Source: Thermosynechococcus sp. NK55a
GTDB lineage: Bacteria; Cyanobacteriota; Cyanobacteriia; Thermosynechococcales; Thermosynechococcaceae
DNA length: 64,000 nucleotides
Reading direction: 5' to 3'
NCBI RefSeq assembly: GCF_000505665.1
Contig: NC_023033.1
Coordinates: forward strand, 744,001-808,000
The notes below the pieces were generated by a model, which did no database searches, had not been told where the DNA came from, and saw only the letters and a list, made by a program, of their open reading frames with translations. How positions within the stretch are numbered: position 1 is the stretch's first letter; every line of letters begins with the position of its first letter. Made by a program: the position numbers and the translations under genes. Positions 1-64,000 of the stretch are shown here, in pieces.

Positions 1-362
1 ATTGGCTGAACCAGCAGGCAGCGCAGGGCAGTCCTATTCCCGATCTGCCAATCGCTGGCCCCGTGGTGATTCCCCCCCACATTCTCAGCAAAGCCCCCAG
101 TGCTGAGCTCAAACCCGGCCAACGGGATCAGGATAGCTTACCACCCTACGACATTCTTGATGGCATTTTGGCACGGATGATTGATCGCCACCAGTCGGAT
201 CAAGAAATTGCCGCTGCAGGATACGATCTCGACCTTGTGCAGCAAGTGCGGCGCATGGTTCAACGGGCAGAATTCAAGCGCCAGCAGGCAGCACCGGGCT
301 TAAAAATTACCGATCGCGCCTTTGGTTCCGGTTGGCGCATGCCGATCGCAGCCCAGTGGTAG
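1..362 (+). CDS. nadE: Glutamine-dependent NAD+ synthetase, C-terminal part
   Basis: This is the 3' end of a gene that begins before the window; reading frame 3 is open from the first base to TAG at 360-362, giving about 119 residues. The visible part carries the C-terminal NAD synthetase signature KAPSAEL followed by QDSLPPYDILDGIL, which in the family lies near the deamido-NAD and ATP site. The enzyme makes NAD+ from deamido-NAD using ammonia released from glutamine. The N-terminal glutaminase half, expected for cyanobacterial NadE, is outside the window and cannot be checked. The gene ends before a poorly coding stretch, so it is probably the last gene of its transcript. Confidence 0.9.
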   Translation, partial: WLNQQAAQGSPIPDLPIAGPVVIPPHILSKAPSAELKPGQRDQDSLPPYDILDGILARMIDRHQSDQEIAAAGYDLDLVQQVRRMVQRAEFKRQQAAPGLKITDRAFGSGWRMPIAAQW

Positions 363-1060
363 GCCGAGGGTAGCACTCCCAGCAGCGGGAAAAATCATGG
401 TGGTGGATCCGATGAGCATCGCTGTTGCGGTGGGTATTTTCGTCTTTGTCTTTTTGTTGGCCAATTGCCAACCGCATCCTGGAATCGCGAACCCCCTTAA
501 GGAGGTGTTACTCCCCTTGGGTTTTACATGGATCGAGACCACTGATCCCTACCTCTGCGAGCGCAAAGCCACCCTCCGGCTATGCAGGAACCCTTGAGCA
601 AGCCTATTCTCGCCCCATTGACGGCCCGCTGCTGGCTATCTGAGAACAACGCCCATCTGGTTGGCCCATCTGGTTGGGATGATCGCCCAGCCTTTCCCCA
701 CTGAGCCCTGGATTTTGGTGTCTGTGCCTACCGCCAAAGGAATGATTGGCGCAATGGTACGCAGGATGTTTGATAGGGTCCTATTGCCATCCCACTTTGT
801 CAAAATCCCGGTTTGTCAAAGTTGAGCCGCAGCTCTTCGGAGCCTCTGGCGTAATTTGCACTCTCCACCCAAACCCCTCCTCCTGTTCCCTGCCCTAGGG
901 CCAAATTTGTCAATGTATGACCTGTATTACCTGCGGCAATGTGATTCTGCGCTCTGGTGGTCAGAGACTCCTGATTGAGCGCCTGTCGTTGACCGGTCAA
1001 GAACCTTGGGATGAGGCAATTCAGCAACGGGTACGGACAACTCCCCTCATCCAAAAGACT
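363..1060. other. Gene-poor stretch after nadE
   Basis: About 700 bases without a convincing gene. Both strands hold only short open frames with no recognisable product. One frame at 397-597 starts with a hydrophobic segment, but its second half does not look coding. A short tandem duplication (CCCATCTGGTTGG twice) lies near 650-680. The right end holds a small Cys-containing frame listed separately. The stretch may contain gene debris, but no family can be named. Confidence 0.5.
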
Positions 1061-1066
1061 TTATGA
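917..1066 (+). CDS. Possible small Cys-containing protein (49 aa)
   Basis: An ATG at 917 opens a 49-codon frame beginning MTCITCGN and ending just inside the 3' end of the converging glycosyltransferase gene (6-base overlap). Read a little upstream of the ATG, the frame continues with two more cysteines (QCQC-like spacing) before a TAG, so this could be the tail of a longer decayed metal-binding protein. There is no clear ribosome-binding site. I do not recognise a family. It is listed because the middle (RLLIERLSLTGQEPWDEAI) looks protein-like. Confidence 0.2.
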   Translation: MTCITCGNVILRSGGQRLLIERLSLTGQEPWDEAIQQRVRTTPLIQKTL

Positions 1067-2158
1067 ACTCTTCCAGCTGGGTGAGAGGAATCCCATTGCT
1101 TGGAGTTCTTGGGTGAGGCGCTGGGCTTCCGCCGGATTTTGATCCCGCAGCAGGACAATGGCTTGACGTAGTTTGTCAAGGCCGGCACTGACCTGTCCTA
1201 GACGCAGCAGCAGTGCCCCCTGGTTTTGATAGGCCAAGGCACAGGTCGGATCTAACCTTTGCAGGCGATCGTAGGTGGCCAGGGCATGCCCCCAGCGTTT
1301 TAATTGCTTTTGGGCTTCCGCCAGCCGCAGATAGGTAGCAAGATGCATCACCTCAGGGGTGGGCGTCCCTAGAGCCATTTCATAGGCGGCAATTGCCGCT
1401 TGCCACTCCCCGCGCTCAGCGTAGAGATTCCCTTGCTGATAGTAAAGTTCATGGGCGATCGCTGGCGGAAGTATCTCAGTCTTTAAGCCCTGTTCTAAAC
1501 ACTGCTGAGCCTGCTCCCAGTCGCCCCTAGCCAGATATACACCGGCTAATTTACTCCACAGGTAGGCATCCTCAGGGTGCTGCTCAAGGTGGTGACGCAT
1601 GATCCGCTCAGCCCGTTCCTGCTTTTGCTGCCGCTGGTCGCCCAGATAGCCACTGTGGACAATGGCAACACCATTGACATGACCAATTTGCCAATGGGGT
1701 TCTCGCTGTTGTAGCGCCAAAACGCTGTCATCAATGGTTTCGTGGTAGGGGCGCTGAAAGGAGATGGCGGGATGACGGCGAAAGAGACGCGCTACGGGCG
1801 TATAGGGGGGAATGACACCCAGTTCCTGCCGCAGCAAGGTCACCACCAGCCAGTTGGGTTGCTGGCAAATTTGGGGCAGCAAAGCAGCAAAGGCAGGGGT
1901 GAGGGTTTCATCAGCATCCAAAACTAAGACCCACTCAGTGGTCACATACCCTAAAGCAACATTGCGGGCAGCGGCAAAATCATCTTGCCAAGGAATTTCA
2001 TAGACCTGTGCCCCCCAAGCGCGGGCGATCGCCACCGTTTCATCCTGCGACCCCGTATCCACAATTACTGCCTCATCAACAACGCCGGCAACACTGGCTA
2101 GGCACTGGGGTAAGCGTGCCGCCTCATCCCGCACAATCATGCAGAGGGTAATGGCCAT
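1061..2158 (-). CDS. Family 2 glycosyltransferase with TPR repeats
   Basis: A 365-residue protein. The N-terminal half is a GT-A fold family 2 glycosyltransferase: it opens with CMIVRDEAARLPQCL, followed by VDTGSQDET and the DxD-type metal and nucleotide-sugar motif VLDADE. The C-terminal half holds tetratricopeptide repeats (for example AYLWSKLAGVYLARGDWEQA). The frame is open a further 42 codons upstream into murB, but the Met at 2158 begins the conserved fold and is taken as the start. It lies 5 bases after the murB stop on the same strand, so it is probably cotranscribed with murCB. Donor and acceptor are unknown; a surface glycan role is likely from the family. Confidence 0.85.
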   Translation of the reverse strand: MAITLCMIVRDEAARLPQCLASVAGVVDEAVIVDTGSQDETVAIARAWGAQVYEIPWQDDFAAARNVALGYVTTEWVLVLDADETLTPAFAALLPQICQQPNWLVVTLLRQELGVIPPYTPVARLFRRHPAISFQRPYHETIDDSVLALQQREPHWQIGHVNGVAIVHSGYLGDQRQQKQERAERIMRHHLEQHPEDAYLWSKLAGVYLARGDWEQAQQCLEQGLKTEILPPAIAHELYYQQGNLYAERGEWQAAIAAYEMALGTPTPEVMHLATYLRLAEAQKQLKRWGHALATYDRLQRLDPTCALAYQNQGALLLRLGQVSAGLDKLRQAIVLLRDQNPAEAQRLTQELQAMGFLSPSWKSS

Positions 2159-2163
2159 AGACC

Positions 2164-3069
2164 CTAGGCAAAGTCGCCAATCAGCTTTACTTCCGGGTGC
2201 AGCCACACCGCCCAGCGATCGGCCACAGCAGTTTGCACATAGCGGATCAGATGATAGACATCCATGGCCGTTGCACCACCACAATTAAGGATAAAGTTGG
2301 CGTGTTTTTGGGAAACTTGGGCATGTCCAATCTGGTAGCCCTTCAGGCCCGTTTGCTCAATTAGCCAACCCGCTGTCCACCCTTGGGGATTGCGGAAGAC
2401 ACTGCCACAGTTGGGGAAATCGTAGGGCTGCGTCCGCAGGCGATCGCTCAGGTGTTTTTGGGTATCTGCTTTCACTTGGGCAGGATCATGGCCGGGTTCC
2501 AACTGCCATGTGGCTTGCAGGACCAAGCGCTGCGTATCCTGAAGACTCGATGTGCGGTAGCCATAGCCCAACTCCCGTGCCGACACCACTGCCAACGTGC
2601 CATCGGGTTCTAAAATCACTACTGACACCAGCCGCTCCGCTGTACAGCCGCCATGGGCACCGGCATTCATCACCACTGCCCCTCCAACGGTGCCGGGGAT
2701 GCCAACAACCCACTCCAGACCACGCCAGCCGAGTTTGGCACTCTGGTGAGCCAACTTGGGCAAGGGATAGCCTGCACCCACCGTCAGTTGTCCCGTCTCT
2801 AGATCAGTTGTGAGATAGCGCAGATGCTTAGTGGAGATCACTAGCCCCGGCACACCGCGATCGCTCACCAGCAGATTAGACCCTGCCCCCAAAACCGTAA
2901 TCGGCAGTGCCTCCTCCTGTGCCCAAGTATAGGCCGCTTGCAGTTCAGCAATCGTACGCGGTTCCACAAACCATTCGGCACAGCCACCGACGTTGAGGGT
3001 GGTTAAGCCCGCTAGGGAGACTTGACGTTGTAGGGGGCACTGGGTTTGGGGCAAGCAGGCCAAGGTCAT
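2164..3069 (-). CDS. murB: UDP-N-acetylenolpyruvoylglucosamine reductase
   Basis: A 301-residue FAD enzyme that reduces UDP-GlcNAc-enolpyruvate to UDP-MurNAc with NADPH, the second committed step of peptidoglycan precursor synthesis, in the cytoplasm. The FAD-binding segment [10 protein letters not shown] is at residues 61-70, IPGTVGG at 124-130, the catalytic-serine segment CGSVFRNP at 221-228 and the conserved glutamate in HPEVKLIG near 293. The absence of extra insertions around the active site fits the type II MurB form. The start overlaps the murC stop by four bases, so translation is probably coupled. Length is normal. Confidence 0.95.
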
Positions 3070-4514
3070 AGGGCGATCGCCTCAGTGAGGGGAGAGACAC
3101 TGAATTGTTCCTGATCCGCCATGACAGACGGAATCAGTTGATTGAGGTTGCCAGCCCCAAGGAAGATGACCAAGTCGCCCGGCTGCAGCAGATGCGCCAA
3201 GCGAGTTTGTACCGCTTCAAAGGTGGGGCAGTAATCCACTGAAGCATGATACTGACGGGCACAGGTGGCAACATCGGCACCACTAATGGTGCCGGGATTG
3301 GGTTCGCCGGCACTATAGATATCCGTGAAGATCACGTGATCCGCGGCGCTGAAGCACTGGCCAAAGGCCTCGAGAAAGATTTGGGTACGGCTATAGCGGT
3401 GGGGTTGAAACACCGCCACGATCCGTTGCCAAGGGGCTTGAGTACCCACTTGGAGGCGGGCTGCCTCTAGGGTAGCCATAATTTCACTGGGATGGTGGGC
3501 ATAGTCATCAATGAAGCGAATTCCATTCACCTGTCCCCGTTCTTCAAAGCGGCGGCGGGCACCGCGAAACTCTAAAAGAGCAGCAGCAATGGTGGCAAAG
3601 TCAATGCCGAGATACCGTCCCACTGCAATCACCGCTAGGGCATTTTGCAGGTTGTGGGCACCCAAAACATTCAGTTGCAAAATTCCAAGGGAGGTGCCCC
3701 GCTCCCAAATCCGTGCCGTCGTCCCCTCAGAGGTGTATTGAATATGATCCACACAGTAGTCCACCCCTGCTTGCCGTTGCAGACTATAGGTCAACAGGCG
3801 CGGATGATGCAGGCGATCGCGGATATTTGGACAATCGGCACAGGCAATCACAATGTCTGCTTGAGTAGCAAACTGCTGAAACGTGGCCACCACCTCTTCA
3901 AGGGAATTGTAGTGATCGGGGTGGTCAAGTTCAATATTAGTAATGACGCCAATATGGGGATGGAATTTGCGCAGGGAGCCATCAGACTCATCAGCTTCAG
4001 CCACAAGGTAAGGACTTTGACCCACACGGGCGTTGCCCTGCCATGCCGCCACTTCCCCCCCAACAATAATTGTTGGATCTAGCCCAGCCTGTAACAGCAA
4101 ATAGGCAATCATACTGCTGGTGGTTGTCTTACCGTGGGTACCGGCAACGGCAATACTTTGGCTGCGGTGCATCAGTGCCGCCAGTACATCGGAACGGTGA
4201 AAGATTGGACAGCCTAAGTGTTGAGCCGCTTGATATTCAGGGTTATCGCTGCGAATGGCGGTGGAGCAAATGACCTGAGGGAGTGGGGTGAAGGGATACG
4301 TTTCAAAGTTAGCAGCACTCTGGCCAATAAAAATCCGCACACCTAACTCAGCCAGTTGCTCGGTCAAACGATTGGGACGCAAATCGGATCCAGACACCCT
4401 AAAGCCCTTTTTGGCCAGAATGTAGGCAAGGGCTGACATCCCAATACCGCCAATGCCAATGAAGTGGAATGGACGTCCGCTAAACTCCATCACTGGCCGA
4501 TTTGCCACAAGCAA
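3066..4514 (-). CDS. murC: UDP-N-acetylmuramate--L-alanine ligase
   Basis: A 482-residue Mur ligase that adds L-Ala to UDP-MurNAc using ATP. Visible are the N-terminal Rossmann segment [13 protein letters not shown] (about residues 18-30), the ATP P-loop GTHGKT at 125-130, ADESDGSL and [10 protein letters not shown] in the central domain, and DDYAHHPSE in the C-terminal domain. A second Met at residue 9 is an alternative start. It is the first gene of a murC-murB-glycosyltransferase run on the minus strand, and its promoter must lie in the divergent gap with the Ycf66-like gene. Confidence 0.95.
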
Positions 4515-4873
4515 CTCCTTTACTCCGCCAAAAGAAAATTTTTAGAACCAAAAATAGTAGTGTCAATAGACTCAAGTCAATGAATTGAATATCAACTTAG
4601 GCATGAACTAGGTATAAATTCTTAGGCTAATCATAGCAGGTTACCTTGAAGCTCCATGGGCTAATACTGGCAGATCTGGGGTGAATATGTCACCTTGAGC
4701 GAAAAAATTTTTTGCAGGCAGTTTATTGAGCATAGCTCAGTCTAGGGTTGATTTCAGGAGTGGCTCAAGAGTTCGACAAAGAATAAACTCTAGCGGAGAT
4801 AAATTCAGCGGGGTGTATGGTAGAAGGTTGATACCGCCTTGTCGGTGTGCCGTTATCTTGCTGAGGACTGGGA
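4515..4873. other. Divergent intergenic region murC / ycf66-like
   Basis: A 359-base AT-rich gap between divergent genes, so it must carry promoters for both. I see no coding potential, no convincing riboswitch fold and no clear sigma-70 consensus pair. An A6-T6 tract (AAAAAATTTTTT) lies near 4705. Confidence 0.5.
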
Positions 4874-5953
4874 ATGCTGACGAACTTGCTAGCTTGGAGT
4901 ATGGCGATCGCCAGTTTAGGCTTGTATCTGTTGGGCTTCTTTCTGCCGGAACTGTACCGTAGGTTTGATCTGGTGGCCAGTGGCGCGGGATTATTCTTTG
5001 CCTTGACCCTGTGGATCTATGGCGATCGCATTGGCGGTGGCTTGCTCCTAGGAATGACAGCTGCAGTGGCTTTAATCCTTTGGTTTGGCGGGCAGACCCT
5101 CAGCTATCGCTGGCAACTGACCCACCCCGGCGATCGCACCGATACCCAAAAAGCCCAAGCCCTTTGGCAAAAAGTCCAGTCTCTGCTGCCCGAAGGTACC
5201 TTTGCGAAAATCAGTGAGCCACTGAAAGGCCTGGTGAGTCGCTTGGGCAGGGGCTTCCGGAAGCAGCCCGATCGCCCCCAGGCTGCCGTGGATACTCCGC
5301 CACCGCCGATGGATACTGGCAACATCAAAGCAGATCTGTGGACAGCAAGCACCCCCACTACCGTTGCTGAACAACCCACTCCAGCCACTGCGGCAGCTGC
5401 CGCAGTCCCAGCAGAATCTGCGGAAGCTGAACCAACGGCCAGCCCAACTGCAGACACACCGGCTAATCACGAAGGGGCCGAAACTATCGCCCCAGAAGAG
5501 TCAAGTGTTGAAACGCTACAGCCGCCAACTGCTAGTACCCCAGAAGAGCCAGCACCAGCAACAATTACTGCTTCAGAAGCAGCGGTGGCCCCCTCGGAAG
5601 AGCCAGCCCCTCCTGAAAAAGGGGTTGAGGCTCCAGAAGCCACAGTGACCGCCGCAGCACCAGAAGAACCCGCATCTCCTGAAACAGTTGTCAATGCTCC
5701 AGAACCCACAGCAACCCCTAAGGCAGGGGCAGAGCCGCCTTTAGTCTCTGAAGCTGCTGCCGATGCTCAACCCACAGAAACGATGCCCCCAGCACCGCAA
5801 TCGCGCACCTCTGCCGCCGATCTCCTAGGGGATATTCCTGAAAATAGTGATGTTGAGGATGCTGAGGACGAGGCAATGGCAGAGGGGATAACCATTGAAA
5901 ATCCAGAACCTACTGAGGACAGTGACTGGCCGCCCCCCGAAGCCCGTCTGTAA
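4874..5953 (+). CDS. Ycf66-like membrane protein with long acidic Pro/Ala-rich tail
   Basis: 359 residues. The first ~80 residues have three hydrophobic segments (about 3-22, 33-48, 53-73) with LGLYLLGFFLPELYRRFD, resembling the Ycf66 family of cyanobacteria and plastids, whose function is unknown. The rest is low complexity: from about residue 125 it is rich in Ala, Pro, Glu and Thr with recurring EEPA units, so probably disordered. The protein is likely anchored in a membrane with an extended tail. It diverges from murC and precedes the candidate replication origin. The family call rests only on the N-terminal part; the tail gives no functional clue. Confidence 0.6.
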   Translation: MLTNLLAWSMAIASLGLYLLGFFLPELYRRFDLVASGAGLFFALTLWIYGDRIGGGLLLGMTAAVALILWFGGQTLSYRWQLTHPGDRTDTQKAQALWQKVQSLLPEGTFAKISEPLKGLVSRLGRGFRKQPDRPQAAVDTPPPPMDTGNIKADLWTASTPTTVAEQPTPATAAAAAVPAESAEAEPTASPTADTPANHEGAETIAPEESSVETLQPPTASTPEEPAPATITASEAAVAPSEEPAPPEKGVEAPEATVTAAAPEEPASPETVVNAPEPTATPKAGAEPPLVSEAAADAQPTETMPPAPQSRTSAADLLGDIPENSDVEDAEDEAMAEGITIENPEPTEDSDWPPPEARL

Positions 5954-6491
5954 CATCTCACTCCAGCGGGTACAGGGCAGGACGAATCGCCGCAAAAGTT
6001 CATAAAGTCAGGAATTCATAACTTTTGCCACTTTTATTTTCTCTGAAGCAAAGCTTAATAGAATCTTAATTTTCCCCTAACTTTCCCCAAAAATGCCCCA
6101 ATTTTCCCAAGGTTTTCCACAGATGGGGGTAAAGTTTTCCACAGGCCTTTGCGCTGTGATTAGGGTTCAAGACATTTCTGGGGATAACTGCCGCTGGCGC
6201 CTTGGGGAAAACGTGAGGAGCGCCAAAAGTCTGGAAATGCCCATTCTGTCGTCGATTGTGATCGCCAAGATGGGTGAAAACAAGGATTGACAGCCCCTAG
6301 GATAACCCAGACAATGGAGTTCCACCGATAGAGATTCACTTGCTCTGAAACCTTGGGAGTGTAGGGCTAAATCCCGCTCTGAGTCAGCGGTTTGGGGATT
6401 TGGTCAGAACTTTTATGGGAGTTTTCCACAGGTTTACCCAGGGCGAGCTGATTGTGCCTGCAATTTTGTTTTTATTGAGGTAACTGACGGT
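5954..6491. other. Candidate replication origin (DnaA-box cluster)
   Basis: A 538-base gene-free stretch. The octamer-plus-one TTTTCCACA, the DnaA box form used by cyanobacteria, occurs exactly at 6113-6121, 6135-6143 and 6422-6430. A one-mismatch copy on the other strand lies at 6203-6211, and several near-copies (TTTTCCCAA, TTTCCCC runs) at 6070-6110. An AT-rich stretch at about 5999-6070 sits directly left of the boxes, as expected for an unwinding element. No gene product of the short frames here looks real. No dnaA or dnaN lies in the window, so this is a candidate; a DnaA-controlled promoter for the next gene is the main alternative. Confidence 0.55.
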
Positions 6492-6695
6492 ATGAACGCG
6501 CAAGCCACGATTAGTATTCTTGCCGAGATTCCAGAGGAGCTACACGAAACCCTGAAATACTACCTCGAGCGGCATCCCGATTGGGATCAGGATCGCGTAT
6601 TTGTGGCCGCACTGTCACTCTTTTTGCTGCAAAATGGAGAATGCGATCGCCGCACGGCACGGGTCTATCTCGACTCGTTGTTTAAGCGATCCTAA
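6492..6695 (+). CDS. DUF2811 family small protein
   Basis: 67 residues with the pattern SILAEIPEELHETLKYYLE, then HPDWDQDRVFVAALSLFLLQNG and a C-terminal helix, typical of the cyanobacterial DUF2811 family. Function is unknown; it is small, acidic and probably helical, with no membrane segment. It starts with ATG 11 bases after a GAGG-like site at 6477-6480. Its neighbours are the DnaA-box region upstream and the protoporphyrinogen oxidase gene 24 bases downstream, with which it may share a transcript. Confidence 0.85.
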   Translation: MNAQATISILAEIPEELHETLKYYLERHPDWDQDRVFVAALSLFLLQNGECDRRTARVYLDSLFKRS

Positions 6696-6719
6696 ACACT
6701 TTGGAGGGTAGCAAAACGG

Positions 6720-8123
6720 GTGATGGAGGTAGATGTCGCAATTGTTGGGGGTGGTCTCAGTGGCCTGAGTGTTGCTTGGCGGTTGCAGCAGAGCGCCCCG
6801 CAGTACAGTGGGGTTCTTTTAGAGGCTAGCGATCGCCTGGGGGGGAATATCACGACCCAAGGGGCGGAGGGTTTTGTCTGGGAACTGGGTCCCAATAGCT
6901 TTGCACCCACCCCTGCCCTCCTACAACTCATTGCTGAGGTGGGCTTGCACTCAGAGCTAATTCGGGGCGATCGCCACCTACCGCGCTACATCTACTGGCG
7001 GGGGGAACTCTACCCCCTCGAACCCACCCGTCCCCTTGCTTTGGCCACCTCAAATTTACTCAGCCCTTGGGGAAAAGTGCGGGCAGCCCTTGGTGCCTTG
7101 GGGTTTGTGCCCCCCTATCTGGGCAGTGGGGATGAGTCGGTTAATTCATTTTTCCGTCGCCATTTGGGGCAAGAGGTGGCTGAACGACTGGTGGCCCCCT
7201 TTGTCTCTGGGGTTTACGCCGGTGATCCGCAACAATTGAGTGCCGCTGCTGCTTTTCGTCGTATTGCCCAACTGGAAAAACTAGGGGGTGGGCTCATTGC
7301 CGGCGCCCTGCGCCTGCGGCGCCAACAACCTCCTAAACCAAGGCCACCTGCAGAGGTGCAAATGCGACCAGGGGAACTGGGCTCCTTTAAGGAAGGCTTG
7401 GCTGCTCTGCCGCGGGCGATCGCCCAACAATTGAAGGCACCGGTTCACCTGCAAACCCCCGTTGAAGCAATCACCCCAGAACCCAATGGTGGCTATCTGC
7501 TGCGCAGTGGTGAGCAAACGTGGCAGGCCCGCAGTGTGGTCTTGGCAACGCCTGCCTATCAAACCGCGGCGTTGGTAGCGCCCTTTCAGCCAGCGATCGC
7601 CCGTGTTTTGGCTGCCATCCCCTATCCCACCGTGGCCTGTGTGGTCTTGGCCTACCCCGCGGGACTGGGACGCAGTGTACGCCCCGGATTTGGCGTACTG
7701 ATTCCTCGTGGCCAGGGCATCCGTACCCTTGGCACCATTTGGTCGTCCTGTCTTTTTCCCCAACGCACCCCCGCCGGCTGGCAAGTCTTTACAAGTTTTA
7801 TTGGCGGTGCCACGGATCCTGATTTGGCTAGCCTTAGGGAAGAAGCCATTGTCCAGCAAGTGCAGCAGGATTTGACCCGCCTCCTTGATTTACCCGCCGC
7901 CAAGGCACGATTACTCGGTATGAAAGTTTGGCGACGGGCGATTCCCCAATATCTTGTGGGCTACCCTCAGCAGTGGCAGCAGGTGACCCATGCCCTCAGC
8001 CAAACCCCTGGGCTTTTCCTGTGTAGTAACTATGCGGAGGGGGTGGCCTTGGGCGATCGCGTCGAACATGGCAATCGAACCGCTGCTGCTGTTGCTGCCT
8101 ACCTTTCAGGAGGTCAATCCTAG
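6720..8123 (+). CDS. hemY: Protoporphyrinogen oxidase, HemY type
   Basis: A 467-residue FAD-dependent oxidase converting protoporphyrinogen IX to protoporphyrin IX, the last common step of heme and chlorophyll synthesis. The N-terminal dinucleotide-binding motif VDVAIVGGGLSGLSVAW is followed by LLEASDRLGG and ELGPNSF, and the FAD C-terminal motif SNYAEGVALGDRVEHG is present near the end. This is the oxygen-dependent HemY (plant PPO) type, not HemG or HemJ. GTG at 6720 is preceded by GGAGGG at 6703-6708; ATG at 6723 is the alternative start. It is followed after 2 bases by the HicB-like gene. Confidence 0.93.
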   Translation: MMEVDVAIVGGGLSGLSVAWRLQQSAPQYSGVLLEASDRLGGNITTQGAEGFVWELGPNSFAPTPALLQLIAEVGLHSELIRGDRHLPRYIYWRGELYPLEPTRPLALATSNLLSPWGKVRAALGALGFVPPYLGSGDESVNSFFRRHLGQEVAERLVAPFVSGVYAGDPQQLSAAAAFRRIAQLEKLGGGLIAGALRLRRQQPPKPRPPAEVQMRPGELGSFKEGLAALPRAIAQQLKAPVHLQTPVEAITPEPNGGYLLRSGEQTWQARSVVLATPAYQTAALVAPFQPAIARVLAAIPYPTVACVVLAYPAGLGRSVRPGFGVLIPRGQGIRTLGTIWSSCLFPQRTPAGWQVFTSFIGGATDPDLASLREEAIVQQVQQDLTRLLDLPAAKARLLGMKVWRRAIPQYLVGYPQQWQQVTHALSQTPGLFLCSNYAEGVALGDRVEHGNRTAAAVAAYLSGGQS

Positions 8124-8125
8124 GG

Positions 8126-8371
8126 ATGTCGCTGTCGGACTATATGAATGCGGCTCTGGAGCGGGCGGTTTATCACTTCAATGCAGAGGATGGTCTGATT
8201 TACGGTGAAATTCCTGACCTTGAGGGGGTCAAGACCAATGGCAAGACCGTACTTGAATGCCGCGGGCGTCTTGCCGAACTCTTGGAGGATTGGATCTATT
8301 TCCATGTCTCGCGGGGGATTCCGGTACCGGTAATTAACGGCATTGAAGTTCCCGTACGCGAGACTTTCTGA
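8126..8371 (+). CDS. HicB-like antitoxin-fold protein (orphan)
   Basis: 81 residues with a partial RNase H-like HicB fold: HFNAEDGLIYGEIPDLEG then KTVLECRGRLAELLEDWI. In toxin-antitoxin pairs HicB neutralises the HicA mRNA interferase, but no HicA-like frame lies on either side. Many cyanobacteria carry such solitary UPF0150/HicB proteins. The start is 2 bases after the hemY stop and uses an AGGAGG site inside the hemY end, so the gene is probably translated from the hemY transcript. No DNA-binding domain is visible after the HicB fold, so a classical autoregulatory role is not supported. Confidence 0.75.
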   Translation: MSLSDYMNAALERAVYHFNAEDGLIYGEIPDLEGVKTNGKTVLECRGRLAELLEDWIYFHVSRGIPVPVINGIEVPVRETF

Positions 8372-8530
8372 GCCCTAGCCTCTTTGGATACCGCTTATCT
8401 ATAGAAAAAGGTTGTATTCTCAATAGGCCGGCGATCGCTGCCCTGTAACATAAACGAGCAAACATAGCATAAGATTATCGGTAAGGTTAACGAAGCGATA
8501 CATCCGCTCTACTAAGGAGGACATCACCCT

Positions 8531-9610
8531 ATGGCACTCGTACCCATGCGCTTGCTGCTAGATCACGCAGCCGAAAATGGCTACGGCATCCCCGCCTTCA
8601 ACGTCAACAACATGGAGCAAATCCAAGCCATCATGCAGGCGGCCCACGAAACCGACAGTCCCGTGATTTTGCAAGCATCGCGGGGTGCCCGTAAATATGC
8701 TGGGGAAAACTTCCTGCGTCACCTGATTTTGGCTGCGGTGGAAACCTACCCCCACATTCCCATCGTGATGCACCAAGACCATGGTAACGAGCCTGCCACC
8801 TGCTACTCCGCCATTCGCAATGGGTTTACCAGTGTGATGATGGATGGCTCCCTCGAAGCCGATGCCAAAACCCCCGCCAGCTACGAGTACAATGTGGCTG
8901 TCACCAGTGAAGTGGTAAAAGTCGCGCACTCCATTGGTGTTTCTGTGGAAGGCGAGCTGGGCTGCCTTGGTTCCTTGGAAACCGGTAAAGGGGAAGCTGA
9001 AGATGGTCACGGGTTTGAAGGTGCCCTCGATCACTCGATGCTCCTCACCGACCCCGATCAGGCTGTAGACTTCGTTGAGCGCACCCAAGTGGATGCCCTT
9101 GCAGTGGCCATTGGAACCAGCCACGGTGCCTATAAATTTAGCCGCAAACCCACCGGCGAAATCCTCGCCATCAGCCGCGTGGAAGAAATCCACCGCCGCT
9201 TGCCCAATACCCACTTGGTGATGCACGGCTCTAGCTCGGTGCCCCAAGAATTGATTGACATCATCAACCAGTACGGCGGTACAATTCCCGAAACCTACGG
9301 GGTGCCCGTGGAAGAAATCCAAAAAGGCATCAAAAGCGGTGTGCGCAAAATCAACATTGACACCGACAATCGCCTAGCCATTACCGCCGCGGTGCGCGAA
9401 GCTCTGGCCTTGGCACCCAAGGAATTTGACCCTCGTCACTTCCTCAAGCCATCTATTAAATACATGCAAAAAGTGTGTGCCGATCGCTATCAGCAATTTG
9501 GTACCGCGGGTAACGCCAGTAAAATCAAGCAACTCAGCCTCGATGACTATGCCGCCAAATACGCCAAGGGTGAACTGAAGCAAGTAACTCAGAAAACCGT
9601 GGTGGTTTAG
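8531..9610 (+). CDS. fbaA: Fructose-bisphosphate aldolase, class II, Calvin-cycle type
   Basis: A 359-residue zinc enzyme that joins or splits fructose-1,6- and sedoheptulose-1,7-bisphosphate in the Calvin cycle and gluconeogenesis. Visible: [11 protein letters not shown], the zinc and catalytic segment VMHQDHGN, the [11 protein letters not shown] segment, GTSHGAYKF and VMHGSSSVP, and the [14 protein letters not shown] phosphate-binding loop. Length and end match the class IIA Calvin-cycle subtype. A strong ribosome-binding site (AAGGAGG at 8514-8520) precedes the ATG, and a clean terminator follows, so it is a single-gene transcript, likely highly expressed. Confidence 0.95.
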
Positions 9611-9650
9611 GAACTCTGCGATCGCTAAGAAACGATAAGTCATGCAACGG

Positions 9651-9674
9651 AGGGTGGCTACGGTCACCCTTTTT
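9651..9674 (+). terminator. Rho-independent terminator after the aldolase gene
   Basis: Hairpin AGGGTG / CACCCT (9651-9656 with 9665-9670) with an eight-base loop, followed by a T run. It lies 40 bases after the fbaA stop. Confidence 0.8.
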
Positions 9675-9739
9675 CATTTGAATATCAATAAAAAAACGAT
9701 GCTTCTATAGTTATCAATGTTTAGTATAGTTTCACTCAA

Positions 9740-9813
9740 CGGGCTTGGAGGGACTCGAACCCCCGACCTGCTGATCCGTAGTCAGCCGCTCTAATCCACT
9801 AAGCTACAAGCCC
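9740..9813 (-). tRNA. tRNA-Arg (anticodon ACG)
   Basis: On the minus strand a full cloverleaf can be drawn: acceptor GGGCTTG/CAAGCCC, D arm with TAGCTTAGTGGATTAGA, anticodon stem GCTGA/TCAGC around the loop CTACGGA (anticodon ACG, read as ICG after deamination), and the T arm GGTTCGAGTCC. The discriminator base is G (9740); CCA is not encoded. A TATAGT hexamer (plus strand 9825-9830) lies about 12 bases before the 5' end and may be the -10 box. Confidence 0.95.
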
Positions 9814-9936
9814 AAGTCAGGAACACTATACTAGCATGAATTTTCCAAGATCTCAAAGGGGGAACAAAAAATTTGCCCACTGGTGTGCCATAGTCGGGAG
9901 CGGAGGCCATTGACCCAAAGAGACCCAAAGAGATAA

Positions 9937-11604
9937 ATGCTGAAGAAACTCCACCGCTGGTGCTTGACCACTCCTCATCTGCCGCGATCGCTGGTGGCCT
10001 TTGCTGTCAGTCTGGCCGCCCTTACCCTTTTAGATAGCGGTGCTCAGGTCGTCGTAGCTCACCTCAAACGCACTGCTCCAACCCTCTTTGCTTGGTCAGT
10101 TGCGGGCACCTTTGACACCAGTTTTGCCCCAGAGGTGTGGCTGTCAGTCATCGGCCTCACCCTTGGCACGTTGATTATTGTGATTTCCATTGCCGCCCAA
10201 AATATCCCCAAGATTACTGAACTGTACATGCAGGACTGGATCAGCCTGATCTATGTCTGGAGCCTAGTTTTGGGAGGTGCTCATATCTTCTACATCAAGG
10301 TTTTGCAGGACTTGGGGAGGCAGCCCGTTGGCAGCATTCTCTTGAATTTGTATGGACTGTTGCCCTTAGCCATTTTGACGGCGCTACCCTACATTTTCTA
10401 TATCCTGCAGTCGATCCAGCCGGAAAGTGTGGTGCAGCAAATTTACCGCCACCAGTCTCGCTACATGAGTCAACTTGCCGTCATCTTCAGGGATAGATTC
10501 TCCTACCAACCCCAGTTTCTGCGCCGTAGTCAAGCCTACCTCATTGCCGGCCTAAACCAATTGGACGATTTGCTGGCCTATGTGGCATTTCGTGGGACGC
10601 AAGCAGAAATTATTAGCGCTGTCAGTGAACTGCTTCAGGACTATATCAGTTGCAAGCCGAACTATCCAGACTATTTCTTTCGCTTGAGTGGTGCGGTGAA
10701 GGGGGATATTGCCTTCAAGACCATGTTTGATCAATTTAGCCAGATTGAAGAGAACCACACCTTCTACGAGCAAAAGTGTTTCCGGCTCCTAGGGAATGCC
10801 TATGTGCGCTTTTTGGAGGAGGGGCAGTTTCCCCTAGCATCGTTGTGTGGCTCCCAGATGTGCGCGATCGCCCAACACATTCTCAGTAGAGGCGATGACA
10901 TTTTGCTGGACTTAATCATTATTCGCTTCAATACCATGATGCGCTTTGCCATTAAACACGGTAATCGTCACAATGAGGCACGCAACCTCTATAACTTAGC
11001 CTTTCACTATCGGCGGTTTATTGAGAGTCTGGTACATTACCAGCGCCCCCACCTCACCCAAAAATGTGTGAATCATCTGCGGGCTTACGGCAATGAAGTG
11101 TATGAGTTGGCGCAAAGTAGTCCTGCCCTTTATTTCATTGTGGATGTCTTTGCCGCTGAGCTCAAAAAGGTCTTAATCCTCGTGAATGAGCAGCGGTGGG
11201 AGGAGCGACTACAACTGGAACTCCTTGAGGAAATGCTTCGTTTGGATAATCCGCCGGAACTGCGCCCACCCCAAAATAGCGATCGCCCCTATGGCAAAAG
11301 TACAGGCGTGCGCCTACTGCAAATGGGGCTCGCTCTCTTTTACTTGGCACGGCAGCAACCCCAGTTTGCCCAGCGGATTGTTGAGGACATGGTGGAGGAT
11401 GCAGTGGTTTTGGGCCTGTCGGAATTCAAGCGCCTCTTTCATCAAAATTGCGATCGCCTGCGCCAAGCTGAGCCAAGGTTTTGGGAGGACACCGATCGCG
11501 GCAATGCCAACCTATACTACTCAGAGCACACTGAGCAACTCGGCGCCCTACAGACCCTTGTGGATCGCGCTTGTCACACTCTGGAGCTGGCTGAGTCGTC
11601 CTAA
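9937..11604 (+). CDS. Multi-pass membrane protein with large helical soluble domain
   Basis: 555 residues. Four hydrophobic segments lie in the first ~165 residues (about 18-36, 68-90, 100-120, 130-155), with long loops between. The remaining ~390 residues are soluble, helix-rich and without sequence motifs I know. A distant likeness to DUF2254-type membrane proteins is possible from the topology, but I cannot confirm it. Several ordinary HIP1 sites suggest a resident gene. It stands alone between tRNA-Arg and tRNA-Leu. Function unknown. Confidence 0.7.
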   Translation: MLKKLHRWCLTTPHLPRSLVAFAVSLAALTLLDSGAQVVVAHLKRTAPTLFAWSVAGTFDTSFAPEVWLSVIGLTLGTLIIVISIAAQNIPKITELYMQDWISLIYVWSLVLGGAHIFYIKVLQDLGRQPVGSILLNLYGLLPLAILTALPYIFYILQSIQPESVVQQIYRHQSRYMSQLAVIFRDRFSYQPQFLRRSQAYLIAGLNQLDDLLAYVAFRGTQAEIISAVSELLQDYISCKPNYPDYFFRLSGAVKGDIAFKTMFDQFSQIEENHTFYEQKCFRLLGNAYVRFLEEGQFPLASLCGSQMCAIAQHILSRGDDILLDLIIIRFNTMMRFAIKHGNRHNEARNLYNLAFHYRRFIESLVHYQRPHLTQKCVNHLRAYGNEVYELAQSSPALYFIVDVFAAELKKVLILVNEQRWEERLQLELLEEMLRLDNPPELRPPQNSDRPYGKSTGVRLLQMGLALFYLARQQPQFAQRIVEDMVEDAVVLGLSEFKRLFHQNCDRLRQAEPRFWEDTDRGNANLYYSEHTEQLGALQTLVDRACHTLELAESS

Positions 11605-11638
11605 AGCATGGTAAAGCATGGTATAGTAATAAGTCTGA

Positions 11639-11720
11639 GGGCGAGTGGCGAAATGGTAGACGCACTACACTCAAAATGTAGCGGGGTTTCCCCATGTCAG
11701 TTCGAGTCTGACCTCGCCCA
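11639..11720 (+). tRNA. tRNA-Leu (anticodon CAA)
   Basis: An 82-base class II tRNA: acceptor GGGCGAG/CTCGCCC, D arm with GGCGAAATGGTAGACGC, anticodon stem CTACA/TGTAG around CTCAAAA (anticodon CAA), a short variable arm GCGGGGTTTCCCC and T arm CAGTTCGAGTCTG. Discriminator A; CCA is not encoded. TATAGT at 11622-11627 is a likely -10 box. No intron is present. Confidence 0.95.
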
Positions 11721-11724
11721 TTCC

Positions 11725-13164
11725 CTAGCCACCACCAAAGACTTGGATATTGGCAAAGGCACATACCGGTGAAGCATGGCCGACACGAATGGCTTGATTG
11801 GGTTCGCCCTTGCCACAAAACGGTGTGCCAAAGAGGCCCAAGGTGGAGACATCTCCCACAGCAATCAAACTCTGCCAAAATTCTGGGGTCGTGCCGCGAT
11901 AGTTGGGATTGCGCAGTGTGCGGGTCAGGCGGCCATTTTCAATCAGCTTGGCATATTCACAGCCAAACTGAAATTTGAGGCGATAATCGTCAATTGACCA
12001 AGAGCGATTGGATGCCATGTATACCCCTGACTCGATGTTGCTGATCATCTCATCAAAGGATTGTGTCCCCGGCTCGATGTTCAAGTTGGCCATACGATCA
12101 ATGGGGGGACGATTCCAAGAACAGGCACGGGCATTGGCCACACCATCAACCCCTGCGCGCTGCTGGCTTTCAAGGCTCCCTAGACCCCGCAGCAGGCGTC
12201 CTTCCTTGATCAGATAGAGGCGTTTCGCCGGCACCCCCAAGTCATCAAAGGCATAGCTGGCCAGTTCACCGCTAACGGTGGGATCAAACGTCACATTCAA
12301 GAGGGGGGAACCATACTGCCGCTGCCCAAAGTCCTCAAGGCGAATAAAGCTGCCGCCGGCGTAGTTGCGCTCATCCCCCAAGATGCGGTCCAGTTCTAGG
12401 GGATGGCCAATGCTCTCATGGATTTGCAGCATCATTTGGTCGGGGGCAAGGACCAGCGTTGTGGTTGTTTCTGGGCACTCTTGGGCCCTGAGGAGTTCAA
12501 CGGCCTGCTCGCCAATGTGACGGGCGCGATCCCTCAACTGATCAGCACTCAGCCACTCTAGCCCTCCTTGATAGCAGCGGGCTAACCAACCGTGATCTGT
12601 CCGTTGCTGCACGACCCCTGGCCCCTGAGCCGTAGCACTCATGTCCGTGAGCACTTGATAAAACTGCTGTTCAATTTGACCGCCATCACTGCTGAACCAC
12701 TGGCTAGTGGTCTCTACGGTTTGGACAAAGGCGCGGGTTTGTATAATCTCGTCACTCACCTTCAGGCTATGGCAAATATCCTGAAGTAGGTAATTCAACT
12801 CCGCCGCTGAAAGGTTATCAAAGGGTTGCTGTTGGGGCGATCGGTAGTGCCCCTTGCCCTTGCCCCGCGCGGCTGGTGTAAAGTTAAAGACCCGCCAATG
12901 GGCGGCCGTTTTCGCCTGTTGATAGGCCCGCCGAATCGCCCCATGGATGGCGCTGGGGCGCAAATCTGGGGTTGCTGTATAGGCAAATTGACCATCCACA
13001 AGGACCTCTACCATGACACCCCGTTGGCGCGATCGCTGGTTCATTTCAGGATGTCCATCCCGAGCACTGCGAGTCGTGACAATTTCCTCAACGTAACGTA
13101 GGCCTAGCCAATCGAGGGGTAAATCAACCTGATTCAAAATAGCAGTCAAGTTCGGTGCAGTCAT
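11725..13164 (-). CDS. tldD: TldD-type metalloprotease
   Basis: 479 residues of the TldD/PmbA family, a zinc peptidase that in other bacteria forms a TldD-TldE heterodimer and degrades unfolded peptides. The zinc-binding HExxxH motif appears as HESIGH at residues 249-254 with ELDRILGDE after it; the C-terminal GTPFCGKGEPNQ segment is characteristic. PmbA/TldE, the usual partner, is not in the window. The substrate here is unknown. The gene converges on tRNA-Leu (stop 5 bases after the tRNA end) and diverges from the GDT1-type gene. Confidence 0.9.
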   Translation of the reverse strand: MTAPNLTAILNQVDLPLDWLGLRYVEEIVTTRSARDGHPEMNQRSRQRGVMVEVLVDGQFAYTATPDLRPSAIHGAIRRAYQQAKTAAHWRVFNFTPAARGKGKGHYRSPQQQPFDNLSAAELNYLLQDICHSLKVSDEIIQTRAFVQTVETTSQWFSSDGGQIEQQFYQVLTDMSATAQGPGVVQQRTDHGWLARCYQGGLEWLSADQLRDRARHIGEQAVELLRAQECPETTTTLVLAPDQMMLQIHESIGHPLELDRILGDERNYAGGSFIRLEDFGQRQYGSPLLNVTFDPTVSGELASYAFDDLGVPAKRLYLIKEGRLLRGLGSLESQQRAGVDGVANARACSWNRPPIDRMANLNIEPGTQSFDEMISNIESGVYMASNRSWSIDDYRLKFQFGCEYAKLIENGRLTRTLRNPNYRGTTPEFWQSLIAVGDVSTLGLFGTPFCGKGEPNQAIRVGHASPVCAFANIQVFGGG

Positions 13165-13185
13165 GCCAGCGTGGTACTGTAGGGG

Positions 13186-13845
13186 ATGGTAAAGTTTGAA
13201 TCTTTTCCTATGCTAACGGCTTTTACTGCGGGGCTAACCCTAATCACAATTTCTGAGTTAGGAGACAAGACCTTTTTTATTGCCATGATTTTGGCAACTC
13301 GTCATAGCAAGCGGTGGGTCTTCCTAGGATCATGGGCAGCTCTAATGGTGATGACAGTGCTTTCAGTGGCCGTGGGCAAGGTCTTTCAACTTTTACCCCG
13401 AGAGTTCACCGTTTCCGCCACGATTTTGCTCTTCACCTTTTTTGGTCTCAAGATGCTGATTCAAGGCTGGCGGATGGGGAATAGTCCCTGTGAGGACGAG
13501 TGTGAAGCGGCAGTGGAAACAGTGGAAAAAGCGGAAGCCAATCTCAGCCGTTGGGGCAGTAACCCTGCTTGGGCAGCATTTGTGGAAGCCTTTAGTTTAA
13601 CCCTTATGGCCGAATGGGGCGATCGCACCCAAATTGCCACAATTACCCTTGCTGCCGCTAGCCAGGCCTTCGGTGTTGCCCTCGGTGCCATTGCTGGCCA
13701 CGGGATTTGTACCGCGATCGCTGTCTTGGGTGGCGGCTTGCTAGCTGGGCGCATTTCAGAACGGACACTGACCTTGGGCGGTGGTGCTTTATTTTTAATC
13801 TTCGCGATTGTCACCGCCTTACAAGGGACGCCCAAGCTGTCTTAG
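13186..13845 (+). CDS. GDT1/TMEM165 (UPF0016) family cation transporter
   Basis: 219 residues with about six membrane segments and the two family signatures E-x-G-D-[KR]-[ST]: ELGDKT near residue 24 and EWGDRT near 143. An acidic Cys-containing loop (CEDECEAAVETVEKAEA) joins the two halves. GDT1-family members export Mn2+ and/or Ca2+; the cyanobacterial member Mnx keeps cytoplasmic manganese low, so manganese export is the best guess here. A second in-frame ATG at 13210 starts just before the first membrane segment and could be the true start. It diverges from tldD with a gap of only about 20 bases. Confidence 0.85.
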   Translation: MVKFESFPMLTAFTAGLTLITISELGDKTFFIAMILATRHSKRWVFLGSWAALMVMTVLSVAVGKVFQLLPREFTVSATILLFTFFGLKMLIQGWRMGNSPCEDECEAAVETVEKAEANLSRWGSNPAWAAFVEAFSLTLMAEWGDRTQIATITLAAASQAFGVALGAIAGHGICTAIAVLGGGLLAGRISERTLTLGGGALFLIFAIVTALQGTPKLS

Positions 13846-13875
13846 GTTGATTATCTTGCTCTCAATCGGAAGCAC

Positions 13876-15573
13876 CTATAGGAGTCGGCCAGAGGTGGAA
13901 AACGCCTGCACCGCAGCACAAATAAACTCCTCAAGGGAGCGCACTCCCGCCTGATCCTCAAACACGTTTGGGAGATTGTTTTGGATTTTGGCGCGAATCC
14001 ACTGGCGATAGTCAGCATTTTGACCCAGTTCGATCGCTTTTTGAACATAAGCAGACGCATCTGGGGCAATTAACTCGGGTATCCCCAACAGCGTCAGAAT
14101 AGCAGCTGTATGCCGCCCCCGCATAAAGCGCCCCGGTGTCGTCACCATCGGTACTTGGGCATAGTACAGCGCTTCTAGGGTTGAATTGCCCCCTGACCAT
14201 TCTAAACTGTCTAAGAAAATATCCAGACAGTGCAACACTGAGGTGAAGCCATAGAGGTTTAAGGGGCGAGAGAAAAAGCAGTACTCCCTATAGTCAAGAT
14301 TTTTGGCAGCAAAGGCCCGTCCTAGGCGCTGTTCAAACCGTTGGCGGCTCTTTTTAGTCATAAAGTGGGTAATAAAGACAAATTGGCAATTTTCCACAGC
14401 TGCGGCAATTTCTGGATAGACATAGTCAAACTGTGGCAGATACTTGAAGACACTCTGGAGGCAGCCGTAGATAACCGCATCACTTTTGAGGCCAAATTCC
14501 TCGCGGGTAATGGGCGATCGCGAGTCTGGCGGCATAGGACTAAAGGCAATCCCCAAGTTTTTTAGCCTGATGAGTTTTTCAGCGTAATACTTTTCGCCAT
14601 CGGCTGGTTCCATCAGCTCACTACTGAGGAAATAATCAATTGTGGGCAGGCCAGAGGTGTCGGGATGCCCCCAAGACATACATTGAATAGGGGCCAATCT
14701 TAAAGCGGCAATCTGAATCACTTCTAAATCCATCCCCAGTTCGGGAAAAATCACTAAATGCAATTGATCAGCGCGGATCTCCTCAAACCATTCTTGAGGG
14801 GATTTGCTGCCCATGACAAAACGATGACAGTAGGTTTTTGCTTGCTCCGTGCAGCGATCGCTAAAATCCCTCACATAGTAACCGTACATCTGAAACTTTT
14901 CTCGATCGAGATGTTTGAGCCAGCCATGGAGCATCAGTTTCCAAACCGTATGCTCAAAAAAGTGACCGGAGACGAACCCAATCCGCAGTGGCTCATTGGC
15001 CTTAAGGGCTGGCATCTGTGGCCGTTCCTGGGCAGATGGAATAACACTCATCATGACTTCATGGACCATCCGGCCGTATTTTCGTTGCAGATCGCGGGTT
15101 TCATCCCCCTGATAGGGCAGTAAAAATGTCCCCAGCATCCCCAACCACTGATACAGATATTTCTTCTGATCCAAAGGGAAGCTTTGAAACCGTTGATAGA
15201 AATCGGATATCGATTCCCTAATTTTTTGGCGACATTCATTTAGCTCTTCTACATCTTTGTAAACGTAGAGGAGATAACTTAGAGATTTGAGAAAATCAAT
15301 GCCAATTTGCCAGTCGGGTCTGAGTTCAATGGCTCTTTCGTAGGCCCTAAGGCACTGTTGCAAATCGCTATCAGCACCACTGAGCAGTGCCAAACGATAC
15401 CAAGCTTCTGCTAGGTTAGGATCTATTGCTAGGGCATGATTGAGAGCGGAGATGGCTGCTTGATGGTTTTTGTACTTCCATTGATTCAGCGCCAGTTTTT
15501 GCCATCCCTGGACAAAGGCAGGATGGGTTTTTTGCGCAGCAGTTTGTTGAATAAATTCCTCGATACACCCCAT
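13876..15573 (-). CDS. TPR protein with O-GlcNAc-transferase-like (GT41) domain
   Basis: 565 residues. TPR units occupy about 20-100 (AISALNHALAIDPNLAEAWYRL, then an LRPDWQ-ended unit). From about residue 190 the protein matches the SPINDLY/OGT glycosyltransferase fold: LRIGFVSGHFFEHTV, LHLVIFPELGMD, APIQCMSWGHPDTSG and the UDP-sugar region SLEWSGGNSTLEAL. Cyanobacterial relatives are O-linked glycosyltransferases acting on proteins or surface structures; the acceptor is unknown. It is one of three glycosyltransferases in the first 18 kb. It is transcribed alone on the minus strand. Confidence 0.8.
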   Translation of the reverse strand: MGCIEEFIQQTAAQKTHPAFVQGWQKLALNQWKYKNHQAAISALNHALAIDPNLAEAWYRLALLSGADSDLQQCLRAYERAIELRPDWQIGIDFLKSLSYLLYVYKDVEELNECRQKIRESISDFYQRFQSFPLDQKKYLYQWLGMLGTFLLPYQGDETRDLQRKYGRMVHEVMMSVIPSAQERPQMPALKANEPLRIGFVSGHFFEHTVWKLMLHGWLKHLDREKFQMYGYYVRDFSDRCTEQAKTYCHRFVMGSKSPQEWFEEIRADQLHLVIFPELGMDLEVIQIAALRLAPIQCMSWGHPDTSGLPTIDYFLSSELMEPADGEKYYAEKLIRLKNLGIAFSPMPPDSRSPITREEFGLKSDAVIYGCLQSVFKYLPQFDYVYPEIAAAVENCQFVFITHFMTKKSRQRFEQRLGRAFAAKNLDYREYCFFSRPLNLYGFTSVLHCLDIFLDSLEWSGGNSTLEALYYAQVPMVTTPGRFMRGRHTAAILTLLGIPELIAPDASAYVQKAIELGQNADYRQWIRAKIQNNLPNVFEDQAGVRSLEEFICAAVQAFSTSGRLL

Positions 15574-15830
15574 AATTGAGAGCCTAGCAATGACGACGGT
15601 ATTGGTCCAAATTTAGGAATGCTCTTCCTTGCTTTGGGACACAATCTCACTATGGTTGTAGATTTTTGCCTATCCGTTTTACAGCTTGCCACACTGCGCA
15701 CCCACTCCGAGCACTATTCTATTTGTGTTTTCTTGTGCTGCCACAGGAGCGGGCACCCTGGCGATCGCCCGACTTGGCACGTTCCTGAGTGACATTCAAA
15801 ATAGGCACCCTCTACTGCGGTGAAAAATCG

Positions 15831-16871
15831 TTATTGGGTTCGAATTTGGGACAAACCTGCCCCTGGGTAGTAGGCGCCTAAGATTTGCAGATAGTTGTAA
15901 CCGCGCTTGCCCAACTCATAGGCGCCTGTCTGACTCATGCCACGCCCGCCAAAGACCTCCCGCACAATATCGTCGGTAGCGGCATACATCGAAATCATGA
16001 TGCGGCCGCTTTTGGTGAGAACAATACCCCGCGTCGCTTGCACTGCCGCTTGAGTGGTGTTCCACTCCGTCTCAATGCCGCGATACACTTGCCAGCGTTC
16101 GTCGTTCCCCAGATCAAAAAAGCGGCTAGCGGGCTGGAACATGTGGGCAAGGGCATAGGAACGGGCGGCGATCGCCTGGGCCTTTAGGGTCTCCATTGGC
16201 CAGTCGGGATAGACCTCTGAACCGACCACACTCACTAAGTACTCTTCTAAGTCCACTTGATTGACAGCCGTGATGGCATTGCCCTGGGCAATGAGGCGGA
16301 CAATACCGCGATACCATTTATCGCCAACAAAGGTGAGTTGATTGCTGGGGCGAAGCCACAGGGAGGGGGCAAGGGGTTGACCATTCCAGAGCAACATACC
16401 CTCGCGGGCCGTTACCACAACTCCCTGGGAAGGAGCAAGGTGCGTTATCACCTGCTGTTGATCATTGGTGACGGTAGTGGCGACTGCGGTGCCAACAATG
16501 AGTTGACTTTGATCGCGGGCGATCGCCACCCGTACTTGAGGGGCAGGGCCTTGGCTCGGAGGCACGGGTTGCAAAGCCACTGGGGGCAACATTGCCTTGG
16601 CATGGGTAGAGGCAGCCATCGGTGGCTGAGGGGCTGTCTTCGGGACAGTTGCCAGTAGGGGATCGCGGCCATCCAAAATCCGCCGGGGTAGCGGTCGTTC
16701 GAGCTGAACGGCATTCGGTAAAGGCATTGGTTCTGACAGCGCAATAGGTGTCGGTGATAAACTCCGCAAAAACCAGACTCCCAGACCCCCACTGGCGATC
16801 GTGGCCATCGTAAAGGAAATGAGCAAGGGTGAGCGTCCCCGTTTTGTCCCTTGGAACAGAACCCAGCTCAT
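15831..16871 (-). CDS. SpoIID/LytB-domain protein
   Basis: 346 residues with a single N-terminal membrane segment (about 15-38), a Pro-rich linker and a SpoIID/LytB domain: VNQVDLEEYLVSVVGSEV, then WPMETLKAQAIAARSYAL and a closing GGRGMSQTGAYELG. In Bacillus SpoIID is a lytic transglycosylase acting on peptidoglycan during engulfment; in non-sporulating cyanobacteria the domain is thought to act on the cell wall. It probably faces the periplasm. It lies between two glycosyltransferase genes; the 256-base gap to the OGT-like gene holds nothing I recognise. Confidence 0.85.
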   Translation of the reverse strand: MSWVLFQGTKRGRSPLLISFTMATIASGGLGVWFLRSLSPTPIALSEPMPLPNAVQLERPLPRRILDGRDPLLATVPKTAPQPPMAASTHAKAMLPPVALQPVPPSQGPAPQVRVAIARDQSQLIVGTAVATTVTNDQQQVITHLAPSQGVVVTAREGMLLWNGQPLAPSLWLRPSNQLTFVGDKWYRGIVRLIAQGNAITAVNQVDLEEYLVSVVGSEVYPDWPMETLKAQAIAARSYALAHMFQPASRFFDLGNDERWQVYRGIETEWNTTQAAVQATRGIVLTKSGRIMISMYAATDDIVREVFGGRGMSQTGAYELGKRGYNYLQILGAYYPGAGLSQIRTQ

Positions 16872-16926
16872 TCAGGTGTCATCTCCGCTAGCACCTTGCC
16901 TATTGTATAGGGGAGCACGGAATTTG

Positions 16927-18015
16927 CTATGCAACATTTGTTGATTTAGGATGGAAGGAAGCTGCGATCCGCTGGAGCCATTGCTCCACCGTATCCCCAT
17001 AAACAGCTAAGCTATACTCCTGTTCTGCCTGCTGCCGACAGGCGGCCCGCTCAATTTGATCAATCTTGCCAATGGCGGCAATTAAAGCCTCAACAGAATC
17101 TGGGGTAATGAGAAACCCCGTTTGGCCATCGCGGATAATTTCCCTCGGCCCACCACGATTGTAGGCAATGACGGGAACGCCACAGGCAAGGCTCTCAATG
17201 ACCACGTTGCCAAAGGCCTCAACCCAACGGGAGGTGAGCAACAGGGCGCGACACCGCCGCAGATGGGCTTGCATTTCTCGAGTGGGGAAAAATCCCAGAT
17301 ATTCAATGGGGGCATTGGGGTAGTCAGCTTGGATGCGCTGCCAATAATCTATATCCTGCAACTGTCCCATAATTTTTAAGGGGGTGCGAGTGACATTGAC
17401 AGCGGCAACCGCATCTTCGAGTCCCTTTTCGGGAGCAATCCGCCCCAGCCAGCAAAGGGCATCCTCTGGTTCTGTACAAAAGTCATAAAGCGAAAGATCA
17501 AGGCCACTGCCTAAACACACACAGCGATCGCCAAAGGGGAAGGTGGCCGCTTGGGTACGGGTATAGACACCAATGGTTCCCGGATACTTGTCAATGACAC
17601 TGGCGATCGCCTGATCCATGACCTCGGAGACTGAGGCCATACTTACCAGATGCCCCACAGGACGGCTTAAAAACGGTGTCAGGTAAAAGGGCAGCCAATC
17701 GTAGGCAAAGTTGACAATGACATCAAAGTCCTGTTGAAGCTGCCGCACCCGTGCCCACATATTGGCTAAGACACTATTGGGGGGCAGGAGAATCGGTTGA
17801 TCGCGGGTTTGATGCTGCGCTGGCACTTGCAGGTTTCCCGCTACTTCTTCAATGGTTGCCGCTACTGGCAAGTGAGAACCCTTGGGGGCAAGGATGTGTA
17901 GGGTGTGCTGGCGATCGCCCAAGGCCTGAGCCATATTGAGGATCGTCAATTCAACGCCGCCCCCCTTTCCTGTGCCTAGGGGGCCAACCGAAGTGGAAAC
18001 AAAAAGGAGCTTCAA
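16927..18015 (-). CDS. Family 4 glycosyltransferase
   Basis: 362 residues with a GT-B fold. The N-terminus has the GTGKGGGVELTILNMA acceptor-side loop and the C-terminal half shows WLGRIAPEKGLEDA and the nucleotide-sugar motif EAFGNVVIESLACGVPV with its paired glutamates. Family 4 enzymes are retaining transferases that build lipopolysaccharide, exopolysaccharide or glycolipids; the substrate is not evident. It follows the ATP synthase gamma gene by 10 bases on the same strand, so they may share a transcript although they are functionally unrelated. Confidence 0.87.
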   Translation of the reverse strand: MKLLFVSTSVGPLGTGKGGGVELTILNMAQALGDRQHTLHILAPKGSHLPVAATIEEVAGNLQVPAQHQTRDQPILLPPNSVLANMWARVRQLQQDFDVIVNFAYDWLPFYLTPFLSRPVGHLVSMASVSEVMDQAIASVIDKYPGTIGVYTRTQAATFPFGDRCVCLGSGLDLSLYDFCTEPEDALCWLGRIAPEKGLEDAVAAVNVTRTPLKIMGQLQDIDYWQRIQADYPNAPIEYLGFFPTREMQAHLRRCRALLLTSRWVEAFGNVVIESLACGVPVIAYNRGGPREIIRDGQTGFLITPDSVEALIAAIGKIDQIERAACRQQAEQEYSLAVYGDTVEQWLQRIAASFHPKSTNVA

Positions 18016-18025
18016 AAGTCAACTC

Positions 18026-18973
18026 CTAGCGCAGAGCCTCAGCACCGGCCACCACTTCGAGAATTTCTTGGGTAATGGCGGCTTGACGCGCTTTGTTGTA
18101 GGAGAGGGTCAGGGTACCAATCAGGGCTTGAGCATTATCGCTGGCGTTGTTCATTGCCGTCATCCGTGCTGCTAATTCTGAGGCGGCGGCCTCTTGCAGT
18201 GCCCGTAGCAACTGGTTATTCAAGTACAAGGGCAGTAGGGCATCGAGAATTTGCACCGGATCCTGCTCAAAAATCATATCGGGGGGTAGAGCAGGCAGGG
18301 TCGAGGTCACTTTCTCGCGGTTGACTTCCAAATGGGAGGCCCGGGTTGTCAGGCGGAAAATTTCATCATCGGCGGTTTCCAGCCCTTGAGGATCTAAGGG
18401 GAGCAGGGTTTGGACAACCGGCTTTGAGCTAATGAGGGAGACAAACTTGGTGTAGATGAGCTCCACCCGATCTACCGTTTCCGAAAGGAAGAGGGAGAGC
18501 AGTTCACTGGCAATTTGACCCGCTTCACTGGCGGAGGGGATCTGCTCTAGGCCAGAATAGACTGCATCAATGGGATAGTCGCGGCGCTGGAAATATTGAG
18601 CTGCCTTGCGACCAACAATCACTAAGGTGTATTTGAGGCCCTCAGCTTCGAGTTCTTGGATACGTTCCTTGGCTCGGCGAATGACGTTGGTATTGTAACC
18701 ACCGCATAGCCCGCGATCGCCCGTCACCACCAGCAACGCCACCGTCTTCACAGGGCGCTTTGCCAACAGCGGTAAGTCCACGTCCTCAAAACGCAGTCGA
18801 GTCTGCAAGCTGTAGAGCACCTGGGCCAAGCGATCGGCAAAGGGACGGCTCGCCATTACTTGCTCTTGGGCACGGCGAACTTTTGCTGCCGCCACAAGGC
18901 GCATAGCTTCAGTGATCTTGCGGGTATCTTTAATTGTTTTGATGCGATCGCGAATAGCTTTGAGATTGGCCAC
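18026..18973 (-). CDS. atpC: ATP synthase F1 gamma subunit
   Basis: A 315-residue rotor subunit joining the alpha/beta hexamer to the c ring at the thylakoid membrane. The N-terminal [21 protein letters not shown] and C-terminal [15 protein letters not shown] coiled coil, plus [16 protein letters not shown], are unmistakable. The cyanobacterial insertion around residues 195-235 is present, but it lacks the two regulatory cysteines of chloroplast gamma, so thiol control is not expected. As in other Thermosynechococcus-like genomes it is separate from the main atp operon. The symbol atpC follows cyanobacterial use; elsewhere the gene is called atpG. Confidence 0.97.
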
Positions 18974-19035
18974 GGTAATCTAAACTCCTAAGCAAAGCGT
19001 CCCTGCCCTAAAATTTTAGCCCAGAGGGGGATCGC

Positions 19036-20055
19036 CTAAGCAGTCTTTTCCCTAGGGGTTGACCCACCGGCCAGCATTGTGATCACAGGAACCGCTAAGG
19101 CAGCAACAGGGGGAAGAATGCGGCCAAGGGGTTGAGGGAGATTTAAGCTGACGCTCAAGGCAGAAACCACAGTTGCTGCAATGCCACTGATCCAAAGCAC
19201 TGTGTCGCGTCGCCGTTGTTGTCGCTTCAGGCGGTGATTTTCCTGGGCAGCAAGGGTGAGGTCGGTGGGCACAACGGTTGAGGATTGATTGCGCAATCCT
19301 TCTAAATCCTGCTGTAGGCTCTGCAGTTCGTTTTGGACTTGAGAAAGTTCCTCGTGCAGGCGATCGCGCTCTTCTTCCACTTGGGTGAGTTGCCGTGTCA
19401 CCTCCACCAAGCGTTGAGCAAGGTCTGCATTGGGAGACTTCCCTAAGAGTGCCGTATCCTCCAAAGGCGCCGCTGGGGCAGCAGCTAGGAGAGTTTGCAC
19501 TTGCTGTTCCAGAGCCGCCTTTTCGGTTTGCAGGGCAGTTAGCTGAGCTTGCAGTTCCTGTACTTGGGAGGCTTGAAGTTGCAACGTCGCGAGTTGCTGC
19601 TGCAGTTCGTCCTGCTGAATGAGAGCCTGTGCCAGTTCCTGTTCAAGATTTTGCCGCAGGCCGCTCAAGGTGTCATTTTCTTCGCGAAGACGGGCAATTT
19701 CCGCCTCTAGAGGGGCTGTTTCTATCGCTGGGGTTGCTACCTGTGCCCCTAGTTCGTTCATCTTAGCCAAGAGGGCTTCATGCGCCTGCTGAAGGCGCTC
19801 CAGGTCTTGGCTCAGTTGATCTCGTTGCTGTTGAACATTGTTGAGTTCTGCAGTGAGCTCGCTAATTTGCGCCTGTAGGGATTGGTTGTGGGCGATCGCC
19901 CGCTGTTGTGCAGTAAGGGTGAGGGACTCCAATTCAGCCGTCAGGGAGTTGAGATCAATACCCTGTGCAGGGGGGCCGTCCACCTCACCCAAATCACTGA
20001 TGATGCTCTCTAATAGGTCGTCGGGTTGGTTGCTAGGGGATTCTGGACTGGCCAT
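19036..20055 (-). CDS. Coiled-coil protein with C-terminal membrane hairpin
   Basis: 339 residues. A long Gln/Leu/Glu-rich coiled coil runs from about residue 35 to 275 (heptad patterns such as LEAEIARLREENDTLSGL), followed by a basic KRQQRRR stretch and two hydrophobic segments (about 288-303 and 310-328). The arrangement suggests a membrane-anchored cytoplasmic coiled coil of structural or division-related type, but I recognise no named family. It lies 62 bases upstream of atpC on the same strand, and its own start is ATG at 20055. Confidence 0.65.
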   Translation of the reverse strand: MASPESPSNQPDDLLESIISDLGEVDGPPAQGIDLNSLTAELESLTLTAQQRAIAHNQSLQAQISELTAELNNVQQQRDQLSQDLERLQQAHEALLAKMNELGAQVATPAIETAPLEAEIARLREENDTLSGLRQNLEQELAQALIQQDELQQQLATLQLQASQVQELQAQLTALQTEKAALEQQVQTLLAAAPAAPLEDTALLGKSPNADLAQRLVEVTRQLTQVEEERDRLHEELSQVQNELQSLQQDLEGLRNQSSTVVPTDLTLAAQENHRLKRQQRRRDTVLWISGIAATVVSALSVSLNLPQPLGRILPPVAALAVPVITMLAGGSTPREKTA

Positions 20056-20127
20056 GATCCGGATACCTGTGGGAGTGCTAAGAATTGCTCCAATTATAGC
20101 GATCGCCGTCCCTATCCTCTAGGCTAG

Positions 20128-20932
20128 AAGGCGTTCGTTAGTTCTCAAGCTACCTCCATCCTCAAACGCGAACTGGGACTTTGGGGCGCAATTTTAACGG
20201 TCCAGGCTCAATGATTGGTACGGGCCTGTTTGTCAGTTTAGGCATCGCCACCGACCTCAGTGGCTCTTGGGTGTTGATAGCCCTCATCCTAGCAGCAGCG
20301 ATTGTGTAACGGCCTCAGGAGTGCCCAATTGGCTGTCTCCCATCCTGTGAGTGGGGGGCACTGACGACTATGGGTACCACTCCCCTTTTCGGCTCTACAG
20401 CAGGGTGGATGTTTTTAGTGGCCAAATCGGTTCCCTCGGCACTGCCGCCCTTGGGTCTGTGGCTTATCTCCTCCAAGGTTGGGCCTAAAAGACAGCAGCA
20501 GGCGCTGGCAAGTGATGGCTGCTCTGGGGCTACTGGCGGTCTTGACCGGCGTGGTGGTTTTGGGGCTCCGCCGATCGGCTCAAGTGAATCTGGGGATTCT
20601 CCTTTTGAGCTCAGATGCCACCCCAAGGCAAACAACCTGTCGCTGCCATTCTCACTGGGAGTGGGGGGATTGGCTTATTGATCCCCATTGGCAATGTGAA
20701 AACTACATGGTCCTTTAGTCCCTTTAGCATGCTGATTGACTACGCCCTTACCAACCTTGCCGCACTGCAACTGAAGGAGCGACAATTCCCCCGCTGGCTT
20801 GCGGTTGTGGGTTTACTTGGCTGTCTCGGGCTGGTCTTTTGGGTCGAAGTGCAAGTGGGGGTAGCGGGGTGTGATCTCATGCTTCTTGGACTTGCTTGGC
20901 ACTACTGGATGCGGAGGGCAAAGGCCGTTTGA
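20128..20932 (+). pseudogene. Remnant of an APC-family amino-acid permease
   Basis: Fragments in all three frames together spell an amino-acid/polyamine/organocation permease: ILKRELGLWGAIL, then GSMIGTGLFVSLG, a CNGLRSAQLAVSHPVSGG segment, LFGSTAGWMFLVAKSV, LLAVLTGVVVLGLRRSAQVN, and the C-terminal VKTTWSFSPFSMLIDYALTNLAAL. At least five frame changes and an early TAA interrupt it, and the total (~800 bases) is well below the ~1,300-1,500 of an intact gene, so sections are missing. Several of the breaks are not in base runs, so sequencing error does not explain them. The 3' end overlaps the converging GerMN gene by about 30 bases. Confidence 0.85.
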
Positions 20933-21486
20933 AAGTCTTGACGGGTCATCGGTTGCGTCACCTCTAGCCCCTCACCCCCTAGGACACGGAGCGGTTCACC
21001 ACCAATGGAAATCCAAACCGGTGCCTTGGGATCACTTGCCGTTGCTGTGTACAAGACCTGCCCTAAGCGCGCTTGCATCGAAGCACTCCCCCCGCCCTTG
21101 GTAAACTCTGGGGAGAGATCGATATGGATGCCATCGGCTTTGACTTCTACCCAATTGACACGGGTATTTTCCGGAATGCCGGTGGTGACATCTTGATTGG
21201 CAGGCCCCGCCAAAAGCCGCTCCAGACGCGATCGGATAGAGAGTTCTGGCCGTGTTGCCGAGGTATTAATCCGTACTGTTGTAGGCACTAAAATGAAGGT
21301 GTCCCCTTCATTTTTAACCCAAAAGATTTGAGTTTCCTGCTGCTGGGCAACTTCCGCCGAATTGAGAACTGGATCTCCCTGCCGAGGAGGATTCAAGGTT
21401 AGCCATGCCGCTGTACTAGCCGAGGCAAGGCCAATAACAGCCAGCACAATCAATGCGGGGCGGGAGCGGGTGACTTTTGCTACCAT
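20902..21486 (-). CDS. GerMN-domain lipoprotein-like or membrane-anchored protein
   Basis: 194 residues from ATG at 21486, chosen because AAGGAGAG lies directly upstream; the frame is open 17 codons further. An N-terminal hydrophobic segment (about 10-28) acts as signal anchor. The rest is a GerMN domain: SIRSRLERLLAGP, then GIPENTRVNWVEVKADGIHIDLSPEF. GerMN domains are thought to bind cell-wall or envelope ligands; in cyanobacteria they often accompany N-acetylmuramoyl amidases, and an AMIN amidase lies 1.2 kb downstream in the window. Exact role unknown. Confidence 0.8.
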   Translation of the reverse strand: MVAKVTRSRPALIVLAVIGLASASTAAWLTLNPPRQGDPVLNSAEVAQQQETQIFWVKNEGDTFILVPTTVRINTSATRPELSIRSRLERLLAGPANQDVTTGIPENTRVNWVEVKADGIHIDLSPEFTKGGGSASMQARLGQVLYTATASDPKAPVWISIGGEPLRVLGGEGLEVTQPMTRQDFQTAFALRIQ

Positions 21487-21637
21487 CACGATCTCTCCTT
21501 GGCGGGATGCACCTGCCTTTATTTTAGACGTGACCATTCAAGGGTAAGGTTCCATTTCCAGGGGCGTTAGGGGCAGGGGACAACTCCTTAAACTAGTTAA
21601 ACTAATAGTTGTCTCTTTGGATATCGTTTAAGTCATC

Positions 21638-21880
21638 GTGCAAACCACTCTCAGTACAAAAGAACTGGCTACTGCTCTTTTTGACGCGGTTAGGATTGCT
21701 CCCGAAGATTGGCATCGCCTCAAAGGCAATCGCCGTGCCCGTGCCCTCGAACAAGCGGCTGCCGCTCTGGTCTATCTTCTCAAGGAAAATGATGCTGAGG
21801 CACTGGCGCATCTCCAACAGGCAGTGGGTTGGCTCGATCGCTCGATTAGTCCACCTCCCTGCCGTACACACCACCACTAG
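21638..21880 (+). CDS. DUF6439-like small protein
   Basis: 80 residues starting with GTG at 21638. The central part (ELATALFDAVRIAPEDWHRLKGNR and ALEQAAAALVYLL) matches a small helical protein widespread in cyanobacteria, assigned to DUF6439 from memory. No signal or membrane segment. The last residues end in HHH and the stop overlaps the stop of the converging DUF2227 gene by four bases. Function is unknown. It diverges from the GerMN gene across a 151-base gap that must hold both promoters. Confidence 0.65.
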   Translation: MQTTLSTKELATALFDAVRIAPEDWHRLKGNRRARALEQAAAALVYLLKENDAEALAHLQQAVGWLDRSISPPPCRTHHH

Positions 21881-22368
21881 CGGTGCCAGCGTCGCCACTG
21901 GGAAACCACCAAATCGCTTGTGACATGGAGTAGTGCCGATAGCTCTAGGCCAAGGGCGATCGCGACTCCGCAGCGCCAATCCACTCGCCACCAGTGATGC
22001 AGCCATTCCTGTAGTCCCGTGAGATGACCCGTACAGGCGGCTACGCCAGCAATCAGTCCCAGCCCTAACCCCAGCCAAAAACTGAGATACAGCAAACGAA
22101 TAAGGGTTCCCACTACTGGGCCATGGGTCCAAAGGGAGCGGTGGCAAAACATCTTTTGATAGGGCAGCCAAATTATCCGTAGCCAGCCCCAACGGTAGTA
22201 GGGTAATGAGACTGTATCTAGATCAGGGCTGAGGAGAAAGCCGCCAATGCCAAAGCTGCTACTGGCAATTGCCCCCCAAACCCAATCGCGGGTCAGGGCA
22301 CTGACTGTAAAGCCAACCATTGGCATAACGATCCATGTCAGGCGATCGTGGGTGCGACCACTGGGCAT
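21877..22368 (-). CDS. DUF2227 putative metal-binding membrane protein
   Basis: 163 residues if the start is MPSGRTHDRLT (ATG 22368); the frame is open six more codons. DUF2227 hallmarks are the N-terminal GRTHDRLTW, a GGFLLSPDLDT segment and FCHRSLWTHGPVVGT, together giving conserved His and Asp residues likely to bind a metal. There are three or four membrane segments. The pattern resembles membrane hydrolases that use metal-bound His/Asp, but no activity has been shown to my knowledge. It converges with the DUF6439-like gene. Confidence 0.75.
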   Translation of the reverse strand: MPSGRTHDRLTWIVMPMVGFTVSALTRDWVWGAIASSSFGIGGFLLSPDLDTVSLPYYRWGWLRIIWLPYQKMFCHRSLWTHGPVVGTLIRLLYLSFWLGLGLGLIAGVAACTGHLTGLQEWLHHWWRVDWRCGVAIALGLELSALLHVTSDLVVSQWRRWHR

Positions 22369-22641
22369 CCACTCCTCCGAACGCACTTTCCCTGAGAAAC
22401 TACGGACAGGTACGCTGGATCATGCAATAGCAGAACTTATTGAGGACGGTGTGCGTCTAAGTGAGCTTGAAGCAACTAGGCTGAAATTTGAATTTGATGC
22501 AGGGCGATCGCGCAAAACTAAATCGCAGGGTATGCCAGTTCACACACCTATCCCCGATCAGGTATGCTGAGCACGTTTGAGGGCATGGGTTGGCGAGCCA
22601 ACTGAACCGTGGGATTGCGCATCGCTGGTGGAGGAAAGGGA

Positions 22642-24447
22642 ATGGAGCAACCGTGGCATTCTTGGCAATTTCGAGCTGTGGTGAGTTGTCTATGGGCACC
22701 CACCGCCGCATGGGTTATGGCTCAGCCAGCTACAGCCAGGGATCTGCAATTGTGGCGCCTCAACCCTGCCACTAATCAACTGGAAATTCGCACCGAACGC
22801 GCTGTTCAGCCCCGTGCTGAGTTGGTCTATAACCCAACCCGCCTTGTCATTGACTTGCCTGGTGTCGTTCTCGGTAGCCCCCCAATCAGTCAAAACTACG
22901 GTGGTGCCATTCGCCAAGTGCGGGTTGCCCAGTTTGACCCCCAAACCACGCGGATTGTGGTTGAATATGCGGCGGGTTTTACAATTGACCCACAGCAGGT
23001 GCGCTTTCGGGGAGTCACAGCCAATAACTGGTTGGTGCAACTGCCCACACCCCAGCAACAACCCGTTTCGCTACCGACGCCGCCCCCACCGTCTTCCCCT
23101 TCCACCCCTTCGGTACCGCCCACAGAGCCCCTGCAAATTCGGAGTTGGCGTGCCGATGGAATAGGTTTTCTAGTGTTTGCCGATCGCCCCTTGGCGGAAG
23201 GAAGTTACACCATTCGCCGGCCGTGGCGCGATCGCATGGAAATCCTCCTTAGCAATAGTGAACTCATTCGCAACTTTAGTCCTCGGCGCTTGGAACTGCG
23301 CCGCTTTGGTGGGGATCGCATCCGCGCCGAAATCCGTGCCCAGAGCAATCGCCAAGTCCAAATCACCCTCGATATTGACGCCCAAGATGCCGATTGGCAA
23401 GTGACTCCCCGTCATGATGGCTTCGTGATTGTGCCCTCAAGCACGGCAATTACCCCGCCGACGGCTCCGCCACGCCCCCAACGACCTAGTGTGATTCCGG
23501 CGGCCAGTGCGCAAACCCCGGTCACAACCATCCAGCGCGTTGACTTGGGAGGACGAGAGTTGCTGATTCAGGGCGATCGCACCGTTTTCTATAGCGTGGG
23601 CTGGGAAGGCAATCGCTATCGCATTCGCCTACGGCAAGCACAGTTGGACGGTAACCTGCGCGAACCTCGGGTTGTCACCGGTAGCCCCCTGAGCAATATT
23701 GAATTTCGCCAAGAGGATGATCAAACGGTTTCTATTCTCCTGACACCAGCGCCCAACTTTCGCATCCTTGGACCTCGTCCCCTCTCTGCGGAATCCTTTG
23801 TGGTGCAAATCCAAGGGGTGAATGACTCGCCCACCAGTGCCCCAACACCCATTGATATCCCCCCCACAACCAAAACCCAGCCCCCCAGTCAGCCCGTACC
23901 TCGGGGTCGTTTTGTGGTGGTCATTGATCCTGGACATGGCGGCAGCGATCCCGGCGCCATTGGCATTGGCGGCATTCGCGAAAAGGATATTGTACTTGAT
24001 ATCAGCCTGCAAGTTTCGCAATTTTTGCAGCAGCAAGGTGTTCAGGTGATTATGACCCGCACTACAGATATTGATTTAGACTTGGCGCCTCGGGTGGCCA
24101 TTGCCGAGCGGGCACGAGCAAATGCCTTTGTCAGTATTCACGCCAATGCCATTGGCATCGCTCGCTCCGATGTGAGTGGATTGGAAACCTACTTTGCCCC
24201 CGGACGCTCCAGCCGCCTTGCCGTTGCCATTCACAACAGTATTCTCAGTTCCTTGAATATTCGCGATCGCGGGGTACGCTCAGCCCGCTTCTACGTTATC
24301 CGCAATACCTCAATGGACTCTACCCTTGTCGAGACAGGGTTTGTGACGGGCGCAGAGGATGCTGCCAATTTCCAGAATCCAACCTGGCGAACCCAAATGG
24401 CACGGGCGATCGCCCAAGGTATTCTGAATTTTTTGAATGGGAGATGA
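22642..24447 (+). CDS. N-acetylmuramoyl-L-alanine amidase with AMIN domain (AmiC type)
   Basis: 601 residues from ATG 22642, which follows GGAGGAAAGGG; the frame continues 11 codons upstream. It has a signal peptide (about 1-34), an AMIN domain (about 38-140, LQLWRLNPATNQLEIRTERA), a Pro-rich linker, a second beta-rich AMIN-like region, another Pro-rich linker, and a C-terminal Amidase_3 zinc domain: VIDPGHGGSDPGAIG, SIHANAIG and the catalytic glutamate in LVETGFVTG. It cleaves the lactyl-Ala bond of peptidoglycan in the periplasm, acting in daughter-cell separation in related bacteria. The stop codon abuts the tmRNA 3' end. Confidence 0.93.
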   Translation: MEQPWHSWQFRAVVSCLWAPTAAWVMAQPATARDLQLWRLNPATNQLEIRTERAVQPRAELVYNPTRLVIDLPGVVLGSPPISQNYGGAIRQVRVAQFDPQTTRIVVEYAAGFTIDPQQVRFRGVTANNWLVQLPTPQQQPVSLPTPPPPSSPSTPSVPPTEPLQIRSWRADGIGFLVFADRPLAEGSYTIRRPWRDRMEILLSNSELIRNFSPRRLELRRFGGDRIRAEIRAQSNRQVQITLDIDAQDADWQVTPRHDGFVIVPSSTAITPPTAPPRPQRPSVIPAASAQTPVTTIQRVDLGGRELLIQGDRTVFYSVGWEGNRYRIRLRQAQLDGNLREPRVVTGSPLSNIEFRQEDDQTVSILLTPAPNFRILGPRPLSAESFVVQIQGVNDSPTSAPTPIDIPPTTKTQPPSQPVPRGRFVVVIDPGHGGSDPGAIGIGGIREKDIVLDISLQVSQFLQQQGVQVIMTRTTDIDLDLAPRVAIAERARANAFVSIHANAIGIARSDVSGLETYFAPGRSSRLAVAIHNSILSSLNIRDRGVRSARFYVIRNTSMDSTLVETGFVTGAEDAANFQNPTWRTQMARAIAQGILNFLNGR

Positions 24448-24830
24448 TGGAGCTGACGGGAGTCGAACCCGTGTCCGCCCTAGCTATTCATCGACTGCTC
24501 CTTCACAGGCTTAGCCTTTTTGACCCTCAGGCGGGGACTGTTCCTTATCCCGAACAGTAGGATACTCTGGTAGAGTCTTTGCTAAACAGTCCACCAGAGA
24601 GAACTGCCTAGCGCATCCGTTGGGGTTAACCCGCTGCCCTTAACGGAGTCGGACAACGAGTGCTCGAACCTGTTTAGAGGTCTTAGGCTACCGCAGCAGC
24701 TTTACGAGCGAAAGGAACGATATTGTTCGCAGTTACTTTTAGGTTGGACTTTGGATTAACGAGAGATAGTCCACTCTCGACCTGCATCACAGCCCAACTT
24801 TCACTAGGACGTCGAAGCCGTTTCAGCCCC
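24448..24830 (-). ncRNA. ssrA: tmRNA (one-piece)
   Basis: On the minus strand, 383 bases begin GGGGCTGAAACGGCTTCGACG and end with a T arm GGGTTCGACTCCC and CAGCTCC plus discriminator A, pairing with the 5' end as the tRNA-like acceptor. The tag frame lies at 24683-24730 and encodes ANNIVPFARKAAAVA followed by TAA; the resume Ala codon is GCG-type after the usual upstream ACT. Pseudoknot stems are evident downstream (for example AACAGT...). tmRNA with SmpB rescues stalled ribosomes and tags the products for proteolysis. The tag fits the cyanobacterial ANNIVPFARK pattern. Confidence 0.97.
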
Positions 24831-24891
24831 TTGGCAAGAGCTACTTTTAAGCTAGCGCATTCTTTTAGAGTTGACAACGGGTAGTTATTAG

Positions 24892-26598
24892 TTATTCGAG
24901 TGACCTCCTGCCAGCGGTTTGCGGTTTAGGACGGGGTGCTGCGCCTGCTGTGGCCACTGTACGCTCCAACTGTTTGTGTTTATCAAAATACTGTTGCCAC
25001 AGGGCAGGAGCATCCAGCGTGTCACCCCCGTGAGTCGTCAAGCGTTGCCGTACCCGGCAGAGGACGGGGGTATTCACACAGGCCCCCGCAATAATCACTT
25101 GCCCCTTACTGAGGGCGGGCAGTTCTCTGAGTAAATCTCGACCAGCAGCCTCGACGCCATGCTTGAGGCTCTCTTGATCCACGGGGTTGACAATCCGCAG
25201 AATAAACTGGCTCATACACTGGGAGAGAACATCGCTATCGAGTTTGCCCGGACGCTGGGTAATCAGTCCCACCCCCAGGCCAAATTTACGGCCTTCACTG
25301 AGAATCATGCGCAGCACCCGCTTACATTGCGAAGGTTCATGGGCAGGGGCAAAGCGATGGGCCTCCTCAATCAAAATAAACACTGGGTAAGGTAGGTATT
25401 GCTCATCGTCTTCACAGACCCGGCCTTTTTGGGTATTCATGCGGGCATGGTTGGTTTGGCGCAAAATTGCTGTGGCAATGACCTGCTGCTCCTCAAGGGG
25501 AATCTCATTCATTTGCAGAATAGTCACTTGGCCGGGGGTGAATAACTCCTTTGGTGGTAAGTGTTCCCAGGCATGGAAATAGTCGGAGCGCTGCATTTTT
25601 TCCAGCTTCCAAGCCAAAGCATCGGCAGAGGAACCGTGCTTGACCTTGCCCTCTTCATCTTCAACGCAATCCACCTCATAGACCGCTGCAATCAAATCTT
25701 GGGTACTCCAATGGCGATCGGGATACTGGCGGCGTACTTCATCGTGGGCTTTTTTGAGAATGGCCTGCTGGCGATCGCTCATCTGGGGAAGGAGGGTGAG
25801 AATATCGTAAAACTCAAGGGAGGAGACCCGAATTTTAATGTTTTCTGGTCTAATGATCTTCACCTGGGGTTGATAGCCATCTTCCCCTTGAAACTTTGAG
25901 TTTCCCCTCATTTGGGTCAAGGTGTCATATTCCCCATGGGGGTCAAGGATCAGCACCGCTGCCCGATTTTTGGGGGACAGCAATTCCTCCACCAACACAC
26001 CTGCGGTATAGGATTTTCCTGACCCTGTCCCTGCAAGGATGGCCACATGGGTACTCACCAGTTCTTTGACATCAAGGGCAATGGGAACCGCACCCTCCTC
26101 GCGCAACAAGAGCGACCCGATATGAGCGGCCCCCGGCATCTCTGGCTTTTTCTTGTTGAGGACATCCTGTAGCAGTTGATCTTCCGCTAAATAGACCTTG
26201 GCACCGGGCAGGGGCAGCCGCCGCAAATTATTAAAGCCAAAGACCTTATGAAATTCGCCGATAACTTCTACGGTCATCTCATAGAGTTCCGACGGTTCAC
26301 AGGTAAAACCAATGAGAGCAGCCACAGCACCAGGATTCAGTTCGTGATCGGCAAACATCCGATCCGGCAGATGCTCAATCAGACGGCAGCCAGTAATTTT
26401 ACCCAAGACTTGGCGAACAGCACCATCATGGGAGTTTGAGGTTGCACTGGGGGAGTGGCTCAGCTCGTAATAGACAAATTCACCGATTCGCACCGGCTGG
26501 ATATCAGGAGTAATAAAGACGTATTCGTTACCGCTGTCGCCAGGGCCTTTGACAATGCCGACAATATGACGATGACGCGAGGAATGATGACTGTTCAT
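24892..26598 (-). CDS. HerA-like ATPase (DUF87)
   Basis: 568 residues from MNSHH at 26598; the frame is open 22 codons further but that part does not look conserved. The N-terminal HAS-barrel-like part (HIVGIVKGPG... VYYEL) is followed by the P-loop GTGSGKSYTAG, LILDPHGEYD, the Walker B region VFILIEEAHRF and the QRPGKLDSDVLSQC segment with conserved Gln and Arg, all as in HerA/FtsK-type hexameric ATPases. HerA with NurA resects DNA in archaea; no NurA lies nearby, and a stand-alone DNA-translocase role is an inference. It follows tmRNA promoter-side DNA by about 60 bases. Confidence 0.85.
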   Translation of the reverse strand: MNSHHSSRHRHIVGIVKGPGDSGNEYVFITPDIQPVRIGEFVYYELSHSPSATSNSHDGAVRQVLGKITGCRLIEHLPDRMFADHELNPGAVAALIGFTCEPSELYEMTVEVIGEFHKVFGFNNLRRLPLPGAKVYLAEDQLLQDVLNKKKPEMPGAAHIGSLLLREEGAVPIALDVKELVSTHVAILAGTGSGKSYTAGVLVEELLSPKNRAAVLILDPHGEYDTLTQMRGNSKFQGEDGYQPQVKIIRPENIKIRVSSLEFYDILTLLPQMSDRQQAILKKAHDEVRRQYPDRHWSTQDLIAAVYEVDCVEDEEGKVKHGSSADALAWKLEKMQRSDYFHAWEHLPPKELFTPGQVTILQMNEIPLEEQQVIATAILRQTNHARMNTQKGRVCEDDEQYLPYPVFILIEEAHRFAPAHEPSQCKRVLRMILSEGRKFGLGVGLITQRPGKLDSDVLSQCMSQFILRIVNPVDQESLKHGVEAAGRDLLRELPALSKGQVIIAGACVNTPVLCRVRQRLTTHGGDTLDAPALWQQYFDKHKQLERTVATAGAAPRPKPQTAGRRSLE

Positions 26599-26683
26599 GG
26601 CACAGGATGGGCTCCCCAACCAAGATTGCAGTGTAGCTAACCCCAATCCTACGCGATTTTCCAATCCAGATACTGAAAGGTGC

Positions 26684-27493
26684 CTATTCCTCAGGTACTA
26701 GCGGTGGCCCACTGGGCGCAGGAATCAAAAAGGCAACAATAGCACCTAAGGCAAAACCGGCAACATTGCGCAGAACGGGTAGCCATTCTTGGGTGCGCAC
26801 CAAAACAGGACCAAGGCCAAAGGCAAAGAACAGCATCCCCCACAGCGGCGAAAAGAGGAGAATCCATTTCCAAGCCACTTTTGCATCGGCACGGCGGGGA
26901 CGAGCCACAAATCCCAAAATGATGCCGCCAAAGATCGAGGTGGCGAGGGTAAGGAGCCATTGCTCTTGGGGCAATCCCGGCACAGCACGACAGCCTCCCT
27001 GGGCAAGGCAGGTTTCAATGGCATGGAGAGATTGTAGAATGGCCTGATCTTCGCCGTTGTCGCGGACAAAGTATTGGTTGCCAAAGCGGGTTTGCAATTC
27101 GACCCAAAAGGTGCGCTGGAGGACGCGGTAGGCAGTGTCACCAACATTGAAGTTCAAGAGATTGCCGCCCCGCGTGTCGGCCACTAGCAGAATACTGCGA
27201 TCGTCTAAGTCCCAAAAATCTCGCACTGCCAAGCCGGGGGTGCGATCGTACTGGGTGAGGACGCGCAATTTCCAGCCCGTCTGTGCTTCAAATTCTGCCA
27301 GTTCGCTGTCAAGGTGTTCTTTTTGAACGGGTGTCAGAATCTGTGCTAAGTCAACGACATTGGTAGGCTCAGCGGGCAACAACTCTGGATTGTTGAAGCT
27401 ATGGGCAGGAGCGATCGCCCCCAACCAGCAGAAGCTAATAAGCACCACGACCAAGCCAATTTGGCAAAACCAGCGCCGAAGTTGTTGAGGCAT
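26684..27493 (-). CDS. TPM-domain protein, Psb32-like
   Basis: 269 residues: signal peptide (about 1-32, ending AHS), a TPM domain (about 40-180) with VDLAQILTPVQKEHLDSEL and DLDDRSILLVADTRGG, and three hydrophobic segments near the C-terminus (about 182-200, 212-230, 240-258). The layout is that of cyanobacterial Psb32, a thylakoid-lumen-facing protein that protects and helps repair photosystem II. Function is inferred from the family. It stands 86 bases upstream of the HerA-like gene start and may share its transcript. Confidence 0.78.
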   Translation of the reverse strand: MPQQLRRWFCQIGLVVVLISFCWLGAIAPAHSFNNPELLPAEPTNVVDLAQILTPVQKEHLDSELAEFEAQTGWKLRVLTQYDRTPGLAVRDFWDLDDRSILLVADTRGGNLLNFNVGDTAYRVLQRTFWVELQTRFGNQYFVRDNGEDQAILQSLHAIETCLAQGGCRAVPGLPQEQWLLTLATSIFGGIILGFVARPRRADAKVAWKWILLFSPLWGMLFFAFGLGPVLVRTQEWLPVLRNVAGFALGAIVAFLIPAPSGPPLVPEE

Positions 27494-27758
27494 CGTAATA
27501 AAAATTTACAAACGCGATATCTTTTTTAATTATCTTAAGGGCAGACTGTGGAACATGGCAATCAGCCTTGCCCCCGTTTCAGGAAATAATGCAGTATTTG
27601 TTCAAACTCCCCCCATCTTTAGATTGTCTTAGATTGTCATTGCTGCCCTGCCCGCCTAAGTTTCCCCTGCACTTTTCAGTGGCACAGGAATAGGACGCTG
27701 AGAAAGGCCCACTAAATTCTGGATAGACCTACATGACTGGGTTGGAGATAATAAATCC

Positions 27759-28202
27759 TCAAGTTGCTGAGCAAGTCTCAGCCAGATGATCGACCAGTGC
27801 TTTCTGTTTCATGGTTTGAAAAGTATTGTCAAAACCATTGGCACCAGAAGGAGCCAAGCTCATATCCAGCCCAGTTTGTCGAATGAAATCAGGCTTTAAC
27901 TGGATGATTTCTGCGGGAGCCAACCCGTTTAATCCTTCGACCAACAGCGCCAGTAATCCCGTGGTTAGTTGCGAGTCGGAGTCGCCCTCAAAAAACACCT
28001 TTCCCTGCTGCAAACTGGCAGTCAGATACACCTGAGACACACAGCCGGGGACCTTATTTTCTGCTTGCTCATGGGGAAACACTGGTAGGCGCTTGGCAAA
28101 CGAAAGCAAATATTCATAGCGCCGCTTCGGTTCCGCCATCTACTGGCAGCGCTGGACAATCCGCTCAAGGGAGTCAGGCAAGGGTTGGGAGGCGGTCAGC
28201 AT
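27759..28202 (-). pseudogene. sufE: SufE family sulfur-transfer protein with in-frame amber codon
   Basis: SufE accepts persulfide sulfur from the cysteine desulfurase SufS for Fe-S cluster assembly. The acceptor cysteine is in the motif VPGCVSQV. From ATG 28202 the frame reads MLTASQPLPDSLERIVQRCQ, then TAG at 28142-28140, then MAEPKRRYEYLL, which is the continuous SufE N-terminus interrupted by one stop (a CAG or another codon would fit). A single substitution explains it. Reinitiation at ATG 28139 would give a 126-residue protein that keeps the active cysteine (residue 33) but lacks the first helix. So this may be a recent nonsense allele, still partly functional, or a sequence error. Confidence 0.8.
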
Positions 28203-28256
28203 GTCGCGATCGCGGCGTAAGTCGTGTAGTGAAAATAATAATTATTCTTACTATAC

Positions 28257-28289
28257 AAAAAGCAGAGGAACTGCTGGAGGTCCTCTGCT
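28257..28289 (-). terminator. Terminator of the deoxyhypusine-synthase-like gene
   Basis: On the minus strand AGCAGAGGA and TCCTCTGCT form a perfect 9-base stem around an 11-base loop, followed by TTTTT. It lies about 30 bases after the stop codon at 28318. Confidence 0.85.
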
Positions 28290-28317
28290 ATATCCATAGC
28301 ATTAGCGCGGGGGACTG

Positions 28318-29361
28318 CTACAGAGCTAATAGATTGGCGGACGGCTGGCTAAATAATTGGGCAAACTGCCGGGCTGGGCGATCGCGCCAACCACCTTTGC
28401 CATAGGCATACCCCGCAATCAGAGGGAAGGCAATCGTTGCTTCCGAAAAAACCATCTGCTCAACATTCTTGTTCACCTTGCCCCAGGAATGGGCCTCCCG
28501 CAAGGTTGAACCAGACAGCGCCCCATCGCGTTCATCGGCAACTGTCACCTGAATCGCGTACTTGTGCATCGTCACATCGAACCCCAGCAGTTCCGCCGCA
28601 ACCACCGTATCTTGGGCAAAGTTTTTGGGAACTCCCCCGCCAATCATGACCAAACCCGTGGATGGACTCGCCAGTTTACATTGGGTTAACTCGCGAAAAT
28701 CGCGCACTGAATCAATCGTCAGATGAGCATCCGGAGAATTCCACTGGTGATGAACTAAGCCAAAACCTGCGGAACAATCGCTGAAGGCTGGAACAAAAAT
28801 GGGCACATGATGCCGGTAAGCCGCCAATACCACTGAGGGCGTATCAGTGCCGCCTTGTTCCAGGTAGCGTCCCATTTCTTGGATAAATTCCCGTGAAGAA
28901 TAAGGGCGCTTTTCCAGCGATTCGGCAATCTCGGCAATGGTCATATCGCAAACCCGCAGTTGATGTTCATCAATGTAAGTGTCATAGATGCGATCAATGC
29001 CGTGTTGGCGCAGCAGCTCATCATCCGCCAGCGGATCACCCACATAATGATAAAATCCCAATGCTTCAAAGAAATCTTGATCAACAATATTGGCCCCAGT
29101 GGAAACAATCACATCCACCATGTTATGGCAGATCAAATCATAGACCACTAACTTTAGACCTGCACTAAACAAAGAACCTGCCAGACAGAGGATAATCGCG
29201 CAATCCGGATCACGTAGCATTTCGTCATAGATTTTGGCAGCCCGTGCCAAGTTGCGTGCTTGGAAGGCCATGTGACTCATGGCCTCCACTAAGGGCACCA
29301 CATCCAACGTTTTAATGTCAATGGGTTGAACAGTTTTTTGTAGCAACAGCTCGCGATTCAT
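28318..29361 (-). CDS. Deoxyhypusine-synthase family protein
   Basis: 347 residues of the NAD-dependent deoxyhypusine synthase family: CLAGSLFSAGLK, the NAD-binding VIVSTGANIVDQDF, MIGGGVPKNF, and the catalytic-lysine region ending EAHSWGKV near residue 292. Bacteria have no hypusine, so members usually act on small polyamines (for example homospermidine synthesis) rather than on eIF5A; which reaction applies here cannot be read from sequence. Length is normal, the start is ATG after AGGAG, and it has its own terminator. No other polyamine gene is adjacent. Confidence 0.85.
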   Translation of the reverse strand: MNRELLLQKTVQPIDIKTLDVVPLVEAMSHMAFQARNLARAAKIYDEMLRDPDCAIILCLAGSLFSAGLKLVVYDLICHNMVDVIVSTGANIVDQDFFEALGFYHYVGDPLADDELLRQHGIDRIYDTYIDEHQLRVCDMTIAEIAESLEKRPYSSREFIQEMGRYLEQGGTDTPSVVLAAYRHHVPIFVPAFSDCSAGFGLVHHQWNSPDAHLTIDSVRDFRELTQCKLASPSTGLVMIGGGVPKNFAQDTVVAAELLGFDVTMHKYAIQVTVADERDGALSGSTLREAHSWGKVNKNVEQMVFSEATIAFPLIAGYAYGKGGWRDRPARQFAQLFSQPSANLLAL

Positions 29362-29868
29362 GCCTTTCTCCTGAACCTACTAAAAAAATACGACGTTACC
29401 GACGAATTGCTCAGTAAACTGATTACAGGGACTAACTAACAAGCCAGACCGCTCATACTGGGCGCTTCGCAGTGGTCGTACCAGGAGATAGCTGGATCAG
29501 ATTGTCGCCGCTTGTCTAAGGAAATCTGGAGATCCCAACTTTTAAGCAAGATCGTGAGTGGATTCACCAATTCTGTTTTTGTACACCCCATTGATAAAAC
29601 AGATAAAACATTTTTCTTACCTTACCTAGATTGAGCCCCCTAGAACACCCCCCCTAAGGGGATAATGGAATCCCTAGGCAAGATGGCTCGATTGCAGTGA
29701 CTTGAAAATTTGTATCTCAGGCGCAATCAGTAAAATCCAAGAGTGATCAATCAGCGATCGCCCCCCCCACGCGGTTTGGTATCTTGTCACTTTCTTGACA
29801 CTTGATTTCTAAAGTAGGCTTACCTTCTCTAAGGAAGGCTGAAGTTGATCTACTGGAGAACCATTCCC
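29362..29868. other. Divergent intergenic region before the PepSY gene
   Basis: About 500 bases between the divergent deoxyhypusine-synthase-like and PepSY genes. A TTGACA hexamer at about 29794 could be a -35 box for the PepSY gene, but the -10 is poor, which fits activator control by the nearby response regulator. Several imperfect repeats are present; no RNA gene or coding frame is evident. Confidence 0.4.
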
Positions 29869-30312
29869 ATGAAACAGCTACTCGCTTTACTTACCCTCGG
29901 TTTGCTGGGTCTTTCAGGAACTGGTATGGCGGCAACTAAAGTCCTTGCCCGCCAAAACCACCCCCAGATGGCAACCTTGCCGCAAGCAATGACTGCACAA
30001 CTGGGGCGCGGTGAAGATCAGGAAATGGAGGAGGCCCGTAAAGAACAACAAGAAGACGCTCAACTGAAAAGCCTAGCCAAAATTACCCCGCAACAGGCAG
30101 AGGCGATCGCCCGCCAGGTGACTCCTGGCAATGTGAGTCGTATCTCCCTAGACAACGAAGATGGGAGCGTCGTTTACAAGGTGATCATTGGCCAGCGGGA
30201 AGTCATGGTTGATGCCGGCAATGGCCGCGTATTAGAGACGGAGCCATTGGGTCAGGAAGCTGCACACGACACTGCCCCCACAGGCAGTATTCGGGTGCCG
30301 CAGAATAACTAG
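29869..30312 (+). CDS. PepSY-domain exported protein
   Basis: 147 residues from ATG 29869 (the upstream in-frame TTG/ATT region is less likely). A signal peptide (about 1-22, cut after GMAA) is followed by a charged linker and one PepSY domain (about 68-125): KITPQQAEAIARQVTPG and VVYKVIIGQREVMVDAGNGRV. PepSY proteins are exported and often sit with two-component systems, where they are thought to inhibit or sense proteases or envelope state. It leads a cluster with a membrane protein and a histidine kinase/response regulator pair. A hairpin terminator follows. Confidence 0.85.
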   Translation: MKQLLALLTLGLLGLSGTGMAATKVLARQNHPQMATLPQAMTAQLGRGEDQEMEEARKEQQEDAQLKSLAKITPQQAEAIARQVTPGNVSRISLDNEDGSVVYKVIIGQREVMVDAGNGRVLETEPLGQEAAHDTAPTGSIRVPQNN

Positions 30313-30330
30313 GCTACTCAAGTAAGAGAG

Positions 30331-30380
30331 AAGAGAGGAAAAGAGTTTTTGCTTCTGATGCTTTCCTCTCTTTTCTTTGC
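30331..30380 (+). terminator. Hairpin terminator or attenuator between PepSY and membrane genes
   Basis: AAGAGAGGAAA (30331-30341) pairs perfectly with TTTCCTCTCTT (30362-30372), with a 20-base loop and a T-rich tail. The next gene on the same strand starts at 30416, so it may limit read-through and set different levels for the two proteins. Confidence 0.7.
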
Positions 30381-30415
30381 TTTATTGTTAAACTCAGATC
30401 ATTCTCGGAGAAACC

Positions 30416-31216
30416 ATGATGAGACAACACAATAAAGTTGCCGAGGTCAATCTCTATTTTTGGATCATGAAAATTTTGGCCACGACTCTGGGGGAAACTG
30501 CTGGCGATTATCTCTCTATGTCCCTTGGATTGGGCTATTACACAAGCTTTGCCATTACCTTTTCAATTTTGGCAATCATTTTATGGTTGCAAATATCCAT
30601 ACTCAGGCAATATCATCCTGCAGTTTATTGGGCAGCGATCGTGGGAACAACAACGGCTGGCACTGAAGTTTCTGATTTAATGGATCGCTCCTTTGGTCTT
30701 GGCTATGCCAAGGGGTCTTTCATCCTAGTGACGGGTTTACTAGTGACTTTTGGCATTTGGTACTTTCGGGAACGCAATTTGAATTATTATCCCATTGTCA
30801 GGAAAGACATTGAGTTAATGTACTGGCTATGCATTATTTTTTCCAATAGCTTGGGTACAGCTTTTGGAGATTATCTCACCACTAATCTAGGACTGAGTTA
30901 CCTGTCAGGTGCCATGCTAACCGCGGCGATTATTGGTGTAATCATGGCATTACATTACTTCACTCAGGTTAATGATATTGTTTTATTCTGGTTAGCTTTT
31001 ATCTTGACCCGACCATTTGGGGCCACCTTTGGTGATTTCCTGACGAAGCCCCTTACTCAGGGGGGGCTGAGTTTATCCCGCAGCATTGCTTCTTTGGTTA
31101 CCCTGGGGTTGCTAGGCATTCTTTTAATTGTTTCTACACGGTACCGGCGGCGCAAACATTCGCAAAGGGACTTCAGCCAGCCTCAGGCATTAGAGGAACA
31201 TGAGGATCAAGAGTGA
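30416..31216 (+). CDS. COG4705-like membrane protein with four internal repeats
   Basis: 266 residues with about eight hydrophobic segments. Four repeat units each carry a GD/SD element followed by a Gly-Leu-Gly-Tyr-like turn: ETAGDYLSMSLGLGY, TEVSDLMDRSFGLGY, TAFGDYLTTNLGLSY and ATFGDFLTKPLTQGG. The repeat layout and length match the COG4705 family of uncharacterised membrane proteins, which recur beside PepSY proteins and two-component systems in other bacteria. The repeated acidic residues inside membrane segments suggest a transporter or cation-binding pore (inference). The C-terminal tail is charged and cytoplasmic. Confidence 0.78.
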   Translation: MMRQHNKVAEVNLYFWIMKILATTLGETAGDYLSMSLGLGYYTSFAITFSILAIILWLQISILRQYHPAVYWAAIVGTTTAGTEVSDLMDRSFGLGYAKGSFILVTGLLVTFGIWYFRERNLNYYPIVRKDIELMYWLCIIFSNSLGTAFGDYLTTNLGLSYLSGAMLTAAIIGVIMALHYFTQVNDIVLFWLAFILTRPFGATFGDFLTKPLTQGGLSLSRSIASLVTLGLLGILLIVSTRYRRRKHSQRDFSQPQALEEHEDQE

Positions 31217-31233
31217 TAGCTATGTAGGTGGAA

Positions 31234-32481
31234 TCAGTCCAGAACTTTCTGCTGTCTTGGAAGCTTCACAGTAAAGCAACTGCCCCGTTGTAGTTGACTA
31301 CTGACAGTAATTGTGCCGCCATGACGCTGTACAATGGCCTGAGTGATGGACAGACCTAATCCAGAGCCGCCTTCATCGTAGTGCCGGGCTGTATCTGCCC
31401 GCCAAAAGCGGTTGAAGATCTGCGGCAGATCCTCAGCCGCAATGCCAATACCAGTGTCCTTGACTAGGATGTAAACGGTGTGGCGATCGCTCCTTACTTC
31501 GACGTAGACATGTCCCATAGCAGGTGTGTATTGAATTGCGTTTTGCAGGAGGTTCGCAAAAGCGCGCCCTAACTGTTCTCGGTCACCGCGCACCTGCAAA
31601 TTGGGGGCAATAGTTGCGGTTAAGACCAGACCACGGCTTGCGGCTTGCGGCTGGTAAAAAGCGACTTGTTCTCTCACTAAATCGGAGAGATTCACAGAAC
31701 TGGTAGGGAGAGGTGCATTGCGATCGCCACGGGCCAACAGCAGCAAATCTTCTACCAAGCGAGTCATTTGTTGGGTTGCGCTACCAATAGCCATCAACGC
31801 CTCACGGTCTTCTGGGCGCATCCCCTCAGCGTACTTAAGAGAAACCTCCACATTGCTGGCGATCGCCATTAGGGGACTGCGCAACTCATGGGAAGCATCG
31901 GCTGTAAACTGCTTCAGTTGCTCAAAGCTGGCCTCAATGGGTCCCATAGCTTGGCGGGTCAGCCACAAAATCCCCCAACCACTCACGGCCAAACTCACCA
32001 TTACCCCCACCCCTAAGCCCCAATCCAAGCGCCTCATGGTATCCTCGAAGGCCGTTAACGATTGGCTGATGCGCACATATCCCACCTGTTGACCGGTGTC
32101 AGGATTGAGGATCGGCAAGGTGACTGCCTGCATCCCTGGCTCTCCTACTTGCGTCTGTACAGTTGCCTTGGGATCGAGGGGCAAGGCTAGCACGTTGATT
32201 CCCTGCTGCGCAATTAAACGACCCCGTAAATCAAACCACTGCAATGCCTGTTGTTGCCGCTGCAACTGCGCCAAGTCTATATCATCTGTTACTTTAAAAT
32301 GACGATCTTCGATTTCAACATTAGCCATGACCCCTTGGCCAAGTGCAGTTAGCCGATCGGTCAGTTGTTGGCGTAGGCTCTGCCAAAAGGCAACGCGCAC
32401 CGCTGCAGCAAAACTGCCTAACACCACCGCCAAGGTCAGTAAATTAGATAGCAGCAAGCGCCAGCGGATGGGACGAAACAT
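31234..32481 (-). CDS. Sensor histidine kinase (two-component)
   Basis: 415 residues: membrane segments at about 10-32 and 155-176 flank a periplasmic sensor of about 120 residues, followed by a HisKA dimerisation domain with the phospho-accepting His198 in DASHELRSPLM and an HATPase_c domain with NLLQNAIQYTP (N box), VKDTGIGIA and GGSGLGLSI. The type resembles RppB/NrsS-like kinases of cyanobacteria. It lies 11 bases after its partner regulator on the same strand. The signal is unknown; the link with the PepSY and COG4705 genes suggests an envelope or metal signal. Confidence 0.9.
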   Translation of the reverse strand: MFRPIRWRLLLSNLLTLAVVLGSFAAAVRVAFWQSLRQQLTDRLTALGQGVMANVEIEDRHFKVTDDIDLAQLQRQQQALQWFDLRGRLIAQQGINVLALPLDPKATVQTQVGEPGMQAVTLPILNPDTGQQVGYVRISQSLTAFEDTMRRLDWGLGVGVMVSLAVSGWGILWLTRQAMGPIEASFEQLKQFTADASHELRSPLMAIASNVEVSLKYAEGMRPEDREALMAIGSATQQMTRLVEDLLLLARGDRNAPLPTSSVNLSDLVREQVAFYQPQAASRGLVLTATIAPNLQVRGDREQLGRAFANLLQNAIQYTPAMGHVYVEVRSDRHTVYILVKDTGIGIAAEDLPQIFNRFWRADTARHYDEGGSGLGLSITQAIVQRHGGTITVSSQLQRGSCFTVKLPRQQKVLD

Positions 32482-32492
32482 GGCTATTGTGC

Positions 32493-33170
32493 CTAATCTA
32501 GCAATTCTAAACAGTACCCCATGCCATAGACATTCTTGATGGCGATCGCCTTACAACCAGCAGCTTTGAGCTTGTGGCGCAAGTTGGTAATGTGAGTTTT
32601 GATGGTGTTGTCTCCTGACTCTTCGTCGAATTTCCAAAGCTTATCTCTCAAGACAGAACGACTTACCACATGGTGGGGATGGTTCAAAAAATACTCTAAA
32701 AGAACATATTCCTTAGGAGTAAGATGTAGGGGCTGCCCCTGCACTGTTACCCGTTGAGCCGCAGGATTCAATACCAAGTCTCCATACACAAGACAGGGGG
32801 GAGCTAGCTCACGGTAGCGACGAGCTAAGGCGCGAATGCGGGCAGAGAGTTCTTCTAAGGTAAAAGGCTTCACTAAGTAATCATCGGCTCCGGCATCGAG
32901 GCCAATGACTTTATCTTCCGTTGTGTCCTTGGCTGTGAGCATCAAAATCAATGCAGGAGAGTGGGCTTGGCGTAGGCGCTTGCATAAAGTCACGCCATCC
33001 AATTTTGGCAACATCAGATCTAGCAAAATCAAATCAAAATTGCCCGCCTCAGCATAGTTCCAGCCTTCTAGCCCATCTCGAGCAACATCAACAATATGGT
33101 GCTGGTGGCGTAAATCCCGAGCTAAGGATCTGGCAATGCGATCATCATCTTCTACGATTAGAATTCTCAT
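32493..33170 (-). CDS. OmpR/PhoB-family response regulator
   Basis: 225 residues from MRILIVEDDD (ATG 33170; the frame is open 8 codons further). The receiver domain has the acidic pocket EDDD at 7-10 and the phosphorylated Asp51 in LILLDLMLPKLDG, with LTAKD and VKPF at the expected places. The C-terminal winged helix (about 130-222) has LTPKEYVLLEYFL and the recognition part THITNLRHKLKA. It transcribes away from the convergent membrane gene together with the kinase. RppA/NrsR-like regulators in cyanobacteria control metal or redox genes; the target here is probably the PepSY/COG4705 genes (inference). Confidence 0.93.
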   Translation of the reverse strand: MRILIVEDDDRIARSLARDLRHQHHIVDVARDGLEGWNYAEAGNFDLILLDLMLPKLDGVTLCKRLRQAHSPALILMLTAKDTTEDKVIGLDAGADDYLVKPFTLEELSARIRALARRYRELAPPCLVYGDLVLNPAAQRVTVQGQPLHLTPKEYVLLEYFLNHPHHVVSRSVLRDKLWKFDEESGDNTIKTHITNLRHKLKAAGCKAIAIKNVYGMGYCLELLD

Positions 33171-33829
33171 GCCTCCATCCCCTTTGCAAGTCATGCCCCC
33201 ATATCTTAATCCTAAGCAGCATGGTAAGACTACTCAAGATTTATCCACTTTGCGCACCCCATAGGATGCCTGCAACCTCTGGAAAATTCACCCGGACTCG
33301 GTGTTGTCAACACTGGAGGCATTCAAAAGACATTCAAAAGACAATGACTAACCTGTGCCTCCAGCCGTCGGCTTCTTGGCAATTTGTCCCCTACGATGTG
33401 ACGCGAGGAACCAACCTGCCGGAACCATTGCATCATGTTTTGAGCTTTTTTGAGCTTTGCCAAGCAGAAGTTAGCACAGATCACGCTCCTGACTCAGACA
33501 CTCACAGGAGCAGTTACAGAACCACCGGATTGAGTAAAAACAGGCCGCTGCAAGCCCCTAGCTTCAGATACGGGATGAGTCGCACCTTTTACATAAGCTC
33601 TTCATCTTACATAAACAAAGTGACCAACGTGAATCCTTGTTGAAAACCCTGAAACGAAGCCAGGCAAAGGCTTAATTGTATCGGCATTGTGTCGGCAAAG
33701 CTGAATAATCAAATCAAGGATAGGCAGCATAAGCTGACGATAAGACTTGTTTCCAACCTCAAGAATACCGAGGTGCAAACCCTTGTGATTGGCGACATCC
33801 GAGAGATTCGCAAGTCGGTTGATTCCTTA
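33171..33829. other. Gap between response regulator and M3 peptidase
   Basis: About 660 bases with no named gene. A short direct repeat (ACATTCAAAAG twice) lies near 33318-33340. On the minus strand a frame at about 33610-33826, beginning just after the peptidase stop, reads as plausible protein (NLSDVANHKGLHLGILEVG, then LPILDLIIQLCRHNADTIKP) but has no good start codon except an internal ATG. It may be the tail of a lost gene. The plus strand also has an open frame here that looks non-coding. Confidence 0.4.
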
Positions 33830-35931
33830 CTAAGGTGATAATCCGCGGTGCCGGAGTAGGGGTTCGGTGCTCGGTGCGCGGCCTCGGAAGGCTTTGAAAA
33901 TTTCCAGGGGGGTTGGCTGCCGCCAAGGGCAAGCACGGTTTCGCGGTAGCGTCGTCCCATTTCAGCGATGGCCTGCTCATTGTCTAGGCCGACTTCTTCA
34001 AAGGCAGCAAAGGCATCGGCACTGAGAACTTCTGCCCAAAGATAGCTGTAGTAACCCGCAGCATACCCCCCGGCAAAAATGTGGCTAAAGCTACAGAGAA
34101 AAGCATCCTCTGGCAGGGGGGGCAAAATTGTTGTTGTCTGTGCTAGGCGATCGCGCACCTGTTGCGGGGTTTCTCCCCCTTCTGGTCGGTAGCGGTGGTG
34201 CAGCTCCAAATCCAACAAGCTAAAGTGCAACTGCCGCAATAGGGCACTCCCTGCACGATAGGTACGGGCGGCAACCAGTTTTTCGTAGTAGTGTTCTGGC
34301 AGAGGTTCCCCGGTTTCATAGTGGCGTGCCATGCCAAAAAGGGTCGGGCGATGGTAGCACCAATTTTCCATAAATTGACTGGGGAGTTCGACGGCATCCC
34401 ACTCCACATTGTTAATGCCGGCAGCGCCCGCTTCGTCCACCCGTGTCAGCATGTGGTGCAAACCATGGCCAAATTCGTGGAAGAGGGTTTCCACTTCACT
34501 AAAGGTCATCAGGCTGGGCTTGCCATCCACAGGCGGCGTTTGATTGCAGATTAAGTAGGCAACGGGTAAACGGGTACGCCATTCTCCCTGCAGGCGATAT
34601 TTAGCGCGACCCAGGCAGTCATCCATCCAGGCACCACCGCGTTTCTCGCCAGGACGGCTATAGGGATCAAGGTAAAAGTGGGCGATCGTTAGATTGTTTT
34701 CATCTAGAATCGCAAAAAAGCGCACATCGGGATGCCAAACGGGGACTTGGCCATCGGCTGGCACAACCGTCACCCCAAAGAGCCGCTTCACTAAGCCAAA
34801 TAGACCCTCAAGCACTTGAGGTAAAGGAAAGTAGGGGCGTAGTTCCTCGTCCTTGAAGTCAAAGCGGGCTTCCCGCTGACGTTCTGCCCAATAGGGAATA
34901 TCCCAGTGCTGCAGATCATTGGCTTCGGGTGCCCCTTGGGCAGCAGCAAAGGCTTTGAGTTCTTCCAGTTCCCGCGCAGCAGCACTGTAGCTGACTTGGC
35001 GCAGTTCCTCAAGGAGTTGTTCCACACTGGCCACACTGTCTGCCATTTTGCTGGCAAGGCTGAGTTCAGCATAGGTGTTGAATCCTAAAAGCTGGGCCTC
35101 TTCGACGCGCAGGGCAAGGATGCGCTCAAGAATTGGCCGATTATCCCACTCACCACTGCTGGCACGGGAGATGTAGGCACGATAGAGCTGTTCCCGCAAG
35201 TCCCGCCGCTGGCTGTGCTGCATAAAGGGGCCAAAGCTGGGGAAGTCGAGGGTAATGTGCCATGGCCCTGTTTCTGGAGTTGCGGTGTCAATGCCATCTT
35301 GGCGAGCGGTTTGGGCAGCCAGCGCCAGTAAACTGGGGGGAAGTCCAGCCACTTCATCGGGTTGGGTGAGCTTGAGGCGAAAGGCCTTGGTGGCATCTAA
35401 AAGGTTGTTGGAGAATTGGGTAGATAGCTCCGCCAGTTCCAGTTGAATGGCATTGAAGCGCTCCTTGGCGGCACCGGTGAGGCCAACCCCACTGTGTTCG
35501 GCATTGCGAATGGCTGCTTCAACGATGCGTTTGCGGGCGGGGGGATAGCTCTGAAATTCTGGACTGGCAGCCAGTGCCTTAAAGCCTTCATAGAGGGGGC
35601 GCGATTGTCCCAGACGGGTGTAGAATTCCACCACTTGGGGTTGAACTGCTTCGTAGGCTTGACGCAGCTCAGGACTGTTTTTGACCCCTGTAAGATGGCT
35701 AACAATACCCCAGGTCCAATCCAACCGATCGCTGAGGCGTTCTAGGGGTTCCACTAACCCTTCCCACGTGGGGGTAAAGGATTGCTCAAGGGCTTCTAGT
35801 TCTTGGGTGAGTTCCTGCAACAGTTGGCGCAGGGCGGGCTCAACATGGCTCACCTGAATCTGATCAAAGGGGGGAAAACCATCGCCCCGCAATAGGGGAT
35901 TCTCGGTGTGAGGGGAGGTCGCAATAACCAT
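33830..35931 (-). CDS. prlC: M3 family oligopeptidase (OpdA/PrlC-like), frameshifted near the C-terminus
   Basis: A zinc oligopeptidase degrading short peptides in the cytoplasm. The HExxH motif is in HEFGHGLHHML near residue 482, with the typical GVEW-like INNVEWDAVELPSQF after it. Read straight, the frame leaves the family after GGSQPPWK and runs to 33709. Adding one base to the G6 run at 33907-33912 restores the conserved end (LEIFKAFRGRAPSTEPLL, then RHRGLSP) and a TAG at 33830-33832, giving about 700 residues. The missing base is more likely a sequencing error than decay, since the rest of the gene is intact. Confidence 0.88.
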
Positions 35932-35942
35932 TGGTGTCCTAC

Positions 35943-36899
35943 CTAGGTGCGATTCGACTGCTGACGCGCATGGGCGATCGCCCGCTTTAATTGGGCTAAG
36001 GCCAATTCTAACCGCGCTTCGGGAGCCACGGGAACCAACCCTTGGGCGGTCATTTCCTGAATTTCAAAGTGAAGGTGCGGCCCTGTGGCGTTGCCTGTAC
36101 TTCCCACCAGGCCAATCACATCCCCCTGCTTCACCCATTGGCCAGGATTGACAAAAGTCTGGGAGAGATGGGCATAAAGGGTTTGGTGCGGTTCTGGCGG
36201 GTGTTGCAAAATGACGGTGAGGCCATAGCCCCCTAGCCAGTTGGACTCAACCACGCGGCCATCAAAAACCGCCAGCACGGGTGTTCCTTGGGGAGCGCCC
36301 AAATCTGTTCCTGAATGGAAGCGGCGATCGCCAAAAATGGGATGGATGCGCCAGCCGAAGGTTGAGGTAATGGGCACCGGAAACGGCAAGGGAAAGAGCA
36401 GTTGGCCGCGGTTGACGGTCAGCCAACGCAAGGGATTCGCTCCTGGAAAAGGCTGACGTACATAGGCGGGCGCAGCCGCTTGGGCAGATGGCAAAACATT
36501 TCTTGGGTTGGCAGCAACCACAGGGCGATGGAAGACTGGAGCAGAGGGTTGGCGGGTGGCAGGGGTGGTGGGGGGTTGAGGACCTGGGGCTTGGCAAATG
36601 TTGTGGGGAATGCTCTCGCTAACGATGGCTTGACAGCCTGTGGAGCGTTCTTGGATCACGATGGGAATGGCGCGGGTGGGCTGAAGGTTTTCGAGGGGTT
36701 CACTACCGGGGGGTGGATCCACGGGTTCTGTGGAGAACACAAGAGGCTCACTATCCACTGGTTGAACAGGATTCACTAGGATCGGTGCAGCCGCTTCTGG
36801 TTCGACTGGCACAGTTTCGGCAACACTCTGGCGAGTCCCCCAGGTCGCTGTCAATAGACCCAGTGTCAGCCCAAGGGCAATGACGCGCTGCTCGATCAT
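35943..36899 (-). CDS. M23 family metallopeptidase (LytM type)
   Basis: 318 residues: signal peptide (about 1-27), a long Pro-rich linker (about 28-160), then a peptidase M23 domain from about 185 with the zinc ligands in FHSGTDLGAP, YAHLSQ and the catalytic HLHFEIQ. LytM enzymes cut peptidoglycan cross-links in the periplasm or act as amidase activators. The key histidines and aspartate are all present, so it is probably active. It lies between the M3 peptidase and the PBP2 gene on the same strand, 12 bases upstream of the M3 gene, so they may be cotranscribed. Confidence 0.92.
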   Translation of the reverse strand: MIEQRVIALGLTLGLLTATWGTRQSVAETVPVEPEAAAPILVNPVQPVDSEPLVFSTEPVDPPPGSEPLENLQPTRAIPIVIQERSTGCQAIVSESIPHNICQAPGPQPPTTPATRQPSAPVFHRPVVAANPRNVLPSAQAAAPAYVRQPFPGANPLRWLTVNRGQLLFPLPFPVPITSTFGWRIHPIFGDRRFHSGTDLGAPQGTPVLAVFDGRVVESNWLGGYGLTVILQHPPEPHQTLYAHLSQTFVNPGQWVKQGDVIGLVGSTGNATGPHLHFEIQEMTAQGLVPVAPEARLELALAQLKRAIAHARQQSNRT

Positions 36900-36961
36900 G
36901 ATTCATCCCATCACATCCATTCTTTCAAATTCTAGGCGCAACCTTAGGGAATGACAATCTT

Positions 36962-38773
36962 CTAGCGATCGCGAATCCGCATATAGGCCTGAATCACCTT
37001 GAGGACCATGGGGCCACAGACAGACCCACCGCCACCCCCTGAGTTTTCGGCAAAGGCCACAACAACAATTTCCGGGTTCTCGGCAGGGGCATAGGCGCCA
37101 AACCAGGTGTGGTTAGGCCGAGGTGGATCTTCCCCTGTACCACTTTTGCCGGCGATCGCCACCTCGGCAATATTCAGAGCCGCTCCTGTACCATTGGTCA
37201 CCACCTGTCGTAAGCCTTGGCGGAGCACTTGTACGGTAGAAGGCTTCAAATTCAATGACTGTCGCCAGCGATCAGGATTTTCAGAAGCAATCAGGTGCGG
37301 ACGCACTTTGTAGCCCCCATTCGCAGGCACGGCAAACATCACCGCCGCTTGAACCGGACTCACCTGCAACGCCCCTTGGCCAATGGCCGTGATTAAGGTG
37401 TCGCCGTCGTACCAGCCTTCGCCAAAGGTTTTCCGCTTCCACTGGGGATCTGGGACAAAGCCCGCTGCTTCTCCCGGTAAGTCAATGCCCGTTTTGGTGC
37501 CCATGCCAAAGCGCCGTGCCCACTCAATCAGCGTTTCAGGACCAATGGCACGTGCAACTTGACCAAAAAAGGTGTTACTGCTCCAAGCTAAGGCGCCCGC
37601 AAAGCCCAAAGGCCCAAAGCCTGCCCGATTCCAATCGTGGAAGGCAAAGCCCCCTGTATAAAGAGCAGGATAGGTCATGAGAACAGTATCAGGGCGGAAC
37701 TTCCCAGACTCTAGAGCCGCCACCGTTGTTACAATTTTGAACGTACTCGCGGGGGGAAACCCTTGGAGGGCACGGTTGACAAAGGGAAATTGCCGCCGCT
37801 GGAGCTCATCCCATTGCTCTTGGGTCATACGGCGAGCAAACCAATTGGGGTCAAAGGCAGGGTAACTGGCCAGAGCAAGAATCGAACCATCGCGGGGATT
37901 CATCGCCACGATCGCCCCCGGTCGACTCCCTAGGGCCGCTTCCGCCGCTTTTTGCAGGTCTAAATCCACCGAAAGCATAATATCATTCCCCGGGCGGGCC
38001 ACCTTTTGCCCAAGAATGCGAATGACTTTGCCTTGGCCATCCACCTCCACCTGCTGACCGCCCCAAGTTCCCCGCAGTACTTTTTCATAGGTGGCTTCCA
38101 CGCCCATTTTGCCTATAACATCCCCAAGGCGATAGCCCTGATCTCGCCGCGCCGCCAGTTCCTCTTCATTCAGTTCCCCAATGTAGCCAATGATGTGGGC
38201 CGCCGTTTCACCATGGGGATAAAAGCGCAGGGCTTCACGGTCAATTTCGACCCCCGTCAGCAAATTGCGGTGTTCTTCGAGAGCAACAATTTGCCCTTGG
38301 TTAATCCCTTGGGCAATGCGAATCAACGAAGGGGAATTCACCCCCGCTTGTTTGACCCGCGCCTCGATCTCACTGGCGGGGATATTGAGCACCCGCGAGA
38401 GAATCCTCACCGTCTGCGGCCACTCCGGCTTTTTAGCAGCAAGGGGCCAGAGAAAGACGGAGTAGGAGAACTTATTTCCGGCCAAGATCCGCCCTTTGCG
38501 ATCCAGAATCTTTCCCCGCTCCGGCGGTTTGGGAATCAGGCGAATGCGGTTTTCATCGGCCATCTGGCGGTTGCGATCGCCTTCAACAATTTGCAGGTAA
38601 GCCAAGCGACTGCCAATGCCCCCCAGCAAAAATACCGTCATGATTGAGAGCAACACCAAGACCCGACCCTGTTTGCCAACCCCGCGATCGTAGGCTGGGT
38701 AGGTGAGGGAACGAGTGGGGTGTGGTTTTAGCATTGCCATAGGCAGGAGGAGTTGATCACTGCGTCTATTCAA
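36962..38773 (-). CDS. mrdA: Penicillin-binding protein 2 (elongation transpeptidase)
   Basis: 603 residues: an N-terminal membrane segment (about 38-60), a PBP dimer domain with NRIRLIPKPPERGKI, and a transpeptidase domain with SxxK (ASTFK, Ser about 343), SxN (SSN about 395) and KSGTGE (about 541). It crosslinks peptidoglycan in the elongasome with RodA. The frame opens at 38773, but Met at 38740 or 38734 may be the true start; no clear ribosome-binding site decides. A Gly-rich GGGGGSV stretch sits near the end. It precedes the M23 peptidase gene on the same strand. Confidence 0.93.
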   Translation of the reverse strand: MNRRSDQLLLPMAMLKPHPTRSLTYPAYDRGVGKQGRVLVLLSIMTVFLLGGIGSRLAYLQIVEGDRNRQMADENRIRLIPKPPERGKILDRKGRILAGNKFSYSVFLWPLAAKKPEWPQTVRILSRVLNIPASEIEARVKQAGVNSPSLIRIAQGINQGQIVALEEHRNLLTGVEIDREALRFYPHGETAAHIIGYIGELNEEELAARRDQGYRLGDVIGKMGVEATYEKVLRGTWGGQQVEVDGQGKVIRILGQKVARPGNDIMLSVDLDLQKAAEAALGSRPGAIVAMNPRDGSILALASYPAFDPNWFARRMTQEQWDELQRRQFPFVNRALQGFPPASTFKIVTTVAALESGKFRPDTVLMTYPALYTGGFAFHDWNRAGFGPLGFAGALAWSSNTFFGQVARAIGPETLIEWARRFGMGTKTGIDLPGEAAGFVPDPQWKRKTFGEGWYDGDTLITAIGQGALQVSPVQAAVMFAVPANGGYKVRPHLIASENPDRWRQSLNLKPSTVQVLRQGLRQVVTNGTGAALNIAEVAIAGKSGTGEDPPRPNHTWFGAYAPAENPEIVVVAFAENSGGGGGSVCGPMVLKVIQAYMRIRDR

Positions 38774-38858
38774 TTGCCACTCTATCAGATGGGCTGAAAC
38801 CAGCGTTGGAGAATTCCGATAACCTATAACCTAGAAGAAGTTGAAGTATTGCGGCTGC

Positions 38859-39518
38859 ATGAAGCGATCGCGCCCCCGTCCCCAAGTCCAAGCCCCCAGT
38901 CAAAATCTGGACTCATTCCTCGATGTCCTCACGAATACTGTGGGGGTGATGATCTTTGTTTGCCTCTTTGCTAGCTTGACGGCAGCAGTATCTCCTGCTC
39001 TTGTGCGCACCCCCATTGCCCGCGAAACCCGCAAGGAGGTGTATTTCTTTGAGTGCCGCGAAAATCGCGTCCTGCCCCTTGAGGCAGATCAAGCCAGTGA
39101 GGCCATCGATCGCCACCTAAGGCACGTTAGTGACAACCCCTTTGCATCCCCCGATCAAATTCAGCAAGAACTGGCGTCCTTTCGCTACAGTACCCGCTAC
39201 TACGATGTACGCCTGAGTCTGGTTCTCCAAGGAGAGAAACCCATTCTGCAAACCCGCTTTGAGCCCCGCGATCGCCTTGGTGGGGAGTTTTTCAACACGC
39301 TGGAAAAGCCCAGCTCCAACTTTCGCCGTGTTCTTGATCGCCTCTCACCAGCGCGGTATTCCTTGGTTTTCTTTGTGCGTCCCGATGGCTTTGATTGTTT
39401 TCGAGCTGCCCGTGGGATTGCTTGGCGCAGTGGTTTTGATGTGGGTTGGGAACCGATGGGGGAGGGGCGTCCCATTGTCTTTGTCAGTGGCGGTGGTCGC
39501 CGTGTTACTGTGCAGTAG
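38859..39518 (+). CDS. Single-pass membrane protein resembling ExbD/MotB anchors
   Basis: 219 residues from ATG 38859 (an upstream TTG at 38841 is in frame). Near the N-terminus is SFLDVLTNTVGVMIFVCLFASL, one membrane segment preceded by an Asp, like the ExbD/TolR/MotB stator anchors where an Asp in or beside the helix carries protons. The rest (about 170 residues) is soluble and of no family I recognise. No MotA/ExbB-type partner is adjacent, so the stator role is only a likeness. It lies 15 bases before hisF on the same strand. Function unknown. Confidence 0.55.
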   Translation: MKRSRPRPQVQAPSQNLDSFLDVLTNTVGVMIFVCLFASLTAAVSPALVRTPIARETRKEVYFFECRENRVLPLEADQASEAIDRHLRHVSDNPFASPDQIQQELASFRYSTRYYDVRLSLVLQGEKPILQTRFEPRDRLGGEFFNTLEKPSSNFRRVLDRLSPARYSLVFFVRPDGFDCFRAARGIAWRSGFDVGWEPMGEGRPIVFVSGGGRRVTVQ

Positions 39519-39533
39519 CCACAAGGAGGGATG

Positions 39534-40375
39534 ATGCTTGCCAAACGAATTTTGCCCTGTCTGGATGTGAAGGCGGGGCGGGTGGTCAAGGGGGTGAACT
39601 TTGTTAACCTGCGGGATGCTGGCGATCCCGTAGAACTGGCTCAGGCCTACAATGCAGCGGGTGCCGATGAACTGGTGTTTTTAGATATTACAGCTACCCA
39701 TGAAGAGCGCAACATCCTCATTGATGTTGTCTATCGCACCGCGGATCAGGTGTTTATTCCCCTAACGGTGGGGGTGGCATTCAGTCCCTGACGATGATCA
39801 AGGATCTATTGCGGGCCGGGGCAGATAAAGTCAGCCTGAATTCGGCGGCAGTGCGGCAACCTGATCTTGTGAATCGGGCCAGCGATCGCTTTGGTGCCCA
39901 ATGTATTGTTGTTGCCATTGATGCTCGACGCGAAGCCCATTGTGCTCCTGACAATCCCCGCTGGCAAGTCTATGTGCGCGGCGGACGAGAAGCCACGGGT
40001 CTAGATGCCGTAGAGTGGGCCGTGGAAATGGCCAAGCGGGGCGCTGGGGAACTATTGGTGACCAGTATGGATGCCGATGGCACCCAGGCGGGCTATGACC
40101 TTGAATTGACGCGGGCGATCGCCGAGCGAGTGGAGATTCCTGTGATTGCCTCTGGGGGGGCAGGCACCTGTGAGCATATTCGCGCTGCCCTTGTGGAAGG
40201 GAAAGCAGAGGCGGCCCTCTTAGCCTCGCTCCTGCACTACGGCCAACTGACGATCGCTCAGATCAAGGACTATCTACATCAGCACCAAGTGCCCGTGCGC
40301 CAAGCAGAACCCCTCCCTCAACCAGCCAGAGAGGGGCTAGGGCATTCAGCTAGAACGGCCATGTCCAGTGGCTAA
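39534..40375 (+). CDS. hisF: Imidazole glycerol phosphate synthase cyclase subunit, frameshifted
   Basis: HisF closes the imidazole ring in histidine synthesis, using ammonia from HisH. The start gives [15 protein letters not shown] with the catalytic Asp, and the second half has VAIDARRE and [14 protein letters not shown]. The frame breaks after PLTVG: at 39770-39774 there are five G where six give the conserved [15 protein letters not shown]. Correcting one base gives about 280 residues, slightly long because of a C-terminal tail that overlaps the converging phosphoketolase stop by 26 bases. Histidine synthesis being essential, a sequencing error is the likely cause. ATG at 39531 is an alternative start. 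Confidence 0.9.
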
Positions 40376-42788
40376 ACTCTGGCTTGTCCACACCATACTC
40401 GTAGGCATAGCTGCGGGCGGCAATTTGCATGTTGCGGAATTTTTCCTTGGCATGGGCACCCGCCACCTGAAGTTCAGGGAGGCGATCGATGGCATCAATG
40501 GCCAGACTAAAGCGATCAATCTCATTATTGATGGCCAATTCTAAGGGGGTGTTGATGTTGCCCTTTTCCTTGTAGCCCCGCACGTGCAAGTTACGGTGAT
40601 TGTGGCGGCGGTAGGCAAGGCGGTGAATTAACCACGGGTAGCCATGGAAGTTAAAGATAATCGGGCGATCGAGGGTAAATAGGCTATCAAAGTCGCGATC
40701 GCTCAGACCATGGGGGTGTTCGGTTTCCGGTTGCAGCTTAAAGAGATCCACCACATTAATGTAGCGAATCTTGAGCTCCGGAAACTCCTGCCGTAGGAGG
40801 GCGATCGCCGCCAACGCCTCTTGGGTGGGAATATCGCCAGCGCTAGCCATGACCAGATCCGGCTCGTAGCCTTGATCGTTGCTGGCCCAGTCCCAAATGC
40901 CCACACCTTTCGTGCAGTGAATAATGGCCTGATCCATCGTCAGGTACTGCAAGTGGCGCTGCTTGTCTGAAACAATCACGTTTACATAATTTTTGCTTCG
41001 CAGGCAGTGATCTGCCACCGACAGCAGCGAATTCACATCGGGAGGCAGGTAAATGCGGGTCACCTTGGCACTCTTGTTGCAGACAATATCCAGAAATCCT
41101 GGATCCTGGTGAGTGAAGCCATTGTGATCCTGCCGCCACACCGTTGAGGTAATCAGCAAGTTCAAAGAGGAAATATCTGCCCGCCACGACAGTTCATTGC
41201 AAATGCTCAACCACTTGGCATACTGGTTGAACATCGAATCAATCACATGGACAAACGCCTCATAGGTGGCGAAAAAGCCATGGCGACCCGTGAGCAGATA
41301 GCCCTCCAGCATCCCCTCCAGCGTGTGCTCGCTCAGCATTTCAATGACGCGCCCCTCCGGGGACAGCTCACCGCCATCGGCATCCTCATCAAAATACTCG
41401 GCAATCCAAAACTTTTTGCTGGCCTCATAAACCGCATTGAGCTTATTTGAGGTGGTTTCATCGGGACCAAAGATGCGAAAATTCGTGGGGTTGTTGCGCA
41501 TGACATCCCGCAGAAAGACCCCCAAGGGACGGGTATTTTCCGCCTCGATTTGCCCCGGCTTGTCAAATGTAAGACCGTATTGACGAAAATCAGGCATTTT
41601 CAAATCTTTGCGCAAGAGCCCACCATTGGCGTGGGGATTCATGCCCATGCGGTAGTGACCCGTGGGCGCCAAAGCCTTGAGGTCAGGACGCAGGGTGCCA
41701 TTTTCATCAAAGAGTTCCTCAGGGCGGTAGCTGCGCAGCCAGTTTTCCAAAAGCTGGAGATTTTCGGGATTGGTGTGCACATCCGCCAGCGGAACTTGGT
41801 GCGATCGCCACGACCCCTCGATCCTATGGCCGTTAACTGCTGCCGGGCCAGTCCAACCCTTGGGAGTGCGCAGGATAATCATCGGCCAACGGGGAAGGGT
41901 GGTCACACCCTCCTCACGGGCGGCCCGCTGAATCTCCTTGATTTTGGTTAAACAGTCGTCCAAGGTTGCTGCCATTGCTTGGTGCATAGAGGGGCGATCG
42001 GAGCCCTCCACAAAACAGGGCTCATAGCCCAAGCCGCGGAAGTAGCTTGCCAAATCTTGATGGGAAATGCGCGCTAGAATAGTGGGATTGTTAATCTTGT
42101 AGCCATTCAAGTTCAAAATAGGCAGTACTGCCCCATCCCGTGCCGGGTTCAGAAACTTATTGATGTGCCACGAGGTCGCCAAGGGGCCTGTTTCTGCTTC
42201 ACCATCGCCGACAACCGCTGCCACAATCAAGTCTGGATTATCGAAGGCCGCCCCACAGGCATGGGAGAGCACATACCCCAGCTCTCCCCCTTCGTGAATT
42301 GAGCCGGGGGTTTCGGGGGTGCAGTGACTACCAATGCCGCCGGGAAAGGAAAACTGCTTAAAGAATTTTTTGAGACCGGCGGCATCCTCACTGATGTTGG
42401 GGTAAATCTCGCTGTAGCTACCCTCAAGGTAAACCGGCGCTAACACGCCTGGGGCACCATGACCCGGTCCTGCTAAAAAAATAACCTCCTGTTGATACTT
42501 TTTGATAATGCGGTTGAGATGCAAATAGCAAAAGGCCAAGCCAGGACTGGAGCCCCAGTGACCGAGAAGACGTTTTTTAATGTGTTCAGGCTTGAGAGGT
42601 TCCCTAAGCAGGGGGTTATCCAGCAAATAGATCATGCCCGCTGCTAAATAGTTACAGGCGCGGAAGAAGGCATCCATGGCCTCAACTTCAGCAGCACTCA
42701 GTGGCTGTCCTTGAATTGTGGCGCGAGCAAGACCAAAAGCATGGATATCCTCGGTGAGTGGGGTGGGACAGGGAGGAGAGCTGACCAT
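40350..42788 (-). CDS. xfp: Xylulose-5-phosphate/fructose-6-phosphate phosphoketolase
   Basis: An 812-residue thiamine-diphosphate enzyme that splits xylulose 5-phosphate or fructose 6-phosphate with phosphate to give acetyl phosphate. Visible are the early [19 protein letters not shown], the ThDP/Mg motif GDGEAETG (about residue 195) and late HGYPWLIH. Length and the C-terminal end (HWTWPF) match the full-length cyanobacterial form. In cyanobacteria it lets carbon bypass part of the Calvin cycle and supplies acetyl units. It has its own upstream region of about 245 bases that also separates it from the methylase island. Confidence 0.96.
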
Positions 42789-43034
42789 ATAAAGTCCTCG
42801 TCAAGTCAGTATGGGTCCTTAGAAAATCAACCTCGACGCTATGGATCAAAGTTGAGCGGCCTGTAAGAAGGGCCGTAGGTCCCCAACAGTCCCATCCTAG
42901 GACCTCAAAAGGAAGCAACCAGCAAATGGGCTAAATTTTTAATTATCCACTTAATTATCCATTCGGCCACTGCTGGTTCTTGATGGCAACGCTGAGCAGT
43001 CAGCTAGCCCTCGTGAAAAGGATATTCAAACGTC

Positions 43035-43690
43035 ATGAATCCCCAAATAAAATCAAAGCAACGTATAGCCGATTACGGCGAAGTTCTGACGCCGCGGCCC
43101 ATTGTCAATGCCATGCTCGATTTGGTGAAGCAGGAAACTGAGCGGATTGACTCGCGTTTTCTGGAACCGGCCTGTGGGACAGGCAACTTTCTCACGGAAA
43201 TTCTAAAACGCAAGTTAAAAATCGTTGAGAAGCGCTACGGCAAGAGTCAATTGGAATACGAGCGCTACGCCGTCCTGGCCGTTTCGTCCCTCTACGGGAT
43301 CGAGATTCTGGAAGACAACGCCCAGGAGTGCCGCCAAAGGCTGTTTGCGGTTTTCGATGAAGCCTACACGCGGCTTTTCAAGGAAAAACCAAGGAGCAGT
43401 GCCGCGAAACGGCGCGCTATATTCTCAAGCGAAATATCGTGCATGGAGATGCCCTTTCCCTAAGAACTGTGGGTGAAAATCCGCAGCCAATCGTTTTTCC
43501 CGAATGGTCGCTGGTCAACGGCAGTCTGCTCAAGCGGCGCGACTTTGCCTTTCATGAGTTGGTGAACCATAGCGCGATGCGAGAATTGCCCCTCTTCTCC
43601 GACCAAGGCGAGGAGGTGTTCATTCCCGAGCCGGTGAAGGACTATCCGCCGGTTCATTTCCTGGAGGTGGCCCATGCCTACGATGACTAA
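43035..43690 (+). CDS. DNA methylase subunit with motif I (frameshifted)
   Basis: Corrected length 218 residues. It opens MNPQIKSKQRIADYGEVLTP and has the SAM-binding motif I FLEPACGTGNFL. Motif IV (NPPY) is absent, so this is a partner subunit, not a full methylase. The frame breaks at the A5 run 43384-43388; adding one A restores KEKTKEQCRETARYILKRN, IVHGDALSL and a C-terminus ending FLEVAHAYDD. It overlaps the next methylase gene by 17 bases, so translation is coupled. GC content is ordinary for the island (55% in 43141-43200) and no HIP1 site occurs. It is the first gene of a transferred modification-helicase cluster. Confidence 0.8.
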
Positions 43691-45230
43691 TTACAACCCG
43701 GACGTGCTCTCCTGCCTGGCTAACCTCTCCAGCGATGAGGTGTTCACGCCGCCGCAACTGGCTAACCAGATGCTGGACCTGCTGCCGGCTGAGCTGTGGA
43801 GCAATCCCGATGCCCGCTTTCTCGACCCCTGCTGCAAATCGGGCGTGTTCCTGCGCGAGATCGCCAAGCGGCTGGACAAGGGATTGGAAGCCAAAATCCC
43901 TGACCGGCAGGCACGGATTAACCATATTATGAAAAACCAGCTCTTCGGCATCGCCATCACCGAGCTGACCGGGCTGATGGCGCGCCGTTCGCTCTACTGC
44001 TCCAAGACTGCCAACGGCAAGTATTCGGTCTGCACTGCCTTTGACAACCCAGACGGCAATATCCGCTACCGGCGCATTGAGCACACCTGGAAAGACGGCC
44101 GCTGCGTCTTCTGCGGCGCCAACCAAGCCAACTACGCCCGCGGCGCGGAACTGGAAACCCACGCCTATGAGTTCATCCACACCGACAACCCCCTTTGCCT
44201 TTTCGACGAGCGAAGTGAGGGTTGTCATTTCGACGAGCGAAGTGAGGAGAAATCCATGAAATTCGATGTGATCATCGGCAATCCGCCGTATCAGTTGAGT
44301 GACGGCGGCTTTGGCCGAAGCGCGACGCCGATTTACAACAAGTTTGTCCAGCAGGCGAAGAAACTGAATCCTCGCTACTTGGTGATGATTATTCCCTCCC
44401 GCTGGTTTGCCGGCGGAAAGGGCTTGGACTCTTTCAGGGCCGAGATGCTAAAAGATGATCGGATTCGCAAACTCGTTGATTTCGAGGATGCCTCCGAAGT
44501 TTTTCCGGGTGTGGATATTGCCGGTGGTGTTTGCTATTTCCTCTGGGAACGTGACTCGCGCGGGCCTTGCGAAGTGACCAACGTGCATAAGGGTGAAAAG
44601 GTCGTTTCGGTGAGAAGACTCGATGAATTCCCAACCCTTATCCGCCATAGTCAGGCCGTGGCTATTGTCAGAAAGGTGCTCGCCAAGAAAGAGAAGAGCA
44701 TGAGCGAACAGGTATCATCAGCAAAACCCTTTGGACTTCGTACCTTTGCTCGCCCTCAGAAAGAAGGCGATATATTACTTAGGTGGCATAGTGGCGAAGG
44801 CCCTTACAACCGAAAAGACGTAAAGGCCGGCATTGAGATGATCGATAAGTGGAAAGTCATTACTTCAAAGGTCTCTTATGACCACGCCGGGCTGCCTGAC
44901 AAGAATGGACAGAGACGAGTTTTTTCCAAAATTGACATTCTGCCTCCTGGGACAATTTGCACTGAAACATATCTAATAGTTGGAGTCTATGACAACAAGG
45001 ACAATGCAGAAAACATGGTTAAGTACCTAAAGACCAAGTTTGTTCGTTTTCTGGTGGCGCAATTATCGTTTTCGCAAGACGTATTCAAAGAGAAGTTTAG
45101 CTTCGTTCCCCTCCTCGACATGAACACCGAATGGACGGACGAAAAGCTTTATAAACGATACGGGCTTACGGAAGAAGAGATCGCCTTCATCGAGTCGAAG
45201 ATTCGCCCGATGGAGGCAACCAATGAGTAG
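43674..45230 (+). CDS. N6-adenine DNA methylase with NPPY motif (Eco57I/TaqI class)
   Basis: 518 residues. Motif I is FLDPCCKSGVFL (residues 49-60) and the catalytic motif IV NPPY is at 203-206, in FDVIIGNPPYQLSD. Between them CVFCGA suggests a small zinc site. The C-terminal ~260 residues should recognise the target DNA. Just before NPPY the protein carries FDERSE twice, encoded by a direct repeat (see repeat entry). The start overlaps the previous subunit; the stop is 47 bases before the HARE-HTH gene. Together with the previous gene it probably forms a split methylase that protects a host sequence. The target is unknown. Confidence 0.85.
   Translation: MPTMTNYNPDVLSCLANLSSDEVFTPPQLANQMLDLLPAELWSNPDARFLDPCCKSGVFLREIAKRLDKGLEAKIPDRQARINHIMKNQLFGIAITELTGLMARRSLYCSKTANGKYSVCTAFDNPDGNIRYRRIEHTWKDGRCVFCGANQANYARGAELETHAYEFIHTDNPLCLFDERSEGCHFDERSEEKSMKFDVIIGNPPYQLSDGGFGRSATPIYNKFVQQAKKLNPRYLVMIIPSRWFAGGKGLDSFRAEMLKDDRIRKLVDFEDASEVFPGVDIAGGVCYFLWERDSRGPCEVTNVHKGEKVVSVRRLDEFPTLIRHSQAVAIVRKVLAKKEKSMSEQVSSAKPFGLRTFARPQKEGDILLRWHSGEGPYNRKDVKAGIEMIDKWKVITSKVSYDHAGLPDKNGQRRVFSKIDILPPGTICTETYLIVGVYDNKDNAENMVKYLKTKFVRFLVAQLSFSQDVFKEKFSFVPLLDMNTEWTDEKLYKRYGLTEEEIAFIESKIRPMEATNE
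44201..44247 (+). repeat. Direct repeat (REP-like) inside the methylase gene
   Basis: TTTCGACGAGCGAAGTGAGG occurs at 44201-44220 and again at 44228-44247, seven bases apart. The second copy continues GAGAAATC. This resembles a family of short dispersed repeats (CATTTCGACGAGCGAAG...GAGAAATC) seen in Bacteroidetes, Chloroflexi and some cyanobacteria. Both copies are in frame and encode FDERSE, so the insertion keeps the methylase open. Confidence 0.8.
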
Positions 45231-45277
45231 CAATGTTTCTCCATCCATCAGCCTATTTTGACCATGGGAGGCTGATC

Positions 45278-46183
45278 ATGACATTTCTTGAATTAGCAGA
45301 GCTGATACTTCGGGAAGAGAAGCGCCCGTTAACTTCTAAGGAAATCTGGCGCATAGCACAAGAAAAAGGCTATGCGGACCAAGTTGGCTCAAGGGGCGAG
45401 ACGCCGTGGGCTACGATAGCGGCAAGCCTCTATACTGATATAAAAGATAATCTCAACACCAAGTTCACCAAACCAGAACCTGCTCACTTTGCTTTGAAAG
45501 AATTTGCCAATGTCGCGGTATTAACTAGCGATGAGCCAAAAAATAACAGGACATCTGAGTACAGAGAAAGAGACCTTCATCCATTCTTGACCTATTTTGC
45601 TTACACTTACCAAAGGATCTACACCAAAACGATTTATCATGAAAGTTCTTCCAAAGACCGCTATGCTCAGTGGCTGCATCCAGACATGGTAGGTGTATAC
45701 TTCCCTTTAGATACTTGGCAACCAGAGGTGCTGGAAATTGCGCGCGATTTGGGAAACCTGGTCCTGAAGTTGTACTCTTACGAAATAAAACGAGAACTTA
45801 CCTTTAGTAATTTGCGCGAGTCCTTTTTCCAGGCAGTATCTAATTCCTCTTGGGCACATCAAGGATATTTGGTTGCAGCAGAGGTTGATCAGGATGAAGA
45901 TTTTATAGAGGAATTGAGTAGACTGTCAACTTCTTTTGGAATAGGCGTAATCAAGCTCGATATTCATAATCCGGATAACTCGGAAATTTTAATACCGGCC
46001 AAAGAAAAGGAGCTTCTGGATATAAACACAATGAACAGACTTGTGTTAATCAATGGCAATTTCCGCGAATTTCTTAAAGGAATTAAAATTGATTTTTCTA
46101 GCCGAGAAATACGCAAAGAGCGTTATGATCAAGTTCTTGGTAGTGAAAAGCTAATAGAATTTATGAACAGTCGAGGAAGCTGA
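45278..46183 (+). CDS. HARE-HTH domain protein (COG2958-like)
   Basis: 301 residues from ATG 45278, preceded by GGGAGG; the frame is open 15 codons further. Residues 1-75 are a winged HARE-HTH domain (TFLELAELILREEKRPLTSKE, then WATIAASLYTDI), found in restriction enzymes, chromatin proteins and RNA polymerase delta, and proposed to bind DNA or sense modified DNA. The rest resembles COG2958. The GC content is low (48 of 120 bases, 40%, in 45841-45960) against about 60% in the following gene. The stop shares one base with the helicase start (TGATG). It may be the specificity or effector element of the cluster. Confidence 0.72.
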   Translation: MTFLELAELILREEKRPLTSKEIWRIAQEKGYADQVGSRGETPWATIAASLYTDIKDNLNTKFTKPEPAHFALKEFANVAVLTSDEPKNNRTSEYRERDLHPFLTYFAYTYQRIYTKTIYHESSSKDRYAQWLHPDMVGVYFPLDTWQPEVLEIARDLGNLVLKLYSYEIKRELTFSNLRESFFQAVSNSSWAHQGYLVAAEVDQDEDFIEELSRLSTSFGIGVIKLDIHNPDNSEILIPAKEKELLDINTMNRLVLINGNFREFLKGIKIDFSSREIRKERYDQVLGSEKLIEFMNSRGS

Positions 46184-48699
46184 TGAGTAGCACCTTCTTC
46201 CCCCCGCGCCCCAAGGTCGAGCCGAAAATCTACGCCTACGAGGATACCAACCCCGAATACGCGGGCTTGCTCAAGATCGGCTACACCACCAAGAGCGTGC
46301 AGGAGCGGGTGGCGCAGCAGTATCCCACCCTGCGGCCCGGCGGCAAGCTGCCGTATCGCATCGTGCTGGAAGAGCCGGCCATCCGCAACGATGGCACTGC
46401 CTTCACCGACCACGACGTGCACCGCATGCTGCGCATCAACGGCATTCAACGGGCGGGCGGCGAGTGGTTCCGCTGCACCGTGGAACAGGTCAGGGCGGCC
46501 ATCAACGCCGTGCGGGCGGGACAACTCTTGGAAGAGCAGCGCTCCCTCAACTTCACGATGCGGCCAGAGCAGGAGGCAGCGGTGGCAAAGACCATGGCCT
46601 ACTTCCAAAGCTACCGCCGGGAAAACGGCAAGCCGCCCCATTTCCTCTGGAACTGCAAGATGCGCTTCGGCAAGACCTTCGCCGCCTATCAACTGGCCAA
46701 ACGCATGGGCTGGAAAAAGGTTCTCGTGCTGACCTTCAAGCCAGCGGTGCAGAGCGCCTGGGAAGAGGATTTGCGCTGCCACGTGGATTTTCAGGGCTGG
46801 CAGTTCATCAAGCCCGGCGGGCTGACCTACGAGCAGGCAGATAAAAACAAGCCTATCGTCTGCTTTGGCTCGTTTCAGGACTATCTCGGCCGCAATCCGA
46901 AGACGGGCGGCATCAAAGCCAAGAACGAATGGGTGCATGCCACCCACTGGCACTGCGTCATCTTTGATGAATACCACTTCGGCGCCTGGCGCGAGAAGGC
47001 CAAAGACCTGTTTGAGGGCGAGGATGAAGCGGAACGCAAAGCGGCCGAGGGCGAAGCGATTGAGTATTTCGATGAGGACATCCTGCCCATCACATCCGAC
47101 TACTACCTCTACCTTTCCGGCACGCCGTTCCGTGCTATTGCCACCGGCGAGTTCATCGAAGAGCAAATTTACAACTGGACATATTCTGATGAACAGAAGG
47201 CAAAAGAGGAGTGGGACGACAGCAACGGCCCCAACCCCTATGCCGCATTGCCGCGCATGGTGCTGATGACCTATCAGTTGCCCGATGACATTCGCGAAGT
47301 GGCGATGCAGGGAGAGTTCAATGAGTTCGATCTGAATCTGTTCTTTTCGGCGGAGGGGGTGGGCGACAAGGCGCGGTTCAAATACGAAGACGAGGTACAG
47401 AAGTGGTTGGACCTCATCCGTGGGGAATACCTGCATACAAACCTAGATAACCTCCCGCCGGGCGCGCAGAAACCGAAACCGCCGTTGCCCTACGCGGATG
47501 TACGACTTTTGAATGTGCTCACCCATACGGTCTGGTTTTTGCCCGGCGTGGCCGCCTGTTACGCCATGCGCAATCTCTTAGCCAAACCACACAACAAGTT
47601 CTACCACGATTACAAGGTCATCGTGGCCGCCGGCGCCGCCGCGGGCATCGGGGTGGGTGCCCTGCCGCCGGTGCTGGAAGCGATGGGCGATCCGCTCAAG
47701 ACGAAAACCATCACCCTGACCTGCGGCAAACTGACCACCGGCGTCACGGTTCGGCCCTGGATGGGCATCTTCATGCTGCGCAACACATCTAGCCCAGAAA
47801 CCTACTTCCAGGCCGCCTTCCGCGTGCAGAGTCCATGGACGATTCAGAATCCTGACGGAACCTCACCCAACGCGGAGCTGATTCTGAAAGAAGAGTGCTA
47901 TGTGTTCGATTTTGCGCCGGATCGCGCCCTGCGGCAGATTGCCGACTACAGTTGCCGCCTGAACGTGAACGAGGATGATCCTGAAAAGAAGGTGGAGGAA
48001 TTCATTCACTTCCTGCCGGTGCTGGCGTATGATGGCAGCGCGATGAAGCAGATAGACGCCGCCGGCGTGCTGGAGATGGCCATGAGCGGCACCACCGCCA
48101 CCCTGCTGGCCCGCCGCTGGGAGAGCGCGCTGTTGGTGAACGTGGACAATGACACCCTGCGCCGGCTGATGACCAACGAACAGGCGATGCAGGCGCTGAT
48201 GAACATTGAGGGCTTCCGCACCCTCAATCAGGACATCGCAACCGTCATCAACAAGTCGGAGGCCGTGCAACGGGTCAAGAAAGAGGCCAACGATAAAGCG
48301 CTGTCCGCTCAGGAAAAGCGCGAGCTGACCGAACAGGAGAAGGAAGTCAAGAGCAAGCGCAAACAGATTCAGGAAAAGCTCATCAAGCTGGCGACGCGCA
48401 TCCCCATTTTTATGTATTTGACCGACCATCGGGAACGAACGCTGCGCGATGTGATCACCCAATTGGAACCGGGATTGTTCAAGAAAGTTACGGGGCTGAC
48501 GGTGAAAGATTTTGAACTCCTCGTCAGCCTCGGCGTCTTTAACAGCGCGCTGATGAACGATGCGGTGTACAAGTTCAAGCGCTATGAAGATCCAAGCCTG
48601 GTTTATACGGGTATTAACCGTCACGAAGGGGAAGATATTGGGCTGTACGATACCGTTTTGCGCCGCTCCGATGACTGGCTAAATCAATCTTTAGCCTAG
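46183..48699 (+). CDS. GIY-YIG/T5orf172 nuclease domain fused to SF2 helicase
   Basis: 838 residues. Residues ~14-100 form a T5orf172/GIY-YIG-like nuclease domain: [21 protein letters not shown], a DHDVH and GGEWFRC. Then an SF2 helicase: [11 protein letters not shown], Walker A MRFGKT (about residue 160-165), Walker B DEYH at 262-265, motif [12 protein letters not shown], and the late motifs TTGVTVRPW and [10 protein letters not shown]. The C-terminal 200 residues are helical. This looks like the ATP-dependent restriction or translocating subunit of the cluster. The stop overlaps the converging tatD stop by four bases (CTAG). Confidence 0.82.
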
Positions 48700-49505
48700 G
48701 AAAAGGTGGCAATAGAGGCCTCTGTGGGCAGTGGTAGCCGAAAGAGATGACAGGCGTTGAGAGTTGTCTGCCGTTCTAGTTCCGCAAGGTCACATTGTCG
48801 CAGGCGGGCTACGGCTTCGGCCACAAAGCGCAAATAGCTGGGTTCGTTCCGCTTTTCACCCCGCTTGGGCACAGGGGCCAAAAAAGGACAATCGGTTTCA
48901 ATGAGCAGGCGATCGCTGGGAACTATCTGCGCTGAGGCGTGAATTTGTTTAGCGTTCTTAAAGGTGACCGTGCCGCTAAAGCTAATAAAAAGACCCAGAT
49001 TGAGAAACCATTCAGTTTCTTCGGGAGTTCCGCCCCAACAGTGCATGACCCCTCGAACCGGACCGCGATCGCGCACAAATTGCTGCAACAGATCCCGGGC
49101 CGCCGCCGCTGCTTCGCGACAGTGGATGATCACGGGTAAGTCCAATGCCTGGGCGACCTCCAACTGTGCCCAAAAGGCGGCCTCCTGTTGCTCGCGGTTC
49201 GTGGCTTTGTAAAAGTCTAGGCCGGTTTCGCCAATGGCCACCACCTTGGGTTCATTGCTGGCAAGGCTGGCAATTTTCTCCTTGAGTTCTGGCTGCCACT
49301 GCTGGGTATCCAAGGGATGGAGACCCACGGCCATAAACACTTCTGGAAACTGGGCACTCAGGCGCTGAATGGCTGGAAATTCCTGCGGTTCGACACAAGC
49401 ATGCACCAAACGCACCACCCCCGCCGATCGCCAGCGCTCAGCTACTGCTTCCAGATCGGCCGCGTACTCTGGAAAATTCAGATGGACGTGGGTATCCACC
49501 AACAT
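48696..49505 (-). CDS. tatD: TatD family metal-dependent DNase
   Basis: 269 residues of the TIM-barrel TatD family. Metal ligands appear in [27 protein letters not shown] and [11 protein letters not shown]. Relatives are 3'-5' exonucleases acting on damaged or single-stranded DNA; despite the name, no role in protein export. It lies 5 bases after rpsT on the same strand. Its stop sits on the boundary of the methylase island (CTAG shared with the helicase stop). Confidence 0.95.
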
Positions 49506-49510
49506 GGGGA

Positions 49511-49807
49511 TTAGGCGGCAGGTTGCAGTGTTTTGTTGAGAATCCGTGTCAAGCGCGCCTTGCGACGGGCACCGGTATTGCGATGGAGAACGCCGCGCTT
49601 AACGGCTTTGTCAATTTTGCTAAAGGCTAAGTTCAGGCGTTGGTGGACTTCCGCCAGTTTTTCTGGGGTGGGGTCGGCGCTGTACTGACTAATGGCATTC
49701 AAGTAATTTTTAATCAAGGTACGCACTGCCGAGCGATAGGCCTTGTTGCGCAGACGGTTCCGCTCAGCAATTTGGGCACGTTTAGCGGCAGATTTAATGT
49801 TAGCCAC
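49511..49807 (-). CDS. rpsT: 30S ribosomal protein S20
   Basis: 98 residues of the three-helix S20 protein, which binds 16S rRNA at the base of the 30S body. [21 protein letters not shown] and a basic C-terminus are typical. It lies between larB (42 bases upstream) and tatD (5 bases downstream), so it is probably part of the long minus-strand run. Confidence 0.97.
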
Positions 49808-49849
49808 AGCTCACCTGATGATCAATCACACGTTAAGAACAAATAACCA

Positions 49850-50611
49850 TTATAACCGTTGACTGAGCGATCGCAAGATCTTGGCCGCTAGCATGGCGGC
49901 CCCAAAGCCATTGTCAATATTGACAACACCAATGCCGGGGGCACAGGAATTGAGCATTGTGAGCAGCGCCGCCAAACCAGCAAAGTTCGCGCCATAGCCA
50001 ATACTGGTGGGCACCGCAATCACGGGCACTGAGACTAGCCCCGCCACCACACTGGGCAGTGCCCCCTCCATACCGGCAACAACAATTAGCACCGCCATCT
50101 GCTCAAGGCGATCGCGCACACTCAAGAGGCGATGAAGTCCCGCCACCCCCACATCCCAAAACCGCTCAACGCTAAACCCTGAGAGCTGCAACGTCACTGC
50201 CGCCTCTTCGGCCACGGGCAGATCCGCTGTACCGGCACAGACCAAACCCACCTGAAGCGGAAACTGCGGCGGCAAAATGGGGGCTGTACTGCAAATCTGT
50301 GCCTTTTCAAAATAGTGCAGTCCCCCAAGGCGCGATCGCACCGCCTCAAAAACCTCTGGGGAAATACGCGTGGCCATCACACAGGGATAGTGGGGACGCA
50401 TCCGCTCCAGAATTTCAGCAATTTGCTGGGGGGTTTTCCCAGGCCCCCAAATGACCTCTGGAAAGCCCGTGCGCTGCTGCCGCTGGTGATCAAGGCGCGC
50501 GAAATCGCCAACGGGTTCGTAGGCAAGGTGTTGCAATTGGCGATAGGCCGTCTCTACAGTCAGTTCTCCTTGGGCAACTGCCGTCAAAATTTGCCGCAGT
50601 GAATCGGGCAT
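49850..50611 (-). CDS. larB: Nickel-pincer cofactor biosynthesis protein LarB
   Basis: 253 residues. LarB carboxylates and hydrolyses nicotinic acid adenine dinucleotide to start synthesis of the nickel-pincer cofactor used by lactate racemase. Marks are the N-terminal helical part, a GKTPQQIAEIL segment, the AIR-carboxylase-like core VGLVCAGTADLPVAEEAA, and VAGMEGALPSVVAG near PTSIGYG. LarC and LarE are not in the window, and many cyanobacteria carry larB without lactate racemase, so its role may differ. The start abuts the stop of the site-2 protease homologue. Confidence 0.9.
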   Translation of the reverse strand: MPDSLRQILTAVAQGELTVETAYRQLQHLAYEPVGDFARLDHQRQQRTGFPEVIWGPGKTPQQIAEILERMRPHYPCVMATRISPEVFEAVRSRLGGLHYFEKAQICSTAPILPPQFPLQVGLVCAGTADLPVAEEAAVTLQLSGFSVERFWDVGVAGLHRLLSVRDRLEQMAVLIVVAGMEGALPSVVAGLVSVPVIAVPTSIGYGANFAGLAALLTMLNSCAPGIGVVNIDNGFGAAMLAAKILRSLSQRL

Positions 50612-52072
50612 TTAGCCTCCAATCCCCAGCCGACCAGCCAGCCCCGGTGCCATTGGAATGAGGGTAGCTGCCATCAAGAACAACAACAGCAGCCCCAAAC
50701 CGGCACGGGTATCGTCCGGTTCTGTTATTTCATCGAGACTGGGCTGATCCACATCCCGCTGCAATAGCAGGATCACCAACGCCCAATACAGGGCCAAGGG
50801 GTTGACAATTGCCACCAAGCCCAAGACCACAAGGGTAATAATCGTCAGTCGTTTGGCGGTTTTCGTACCGTAAATAGCTTGAATAATCCGCCCGCCATCC
50901 AGTTGCCCTGCAGGCATCAAGTTCAAAGCAGTCATGATCAGCCCCAGCCAGCCCAGAATCACCAAGGGATGCACCATCACCACTTCGCTGTGCAATTGCT
51001 GCCCCAAAAAGAGCTTGGCGATCGTCCCCACTAAAATCGATCCTTGGAAAAAGAGGGTCGGCACCTCTAAACCCTGACCTGTGGGCGAGAGGACAAAGCC
51101 AATGCTCAACAGCAGCAGCGAAACACTACCGGCGGCGATCGCCCCCGCGGCCCCGATATCAAACAGTTGACTGCGATTGGCCAGGAAGGATTCAAGGCGG
51201 GTCATCGCACCAAAAGTCCCCAACTGCCACGCCGGCAAAAAGATCGGCGGCCCCAAGCGTGCCCGATAGCGTTTGGCCATTAACCAGTGGCCCACCTCCC
51301 GCACAGCCGCAATGCCAAAGAGGCCGAGGGCAAAGGGGAGCGATCGCTGAAAGAGGCCGGCAGTAGGATTCCCCAGTAGGCTAAAGCCCTGCAAAATGGC
51401 ACTGGTCTCGAGACAGGTGCCCAGGGTGGCCACCGCCAACAGCACCGCCGCTAGCTTTTGGAGCTTGCCGGAGCGGATCGGCTCAGTGGTCATCGGCAAG
51501 ATGACCACCATGGGCTTGCCCTCACTATTGGGCACCATAAAGAGGCGATAGCGATCGGGCAAGGCGGCCTGTAGTCGTTCGGTGAGTTGCTGATGCACCG
51601 CTTTAGCCTCACCCCGCAGATTCCCTGGACAGATCACGCCTCCCTTGTAGGGAATGTAATCGGTGGCAAAGTAGGTATCAACACTAAAGATGCTTTGAAT
51701 GGCTTGCAAATCCTCAGGGGGAAGGCTAGGTTTCTCGGTAGGCGGCGCGGCGGTTGTCTGTTCTGTGGTGGCTTGCTCCAGTTCAGAACGCCCAGAAGCA
51801 GCCAAGGGGAGTTCTGCGGTGACTGCCAGCGATCGCAACCACCGCCCCAGGGCAATATAGGCCACAATCGAAAACACCAGCCCAAAGAGGACGGCAGCAA
51901 AGTTAATCACAATCCCAAAGCTGAGGCTGCCGAAAACCACCAGCCAAGGGAGCATCAGGACAAGGGTTTGCAGCCATGCCACTATCCCCACCTTGCCATA
52001 GGGCAGGTTGCGGTAGAGTCCCCAGGCCAATAGGGCGATCGCTCCCGCCAATAAGCCTACCGTAACTATCAT
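50612..52072 (-). CDS. EGY-like site-2 protease (M50) homologue, degenerate HExxH
   Basis: 486 residues with a large N-terminal cytoplasmic part and about seven membrane segments, the layout of EGY1-like site-2 proteases of cyanobacteria and plastids. The second metal motif is intact (NLMPAGQLDGG, residues 384-393). The HExxH motif, however, reads REVGH at 258-262 (first His replaced by Arg, codon CGG at 51299-51301). Plant EGY3 also lacks the zinc motif and is considered proteolytically inactive, so this protein may act as a pseudoprotease. It lies 25 bases after htpG and abuts larB. Confidence 0.83.
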   Translation of the reverse strand: MIVTVGLLAGAIALLAWGLYRNLPYGKVGIVAWLQTLVLMLPWLVVFGSLSFGIVINFAAVLFGLVFSIVAYIALGRWLRSLAVTAELPLAASGRSELEQATTEQTTAAPPTEKPSLPPEDLQAIQSIFSVDTYFATDYIPYKGGVICPGNLRGEAKAVHQQLTERLQAALPDRYRLFMVPNSEGKPMVVILPMTTEPIRSGKLQKLAAVLLAVATLGTCLETSAILQGFSLLGNPTAGLFQRSLPFALGLFGIAAVREVGHWLMAKRYRARLGPPIFLPAWQLGTFGAMTRLESFLANRSQLFDIGAAGAIAAGSVSLLLLSIGFVLSPTGQGLEVPTLFFQGSILVGTIAKLFLGQQLHSEVVMVHPLVILGWLGLIMTALNLMPAGQLDGGRIIQAIYGTKTAKRLTIITLVVLGLVAIVNPLALYWALVILLLQRDVDQPSLDEITEPDDTRAGLGLLLLFLMAATLIPMAPGLAGRLGIGG

Positions 52073-52097
52073 GGATTACCTCCCATATCTGTAAAGG

Positions 52098-54026
52098 TTA
52101 GCGCGTGGCCATCGCTGTCAGTTGGGTTAGCACTTGACTGGCCCGCTCCGTAAATTGCTGCATACCATTGGCATCAAAGGCCCGCTGGGACATCAAGGCC
52201 AAATCGTAGATATACTGACACAGCTTTTCGACCAATGTACCCGTTTCTGAGGTGCCGCTGGTTTGAATAATCGTTCCTTGGTTAAGGCTGAGGAGATTTT
52301 GCACCAAGGGATGGGCGGTGTTGACAACTAAGATATGCTCCTCCGGCAACTGCGCATTAGCTTGCTGCTGCATCATTGCCATCATCTCCTGCATCCGCCG
52401 ACTGGCTTCAGGGAGTAGGATCATCGCCGGCGGGGCATCGGCCTTGAGGGCCTCGGTGCGGATTGTCAGCTTTGGCTTTTTCAGCACGGATTCAAAGAGG
52501 GCTTTAATCTGCTCACTGCGGGTTTTGTTGGTGGTGGGGTCAATGAGTTCGCTCTCTTTGCTCTTATCAATCAGGGTTTCATCCAGCTCCGCATCCACCC
52601 GCAGAAACTTGACATTGCTGTAGTTCTGCTCCAGCCACGGTACAAAGTGAGTATCAATAAAAGTGTCCATAAAGAGAACTTCAATCCCTTGGCTCTTGAG
52701 CAGTTGCACATAGGTGGCTTGGTTCACCTCATCGGTGCAGTAATAGACGCGATTGCCTTGGCGCTCCTTGTTGCGCTCTAGGTATTGTTTGAGGGTGGTA
52801 TAGGTTTTGCCATCCACTTGAATGCCCCCCTCAGCTGCCCAAACGTCGTCGCTGTCTTTGGAGGTCAATTCGGCAGTGGTGCGGTAGATGAGAATGTCTT
52901 CCACCTGCTTTTTGAACTTCTCATCGTTGATGGAGCCAAATTTAACAAAGGTGCCAAGGTCTTGCCATAGGTGCACGTAGGCAGCGGGGTCTTCGCGATA
53001 TAGCTCCTTCAGGCGATCGCCCACCTTCTTGGCAATGTAGTCAGCAATTTTACGAACAGTGCGATCGTTTTGCAGGAAACTGCGGGACACATTTAGGGGA
53101 ATATCGCTACTGTCAATCACCCCCCGCAGAGGCAGCAAAAAGCGGGGAATGATCTCTTCGCAGTTGTCACTGACAAAGACCTGATTGCAGTAGAGCTTAA
53201 TTTGCCCCTTGGTGACATCAATATCGGGGCGCAGCTTGGGGAAGTAGAGAATCCCATTCACCACAAAGGGGTAGTCGGTATTGAGGTGAACCCATAGCAG
53301 GGGGTCTTCTTGGAAGGGATAGAGATAGCGATAGAACTCCAGATAGTCCTCTTTGCTGAGGCTATTGGGGGCACTCTTCCACGGCGCAATTTGTTTATTG
53401 ATTTGCTCCCCTTCAAGTTGAATGGGAACGGGTAAAAAGTCACAGTACTTGCGAACCAACTCACGAATACGGGCTGGCTCTAGATACTCCAATTCACTGT
53501 CTTGAAGCGTCAGGGTGACTGTGGTGCCCACAGTGGTGCGCTGGCCATCGGAAAGGGTAAATTCCGTGGAACCATCACAGGTCCAATGGACAGGAACGGC
53601 GCCTTCACGGTAGGAAAGGGTATCAATTTCCACACGCTCAGCCACCATAAAGGCGGAGTAAAACCCCAATCCAAAGTGGCCGATGATGGCGTTTTCCCCT
53701 TCCCCTTTGTACTTTTGCACGAATTCCTCGGCACTGGAAAAGGCCACTTGGGTAATGTATTTTTTGACTTCCTCAGCGGTCATGCCGATGCCATTGTCGG
53801 CGATCGCTAACTTTTTGTTTTCTTTATCAATCGTGATCGTCACTTCGGGGTGATCCACATCGCCGCTATATTCCCCAGAGCGTGCCACCATCCGCAGTTT
53901 TTGAATGGCATCGACGGCGTTAGAGACCAGTTCCCGCAGGAAAATCTCATGATCGGAGTAGAGCCACTTTTTAATGATTGGAAAAATGTTCTCAGTGTGG
54001 ATTGAAATGGTTCCCTGTTCCAACAT
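52098..54026 (-). CDS. htpG: Chaperone HtpG (Hsp90)
   Basis: 642 residues from ATG 54026, preceded by GGAAGGATC; the frame is open 37 codons upstream but that part is not conserved. The N-terminal GHKL ATPase domain shows LRELVSNAVDAI, IADNGIGMT and IGHFGLGFYSAFMVA, followed by the middle and C-terminal dimerisation domains. Cyanobacterial HtpG protects against heat and light stress and interacts with tetrapyrrole enzymes. It follows hemW by 37 bases on the same strand. Confidence 0.95.
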   Translation of the reverse strand: MLEQGTISIHTENIFPIIKKWLYSDHEIFLRELVSNAVDAIQKLRMVARSGEYSGDVDHPEVTITIDKENKKLAIADNGIGMTAEEVKKYITQVAFSSAEEFVQKYKGEGENAIIGHFGLGFYSAFMVAERVEIDTLSYREGAVPVHWTCDGSTEFTLSDGQRTTVGTTVTLTLQDSELEYLEPARIRELVRKYCDFLPVPIQLEGEQINKQIAPWKSAPNSLSKEDYLEFYRYLYPFQEDPLLWVHLNTDYPFVVNGILYFPKLRPDIDVTKGQIKLYCNQVFVSDNCEEIIPRFLLPLRGVIDSSDIPLNVSRSFLQNDRTVRKIADYIAKKVGDRLKELYREDPAAYVHLWQDLGTFVKFGSINDEKFKKQVEDILIYRTTAELTSKDSDDVWAAEGGIQVDGKTYTTLKQYLERNKERQGNRVYYCTDEVNQATYVQLLKSQGIEVLFMDTFIDTHFVPWLEQNYSNVKFLRVDAELDETLIDKSKESELIDPTTNKTRSEQIKALFESVLKKPKLTIRTEALKADAPPAMILLPEASRRMQEMMAMMQQQANAQLPEEHILVVNTAHPLVQNLLSLNQGTIIQTSGTSETGTLVEKLCQYIYDLALMSQRAFDANGMQQFTERASQVLTQLTAMATR

Positions 54027-54063
54027 GATCCTTCCCGTGAGTGTATTCTTGGTCAGACAACCT

Positions 54064-55263
54064 CTAGTGTATCGGTAGGGGTTGCCCTTCCTGTTGGCGG
54101 AAAACCGATCCCTCCAATGCTTCCCAAAGACTGACAATGACGTGATTAGCCACTAGAAATCCCTCTGGCTGTGTTAAGTGCAGGCGATCGCCCGCCAAAG
54201 AAAGCAACTCTGGAGACATTTTTACCGCTGCTGCCTGTAGGGCCTCAACCCAGGACGCAGGAAATTCAGCCGCCAAAGCCCTCAAAGACAGGCCATCGCT
54301 GAGGCGCAAGCCCAACATCAGGGTTTCCAACCAGCGATCCCACAGGGAATCTGGACTCCCTTGATTGAGACTCTCTGGTAAGCTTTGTAGCCATTGATAG
54401 TATTCACGGCGGGTACGCGGGCGGCTGAGACGGCGATGTTGGAGATAACTGGTGGCGCCCATGCCAAAGCCATAGTAGGATTGATTGCGCCAATAGACTT
54501 GATTGTGACGACAGGCAAACCCCGGTTGGGCATAGTTAGAAATTTCGTAGTGATCGTAGCCCGCTGCTGTTAACATCTCGTGAGCAAGGTGATAGGCGGC
54601 GGCAGTCTGATCGTGGCTGGGTAGGGGGGCTGCTTCGGGTTGATAGCGTTTGCTGAAGACGGTTTTTGGCTCAATGATGAGGTCATAGATAGACAGATGC
54701 GTTGGCTTGAAGGCGATCGCTTGCGCTAGGGAGGATTGCCAGTCCGCTAAGGATTGTTGCGGCAGGCCCGAAATTAGATCCATGCTCCAGTTTGCTACCC
54801 CCGCCCTATGAATCATCTCAACTGCACGCTCAACATCGGCCCCATCGTGACTGCGGCCACACAGCCGCAATAGCTCACTGTCAAAGGCCTGTACGCCCAA
54901 GCTGACACGATTGACCCCTGCCCTGAGATAGCCCTGCAATTGTTCTAAGTGAAATGTCCCCGGATCCATTTCCATGGAAATTTCCGCTCCTGGGGCAATG
55001 CCCATCTGGCGATCGAGGGCTTCCAGCAGTTGGCCAAAGTATTGAGGCGGGACTAGAGAAGGCGTTCCACCACCAAAAAAGATAGTTTGCAGCGGTAGCC
55101 CCTCAGTGGGGGTGTGGGCAATTTCTTGACACAGCGCCGCCACATACTCTTGAATCAGTGAGTCCGCCAGCGTCGGAGAATCTCCCACCACCGTAATTGG
55201 AAAGTCACAGTAGAAGCAGCGGCGCCGACAAAAGGGCAAATGGAGGTATGCAGCTGTAGTCAT
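54064..55263 (-). CDS. hemW: HemW heme chaperone (radical SAM, HemN-like)
   Basis: 399 residues from Met at 55263 (MTTAAYLHLPFC; four extra codons upstream). The radical-SAM cluster motif is CRRRCFYC, that is CxxxCxxC, followed by FFGGGTPSL and SLGVQAFDSELL. HemW differs from the true coproporphyrinogen oxidase HemN by a shorter N-terminus, and lacks its C-terminal substrate features; it carries heme to proteins. It lies between the UPF0182 gene and htpG in the minus-strand run. Confidence 0.9.
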   Translation of the reverse strand: MTTAAYLHLPFCRRRCFYCDFPITVVGDSPTLADSLIQEYVAALCQEIAHTPTEGLPLQTIFFGGGTPSLVPPQYFGQLLEALDRQMGIAPGAEISMEMDPGTFHLEQLQGYLRAGVNRVSLGVQAFDSELLRLCGRSHDGADVERAVEMIHRAGVANWSMDLISGLPQQSLADWQSSLAQAIAFKPTHLSIYDLIIEPKTVFSKRYQPEAAPLPSHDQTAAAYHLAHEMLTAAGYDHYEISNYAQPGFACRHNQVYWRNQSYYGFGMGATSYLQHRRLSRPRTRREYYQWLQSLPESLNQGSPDSLWDRWLETLMLGLRLSDGLSLRALAAEFPASWVEALQAAAVKMSPELLSLAGDRLHLTQPEGFLVANHVIVSLWEALEGSVFRQQEGQPLPIH

Positions 55264-55287
55264 AGGCGTCTTCACTGGTTTTTGCCC

Positions 55288-58161
55288 CTATTGCGGAAAG
55301 AGTCGTTTCAGGGCCTCCTCTAGGGTGGGTGCCATCACAATCCGCTGATTATCCATCACGATGACCCGTGCCAAGGTGGGCAGTCGATTTTGATCGGCTT
55401 CGAGGTAAAGGGGTTCAACATACAGGAGCGATCGCTGGATGGGGATAATGAGGAGATTGCCCTGCACCGATCTTGACCCTTGGCGATTCCAGAGGGAAAT
55501 TTGCTGCGAAATGACGGGGTCCTGATTGATCCGCGCCTCCATTTGTTCAGGACCAAAGACCAGTTCTTGCTTGGGAAAGACGTAGAGCAGAAGCTTGCCA
55601 TAGTTCTGGCCATCGGAACGAGCCGCTAGCCAACCAATGAGGTTGGGACGATTCACGGGCGTAAAGGGGACCAGGAGAATAAACTCCTCCGTGTAGCCAA
55701 TGGGCAGCTTGGTAATGAGATAGTAGGGGGCAACCGCTTGGGGTTTTTCGCGGTAGATCTCCTTGGGAATCTGCCAGAGGTCCTCGCGGTTGTAAAACAC
55801 CACGGGATCGGTCATGTGGTATTTCAGGAGCTGCTCGGACTGCACTTGCAGCAGATCAATGGGATAGCGAATGTGGCGATAGAGCTGGTGGGGCATCGTA
55901 CTCAAAGGATGAAAAAGAGTTGGGAAGATCCGCTGCCACGTGCGAATCATGACATCCTCAGGTTCCACCACATAAAAGGTGACATCGCCGTTATAGGCGT
56001 CCACCACCACTTTCACAGAGTTGCGAATGTAGTTAAACGAGTGCTCCCCCGGATCGCTGTAGGGATAGTAGCGACTGACGGTATAGGCATCAATCATCCA
56101 GTAGAGATAGCTGACCCCCGCCGTGCTCGAGCTAGTAGCAATCTCCTGTTCAGAGCGTGGATCAGCCACAACAAGGTAGGGCTCACTGTCAAAGCGCAGG
56201 AAGGGGGCGATCGCCCGCACGCGATCCTGAATCAATCGCCGAAAGAGAACCCGTGAGTCTGGCCGCAAGTTGGGGGTCAACAGGAGTTGCCAATCTCGAA
56301 AATAGACACTGTAGACCAAGCGTCGCCACCAACTGGCAATGGGCACACCCCCCGTGCCGTCATAGTGGTTATAAACATTTTCAGCCCCCCGCGGAAAGTC
56401 CAGTTCCGGGACCTTAGAGGGGACAAAGATATAGGTATTGGTGAGTTCACCGTAATAGATCCGTGGGTAGAAAAAGGGAATACTCTCCCGAATCTGTGGG
56501 GGATTGACCAGTAGCTCACCCGTATCGCCAATATCGCGAACAAAGTACTTGGGCAGACCATTGGCTTCCGCCGTATTTACCGGACTGATCGTGAAGCCAT
56601 AGCCGTGGGTAAACACGAGGTGCTCATTAATCCAACTGCGGGCAAACTGCTGAACCGCACTGTAGTCCACTTCACGAGCAGCAATGAGGACTTGGCGAAT
56701 TTCTGATTGGTCTTGATCGGGAGCCAGTTTCAGATAGTAGCGATCCAGAAAAGCCGCTGGAAACCGATAGTAGGAGCGCAGTTGTTGCAGTTGGCGGTTG
56801 GTTTCGAGAAGGGGGCGGGTATCCCAAAGGCGAATATTGCGGGTGGTGGCCGCATTGGCAGCAATGATTTCGGCATTCAGGTTATTTTCCGGCTGGAAAG
56901 GTTCCACCCGCATTTTTTCAAGGTTAAAACCTTCGCAGGTGTGGGTAAGGGTGCGTTGAATGTAGGGGAGTTCCCGTTGCAGTTGGTTGGGTTGAACAAT
57001 GGCTGCTTCAATGGCTGTGGGTAGGAGCCAATCTACAATCAGGATGACCACCAGATAGCCCAAGGTAAAGCCAAAGAGGCCAGGGGCAATGGGGCCCAAC
57101 CGCCGCTGCCCTTCTCCGCCCCGTCGAATCGCTGACCAAGCCAACAAACAGGCAACGGCAAAGGCTGAGGCCGAGAGCCAACCATAAAGGGGTAAGCGTA
57201 CGGTGACATCGGTATAGCCTGCGCCAAAGGCTGCCCCCTTGGTCGAATAGAGAAGTTTATAGCGCTCTAGCCAGAAGCTAAGGGCCACTGTGGCAAAGAC
57301 AAAGGCACTTAAGCCCTGTAAATGCCGCCGTTGCGATCGCACGAAGCCGAGGAATTTGCCATGACTGAGACTTTCATTGGCAAGGAGATAGCCCAAGGCC
57401 GTTCCCCCTAAGCCGACAACACTGAGGTTCACCAACCATAGGCGCAACAGTTCCCACAGGGGGATTTGAAACAGGTAAAAGCTAATGGAATGGTGAAAGA
57501 GCGGCTCAGTATGGGGATCACTGGCGGCAAACAGTCCCTTGAGGACAACTGGCCAACTGAGGCTGGCGATCGCCCCCATCGCGAGGCTCAAGAGAATGCC
57601 CAATCCCTGAAAGAGACCTACAGGCAACCACAGCCCCAGTATCAAGGCCACCAAACTCAGCCCTAGTAGCCAAGGATTCTGCACCATTTGCAGCGATAGC
57701 TCCGCCACCCGCCAAACACTCAATTGCGGCAGCAAAGGGCTGTTAAATGTCATTTCTGAGCGCTGTTGCCACAGTTGCAGCGCGATCGCCCCAATGTGGT
57801 AAGTTGCAACAATGAGCAGCCAAGTTAAACCGCCAGCACACAACAAAAGCCGCCATAGCCCCAGCCCCCGATAGGTACTCTGTGCCCTCAGGACTGGATC
57901 AAGGGTCACCGTACGTTGCCGCAGCAGCCAGCGTTGCTGCCAGCCATAGAAAAGCTGCGATACCCCCGCAACCGCCAGAAACAGTAGGGCTTGAACACTC
58001 CAGCGCTGCCAAACCACCGCCAAATAGCCCAGTTGATGAAACCAAAGGCTCTCGGCAATCAGGCGGCACAGCCCCACCCCAAGGGCGATCGCCAGCACCA
58101 ATGCACAGAGCCAGCGCAACCAACGGGGCATGAGCTGTACAACGGCGAGCGACGGCATCAA
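55288..58161 (-). CDS. UPF0182 family membrane protein
   Basis: 957 residues. About seven membrane segments in the first ~370 residues, followed by a large soluble domain (~580 residues) facing outside, with YFVRDIGDTGELLVNPPQIRE-like and FPRGAENVYNHYDGTGG segments. UPF0182 is widespread in cyanobacteria and actinobacteria; function unknown. MPRWLRWL ten codons in is an alternative start. It is the first gene of the minus-strand run ending at tatD. Confidence 0.9.
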   Translation of the reverse strand: MMPSLAVVQLMPRWLRWLCALVLAIALGVGLCRLIAESLWFHQLGYLAVVWQRWSVQALLFLAVAGVSQLFYGWQQRWLLRQRTVTLDPVLRAQSTYRGLGLWRLLLCAGGLTWLLIVATYHIGAIALQLWQQRSEMTFNSPLLPQLSVWRVAELSLQMVQNPWLLGLSLVALILGLWLPVGLFQGLGILLSLAMGAIASLSWPVVLKGLFAASDPHTEPLFHHSISFYLFQIPLWELLRLWLVNLSVVGLGGTALGYLLANESLSHGKFLGFVRSQRRHLQGLSAFVFATVALSFWLERYKLLYSTKGAAFGAGYTDVTVRLPLYGWLSASAFAVACLLAWSAIRRGGEGQRRLGPIAPGLFGFTLGYLVVILIVDWLLPTAIEAAIVQPNQLQRELPYIQRTLTHTCEGFNLEKMRVEPFQPENNLNAEIIAANAATTRNIRLWDTRPLLETNRQLQQLRSYYRFPAAFLDRYYLKLAPDQDQSEIRQVLIAAREVDYSAVQQFARSWINEHLVFTHGYGFTISPVNTAEANGLPKYFVRDIGDTGELLVNPPQIRESIPFFYPRIYYGELTNTYIFVPSKVPELDFPRGAENVYNHYDGTGGVPIASWWRRLVYSVYFRDWQLLLTPNLRPDSRVLFRRLIQDRVRAIAPFLRFDSEPYLVVADPRSEQEIATSSSTAGVSYLYWMIDAYTVSRYYPYSDPGEHSFNYIRNSVKVVVDAYNGDVTFYVVEPEDVMIRTWQRIFPTLFHPLSTMPHQLYRHIRYPIDLLQVQSEQLLKYHMTDPVVFYNREDLWQIPKEIYREKPQAVAPYYLITKLPIGYTEEFILLVPFTPVNRPNLIGWLAARSDGQNYGKLLLYVFPKQELVFGPEQMEARINQDPVISQQISLWNRQGSRSVQGNLLIIPIQRSLLYVEPLYLEADQNRLPTLARVIVMDNQRIVMAPTLEEALKRLFPQ

Positions 58162-58254
58162 CCTCGAAAACTCGAAAAATCGTTAAAAGTAGGGTACAGT
58201 GCAGCTAGATACGTTCCTAAGGCCAGTTTAGCGATTTCACTAAGCGATTTCACT

Positions 58255-58794
58255 ATGTTCTTGCGCTCAGGACTTGTTGCCCTTTTGAGTTTGATCCTGT
58301 TTCTTAGCCCAGCAGCCCCCAGTTGGGCCCTCGGGGGTGAATTGCCGCCCCTGAATGCCCCCGCACCCGACTTTTCTCTTCCCAGCAGTGTCAACGGTCA
58401 GCTCATTTCCCTCAAGGATTATCGCGGTAAGTGGGTGGTGCTGTACTTTTACCCCAAGGACTTTACCGCTGGCTGTACTCTTGAGGCCCAACGCTTTCAA
58501 CGAGATATTGAGCAATTTCATGTCCACAATGCCGAAGTCATTGGCGTCAGTGCCGACTCCGTGGACTCCCACGCAGATTTCTGTGACAGTGAAGGCTTGA
58601 CCTTTCCCCTCCTATCTGACCCCGATGGCCAAGTCAGCAAAGCCTATGGTTCGTGGTTGGGGTCTGTCTCGCTGCGCCACAGTTTCATCATTGATCCTGA
58701 GGGCATCCTGCGGGAGCGCTATGTGAAAGTGAACCCCGCTATTCACAGTCAGGAGGTACTGGCTCGCCTCGAGGAACTGCAGCAGCAAGTATAA
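58255..58794 (+). CDS. Exported PrxQ-type peroxiredoxin
   Basis: 179 residues from ATG 58255; the frame runs open far upstream into the UPF0182 antisense and is not used. A signal peptide (about 1-24, ending SWA) precedes a peroxiredoxin domain with the peroxidatic Cys in YPKDFTAGCTLEA. The resolving Cys found five residues later in 2-Cys PrxQ is replaced by Gln; another Cys lies in HADFCDSEG. So it is a 1-Cys or atypical enzyme, likely in the thylakoid lumen or periplasm. A direct repeat GCGATTTCACTAA / GCGATTTCACTAT precedes the ATG. Confidence 0.85.
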   Translation: MFLRSGLVALLSLILFLSPAAPSWALGGELPPLNAPAPDFSLPSSVNGQLISLKDYRGKWVVLYFYPKDFTAGCTLEAQRFQRDIEQFHVHNAEVIGVSADSVDSHADFCDSEGLTFPLLSDPDGQVSKAYGSWLGSVSLRHSFIIDPEGILRERYVKVNPAIHSQEVLARLEELQQQV

Positions 58795-58796
58795 CT

Positions 58797-59642
58797 CTAT
58801 TGCTGCGGTGAGGGTTCAGGGGTCGCTGGAGATTCCTTTGGCACCTGCTGGGCCGCCCGCTGAATGGCATCTTTATACTTGGCAGGAGCTAATTCCACCG
58901 CTTTAGCATAGAGGGAAGCCGCCTCGGTCTTTTTCCCCTGTTCCGTCAGTGCCATCGCTTGGGCAAGCACTGGGCGAAAATCGTTGGGATTTTCTTTGCC
59001 AAGATTTTGGAAAAGGGTTAGCGCCTCATCATAGCGTTTTTGAGTCATATAGACATCGCCAAGCAGGAGTTGTACAGCCGTGACATCCACGCTCCCCGGT
59101 TGGACTTTATTGGCTTGCTCTGCTCCTTGGAGGGTCTCTTCAATCAGACCAATGGCAGCTTGAGGACGATTTTCCTTGAGGTAGAGATCCACCAGTGCCC
59201 GCAGGGCATTGAGGTTCCCCGGCGATTTAGCCAAAACCCCTTGAAACGTTTGGGCAGCCCCCTCGCGATCGCCCGTTTGTTGTTGCGCTTGCCCTAGGAG
59301 AATGGCATAGTCTGTTTGTTCGGGTCGCTGAGCCGCCAACCGCCGCAGGGGGTCAATGACGCTGGCAATCTCTCCTTTGCCCAGTTGAATCAGTTGCAAC
59401 CGCGCCAGCACTAAGCCTTCTAATGCTGTGGCATTGTTAGGTTCCCGCTCCAGCACCAATTGATAGCCCTTTTCTTGGGCTTGCAGCTCTGCAACTTTGT
59501 CCCCAGCGGCAGGACTAGCCATCGGGCTTGGGGTAGCTTGGGGTGGCGTAAAGGCACTAGTGAGCAGAGGCATCACAGAAATGGCAATGAAGGGAATCAT
59601 CCCCAATAGCAACACGAACAGGGTGATCCATTTCTTGCGCAT
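58797..59642 (-). CDS. TPR protein with membrane anchor
   Basis: 281 residues from ATG 59642, chosen for AGGAGG eight bases upstream; the frame is open 23 codons further. An N-terminal membrane segment (about 5-27) is followed by a Pro-rich linker and four or five TPR units, for example YAILLGQAQQQTGDREGAAQTF and AQAMALTEQGKKTEAASLYAKA. It ends in a Pro-rich tail. TPR anchors of this kind serve as assembly factors, e.g. for photosystems, but none can be named. It converges on the peroxiredoxin gene with a 2-base gap. Confidence 0.75.
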   Translation of the reverse strand: MRKKWITLFVLLLGMIPFIAISVMPLLTSAFTPPQATPSPMASPAAGDKVAELQAQEKGYQLVLEREPNNATALEGLVLARLQLIQLGKGEIASVIDPLRRLAAQRPEQTDYAILLGQAQQQTGDREGAAQTFQGVLAKSPGNLNALRALVDLYLKENRPQAAIGLIEETLQGAEQANKVQPGSVDVTAVQLLLGDVYMTQKRYDEALTLFQNLGKENPNDFRPVLAQAMALTEQGKKTEAASLYAKAVELAPAKYKDAIQRAAQQVPKESPATPEPSPQQ

Positions 59643-59764
59643 TTTGCCTCCTAACCAACGTTTCCCTTGCCAGTATGATTCTAGCCTAGGGGGCATGGTC
59701 ATCACTGCCAATTTTCATTTGGCTTCCCCTTGCTAAAATTTGAAAAATTCCTCGGAGAGCTGCC

Positions 59765-59992
59765 ATGAGTGAACTAACGCCAGAAACCATCAATTGTGCA
59801 GAGGCCTGTGTCAATGGCTGTGTCTTGGGCGATCGCTGTCCTAACCGCGAGTACATTGCTGCTGCCAGCAAGTTTATGCATGAGACCCCCCTCGATCAGA
59901 TTTTGCAAATTGCAGCAGATAGCTACCCAAAACGCCTCTTGGCCTCAATTGAGCGCGATCGCCAGCGAGCAGCAAGCCCACCCCAAGAATAA
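59765..59992 (+). CDS. Small Cys-containing cyanobacterial protein
   Basis: 75 residues, with MSELTPETINCAEACVNGCVLGDRCPNREY: four Cys in a CxxxCxxxC-x5-C spacing that suggests metal binding. The rest is helical and charged. It looks like a conserved small protein of cyanobacteria, but I know no function. A GGAGAG site precedes the ATG. It is followed after 9 bases by the ABC permease gene on the same strand, so the two are probably cotranscribed. Confidence 0.7.
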   Translation: MSELTPETINCAEACVNGCVLGDRCPNREYIAAASKFMHETPLDQILQIAADSYPKRLLASIERDRQRAASPPQE

Positions 59993-60001
59993 CTCCAGCT
60001 G

Positions 60002-61030
60002 TTGATGTCTCGTCTGCGTGCATTGCAGGGGTACTTGCTCCTGCGGCTTTTACTTGCGCCACTCATGCTGTGGACAATTGTCACCGTCGTCTTTTTGCTG
60101 CTGCGAGCCACGCCAGGAGATCCCGTGGATGCGATTTTAGGCCCCCGTGCTCCGGCCGCTGTAAAGGAGACCTTGCGGCAACAATTGGGCTTGGCGCAAC
60201 CCCTATGGCAGCAATACTTGAATTATTTAGGGCAACTTCTGCAATTTGATCTGGGAACCTCCCTCACCAGTCAAGGGGAAGCAGTCACTAGTATCATTGC
60301 CAAGCATTTTCCGGCCACAGCAGAATTGAGCCTCGTCAGTCTGGCGATCGCCTTTGGCTTAGGAGTGCTCATTGGCAGTCTCGCTGCGGTTAAATCCGGA
60401 ACTGCTTGGGATATGGCTGGCCGTCTCTTTGGCATCATTACCTATGCCTTGCCCCTCTTTTGGTTCGGGATGCTCCTGCAACTGCTCTTTGCGGTGAAGC
60501 TGCGTTGGCTTCCCTTGGGCAGCCGCTACCCCATCACCGCAACACCCCCCCAAGGCCCCACTGGGCTGTACATGCTTGATGCGCTCCTGAATGGCAATCT
60601 TCAGCAACTGGGAACTGCGTTGACCTACTTGCTTCTACCTGCGGTCACGCTGGCGATCGTCCTCAGTGGCATCTTTGAGCGCATTGTGCGGGTGAATCTC
60701 AAGCAAACGTTAGTGGCAGATTATGTAGAAGCCGCCCGGGCCCGTGGTATTCCTGAACATCGAATCCTCATTCACCATGCCCTCAAGAACGCCCTAATTC
60801 CCGTGATCACGGTTTTGGGCTTCACCCTTGCCAGCCTCTTGGGGGGAGCAGTGTTAACAGAGGTAACCTTTTCTTGGCCGGGACTGGGGCAGCGACTCTA
60901 CGAAGCCATTACTCTGCGGGATTATCCGACGGTGCAAGGAATTGTGGTTTTCTTTGCCGTGATTGTGGTCGCTGCCAGCATTCTCATTGATGTGGTCAAT
61001 GCTTGGATTGACCCCCGCATCCACTACTAA
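60002..61030 (+). CDS. ABC transporter permease, DppB/OppB type
   Basis: 342 residues (TTG at 60002 or ATG at 60005 starts). Six membrane segments with the DppB N-terminal FLLLRATPGDPVD, an IDP-like substrate loop and the cytoplasmic EAA motif YVEAARARGIPEHRILIHHAL. It forms half of a dipeptide/oligopeptide or nickel-type importer channel. No second permease, ATPase or binding protein gene is adjacent; in cyanobacteria such genes are often scattered. The substrate is unknown. Confidence 0.88.
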   Translation: MMSRLRALQGYLLLRLLLAPLMLWTIVTVVFLLLRATPGDPVDAILGPRAPAAVKETLRQQLGLAQPLWQQYLNYLGQLLQFDLGTSLTSQGEAVTSIIAKHFPATAELSLVSLAIAFGLGVLIGSLAAVKSGTAWDMAGRLFGIITYALPLFWFGMLLQLLFAVKLRWLPLGSRYPITATPPQGPTGLYMLDALLNGNLQQLGTALTYLLLPAVTLAIVLSGIFERIVRVNLKQTLVADYVEAARARGIPEHRILIHHALKNALIPVITVLGFTLASLLGGAVLTEVTFSWPGLGQRLYEAITLRDYPTVQGIVVFFAVIVVAASILIDVVNAWIDPRIHY

Positions 61031-61102
61031 CTTTTTGGCACCTACCGATACAATAAAGAGCGAAACAACGTAACAAATCTTAAAGCTAGGAGGTTATGCA
61101 CC

Positions 61103-61540
61103 ATGGCTCTAGCCGTTGGTACACCCGCCCCCCCCTTTACTGCCAAAGACACCCATGGCAACACGGTCTCCCTCAGTGACTTTGCAGGTAAAACCGTGGT
61201 GCTGTACTTTTACCCCAAGGATGATACCCCCGGCTGCACTAAGGAGGCCTGTAGCTTTCGCGACAACTATGCCGCCTATCAGGACAAAAATATCGTCGTT
61301 TTGGGCGTGAGTGCAGATGACGAAACCTCACACCAAAAGTTCACTGAGAAATTTAACCTTCCCTTCCCCCTGCTGGCGGATGTTGATAGGTCAATTATCA
61401 AAGCCTACGACGTGGATGGGGGCGGCTACGCCAAGCGAGTTACCTATGTGATTGACGGCAATGGCATCATTTCCCATGTCTATACCAGCGTGAAAACCGA
61501 GACCCACGCCACCGACATTTTGGCGGATCTTGGCTTGTAG
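61103..61540 (+). CDS. bcp: Cytosolic PrxQ/BCP peroxiredoxin
   Basis: 145 residues with DDTPGCTKEACSFR: peroxidatic and resolving Cys five residues apart, as in 2-Cys PrxQ. It reduces peroxides using thioredoxin. There is no signal peptide. AGGAGG at 61089-61094 precedes the ATG. It is followed by a clean terminator, so it is a single-gene transcript. It is about 45% identical by eye over short stretches (VVLYFYPKD, GVSAD) with the exported peroxiredoxin 2.3 kb away, which lacks the resolving Cys. Confidence 0.92.
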   Translation: MALAVGTPAPPFTAKDTHGNTVSLSDFAGKTVVLYFYPKDDTPGCTKEACSFRDNYAAYQDKNIVVLGVSADDETSHQKFTEKFNLPFPLLADVDRSIIKAYDVDGGGYAKRVTYVIDGNGIISHVYTSVKTETHATDILADLGL

Positions 61541-61589
61541 GCCACTCCAATAAAGGCATCATTAATAAACATTAATAAAGTAATAGTGA

Positions 61590-61619
61590 GGCGGCTAGAG
61601 CAGCTCTGGCTGCCTTTTT
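61590..61619 (+). terminator. Terminator after the bcp gene
   Basis: GGCGGCTAGAGC (61590-61601) pairs with GCTCTGGCTGCC (61603-61614) with two G-U pairs, followed by TTTTT. It also separates the gene from the converging tRNA-Ser. Confidence 0.8.
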
Positions 61620-61633
61620 GTTAATTAATTGAA

Positions 61634-61720
61634 CGGAGAGAGAGGGATTCGAACCCTCGGTGGCATCACTGCCACACTCGATTTCAAGTCGAGCGCATTC
61701 GACCACTCTGCCATCTCTCC
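61634..61720 (-). tRNA. tRNA-Ser (anticodon TGA)
   Basis: An 87-base class II tRNA on the minus strand: acceptor GGAGAGA/TCTCTCC, anticodon stem CTCGA/TCGAG around CTTGAAA (anticodon TGA), long variable arm TGGCAGTGATGCCA and T arm GGGTTCGAATCCC. Discriminator G; CCA is not encoded. Confidence 0.95.
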
Positions 61721-61799
61721 CAGCATTCTTTATTTTAGCCTTAGTTCGAATGCCAAGGGCCAAGGAGTAGACGGCAACAGGTGAAGGATTAGCTGTTCT

Positions 61800-64000
61800 T
61801 CAGGCAGAAAGCCCAGAGATCGAACCCATCTCTAAGTCAGTAGTCTGAGTTTGGAAGTTGCCAAACGCTTGGTTGGCCTTGGCTACATCATTCACCACAA
61901 TCCCCAGAATCTTTTGCCGTAAACCCAGATCGCAGGCTTTCAGCACTTCGGCCAAGGCCTCCTGTCGTGTTTGCCTTAGGCGCACCACCAACAGAGCCCG
62001 CTCTAGTGCTGTCAGCACTCGATATGTATCCGCAGCAGCGAGGATCGCAGGGATATCAACAATCACGAAGTCAAAAGTTTCTTTAGTGCTGTCTAGGAAA
62101 TCAAACCAACGATAAGAACTAAACAGTGCCATGGGTTCCTGCTGCGCCTGACCTGCGGTCAATACCCAGAGTCCTTCAGTAGAATTGGCCAAAAGACTAG
62201 ACCAGTGGGGCAGAGGCATTGTTCCCTGCAACAGTTCCCCTAAACCAGTGACGTTGGGAATGCCAAGAGCTTGATGGAGGCTTGGCTGGTGCAAATTGGC
62301 ATCCACCAGCAAGACCCGCTTTCCCGTCGCCGCTGCCGCCAAAGCAAGATAAAGGGCAACGGTGGTTTGTCTTTCTTGACCACTGATGCCCATAATTGCT
62401 AAGGAGTGGGGTAACCCCAACGCTTCTAACTGCGTCAACAGGAAGTAAAAACTTTCCTTAAAAGCAGGACTTACCCCCGGCAAACGGTGCTGCAACCCCC
62501 ACAACGTCAACGGTGTCTCTAAACGACTAAAAGCCAGTTGATCAAAGGTCTTGGTCACAGGAATCTGACCCAAAATAGGTAAGGGGGTCTGTTGGCGAAT
62601 CCGCTCCACCTCTAGACAGCGATCATCCAACCAATCCACGATCAAGGCAACCAGCACCCCAGAGACTCCCCCAAGCGCCAAAGCGATCAACAATGCTGTT
62701 GACAAACGCATGGTCAACTCATACCGCTTCAGATCCCCAATATCGGAAAGAAGCTTCCATGTAAAGTCGCGCTGGGCAATTTGGAGTTGCAGGTTTTGCC
62801 GTGTCTGCAATAGCAGTGTTAGGGATTCTAGTGTGGCTGCAAAACGTTGCTCAATTTTGCGGTAAGGGTTTGCAAGCCTTATCAGTCGGGATATTTCTGC
62901 TTCAGTTGCTTGAATTTGATTACTCAATTCCGTATCTGCTCTTTTGAGAGCTTCAAGCTCAACTTTTGCCTCTAGGTATTTCTCAATCAGGGAGTCAGAG
63001 ACTGCACTTTCGTAACCAATTAAGGCTTCAGGGCGAGGAACTTGGTTCCGGTATCGAATCGTTATTTGTCGACCTTGGCGCTTAGCCTGAGCCAGTAGTT
63101 GCCGCTTTTGTTCTTCTAGGGCTTGGACTGTGGGCGATCTGTCCGTTAACTTGCTCCGCTGTTCCACCAACTGTATTTCCGTTTCGGTGAGTCCCTCCAG
63201 TAATTTTTCATAATTTTTCGAAGCAGCTAAGTTAGAAGCAGCTAATGCCTCATCAGGAGAGAGCTTTAACTGCGCCTTTAGGGAGTTAAATGCTTCCTGT
63301 GTAGATTCCAGTTTTACTCTATTTCGTTTTTTAGATTCCAACTCAGTTAGAAGGTTAGCATAGAGCTGAAGATCACTGATCTCAGAGACTGGAGTTTTAG
63401 AAGTCGCAGAAGGTATAGAATCAGGACGTAAAACTCGATTTTGATACCGGAACTCATTGAGTTGACTGTCAAGATCATCAATTTGACTAAGGGCCTTTTG
63501 AATTTCTTGGTTAACGTAGCGAAGATTATCTGATATTTGCTCTTGTTTTTGTGTCTCATTAAACTTTTTTAATTCCTCAGCAATGATTTTTAAGGCAGAT
63601 TCTACCTTTGTTTTATCTTTGGCAATAAAAGTAATATTTACTATTTTTGAGCTACCTTTGCTAAGCAATTTTCGTTCTTCTTGATTCTTACTAATTTTTA
63701 TGGACTTAAGAAACCTTTTATAGGAATATTTCTCTCGATCTAAATCGGGATTATCTTGAAGAAACTTTTCATAAATGGGTTGGAGGATGGTATCACTACT
63801 GAGTATCTGAACTAGTGTTTCTACATCCCCCTCCGTTGATTCTGATTCTAGAGGTAGAGGCAGAGGTGCAAGATTACGGATTAAATCTAACCTTGCCGCT
63901 GGTCGAGTACCTAAGGGTTTGATGGGTTCAACTTGCAGCAAAATGGAGTATTGATAGTTCCTCACAAAGAGGTAATAGTACCCCAAGTAGCTAATTGCAA
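61800..64000 (-). CDS. Wzz/BY-kinase-like polysaccharide chain-length protein, N-terminus missing
   Basis: The frame runs to the window edge, so the first residues (and probably the first membrane segment) are outside. Visible: a Wzz domain, a long coiled coil (about 130-390), a second membrane segment (about 418-440) and a P-loop domain of the Wzc/CpsD type with RVLLVDANLHQPSLH (Walker A') and FVIVDIPAIL (Walker B). The Walker A loop is degenerate: GISGQERQTT where the family has GxGKS/T, so the Lys is gone. There is no Tyr-rich tail. The protein probably sets chain length of an exported polysaccharide but may not be an active kinase. Confidence 0.8.
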   Translation of the reverse strand, partial: AISYLGYYYLFVRNYQYSILLQVEPIKPLGTRPAARLDLIRNLAPLPLPLESESTEGDVETLVQILSSDTILQPIYEKFLQDNPDLDREKYSYKRFLKSIKISKNQEERKLLSKGSSKIVNITFIAKDKTKVESALKIIAEELKKFNETQKQEQISDNLRYVNQEIQKALSQIDDLDSQLNEFRYQNRVLRPDSIPSATSKTPVSEISDLQLYANLLTELESKKRNRVKLESTQEAFNSLKAQLKLSPDEALAASNLAASKNYEKLLEGLTETEIQLVEQRSKLTDRSPTVQALEEQKRQLLAQAKRQGRQITIRYRNQVPRPEALIGYESAVSDSLIEKYLEAKVELEALKRADTELSNQIQATEAEISRLIRLANPYRKIEQRFAATLESLTLLLQTRQNLQLQIAQRDFTWKLLSDIGDLKRYELTMRLSTALLIALALGGVSGVLVALIVDWLDDRCLEVERIRQQTPLPILGQIPVTKTFDQLAFSRLETPLTLWGLQHRLPGVSPAFKESFYFLLTQLEALGLPHSLAIMGISGQERQTTVALYLALAAAATGKRVLLVDANLHQPSLHQALGIPNVTGLGELLQGTMPLPHWSSLLANSTEGLWVLTAGQAQQEPMALFSSYRWFDFLDSTKETFDFVIVDIPAILAAADTYRVLTALERALLVVRLRQTRQEALAEVLKACDLGLRQKILGIVVNDVAKANQAFGNFQTQTTDLEMGSISGLSA

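Follow-up and report, generated by a model that had tools for sequence, protein, structure and literature searches.

A conserved, phased DnaA-box array as the likely DnaA-read control region of the DUF2811 gene in cyanobacteria

The 538-bp gene-free gap upstream of the DUF2811 gene of Thermosynechococcus sp. NK55a is, in our estimate with good probability, the control region of that gene and read by DnaA; it is very probably not the chromosomal replication origin. The gap lies in the window that we analysed, a stretch of 64,000 bp (positions 744001-808000 of a 2,520,064-bp genome on a single contig), and runs from the end of one open reading frame at 5953 of the window to the start of the next at 6492. 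An earlier, sequence-only reading of the window had proposed the gap as a candidate oriC or, as a second idea, as a DnaA-regulated promoter of DUF2811. The comparison of genomes described here strongly supports the second idea. It brings together the architecture of a box array that is conserved class-wide and linked to DUF2811, a box type that follows the oriC-type box in one genome, and the joint loss of DUF2811 and dnaA. From these features, all of them read from sequence, we infer that DnaA binds at the array.

The elements that had been described in the gap were recovered. Three exact copies of TTTTCCACA lie on the + strand at 6113-6121, 6135-6143 and 6422-6430, a single-mismatch inverted copy (TTTTCCCCA) occupies 6203-6211 on the - strand, and the stretch at 5999-6070, upstream of the array, is AT-rich, with a GC content of 0.278; only 0.24% of the 72-bp stretches of the window are as low. 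One further exact box is found in the window, at 14390. The whole genome holds 43 exact boxes (17 + 26), against 6 + 9 copies of the reversed control word, and the gap, with 3 boxes in 318 bp, is the second-densest exact-box cluster of the chromosome. When 36 boxes (the genome total minus the 7 of the denser cluster) were placed uniformly in a simulation, a triple within 309 bp arose in 0.035% of 20,000 trials.

The three boxes are exact in each of the 11 genomes of the genus, and 27/27 of their alignment columns are invariant across these genomes, as compared with 200/464 of the remaining columns of the gap. Several other invariant elements had not been listed by the earlier reading. Near-boxes TTTTCCCCT (6070-6078), CTTTCCCCA (6081-6089) and TTTTCCCAA (6102-6110) precede the first exact box on the + strand at a pitch of 10-11 bp, and the first two of them are invariant in 11/11 genomes. 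The first exact box sits inside an invariant run, GTTTTCCACAG; the second, 22 bp past the first, is the last box of the upstream array and is followed after 44 bp by an inverted variant box, TTATCCCCA, at 6179-6187 (- strand), which belongs to the invariant TGGGGATAAC (11/11). A promoter-like element, TTGACA-17 bp-GACAAT, at 6287-6315 (+ strand) was likewise absent from the list. Besides the boxes, the invariant runs in the gap are CTTAATTTTCCCCT, ACTTTCCCCA, TGGGGATAAC, AGGATTGACAG and AATGGAGTTCCAC, of which AGGATTGACAG (11/11) and AATGGAGTTCCAC belong to or abut the promoter-like element. By eye, the AT-rich stretch is partly conserved in the genus alignment, and the inverted TTTTCCCCA is seen in 9/11 genomes, being missing in G008 and G001. 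A small open reading frame at 6093-6290 was discarded on inspection by eye, since single-base gaps fall inside it in the alignment of the genus, and an Rfam search of 5900-6800, up to E 5, gave no RNA match.

The combination of DnaA boxes with an AT-rich stretch is what speaks for the gap as the chromosomal origin, or as a second active origin. We rejected oriC at the gap because a denser, conserved DnaA-box cluster sits elsewhere, an observation that the sequence-only reading had itself named as decisive against its proposal. This cluster, at genome positions 1642067-1642276 (L012:10067-10276), is the densest of the chromosome, with 7 exact boxes in 210 bp, and is 892 kb away from the gap. 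Its boxes lie in both orientations; beyond them comes a stretch rich in AT, CTACTACTA...TAGTAGTAG, that includes an inverted repeat. It has a homologue in 11/11 genus genomes, with 7-8 exact boxes in 10 of them and 4 in G002, and is the probable true oriC of the genome. What is more, G117, G039, G113 and G104 have a box cluster on the dnaA or dnaN side and the DUF2811 array elsewhere. An origin function of the gap, sole or additional, is thus extremely unlikely. The GC skew of 20 sampled stretches and the window ranged from -0.035 to +0.038 and had no clear switch; GC skew is irregular in most cyanobacteria, according to the part of PMC7198777 used here. It had also been argued that the missing dnaN would make the location unusual. 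This does not hold, as sections of PMC4674748 describe a putative oriC of T. elongatus BP-1, with 12 boxes, that is flanked by genes of unknown function. Neither the gap nor the denser cluster is near dnaA (25-1332) or dnaN (1855387), which fits the BP-1 setting in those sections. The same sections bear out TTTTCCACA as the box form of cyanobacterial oriCs, and the gap shares this sequence with the origins of S. elongatus, Anabaena and Cyanothece. It differs from them in that it has fewer exact boxes, in a single orientation, and is not at dnaN, and in that a denser cluster exists elsewhere in the genome.

The association of boxes with DUF2811 extends far beyond the genus. Our sample of named loci consists of the best 80 of 245 DUF2811 relatives, the closest of which are from Thermosynechococcus, with 99-100% identity. 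Among the 76 named loci with at least 750 bp of upstream sequence, 73 have at least one exact box there and 68 have at least two. The 4 loci with less upstream sequence are outside the 76 and inside the density figures, which are 188 boxes in 58.2 kb upstream of the gene and 17 in 538.6 kb of flank, a density about 100 times higher. The boxed loci range from Acaryochloris, Leptolyngbya and Pseudanabaena through to a Gloeobacterales genome. Within the order, the best DUF2811 copy is preceded by at least one exact box in 29/29 genomes, and the class sample has 98 boxes in 57.8 kb upstream of DUF2811 versus 5 in 143.8 kb elsewhere. Exact TTTTCCACA was found upstream of a DUF2811 copy in 51 of the 56 class genomes that bear dnaA, and TTATCCACA in one more. 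No exact box lies upstream of the gene in named loci L110, L149 and L154, nor in genus g16 (G042, G095, G099 and G111, all with dnaA), where only TTTTCCCCA-type sites are present. Because the named and class samples overlap partly (three pairs of contigs agree in length, at 695233, 93975 and 73234), we also give non-redundant counts, based on 123 of 142 loci for the TTGACA distances and on 125 distinct loci for the array pitch.

The genes upstream of the array change from locus to locus. In the tblastn search murB, murC and ycf66 were near DUF2811 in 3 of the 80 named loci (flanks are incomplete for some of the 80), and the nearest upstream open reading frame, determined for 71 loci, is on the same strand in 39 and on the opposite strand in 32. 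The boxes appear to be tied to DUF2811, not to these changing genes, and the gap is probably an old cyanobacterial control region.

The array has a recurrent layout. With the 125 distinct loci aligned on the last direct box, matches of at least 7/9 recur at -65/-64, -54, -43, -33 and -22/-21, and an additional match of this quality lies at -11 in 15% of the loci. The pitch is about one DNA turn (10-11 bp), and the exact boxes are mostly 21-22 bp apart. An inverted box-like site follows at +44 in 38% of these loci or at +45 in 29%, against a background of 1.4%; the 44 bp between the last upstream box, 6135, and the inverted site, 6179, of the window are the same spacing. The boxes are also conserved in a preferred relation to the predicted promoter: in 57 of the 101 non-redundant loci having both elements TTGACA lies 180-184 bp past the last box, where uniform distances would give 1.5 of 110 box-TTGACA pairs, and in the other 44 it lies elsewhere. 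The control word ACAGTT was at 180-184 bp in 0/21 cases. The other box-TTGACA distances include 152 bp (Thermosynechococcus), 161-163, 172-176 and 193-197 bp, again about one turn apart. The distance from the phased TTGACA to the start of the DUF2811 domain varies from 61 to 425 bp, and the array is therefore positioned with respect to the promoter-like element rather than the start codon. A promoter score of 10-11 of 12 was reached by 60/142 loci and by 4/142 shuffled ones, the other 82 loci being within the bulk of the shuffles, and the preferred TTGACA distance is better evidence for a promoter than this score. We regard TTGACA-17-GACAAT as the putative, predicted promoter of DUF2811. The third exact box (6422-6430), which is invariant in 11/11 genus genomes, would then be in the DUF2811 leader; an exact box at most 100 bp from the DUF2811 match was found in 7 of the 76 named loci, 3 of them from Thermosynechococcus.

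An ordered array with an inverted box could also be mainly a site of DnaA titration or nucleotide switching, like datA or DARS, that lies beside DUF2811 by chance. There is a second kind of array, with 3 boxes at 20-22 bp, in at least 14 of 67 genomes, and no gene is common to all of its locations; free-standing arrays may therefore exist. However, the array discussed here stays with DUF2811 while its upstream neighbours change, it is phased to TTGACA, and DUF2811 is mostly missing where dnaA is missing, which makes this alternative unlikely. The array resembles E. coli datA, DARS1 and DARS2 in being a DnaA-box cluster outside oriC, and differs from them in that, across the class, it is tied to a single gene and to an element that looks like a promoter.

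The second array, a candidate free-standing DnaA site, consists of three TTTTCCACA at spacings of 20-22 bp. It was found in L226-L238, near position 4000 of each locus, and in L239; in L226-L228 it is flanked by convergent genes, guaA and one for cation efflux. A triplet of boxes at 21-bp spacing is also present on the second contig of G127 (G127:C2:18150-18200), a genome with no dnaA. A further pair of exact boxes, in opposite orientation and 247 bp apart, lies at L014:9388-9643 (genome 863388-863643), and the genes near it are, by eye, recJ-like and porin-like.

The likely reader of the array upstream of DUF2811 is DnaA, and the distribution of the two genes is consistent with this. The dnaA search covered 66 class genomes outside Thermosynechococcus, 58 with and 8 without a DUF2811 match, with dnaA called above the family cut-off and DUF2811 above the Pfam cut-off. 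DUF2811 is present in 56/56 genomes with dnaA. In the ten without dnaA, it is missing from 8, has two stops in G165 and is intact in G073. The co-occurrence gives a Fisher p of 2.7e-10, a value that ignores kinship; the ten genomes fall into six groups by family and genus labels, and a dnaA-bearing congener is in the sample for three of the six (those of G167, G165 and G073). The weakest DUF2811 match among genomes with dnaA is that of G123, at 29.6 bits against a cut-off of 26.6. That its gene is a true DUF2811 counterpart is supported by the presence of the same array upstream, with direct boxes, either near or exact, at -305, -283, -262 and -241 and an inverted one 44 bp on, at -197. A profile search was also run on 16 genomes. 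Of the eight scored as having neither dnaA nor DUF2811, six had matches at E 0.01-0.95, which were not accepted as DUF2811, and two had none; the profile (A2) includes the sequences of G123, G073, G061, G104 and G161, and E-values there are not independent. A further 65 genomes without a DUF2811 match were taken as outside the class, the listing being ordered by kinship, and among the matches listed one outside the class reached E <=0.001, below the cut-off. Some of the genomes that lack dnaA may be those of reduced symbionts, in which co-loss could be general decay. In the sampled genomes, DUF2811 is kept together with DnaA and, in all but one of those without dnaA, is missing or broken.

The box type offers a second line of evidence for DnaA, from one genome. 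The cluster just upstream of dnaN in G104, presumably its oriC, has 9 TTATCCACA and no TTTTCCACA. The DUF2811 array of G104 likewise has TTATCCACA at 80133 and 80154 (21 bp apart) and inverted at 80198 (44 bp on), with no TTTTCCACA; in this one genome, the array boxes follow the box type of the cluster at dnaN. Loss of boxes after loss of dnaA was also seen in one genome, G073, which has an intact DUF2811 and zero exact boxes, against three in its dnaA-bearing congener G139; one exact box does remain in G165, which lacks dnaA and in which DUF2811 is a pseudogene. The boxes might instead be operators of another factor, for example of DUF2811 itself in an autoregulatory loop, as the protein may be a small DNA-binding one. 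This is very unlikely, since the motif equals the cyanobacterial oriC box in the sections of PMC4674748 cited above, in G104 the array and the dnaN-side cluster have both changed to TTATCCACA, and G073, which keeps DUF2811 without dnaA, has no exact copy left.

The gene at 6492-6695 (+ strand) encodes a protein of 67 aa that belongs to PF10929, with 101.8 bits against a cut-off of 26.6 (Pfam E 2.4e-29). No paper in the literature collection searched names 'DUF2811' or 'PF10929'. A structural model built from 33 sequences (pLDDT 81), which replaced a 7-sequence model (pLDDT 70), has an extended segment at residues 1-14 and helices at 15-27, 33-47 and 53-64. Foldseek with this model returned 0/60 matches at E <=0.001. 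A second look at its 144 best chains, none of them significant in Foldseek itself, gave Z values of 3.4-4.4 for the best eight, which include HicB, YiiF, NikR, Arc, AmrZ, ORF56 and ParD2; we take these seven of the eight to be ribbon-helix-helix (RHH) proteins. In the model, DUF2811 shares a predicted extended N terminus and two helices with RHH copy-control and antitoxin proteins such as ORF56, NikR, Arc and ParD2. It differs from them in the Z values just given, in an extra C-terminal helix and in that no RHH family was matched by DUF2811 in a Pfam sequence search. The model suggests that DUF2811 is possibly RHH-like, and DNA binding is a reasonable guess.

We propose that DnaA, perhaps in its ATP form, would assemble into a filament that spans the inverted site as well as the phased direct boxes; the sites here are the near-boxes from 6070, the exact boxes at 6113 and 6135 and the inverted box at 6179. 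Because the distance to TTGACA is preferred and helically phased, the target of this complex would be RNA polymerase at TTGACA, which lies 152 bp past the last upstream box here, and DUF2811 output would be tied to active DnaA. The location of the array far upstream of the -35 suggests that DnaA activates rather than represses, and the third box, in the leader in Thermosynechococcus, could add repression. DUF2811, probably a small DNA-binding protein, may in turn exert feedback on copy number or on initiation by DnaA. As DUF2811 is mostly gone where DnaA is gone, it probably functions in the pathway of DnaA itself, and our favoured guess is that it holds back initiation in polyploid cells. In its fullest form, the proposal is that DUF2811 has gone unrecognised as a partner of DnaA throughout the class: a small protein that binds DNA, is switched by DnaA via the phased array, restrains or times initiation in polyploid cells, and is lost as useless once a lineage gives up DnaA. 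This is possible and is put forward tentatively. In S. elongatus, as stated in the portion of PMC6478999 drawn on here, DnaA binds oriC in a photosynthesis-dependent manner, and the number of chromosomes replicating at once is limited by control of DnaA activity; a DnaA-driven gene would therefore report this state.

DnaA boxes upstream of a gene are also a feature of the E. coli DnaA regulon. DnaA acts as a transcription regulator, and E. coli DnaA prefers box pairs 2-3 bp apart, according to an excerpt of PMC11317965. In contrast to that regulon, the array here is long, with a 10-11 bp pitch and an inverted box 44-45 bp on, the promoter-like element is commonly 180-184 bp away, and the target is an uncharacterised family. 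Some cyanobacteria keep dnaA though they replicate without needing it; dnaA is reported to be dispensable in Synechocystis PCC 6803, Nostoc PCC 7120 and Synechococcus PCC 7002 (PMC7198777). The relevant part of PMC7198777 calls the function of DnaA in such species unclear and reports that dnaA disruption left growth of three species unaffected under optimal conditions. Any function of DnaA and DUF2811 together is therefore non-essential in those species. With a conserved DnaA-box array before a single gene family, the question of what DnaA does there gains a concrete target, and the joint disappearance of dnaA and DUF2811 hints that a part of replication control in cyanobacteria may have been missed.

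Two observations concern the DUF2811 loci themselves. Directly after DUF2811 the window has a gene of the flavin amine-oxidase family (6720-8123; PPOX-like by eye). As a relative of it was found in 19/80 named DUF2811 loci, the two genes may be co-transcribed in some lineages. In family f19, each of five small-genome members has 2-3 DUF2811 copies, for example L173, L200 and L201 (G132), and some of the copies have an exact inverted box 44 bp past the direct one.
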